Assembly: GCA_040757115.1 (NCBI GenBank)
Contig: JBFLYA010000125.1
Coordinates: 1 to 5,258 of the forward strand
Direction of reading: 5' to 3'
Length of the DNA stretch: 5,258 bases
Source of the DNA: a bacterium
Lineage (GTDB): Bacteria; UBA9089; CG2-30-40-21; SBAY01
The position numbers were made by a program, and so were the translations under genes. Shown here one piece after another: positions 1 to 5,258 of the stretch (within the stretch, counting starts at the first letter, position 1; each line of letters opens with the position of its first letter). The notes beneath the pieces were generated by a model that made no database searches, had not been told where the DNA came from, and saw nothing but the letters and a program-made list of their open reading frames with translations.

Positions 1-191
1 GGGGATAAGGAGATAAGAGTGATATGGAGATAAGATAATAGAAATAGATTGAAATTTATAGAAATAGGTAGAAATTGATTGGGGAAAACAACAAATTTCC
101 ATAAATTTCTATTAATTTCAATTTTTTTAATAATATCTCTCTATCTCCTTAATCTCCACATCTCCTTTTGTTACACCACCTGAACGCTTAC
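1..191. mobile_element. Palindromic GA-rich MITE-like repeat, copy 1 (left end outside window)
   Basis: This copy matches 2154-2340 in the same orientation. A 61-base block (21-81 against 2174-2234) is identical, and the rest differs mainly by two indels: about 11 extra bases in copy 2 (near TAGTTTCTACT) and 15 extra in copy 1. The left half is purine-rich (GGAGATA units) and the right half pyrimidine-rich (TATCTCC), so the two halves can fold on each other. It ends in ACCTGAACGCTTAC (178-191), the same end as copy 2. No ORF of its own is visible, so it would be non-autonomous. Positions 127-191 are also coding: they supply the stop codon and last 21 codons of dxs. The left terminus, which should lie about 36 bases further out by comparison with copy 2, is not in the window. 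Confidence 0.85.
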
Positions 192-2028
192 AAAATTTCT
201 TAATAGATTGAGTAATTCCCTCAACATCTAACCCATACTTTTTAAAAAGTATTTCACTTGCTCCGTGTTCGATAAATTGGTCTGGAAATCCCAGACATTT
301 AACCCTGACATCCTGAATTTGATTTGCATTCAATAACTCCAGAATAGCACTTCCAAATCCACCACTAACAATATGGTCTTCGATGGTGATGATTTTTTTA
401 GTTTTGAGATTTAAAATCAGAGTTTTATCTAATGGTTTAACAAATCGGGCATTGACGACGCCGATGTTTTTTAAGTTTTTCGCCACCTCTAAAGCGGGAT
501 AGACCATTTTCCCCAGAGCAAGAATAACTGCTTCATTACCTTCGACTAAAACTTCGGCTTCACCAATTTTAAAAGGGGTTTGTTTTTCTTCAATTTTAAG
601 TGGGCAACCTCTTGGGTAACGAATAGCACAAGGTTGATTACTTGAGATAGCCAGATTCAGCATCATTACAAGTTCTGTTGTGTCTTTTGGGGACATAATA
701 ACCAGATTGGGAATATGTCGTAAATAAGCGATGTCAAACAAACCTTGATGAGTCGGTCCATCTTCACCAACTACTCCTGCCCGATCAATACAAAATACCA
801 CAGGTAAATTCATCAGACAGACATCATGCAAAATCTGGTCATAAGCTCGTTGTAAGAATGTAGAATAAATTGCACAAACAGGTTTAAGTCCCATTGAAGC
901 CATTCCTGCGGCAAATGTCACGGCATGCTCTTCGGCAATACCTACATCAAAGAACCTTTCCGGATGACTTTCTTTAAAATATTTTAATCCTGTGCCTTCA
1001 GCCATAGCCGCCGTAATTGCTACAATCTTTGAATCATTTTTCGCTAAATCAGTTAAAGTTTTTCCCATCACTGCTGAGAATGATAATTTCTCATTCTCCA
1101 ATGGTTTGCCAGTGGCAATGTCAAAAGGGCTTGTTCCATGAAACCACTCAGGATTTTTCTCTGCCGGCTCATAGCCTTTACCTTTTTTCGTAAAAATATG
1201 TAAAAGCCGGGGACCTTTTAAGTCTTTAATCTTTCCTAAAACATTAATTAATAAATCCAGGTTATGTCCGTCAATGGGACCAAAATATCTAAATCCTAAT
1301 TCTTCAAATAATGCCCCATGAATTAATATATTTTTTATCCCCTCTTCTACTTTTTTAACTAATGTGCTCATTGGTGTGCCAATTCTGGGGACTTTAGTAA
1401 TTAACTCTTGAATATCTTCTCGCAATCGAGAATAAATAGGCATCGTTATAAGTCTATTCAAATAACCGGCAAGTGCACCAATCGTCCTTGAGATAGACAT
1501 TTCGTTACTGTTTAAAATAACCAGCAAATCTTTTTGAAGTTGGCCGGCATGATTTAATGACTCAAAAGCCATTCCACCAGATAATGCCCCATCACCAATA
1601 ACCACGACTATTTTCTTTGACCCATCACCTTCAAATTCTTTCGCTATTGCCAAACCTAATCCGGCGGAGATAGAAGTGCTGGCATGACCGGTATTAAAGA
1701 CATCATAATACGATTCTTCTCGCTTGGGGAAACCTGATATTCCACCATATTGTCGTAATGTCTGAAATTGTGATTTTCTACCTGTAAGTAATTTATGGGC
1801 ATAACATTGATGACCAACATCCCAGATAATTTTATCAACAGGGGTATTGTAAATATAATGAAGGGCAATAGTTAATTCTACCACTCCCAGATTAGAGGAC
1901 AGGTGTCCACCTGTGTTTGAAACGGTTTTGATTATCTCTTGCCTTATTTCATCTGCAATCTTTTTTAATTGGCTAATATTTAGTTTTTTAAGTTCTGCTG
2001 GAGAAGAAATCTCTTCAAGTAACTCCAT
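127..2028 (-). CDS. dxs: 1-deoxy-D-xylulose-5-phosphate synthase
   Basis: This thiamine-diphosphate enzyme joins pyruvate and glyceraldehyde 3-phosphate, with loss of CO2, to make DXP, the first step of the MEP isoprenoid pathway, which also feeds thiamine and pyridoxal synthesis; it is cytosolic. From the chosen start (633 aa) the family motifs appear in order: TGGHLSSNLG (about 39-48), WDVGHQ (69-74), the ThDP/Mg motif GDGALSGG (145-152) with ILNSNEMSIS (171-180), the catalytic Glu in IAEEHAV (Glu366), DRAGVVGEDGPTHQG in the pyrimidine-binding domain (415-429), IRYPRG, and a transketolase C-terminal domain to about 610. An in-frame ATG at 2056-2058 would add ten residues, but a promoter -10 box lies inside that extension and MELLEEISSPAELKKL is a typical DXS N-terminus. 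No start has a strong ribosome binding site. Residues 613-633 are encoded by the neighbouring mobile repeat and are not DXS-like. No operon partner is visible. Confidence 0.97.
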   Translation of the reverse strand: MELLEEISSPAELKKLNISQLKKIADEIRQEIIKTVSNTGGHLSSNLGVVELTIALHYIYNTPVDKIIWDVGHQCYAHKLLTGRKSQFQTLRQYGGISGFPKREESYYDVFNTGHASTSISAGLGLAIAKEFEGDGSKKIVVVIGDGALSGGMAFESLNHAGQLQKDLLVILNSNEMSISRTIGALAGYLNRLITMPIYSRLREDIQELITKVPRIGTPMSTLVKKVEEGIKNILIHGALFEELGFRYFGPIDGHNLDLLINVLGKIKDLKGPRLLHIFTKKGKGYEPAEKNPEWFHGTSPFDIATGKPLENEKLSFSAVMGKTLTDLAKNDSKIVAITAAMAEGTGLKYFKESHPERFFDVGIAEEHAVTFAAGMASMGLKPVCAIYSTFLQRAYDQILHDVCLMNLPVVFCIDRAGVVGEDGPTHQGLFDIAYLRHIPNLVIMSPKDTTELVMMLNLAISSNQPCAIRYPRGCPLKIEEKQTPFKIGEAEVLVEGNEAVILALGKMVYPALEVAKNLKNIGVVNARFVKPLDKTLILNLKTKKIITIEDHIVSGGFGSAILELLNANQIQDVRVKCLGFPDQFIEHGASEILFKKYGLDVEGITQSIKKFCKRSGGVTKGDVEIKEIERYY

Positions 2029-2046
2029 TGTTCCCATCTTAATTTT

Positions 2047-2075
2047 ATTATACACCATTTAATTAAAATTTGCAA
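2047..2075 (-). promoter_or_regulatory. Sigma-70-type promoter of dxs
   Basis: Read on the minus strand, TTGCAA (2070-2075) and a perfect TATAAT (2047-2052) are 17 bases apart, with an A/T-rich tract just upstream that could act as an UP element. Transcription would begin near 2040. That leaves a leader of about a dozen bases before the ATG at 2026-2028 and rules out the ATG at 2056-2058 on this transcript. The -35 box matches four of six consensus bases. Confidence 0.65.
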
Positions 2076-2117
2076 TAATTTTTTTGTACCTGTTCACCGC
2101 ACAGACAAAAGAGTTTG

Positions 2118-2340
2118 GTAACCGTTCAGGTTATACATTAAAAGTGTAAGAAGGGGGATAAGGAGATAAGGAAGATATGGAGATAAGATAATAGAAATAG
2201 ATTGAAATTTATAGAAATAGGTAGAAATTGATTGTGGGAAACAACAAATTTCCATAAATTTCTATTAGTTTCTACTAATTTCAATTTTTTTTAATAATAT
2301 CCCTCCTTATCTCCTTTTCTTACACCACCTGAACGCTTAC
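2118..2340. mobile_element. Palindromic GA-rich MITE-like element, copy 2 (complete)
   Basis: The ends are inverted repeats: GTAACCGTTCAGGT (2118-2131) and ACCTGAACGCTTAC (2327-2340) match at 13 of 14 positions. Inside them follow GTGTAAG (2144-2150) and its complement CTTACAC (2319-2325), then a GGGGATAAGGAGATAAG arm mirrored by a TATCTCC arm, so almost the whole 223 bp is an imperfect palindrome. No transposase is encoded. The GTAAGCG-type end recalls IS66-family termini, which is a family resemblance only. No 8-bp duplication flanks this copy (AGAGTTTG on the left, AAATTTCT on the right). The inverted similarity continues about 11 or more bases outward on both sides, so the true boundary may lie further out. 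Confidence 0.8.
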
Positions 2341-2346
2341 AAATTT

Positions 2347-2372
2347 CTTTGCGTCCTTTACGCCTTTGCGAG
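2347..2372. repeat. TTTGCG-type short tandem repeat
   Basis: Three imperfect units of 8-9 bases follow each other: CTTTGCGTC, CTTTACGC and CTTTGCGAG. Similar CTTTGCGTC-like strings are familiar between genes in many environmental bacteria; that is recollection, not a search result. On the other side of copy 2, TTCACCGCACAGACAAAAGA (2093-2112) is partly complementary to this tract. Copy 2 and the tract may therefore belong to one larger inverted structure, or copy 2 may have inserted into an older repeat. No function is assigned. Confidence 0.5.
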
Positions 2373-2431
2373 AGGAATATCTTTTACCACCGATAACTGA
2401 CCCATTACAGAAAAAAAATTGAAAAAAACCC

Positions 2432-2466
2432 TTGACAAATTTAAAATTATGTGGTATATGTATAAT
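2432..2466 (+). promoter_or_regulatory. Promoter of the small ORF
   Basis: A perfect TTGACA (2432-2437) is followed after 17 bases by TATATG (2455-2460) and directly by TATAAT (2461-2466). The first -10 has ideal spacing but four of six consensus bases. The second is perfect but 23 bases away. Either would start transcription at about 2467-2473, giving a 5' leader of roughly 13-20 bases before the ATG at 2486. An A-rich tract (2411-2427) lies just upstream and could strengthen it. Confidence 0.65.
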
Positions 2467-2485
2467 ATACAAACAAGGGAGGGAA

Positions 2486-2569
2486 ATGAAGAAGGAGACT
2501 AAAAAGAAGATGAATCCCTATCCCTATGGTCATCATAAATTCAGCAGGAAAATAAAAAAAGAAAGGTAA
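2486..2569 (+). CDS. Small basic protein or leader peptide, 27 aa, unrecognised
   Basis: I do not recognise this peptide. It opens with an ATG after AAGGGAGGG (2475-2483), a purine-rich ribosome binding site whose core sits only 2-4 bases from the start, which is tight. The peptide has 27 residues, nine Lys and two Arg, beginning MKKETKKKM, with a central NPYPYGHHKF and a basic tail. There is no hydrophobic stretch, so it is neither a signal peptide nor a membrane peptide. A good promoter precedes it by about 20 bases, and an intrinsic terminator stem begins in its stop codon, so promoter, ORF and terminator form one unit of about 140 transcribed bases. It could be a small nucleic-acid-binding protein, a leader peptide for the gene at 2881, or a chance ORF inside a small RNA. 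Confidence is moderate because nothing but context supports translation. Confidence 0.5.
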   Translation: MKKETKKKMNPYPYGHHKFSRKIKKER

Positions 2570-2607
2570 GCCTTCTGGCATTAATCTAAAGTCAAGAAGG
2601 CTTTTTT
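2568..2607 (+). terminator. Rho-independent terminator after the small ORF
   Basis: AAGCCTTCT (2568-2576) pairs perfectly with AGAAGGCTT (2595-2603) across an 18-base loop, and a T run continues to 2607, then G and five more T. The left arm starts within the TAA stop codon at 2567-2569. A ribosome stopping there would cover that arm, so translation could in principle weaken termination. Confidence 0.85.
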
Positions 2608-2611
2608 GTTT

Positions 2612-2846
2612 TTAAATCCGTTAAATCGGTGGTGTCTGAAAATAACGCTAATAGTGAAATCTATGCAGATTTGGTGTCCAAAAGGGGATAAGGAGATAAA
2701 GGGAGATATGGAGATTATTCATTGTCCTTTCCAAAATTTTAGAATGAATTTATCTCCTTATCTCCATAATCCCCATATCTCCTTTTCTTACACTATTTCA
2801 ACCTTTATGCTAGATTAAGACACCACCGTTAAATCCGCTAAATCTG
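2612..2846. repeat. 9-bp tandem repeat TTAAATCCG, split by the third element
   Basis: TTAAATCCG (2612-2620) and TTAAATC (2621-2627) lie left of the inserted element; TTAAATCCG (2829-2837) and CTAAATCTG (2838-2846) lie right of it. Removing the element and one 8-bp duplicate restores three adjacent 9-base units ending just before the TATAAT at 2852. The site could bind a regulator of the downstream gene or be simple sequence; nothing here decides which. Confidence 0.5.
2628..2827. mobile_element. 200-bp MITE with perfect TIRs and 8-bp target duplication
   Basis: The ends GGTGGTGTCT (2628-2637) and AGACACCACC (2818-2827) are perfect inverted repeats. They are flanked directly by GTTAAATC on both sides (2620-2627 and 2828-2835), an 8-bp direct duplication typical of DDE transposition. 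The interior holds GGGGATAAGGAGATAA (2684-2699), a near-perfect inner stem (GGAGATTATTCATT at 2710-2723 against 2743-2757) and CTCCTTTTCTTACAC (2779-2793). These resemble the arms of the repeats at 1-191 and 2118-2340, although its termini differ from theirs. No transposase is encoded; a 70-codon open frame crossing it has no protein-like features. One caveat is that the flanks sit in a 9-bp tandem repeat, which could mimic part of the duplication. Confidence 0.8.
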
Positions 2847-2857
2847 CTTACTATAAT
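2829..2857 (+). promoter_or_regulatory. Possible promoter of the modular protein gene
   Basis: A perfect TATAAT (2852-2857) lies 17 bases after TTAAAT (2829-2834), a poor -35 with three of six consensus bases. Transcription would start near 2864, so the ribosome binding site would sit almost at the 5' end of the message. The -35 region falls in the 9-bp repeat and next to the end of the mobile element. Read-through from the small upstream unit is the alternative source of transcript. Confidence 0.4.
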
Positions 2858-2865
2858 TAAATTAC

Positions 2866-2875
2866 AGAGGAGGTG
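2866..2875 (+). promoter_or_regulatory. Very strong ribosome binding site
   Basis: AGAGGAGGTG is an almost full complement of the 16S rRNA 3' end, five bases before the ATG at 2881. An in-frame stop at 2854-2856 lies just upstream. The start of the large ORF is therefore well fixed and no longer N-terminus with a signal peptide is possible in this frame. Confidence 0.9.
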
Positions 2876-2880
2876 CCAAA

Positions 2881-5258
2881 ATGGCTACTAATAATGTTGT
2901 GTTAGACCCCAAACTATTACTTACCACTCATCAACCTAAAAAGGAAGATGAGCCTGTTGACTCAACATTCGGTAATATGGTCCGACTTGGATTGTTGCGT
3001 GAGGCAATGAAGAAAAAAGTAGGTGATATAGGCTGGGAAGATACTACAAAACCTATCCCTAACACCGGCTACAAAAATTTCGATTTGAATAATGATGGCA
3101 AAATAAGTATCTCAGACTTGAAGATACATTCCCCACAAATTAGTGCTCAACTAAATAAAATTGAACAGGGATTTGGTAAGAAGGAAGGTGATATTGAAGG
3201 ATATAAAGAGGTTGATTTTAACCAGGATAATAAGATAGACCAGGAAGATATATTTACCCTGTGGGCTAATAATAACCTTTCTAATTTAAACCTTCTCAAA
3301 GAAGCCTTTGGTAAAACCTCAAATGACCCCGGTTGGGAAGACAAACAAGAGCTCGTCAAATTAGGCTACAAAAATGCCGATGTAAATCTGGATGAGGAAG
3401 TAAATGACCTTGATAAAGCGCTGATATTTTCTGCCATTTATCCTGATGGCACATTAGTTAGAAGCGAAGTGGATAATAGATTTATGATTATTTCAGGAAC
3501 TAAAAAACGCATTCCAAATGAAAAAACATTCGATAACTTAGGATTAGATAAATCTCAAATTATCACACTTGCAGATGAGGAATTAGAACTTATCCCGGAT
3601 GGTGAAGAAATCCCTCTCATAAAATACGATAATGGCACATTATTAAAAGCAGATAATGATTATTACCTGATGGCATATGGCTTAAGAAGAAAAATACCGG
3701 ATGAACCAACATTAAAAAACTTAGACCTTGACGAATCCAGGGCAATTCCGGTATCTACATCAGAATTAGAAAACATTCCAGAAGGAAATGAAGTCCCACA
3801 CTTCGAATATCCAATCGGTAGTATACTCAAAAACTCTGAAACTAATGATGAGCAATACTACATGATAACACCAGCAGGTGAGAAAAAACTTATCCCTGAT
3901 ACCAGAACCTTACAGAATTTAGACCTTGATATTTCAAAAGTCAAACAAGTCCCACTGGCAAAATTACAAGACATCCCGGATGATGCAGAATCTTTCCCGC
4001 ACTTAGAATATCCCAATGGCACTATTCTTAAATCAGGCGATAAATATTACTACACCACGATGGACAAAAAGATTGAAGTACCAGATGAGATGACACTGAA
4101 GGCGTATGGTTTAGATGTCAAGCCTTATACCATCTCAGTCAAGGCAAAAGGCACTCAATCTGGCGGTTCATTCCCATTAATCCAATTGCGTGTTGACGGT
4201 CAGGTAGTAAAAGAATGGTTTGTAACGGATGAATACAAAGACTACACTGCTACTGTGCCATTATCTTCAGGCAACCATAAAATAGATGTTGTCTATCCTA
4301 ATGACCAGGATATATATTCATGGTTAGAGACCTGGGTAGATACAGATAGGCATCCTACACATACAGATTATGAGTATTACTCTCAAATATTACATCAAGT
4401 CACCGCAGATAGGACTTTATGGATTGACCATATCAAAATTGATGATAAAATTATCGAATCAGAGGATTACACCCGGGTAAAATACGATAGGGGGTTAAAC
4501 CAGAAACCAGATAGTACTGTTGATGATAGTAATGTAGTCCCTGGTCAGGAATTGATGAACTACGCCGGGGCATTAAGATTTAATGTAGATATTGATCCGA
4601 TAATCAATGTATCAAAAGAAAATTTAGACAAACTTGAGACTGTAATGACATTTGAGCAAGTCAAATATCCAAATGGGACTGTAATAAGAAACCAAGAAGG
4701 TGATAAGATTTATCTGATGCAAAATGGAGCAAAGCAAGAGATAAAAAATGATGAGACCCTTGAGGCATTAGGGATTGAAAAAGACACCCCTATCCCACTA
4801 AATACCTTTAATTTTAAAGAATTAAACACAGGTAAAAGGATATATGATTTAATACCAGTAAGTGGACAATGGAGTTTGAAGGATGGAGTCTATCAGCAAG
4901 AGAATATGACGGCTCTTATCTCTATAGCCAAATTAAAAGAAACTTACTCAGATTTCATTCTTAAAACAAGGATAAAGGCAACTCAGACAACCTATGCGAC
5001 TGATTGTCGCTACATTAATTTTAGGGCCAAAGATGAACAGAATCAATATGTATTACAGATATTTGGCACCCATCTTAATTTATATAGAGTAGTAAATGGG
5101 AATTGGACCTGTCTTGCTGAAGTATCAAGGGATTTACCTCTTGGCACCTGGGCTGATTATAAAATAGTAGCTAATGGTGACCAAATTCAGGTCTATGAAA
5201 ATGATAGATTGATTGCCGATATCAAAGATAACTCGAACACATCAGGCAGTATATACCT
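2881..5258 (+). CDS. Modular protein: dockerin-like EF-hands, YPxGT repeats, CBM60-like and LamG/DUF1080-like domains (3' partial)
   Basis: The frame is open for 792 codons to the window edge. Domains in order: an N-terminus without signal peptide or membrane segment; three dockerin/EF-hand-like repeats (about 37-180) with Asp/Asn calcium loops at 68-79, 112-123 and a weaker one at 167-178, the first and third preceded by GWED; YPxGT repeats of 56-67 residues at 187-248, 249-309, 310-376, a split one, and 596-651; a CBM60-like, calcium-dependent xylan-binding type module (about 416-526: agGSFP...VDG, NHKIDVVYPND, DRTLWIDHIKI) inside the fourth repeat; and a jelly-roll domain of the LamG/DUF1080 (3-keto-disaccharide hydrolase) type from about 656 (W..kDGvYqq, FRAKDEQNQYVLQ, GTWADYKIV). 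No catalytic centre is visible, so the family suggests polysaccharide or glycan binding. Export is expected for such domains but no signal shows it. The C-terminus, and any anchor there, lies outside. Confidence 0.9.
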   Translation, partial: MATNNVVLDPKLLLTTHQPKKEDEPVDSTFGNMVRLGLLREAMKKKVGDIGWEDTTKPIPNTGYKNFDLNNDGKISISDLKIHSPQISAQLNKIEQGFGKKEGDIEGYKEVDFNQDNKIDQEDIFTLWANNNLSNLNLLKEAFGKTSNDPGWEDKQELVKLGYKNADVNLDEEVNDLDKALIFSAIYPDGTLVRSEVDNRFMIISGTKKRIPNEKTFDNLGLDKSQIITLADEELELIPDGEEIPLIKYDNGTLLKADNDYYLMAYGLRRKIPDEPTLKNLDLDESRAIPVSTSELENIPEGNEVPHFEYPIGSILKNSETNDEQYYMITPAGEKKLIPDTRTLQNLDLDISKVKQVPLAKLQDIPDDAESFPHLEYPNGTILKSGDKYYYTTMDKKIEVPDEMTLKAYGLDVKPYTISVKAKGTQSGGSFPLIQLRVDGQVVKEWFVTDEYKDYTATVPLSSGNHKIDVVYPNDQDIYSWLETWVDTDRHPTHTDYEYYSQILHQVTADRTLWIDHIKIDDKIIESEDYTRVKYDRGLNQKPDSTVDDSNVVPGQELMNYAGALRFNVDIDPIINVSKENLDKLETVMTFEQVKYPNGTVIRNQEGDKIYLMQNGAKQEIKNDETLEALGIEKDTPIPLNTFNFKELNTGKRIYDLIPVSGQWSLKDGVYQQENMTALISIAKLKETYSDFILKTRIKATQTTYATDCRYINFRAKDEQNQYVLQIFGTHLNLYRVVNGNWTCLAEVSRDLPLGTWADYKIVANGDQIQVYENDRLIADIKDNSNTSGSIY
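3082..3417 (+). other. Three dockerin-like calcium-binding loops
   Basis: Within the modular protein, loop 1 (DLNNDGKISISD, residues 68-79) fits the DxNxDGxIxxxD pattern fully. Loop 2 (DFNQDNKIDQED, 112-123) lacks only the Gly. Loop 3 (DVNLDEEVNDLD, 167-178) keeps Asp/Asn at 1, 3, 5 and 12 but is more degenerate. Classical type I dockerins have two such loops about 30 residues apart; here there are three, 44 and 55 residues apart. They may bind calcium structurally rather than dock to a cohesin. Confidence 0.75.
3439..4833 (+). repeat. Five YPxGT protein repeats, the fourth split by an insertion
   Basis: Each unit runs Y-x-x-G-[TS]-[LIV]-[LIV] ... Y/F-M-I ... K-[KR]-x-I-P-[ND]-x-x-T-[FL]-x-x-L-[GD]-[LI] ... 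I-x-x-[VL]-x-x-x-E-L ... I-P-x-G. Units: residues 187-248, 249-309, 310-376, 377-414 plus 568-595, and 596-651. Similar units with this pattern (a value, 'GKKRxIPN', 'LG') occur in surface proteins of many uncultivated bacteria, from memory; I know no assigned function. Repetition is at protein level; the DNA copies have diverged, so the array is old. Confidence 0.8.
4123..4581 (+). other. CBM60-like domain nested inside the fourth YPxGT repeat
   Basis: Residues 415-567 interrupt a repeat. The fourth unit stops after its GLDVK (410-414) and its second half, IINVSKENL...EQVKYPNG, resumes at about 574. The insert begins with a beta-rich module (YTISVKAKGTQSGG, LRVDGQVVKEWFV, NHKIDVVYPND, DRTLWIDHIKIDD) resembling the calcium-dependent xylan-binding module family. 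It continues with about 40 residues of linker (TRVKYDRG to YAGALRF). The family call rests on pattern memory and is moderate. Confidence 0.65.

Follow-up and report, generated by a model that had tools for sequence, protein, structure and literature searches.

A MITE with IS66-type termini encodes the C-terminal tail and the stop codon of a bacterial DXS

We found that the gene for 1-deoxy-D-xylulose-5-phosphate synthase (dxs), an enzyme of isoprenoid synthesis, ends in an uncultured bacterium inside a mobile element, from which the last residues of the protein and the stop codon are read. The element bears clear marks of mobility, it is missing from the end of dxs in the relatives that we compared, and its end also closes two other genes of the same genome and one gene of a sister species. 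In the explanation that we favour, and consider likely, an IS66-type MITE inserted at GAAATTTT, in the codon that preceded the dxs stop, and now encodes the tail and the stop.

Results

The last codons of dxs belong to a repeat

The window analysed here opens contig C125 and covers 5,258 of its 10,998 bases; the contig belongs to a 4.3-Mb genome assembled in 462 contigs (G000). Its dxs gene (positions 127-2058, reverse strand) encodes 643 residues and is a full-length dxs equivalog: it matches TIGR00204 with an E-value of 6.8e-255 and 847 bits (cut-off 466), from residue 15 to residue 622 of the protein and from position 2 to position 614 of the 616 of the model. The Pfam domains DXP_synthase_N, Transket_pyr and Transketolase_C all end at or before residue 622. 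The nearest named DXS record, from a metagenome-assembled genome labelled Nitrospira sp. Bin_21_1, is 77% identical.

The C-terminus reads SIKKF-CKRSGGVTKGDVEIKEIERYY, and residues 623-643 lie outside the matches to TIGR00204 and to the Pfam domains. These 21 codons (130-192, reverse strand) derive from the element in all bases but one: the element ends at position 191, and dxs contributes a single base of codon 623. The open reading frame and the alignment to the consensus of the element place the TAA stop codon (127-129, reverse strand) within the element as well. The first-pass annotation of this DNA had proposed that a repeat gives DXS its last 21 residues and its stop, and that DXS proper ends near SIKKF; the coordinates and the end of the family model at residue 622 bear out both proposals. 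In the predicted structure, the last DXS helix spans residues 612-624 and the tail lies beyond it; the tail is predicted to be disordered, with a pLDDT of about 25-33 in a mediocre model (mean 65, built from 10 sequences).

Two other regions of the window lie apart from dxs. A small basic ORF (MKKETKKKMNPYPYGHHKFSRKIKKER; 2486-2569, forward strand) is preceded, by eye, by TTGACA, TATAAT-like and GGAGG-like sites that an automatic scan did not flag, and is followed by a GCCTTCT...AGAAGGC hairpin with a run of T; no copy of it was found in the other fetched loci. Positions 2881-5256 (forward strand) encode the first part of a large protein that has repeated segments as well as domains of the dockerin type I, CBM60 and 3-keto-disaccharide-hydrolase-like kinds.

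The repeat is a MITE present in more than 100 copies

The copy that ends dxs occupies positions 1-191 (forward strand) and lacks its left ~36 bp, the contig starting at base 1. Its terminal inverted repeat GTAAGCGTTCAGGT (178-191, reverse strand) is a GTAA terminus of IS66 type, as judged by comparison of end patterns and by the IS66 termini in PMC11946415. Relative to the 237-bp consensus, this copy shows a single 10-bp gap, in its non-coding part, and one difference in the 65 translated bases. A complete second copy of 223 bp lies upstream of dxs (2118-2340, forward strand). Bases 1-128 match 2154-2281 at 92% identity, and bases 134-190 are found again as a block at 2283-2339. The first-pass annotation was thus right about a repeat at 1-191 with a second copy, but the latter starts at 2118 and not at 2154. 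It had also taken 15 extra bases in the first copy as a sign of in-frame tolerance; these bases are normal in the consensus and were deleted from the second copy, which makes the argument moot. A third, diverged relative (GGGGATAAGGAGATAAAG...CTCCTTTTCTTAC; 2684-2793, forward strand; repeat families D2 and D3, inverted pairs I8, I13 and I18) has different outer ends. In the surrounding region (2627-2828), this diverged GGGGATAAGGAGATAA repeat copy is enclosed by a further inverted repeat, GGTGGTGTC...GACACCACC, which is perhaps a different element family.

The complete element has the termini GTAACCGTTCAGG and GTAAGCGTTCAGG (GTAAGCG/GTAACCG), measures 237 bp, is near-palindromic and carries no long ORF or gene. 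It folds as a single long hairpin (-87.9 kcal/mol, z -11). The genome-wide search suggested by the first-pass annotation gave 119 forward and 121 reverse matches to the element-end pattern in the 4.3 Mb (240 ends in all, against none in a reversed control, well above chance expectation), i.e., more than 100 copies. We then took from fetched stretches of this genome a sample of 46 complete copies at distinct sites. Most of them (34 of 46) have a length of 237 bp, and 23 do not differ from one another at any base. Exact 8-bp target duplications, no two alike, flank 24 of the 46, and two more copies have duplications with one mismatch; at most one mismatch was seen in 3% of the cases in a control with shuffled flanks. 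The target sites are A+T-rich (79% across the 8 bases). The element is a MITE: it is short, has no transposase gene, and has terminal inverted repeats, many near-identical copies and target duplications. The identical copies are the product of a recent burst. The earlier description of a small palindromic mobile element therefore stands as regards mobility and hairpin, and is corrected to an IS66-type MITE. An Rfam scan of the window gave no match, nor did a search of a plasmid collection with the element. Many contigs of the genome start or end about 95-210 bases inside the element, which is probably a main cause of the assembly being in 462 pieces.

The most complete copy of an IS66-family transposase found in the genome (contig C277; PF03050, E-value 1.9e-39) has GTAACCGTTCAGGT at both ends. 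In this only near-complete copy found, two in-frame stops interrupt the ORF, and no target duplication flanks the copy. In Frankia, the termini of IS66 elements are of the GTAAGCG type and the repeats are 8 bp long (PMC11946415); ISDge4, a member of the ISBst12 group within the IS66 family, has the terminus GTAACTGCTCAGCA and an 8-bp repeat (PMC12898284). The MITE resembles them in its GTAA-type termini, which are close to GTAACCGTTCAGG, and in its 8-bp direct repeats, but ISDge4 and other IS66 elements encode a transposase, whereas the element described here spans 237 bp without a gene. Since its termini are common to the C277 copy and agree with the published GTAA-type termini and 8-bp repeats, we class it, from these sequence features, as an IS66-type MITE, and we infer that an IS66 transposase may have moved it.

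Relatives end dxs without the tail

We compared the 3' end of dxs with that of one genome of the same genus (G001) and two of the same family (G002 and G003). The gene of G001 is 98% identical at the DNA level and ends AAG AAA TTT TTG TAA (SIKKFL*), with no tail; the homopolymer at the junction has five Ts in G001 vs four in the window. The proteins end SVEKF* in G002 and SVKEFK* in G003, and the 21-residue tail is absent from all other DXS sequences compared. This alignment of C-termini, another check suggested by the first-pass annotation, supports its claim that a captured element replaced the original stop, as the relatives compared have neither the element nor the tail.

G001 carries another element just downstream of dxs, a few bases from its stop (locus L032, dxs strand); this element is 171 bp long, with GTAAC.../...GTTAC ends and a perfect 8-bp duplication, GATTATTC. 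The presence of this perfectly duplicated element suggests that the same 3' end was hit independently in G001. In three other genomes of the phylum, the C-termini of DXS (G008, L036; G011, L037; G013, L038) continue into repeat-looking sequence, e.g., ...VAVHGLKLEIGN from GAAATTAGAAATTGGAAATTAG and ...PPFAIRHP from CCATTCGCCATTCGCCATCC. The appearance of these ends suggests that capture at dxs may have occurred repeatedly.

Element ends close other genes

The right end of the element can be entered in three frames, which give an immediate stop (the TAA of GTAA), a stop after 6 codons, or a tail of 20-21 residues. Searched with the 20-residue tail, G000 yielded about 140 places that encode it, nearly all of them after a short open frame only. 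Three long frames end in the tail: dxs (643 residues), a DUF374 acyltransferase-like gene (254 residues, C92) and the apolipoprotein N-acyltransferase gene lnt (502 residues, C142). In G001, one of 90 such places ends a long frame, of 812 residues, whose product combines an O-antigen-ligase-like part (recognised by eye and by weak similarity to IctB) with a TPR part. The G001 orthologs of the DUF374 gene and of lnt lack the tail and end ...ADEFW* and ...FPYKEER*, respectively; both stops are the TAA of the GTAA-type terminus of another element. Relative to G001, lnt of G000 has lost about 18 native residues.

A wider scan for ORFs of at least 120 codons used 351 kb of fetched stretches, which overlap and were deliberately chosen around the element. 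Eighteen ORFs run into a GTAA[C/G][C/T][A/G][T/C]TCA terminus, in one case a motif inside the IS66 transposase itself. Of the remaining 17, nine terminate immediately, on the TAA of GTAA, and eight are lengthened by 7-30 residues. Most are recognisable, including RecO, ABC-3 permease, DegT aminotransferase, ATP-grasp, Germane, metallo-beta-lactamase, DUF2085 and others. A preference for the frame with the immediate stop was considered and is not significant (9/17, P = 0.075). The ends of the 237-bp element itself are mostly intergenic: 11 frames with at least 80 open codons lead into 142 ends. We did not count as genes L108 and other short ORFs leading into the element, which have no Pfam match or are too short. 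RecO of G000 (L012:1762-2559, forward strand) ends GNRSGSPLPQRRRGTEKIWK, from another repeat with GTAACCGTTCAGG ends (the CCGCAGAGACGCAGAG type).

A probable insertion into the last codon of dxs

The favoured explanation is that the non-autonomous 237-bp MITE, which makes 8-bp target duplications, entered the last codon of dxs before the stop, presumably at the target GAAATTTT. This would be the dxs sequence at 192-199 (reverse strand), a predicted target site on the basis of the 8-bp duplications at 24 of the 46 complete copies; its second copy is expected off the contig. The old ending TTT-TTG-TAA (SIKKFL*) would have become TTT-T|GT-AAG..., now read as TTT TGT AAG CGT TCA onward, and translation would continue for 20 codons into the right end of the element and halt at its TAA. 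Such an insertion, just past the last DXS helix, would be a tolerable change, and selection against gene disruption would leave surviving copies between genes and at 3' ends. The target duplication of this particular copy is out of sight because the contig start cuts the copy. On its far side, direct insertion predicts GAAATTTT followed by TGTAACTA / TGTAACTATTT. A pattern search of G000 for that junction gave no exact match and no convincing near match, the near ones being other insertions; the G001 gene downstream of dxs, used as a probe in G000, found no ortholog and only matches of less than 80 bases.

Judging from the junction sequences, the tail depends on the element starting after four Ts; after five, its GTAA would end the protein at SIKKFL. 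The same reading of the tail would follow if the element inserted after five Ts and one base then slipped, or if a base was lost to sequencing error. Thus, the element might have landed after the five Ts still present in G001, its GTAA replacing the native stop, with a later slip of one T exposing the tail. Direct stops on GTAA are common, both in the scan (9 of 17 ORFs) and in the G001 orthologs of the DUF374 gene and lnt, but this history needs two events where one suffices, and the DUF374 gene and lnt of G000 were captured directly in the tail frame without a homopolymer. We regard it as unlikely; it would leave the tail element-derived, and it predicts AAATTTTT and then GTAACTA on the far side.

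Less probable still is an artefact of assembly or sequencing, in which the end of dxs was joined to the repeat at the tip of a contig or one T is missing. The junction is indeed 191 bases from the start of the contig, in an assembly where many contigs end inside the element. Yet it coincides precisely with the terminal repeat, just as the junctions of dozens of complete copies inside contigs do, and the element adjoins two other genes in the same frame. This copy differs from the consensus by a private variant in the translated part and by the 10-bp gap, so it is not a collapsed consensus.

That the tail was selected as a shared C-terminal tag or regulatory signal seems very improbable to us. 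Nearly the same 20 residues end three unrelated proteins of G000 and one of G001, but the sequence is set by the element, and in about 130 further copies the frame comes after short open stretches only. Furthermore, the tail is predicted to be disordered, albeit in a mediocre model, and no frame is significantly over-represented (the P of 0.075 concerns immediate stops). The simplest reading is a tolerated accident, the tail presumably being neutral.

Finally, we reject the possibility, raised with the first-pass annotation, that the second copy is a duplicated 3' end of dxs: about nine bases past the terminus (AAATTTCTT) are common to both copies, a short shared stretch that is unremarkable given the A+T-rich targets (79%), but the similarity otherwise halts at the terminal inverted repeat, and more than 100 copies lack dxs sequence, with dozens of complete ones at unrelated sites, many flanked by exact 8-bp duplications.

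Discussion

Tails and stops derived from MITEs are already known, and dxs is a new example. Rickettsia palindromic elements insert in frame inside ORFs, where they sit, whereas here the ORF ends inside the element. Small palindromic repeats inside protein-coding genes were described for them by Ogata (2000), in the account given of that work in PMC10969869. Among the closest parallels are QMITE1 and QMITE2 of Coxiella burnetii, which give chromosomal genes stops or short C-terminal tails: 12 residues in pntAA, 16 in nagZ, 8 in mutT, a stop only in ubiB, and 33 in EnhC in one strain (PMC5896051). They are like the element described here in furnishing stops and tails, but are different elements in a different host; the present case adds IS66-type termini, one tail frame on three unrelated genes, and sites without it in a close relative. 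In enterobacteria, RU-1 took the place of a stop, and an amidase now continues at its C-terminus past the conserved domain (PMC2759123). RU-1/ERIC-type repeats thus also lengthen a protein by replacing its stop, but RU-1 measures 127 bp and belongs to another sequence family, with no IS66-type terminus described (PMC2759123). The literature searched, with most subscription journals outside its coverage, held no description of the 237-bp element or of IS66-type MITEs acting in this way. What distinguishes the case is the precise element-free site in a sister species, the burst of identical copies and the several unrelated genes with the same tail.

The case shows cleanly how mobile DNA can give rise to new protein C-termini; many identical copies of the donor element remain in the genome. 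The dxs gene is normally essential, and lnt is essential in many Gram-negative bacteria. Since donor copies are at hand, the sister site is free of the element and the captures involve unrelated genes, two of them normally essential, the cost of such tails can be tested. More speculatively, and with rather low confidence, the termini of IS66-type MITEs might be a genome-wide source of gene ends in this genus, offering a ready stop in one frame and a short tail in the others. A considerable fraction of proteins, among them essential ones, would then end in mobile sequence, and different MITEs would take each other's place at a given 3' end from one sister species to another. For the annotation of this group, near-identical C-terminal 20-mers on unrelated proteins are to be read as MITE sequence, not as a domain or a sorting tag.
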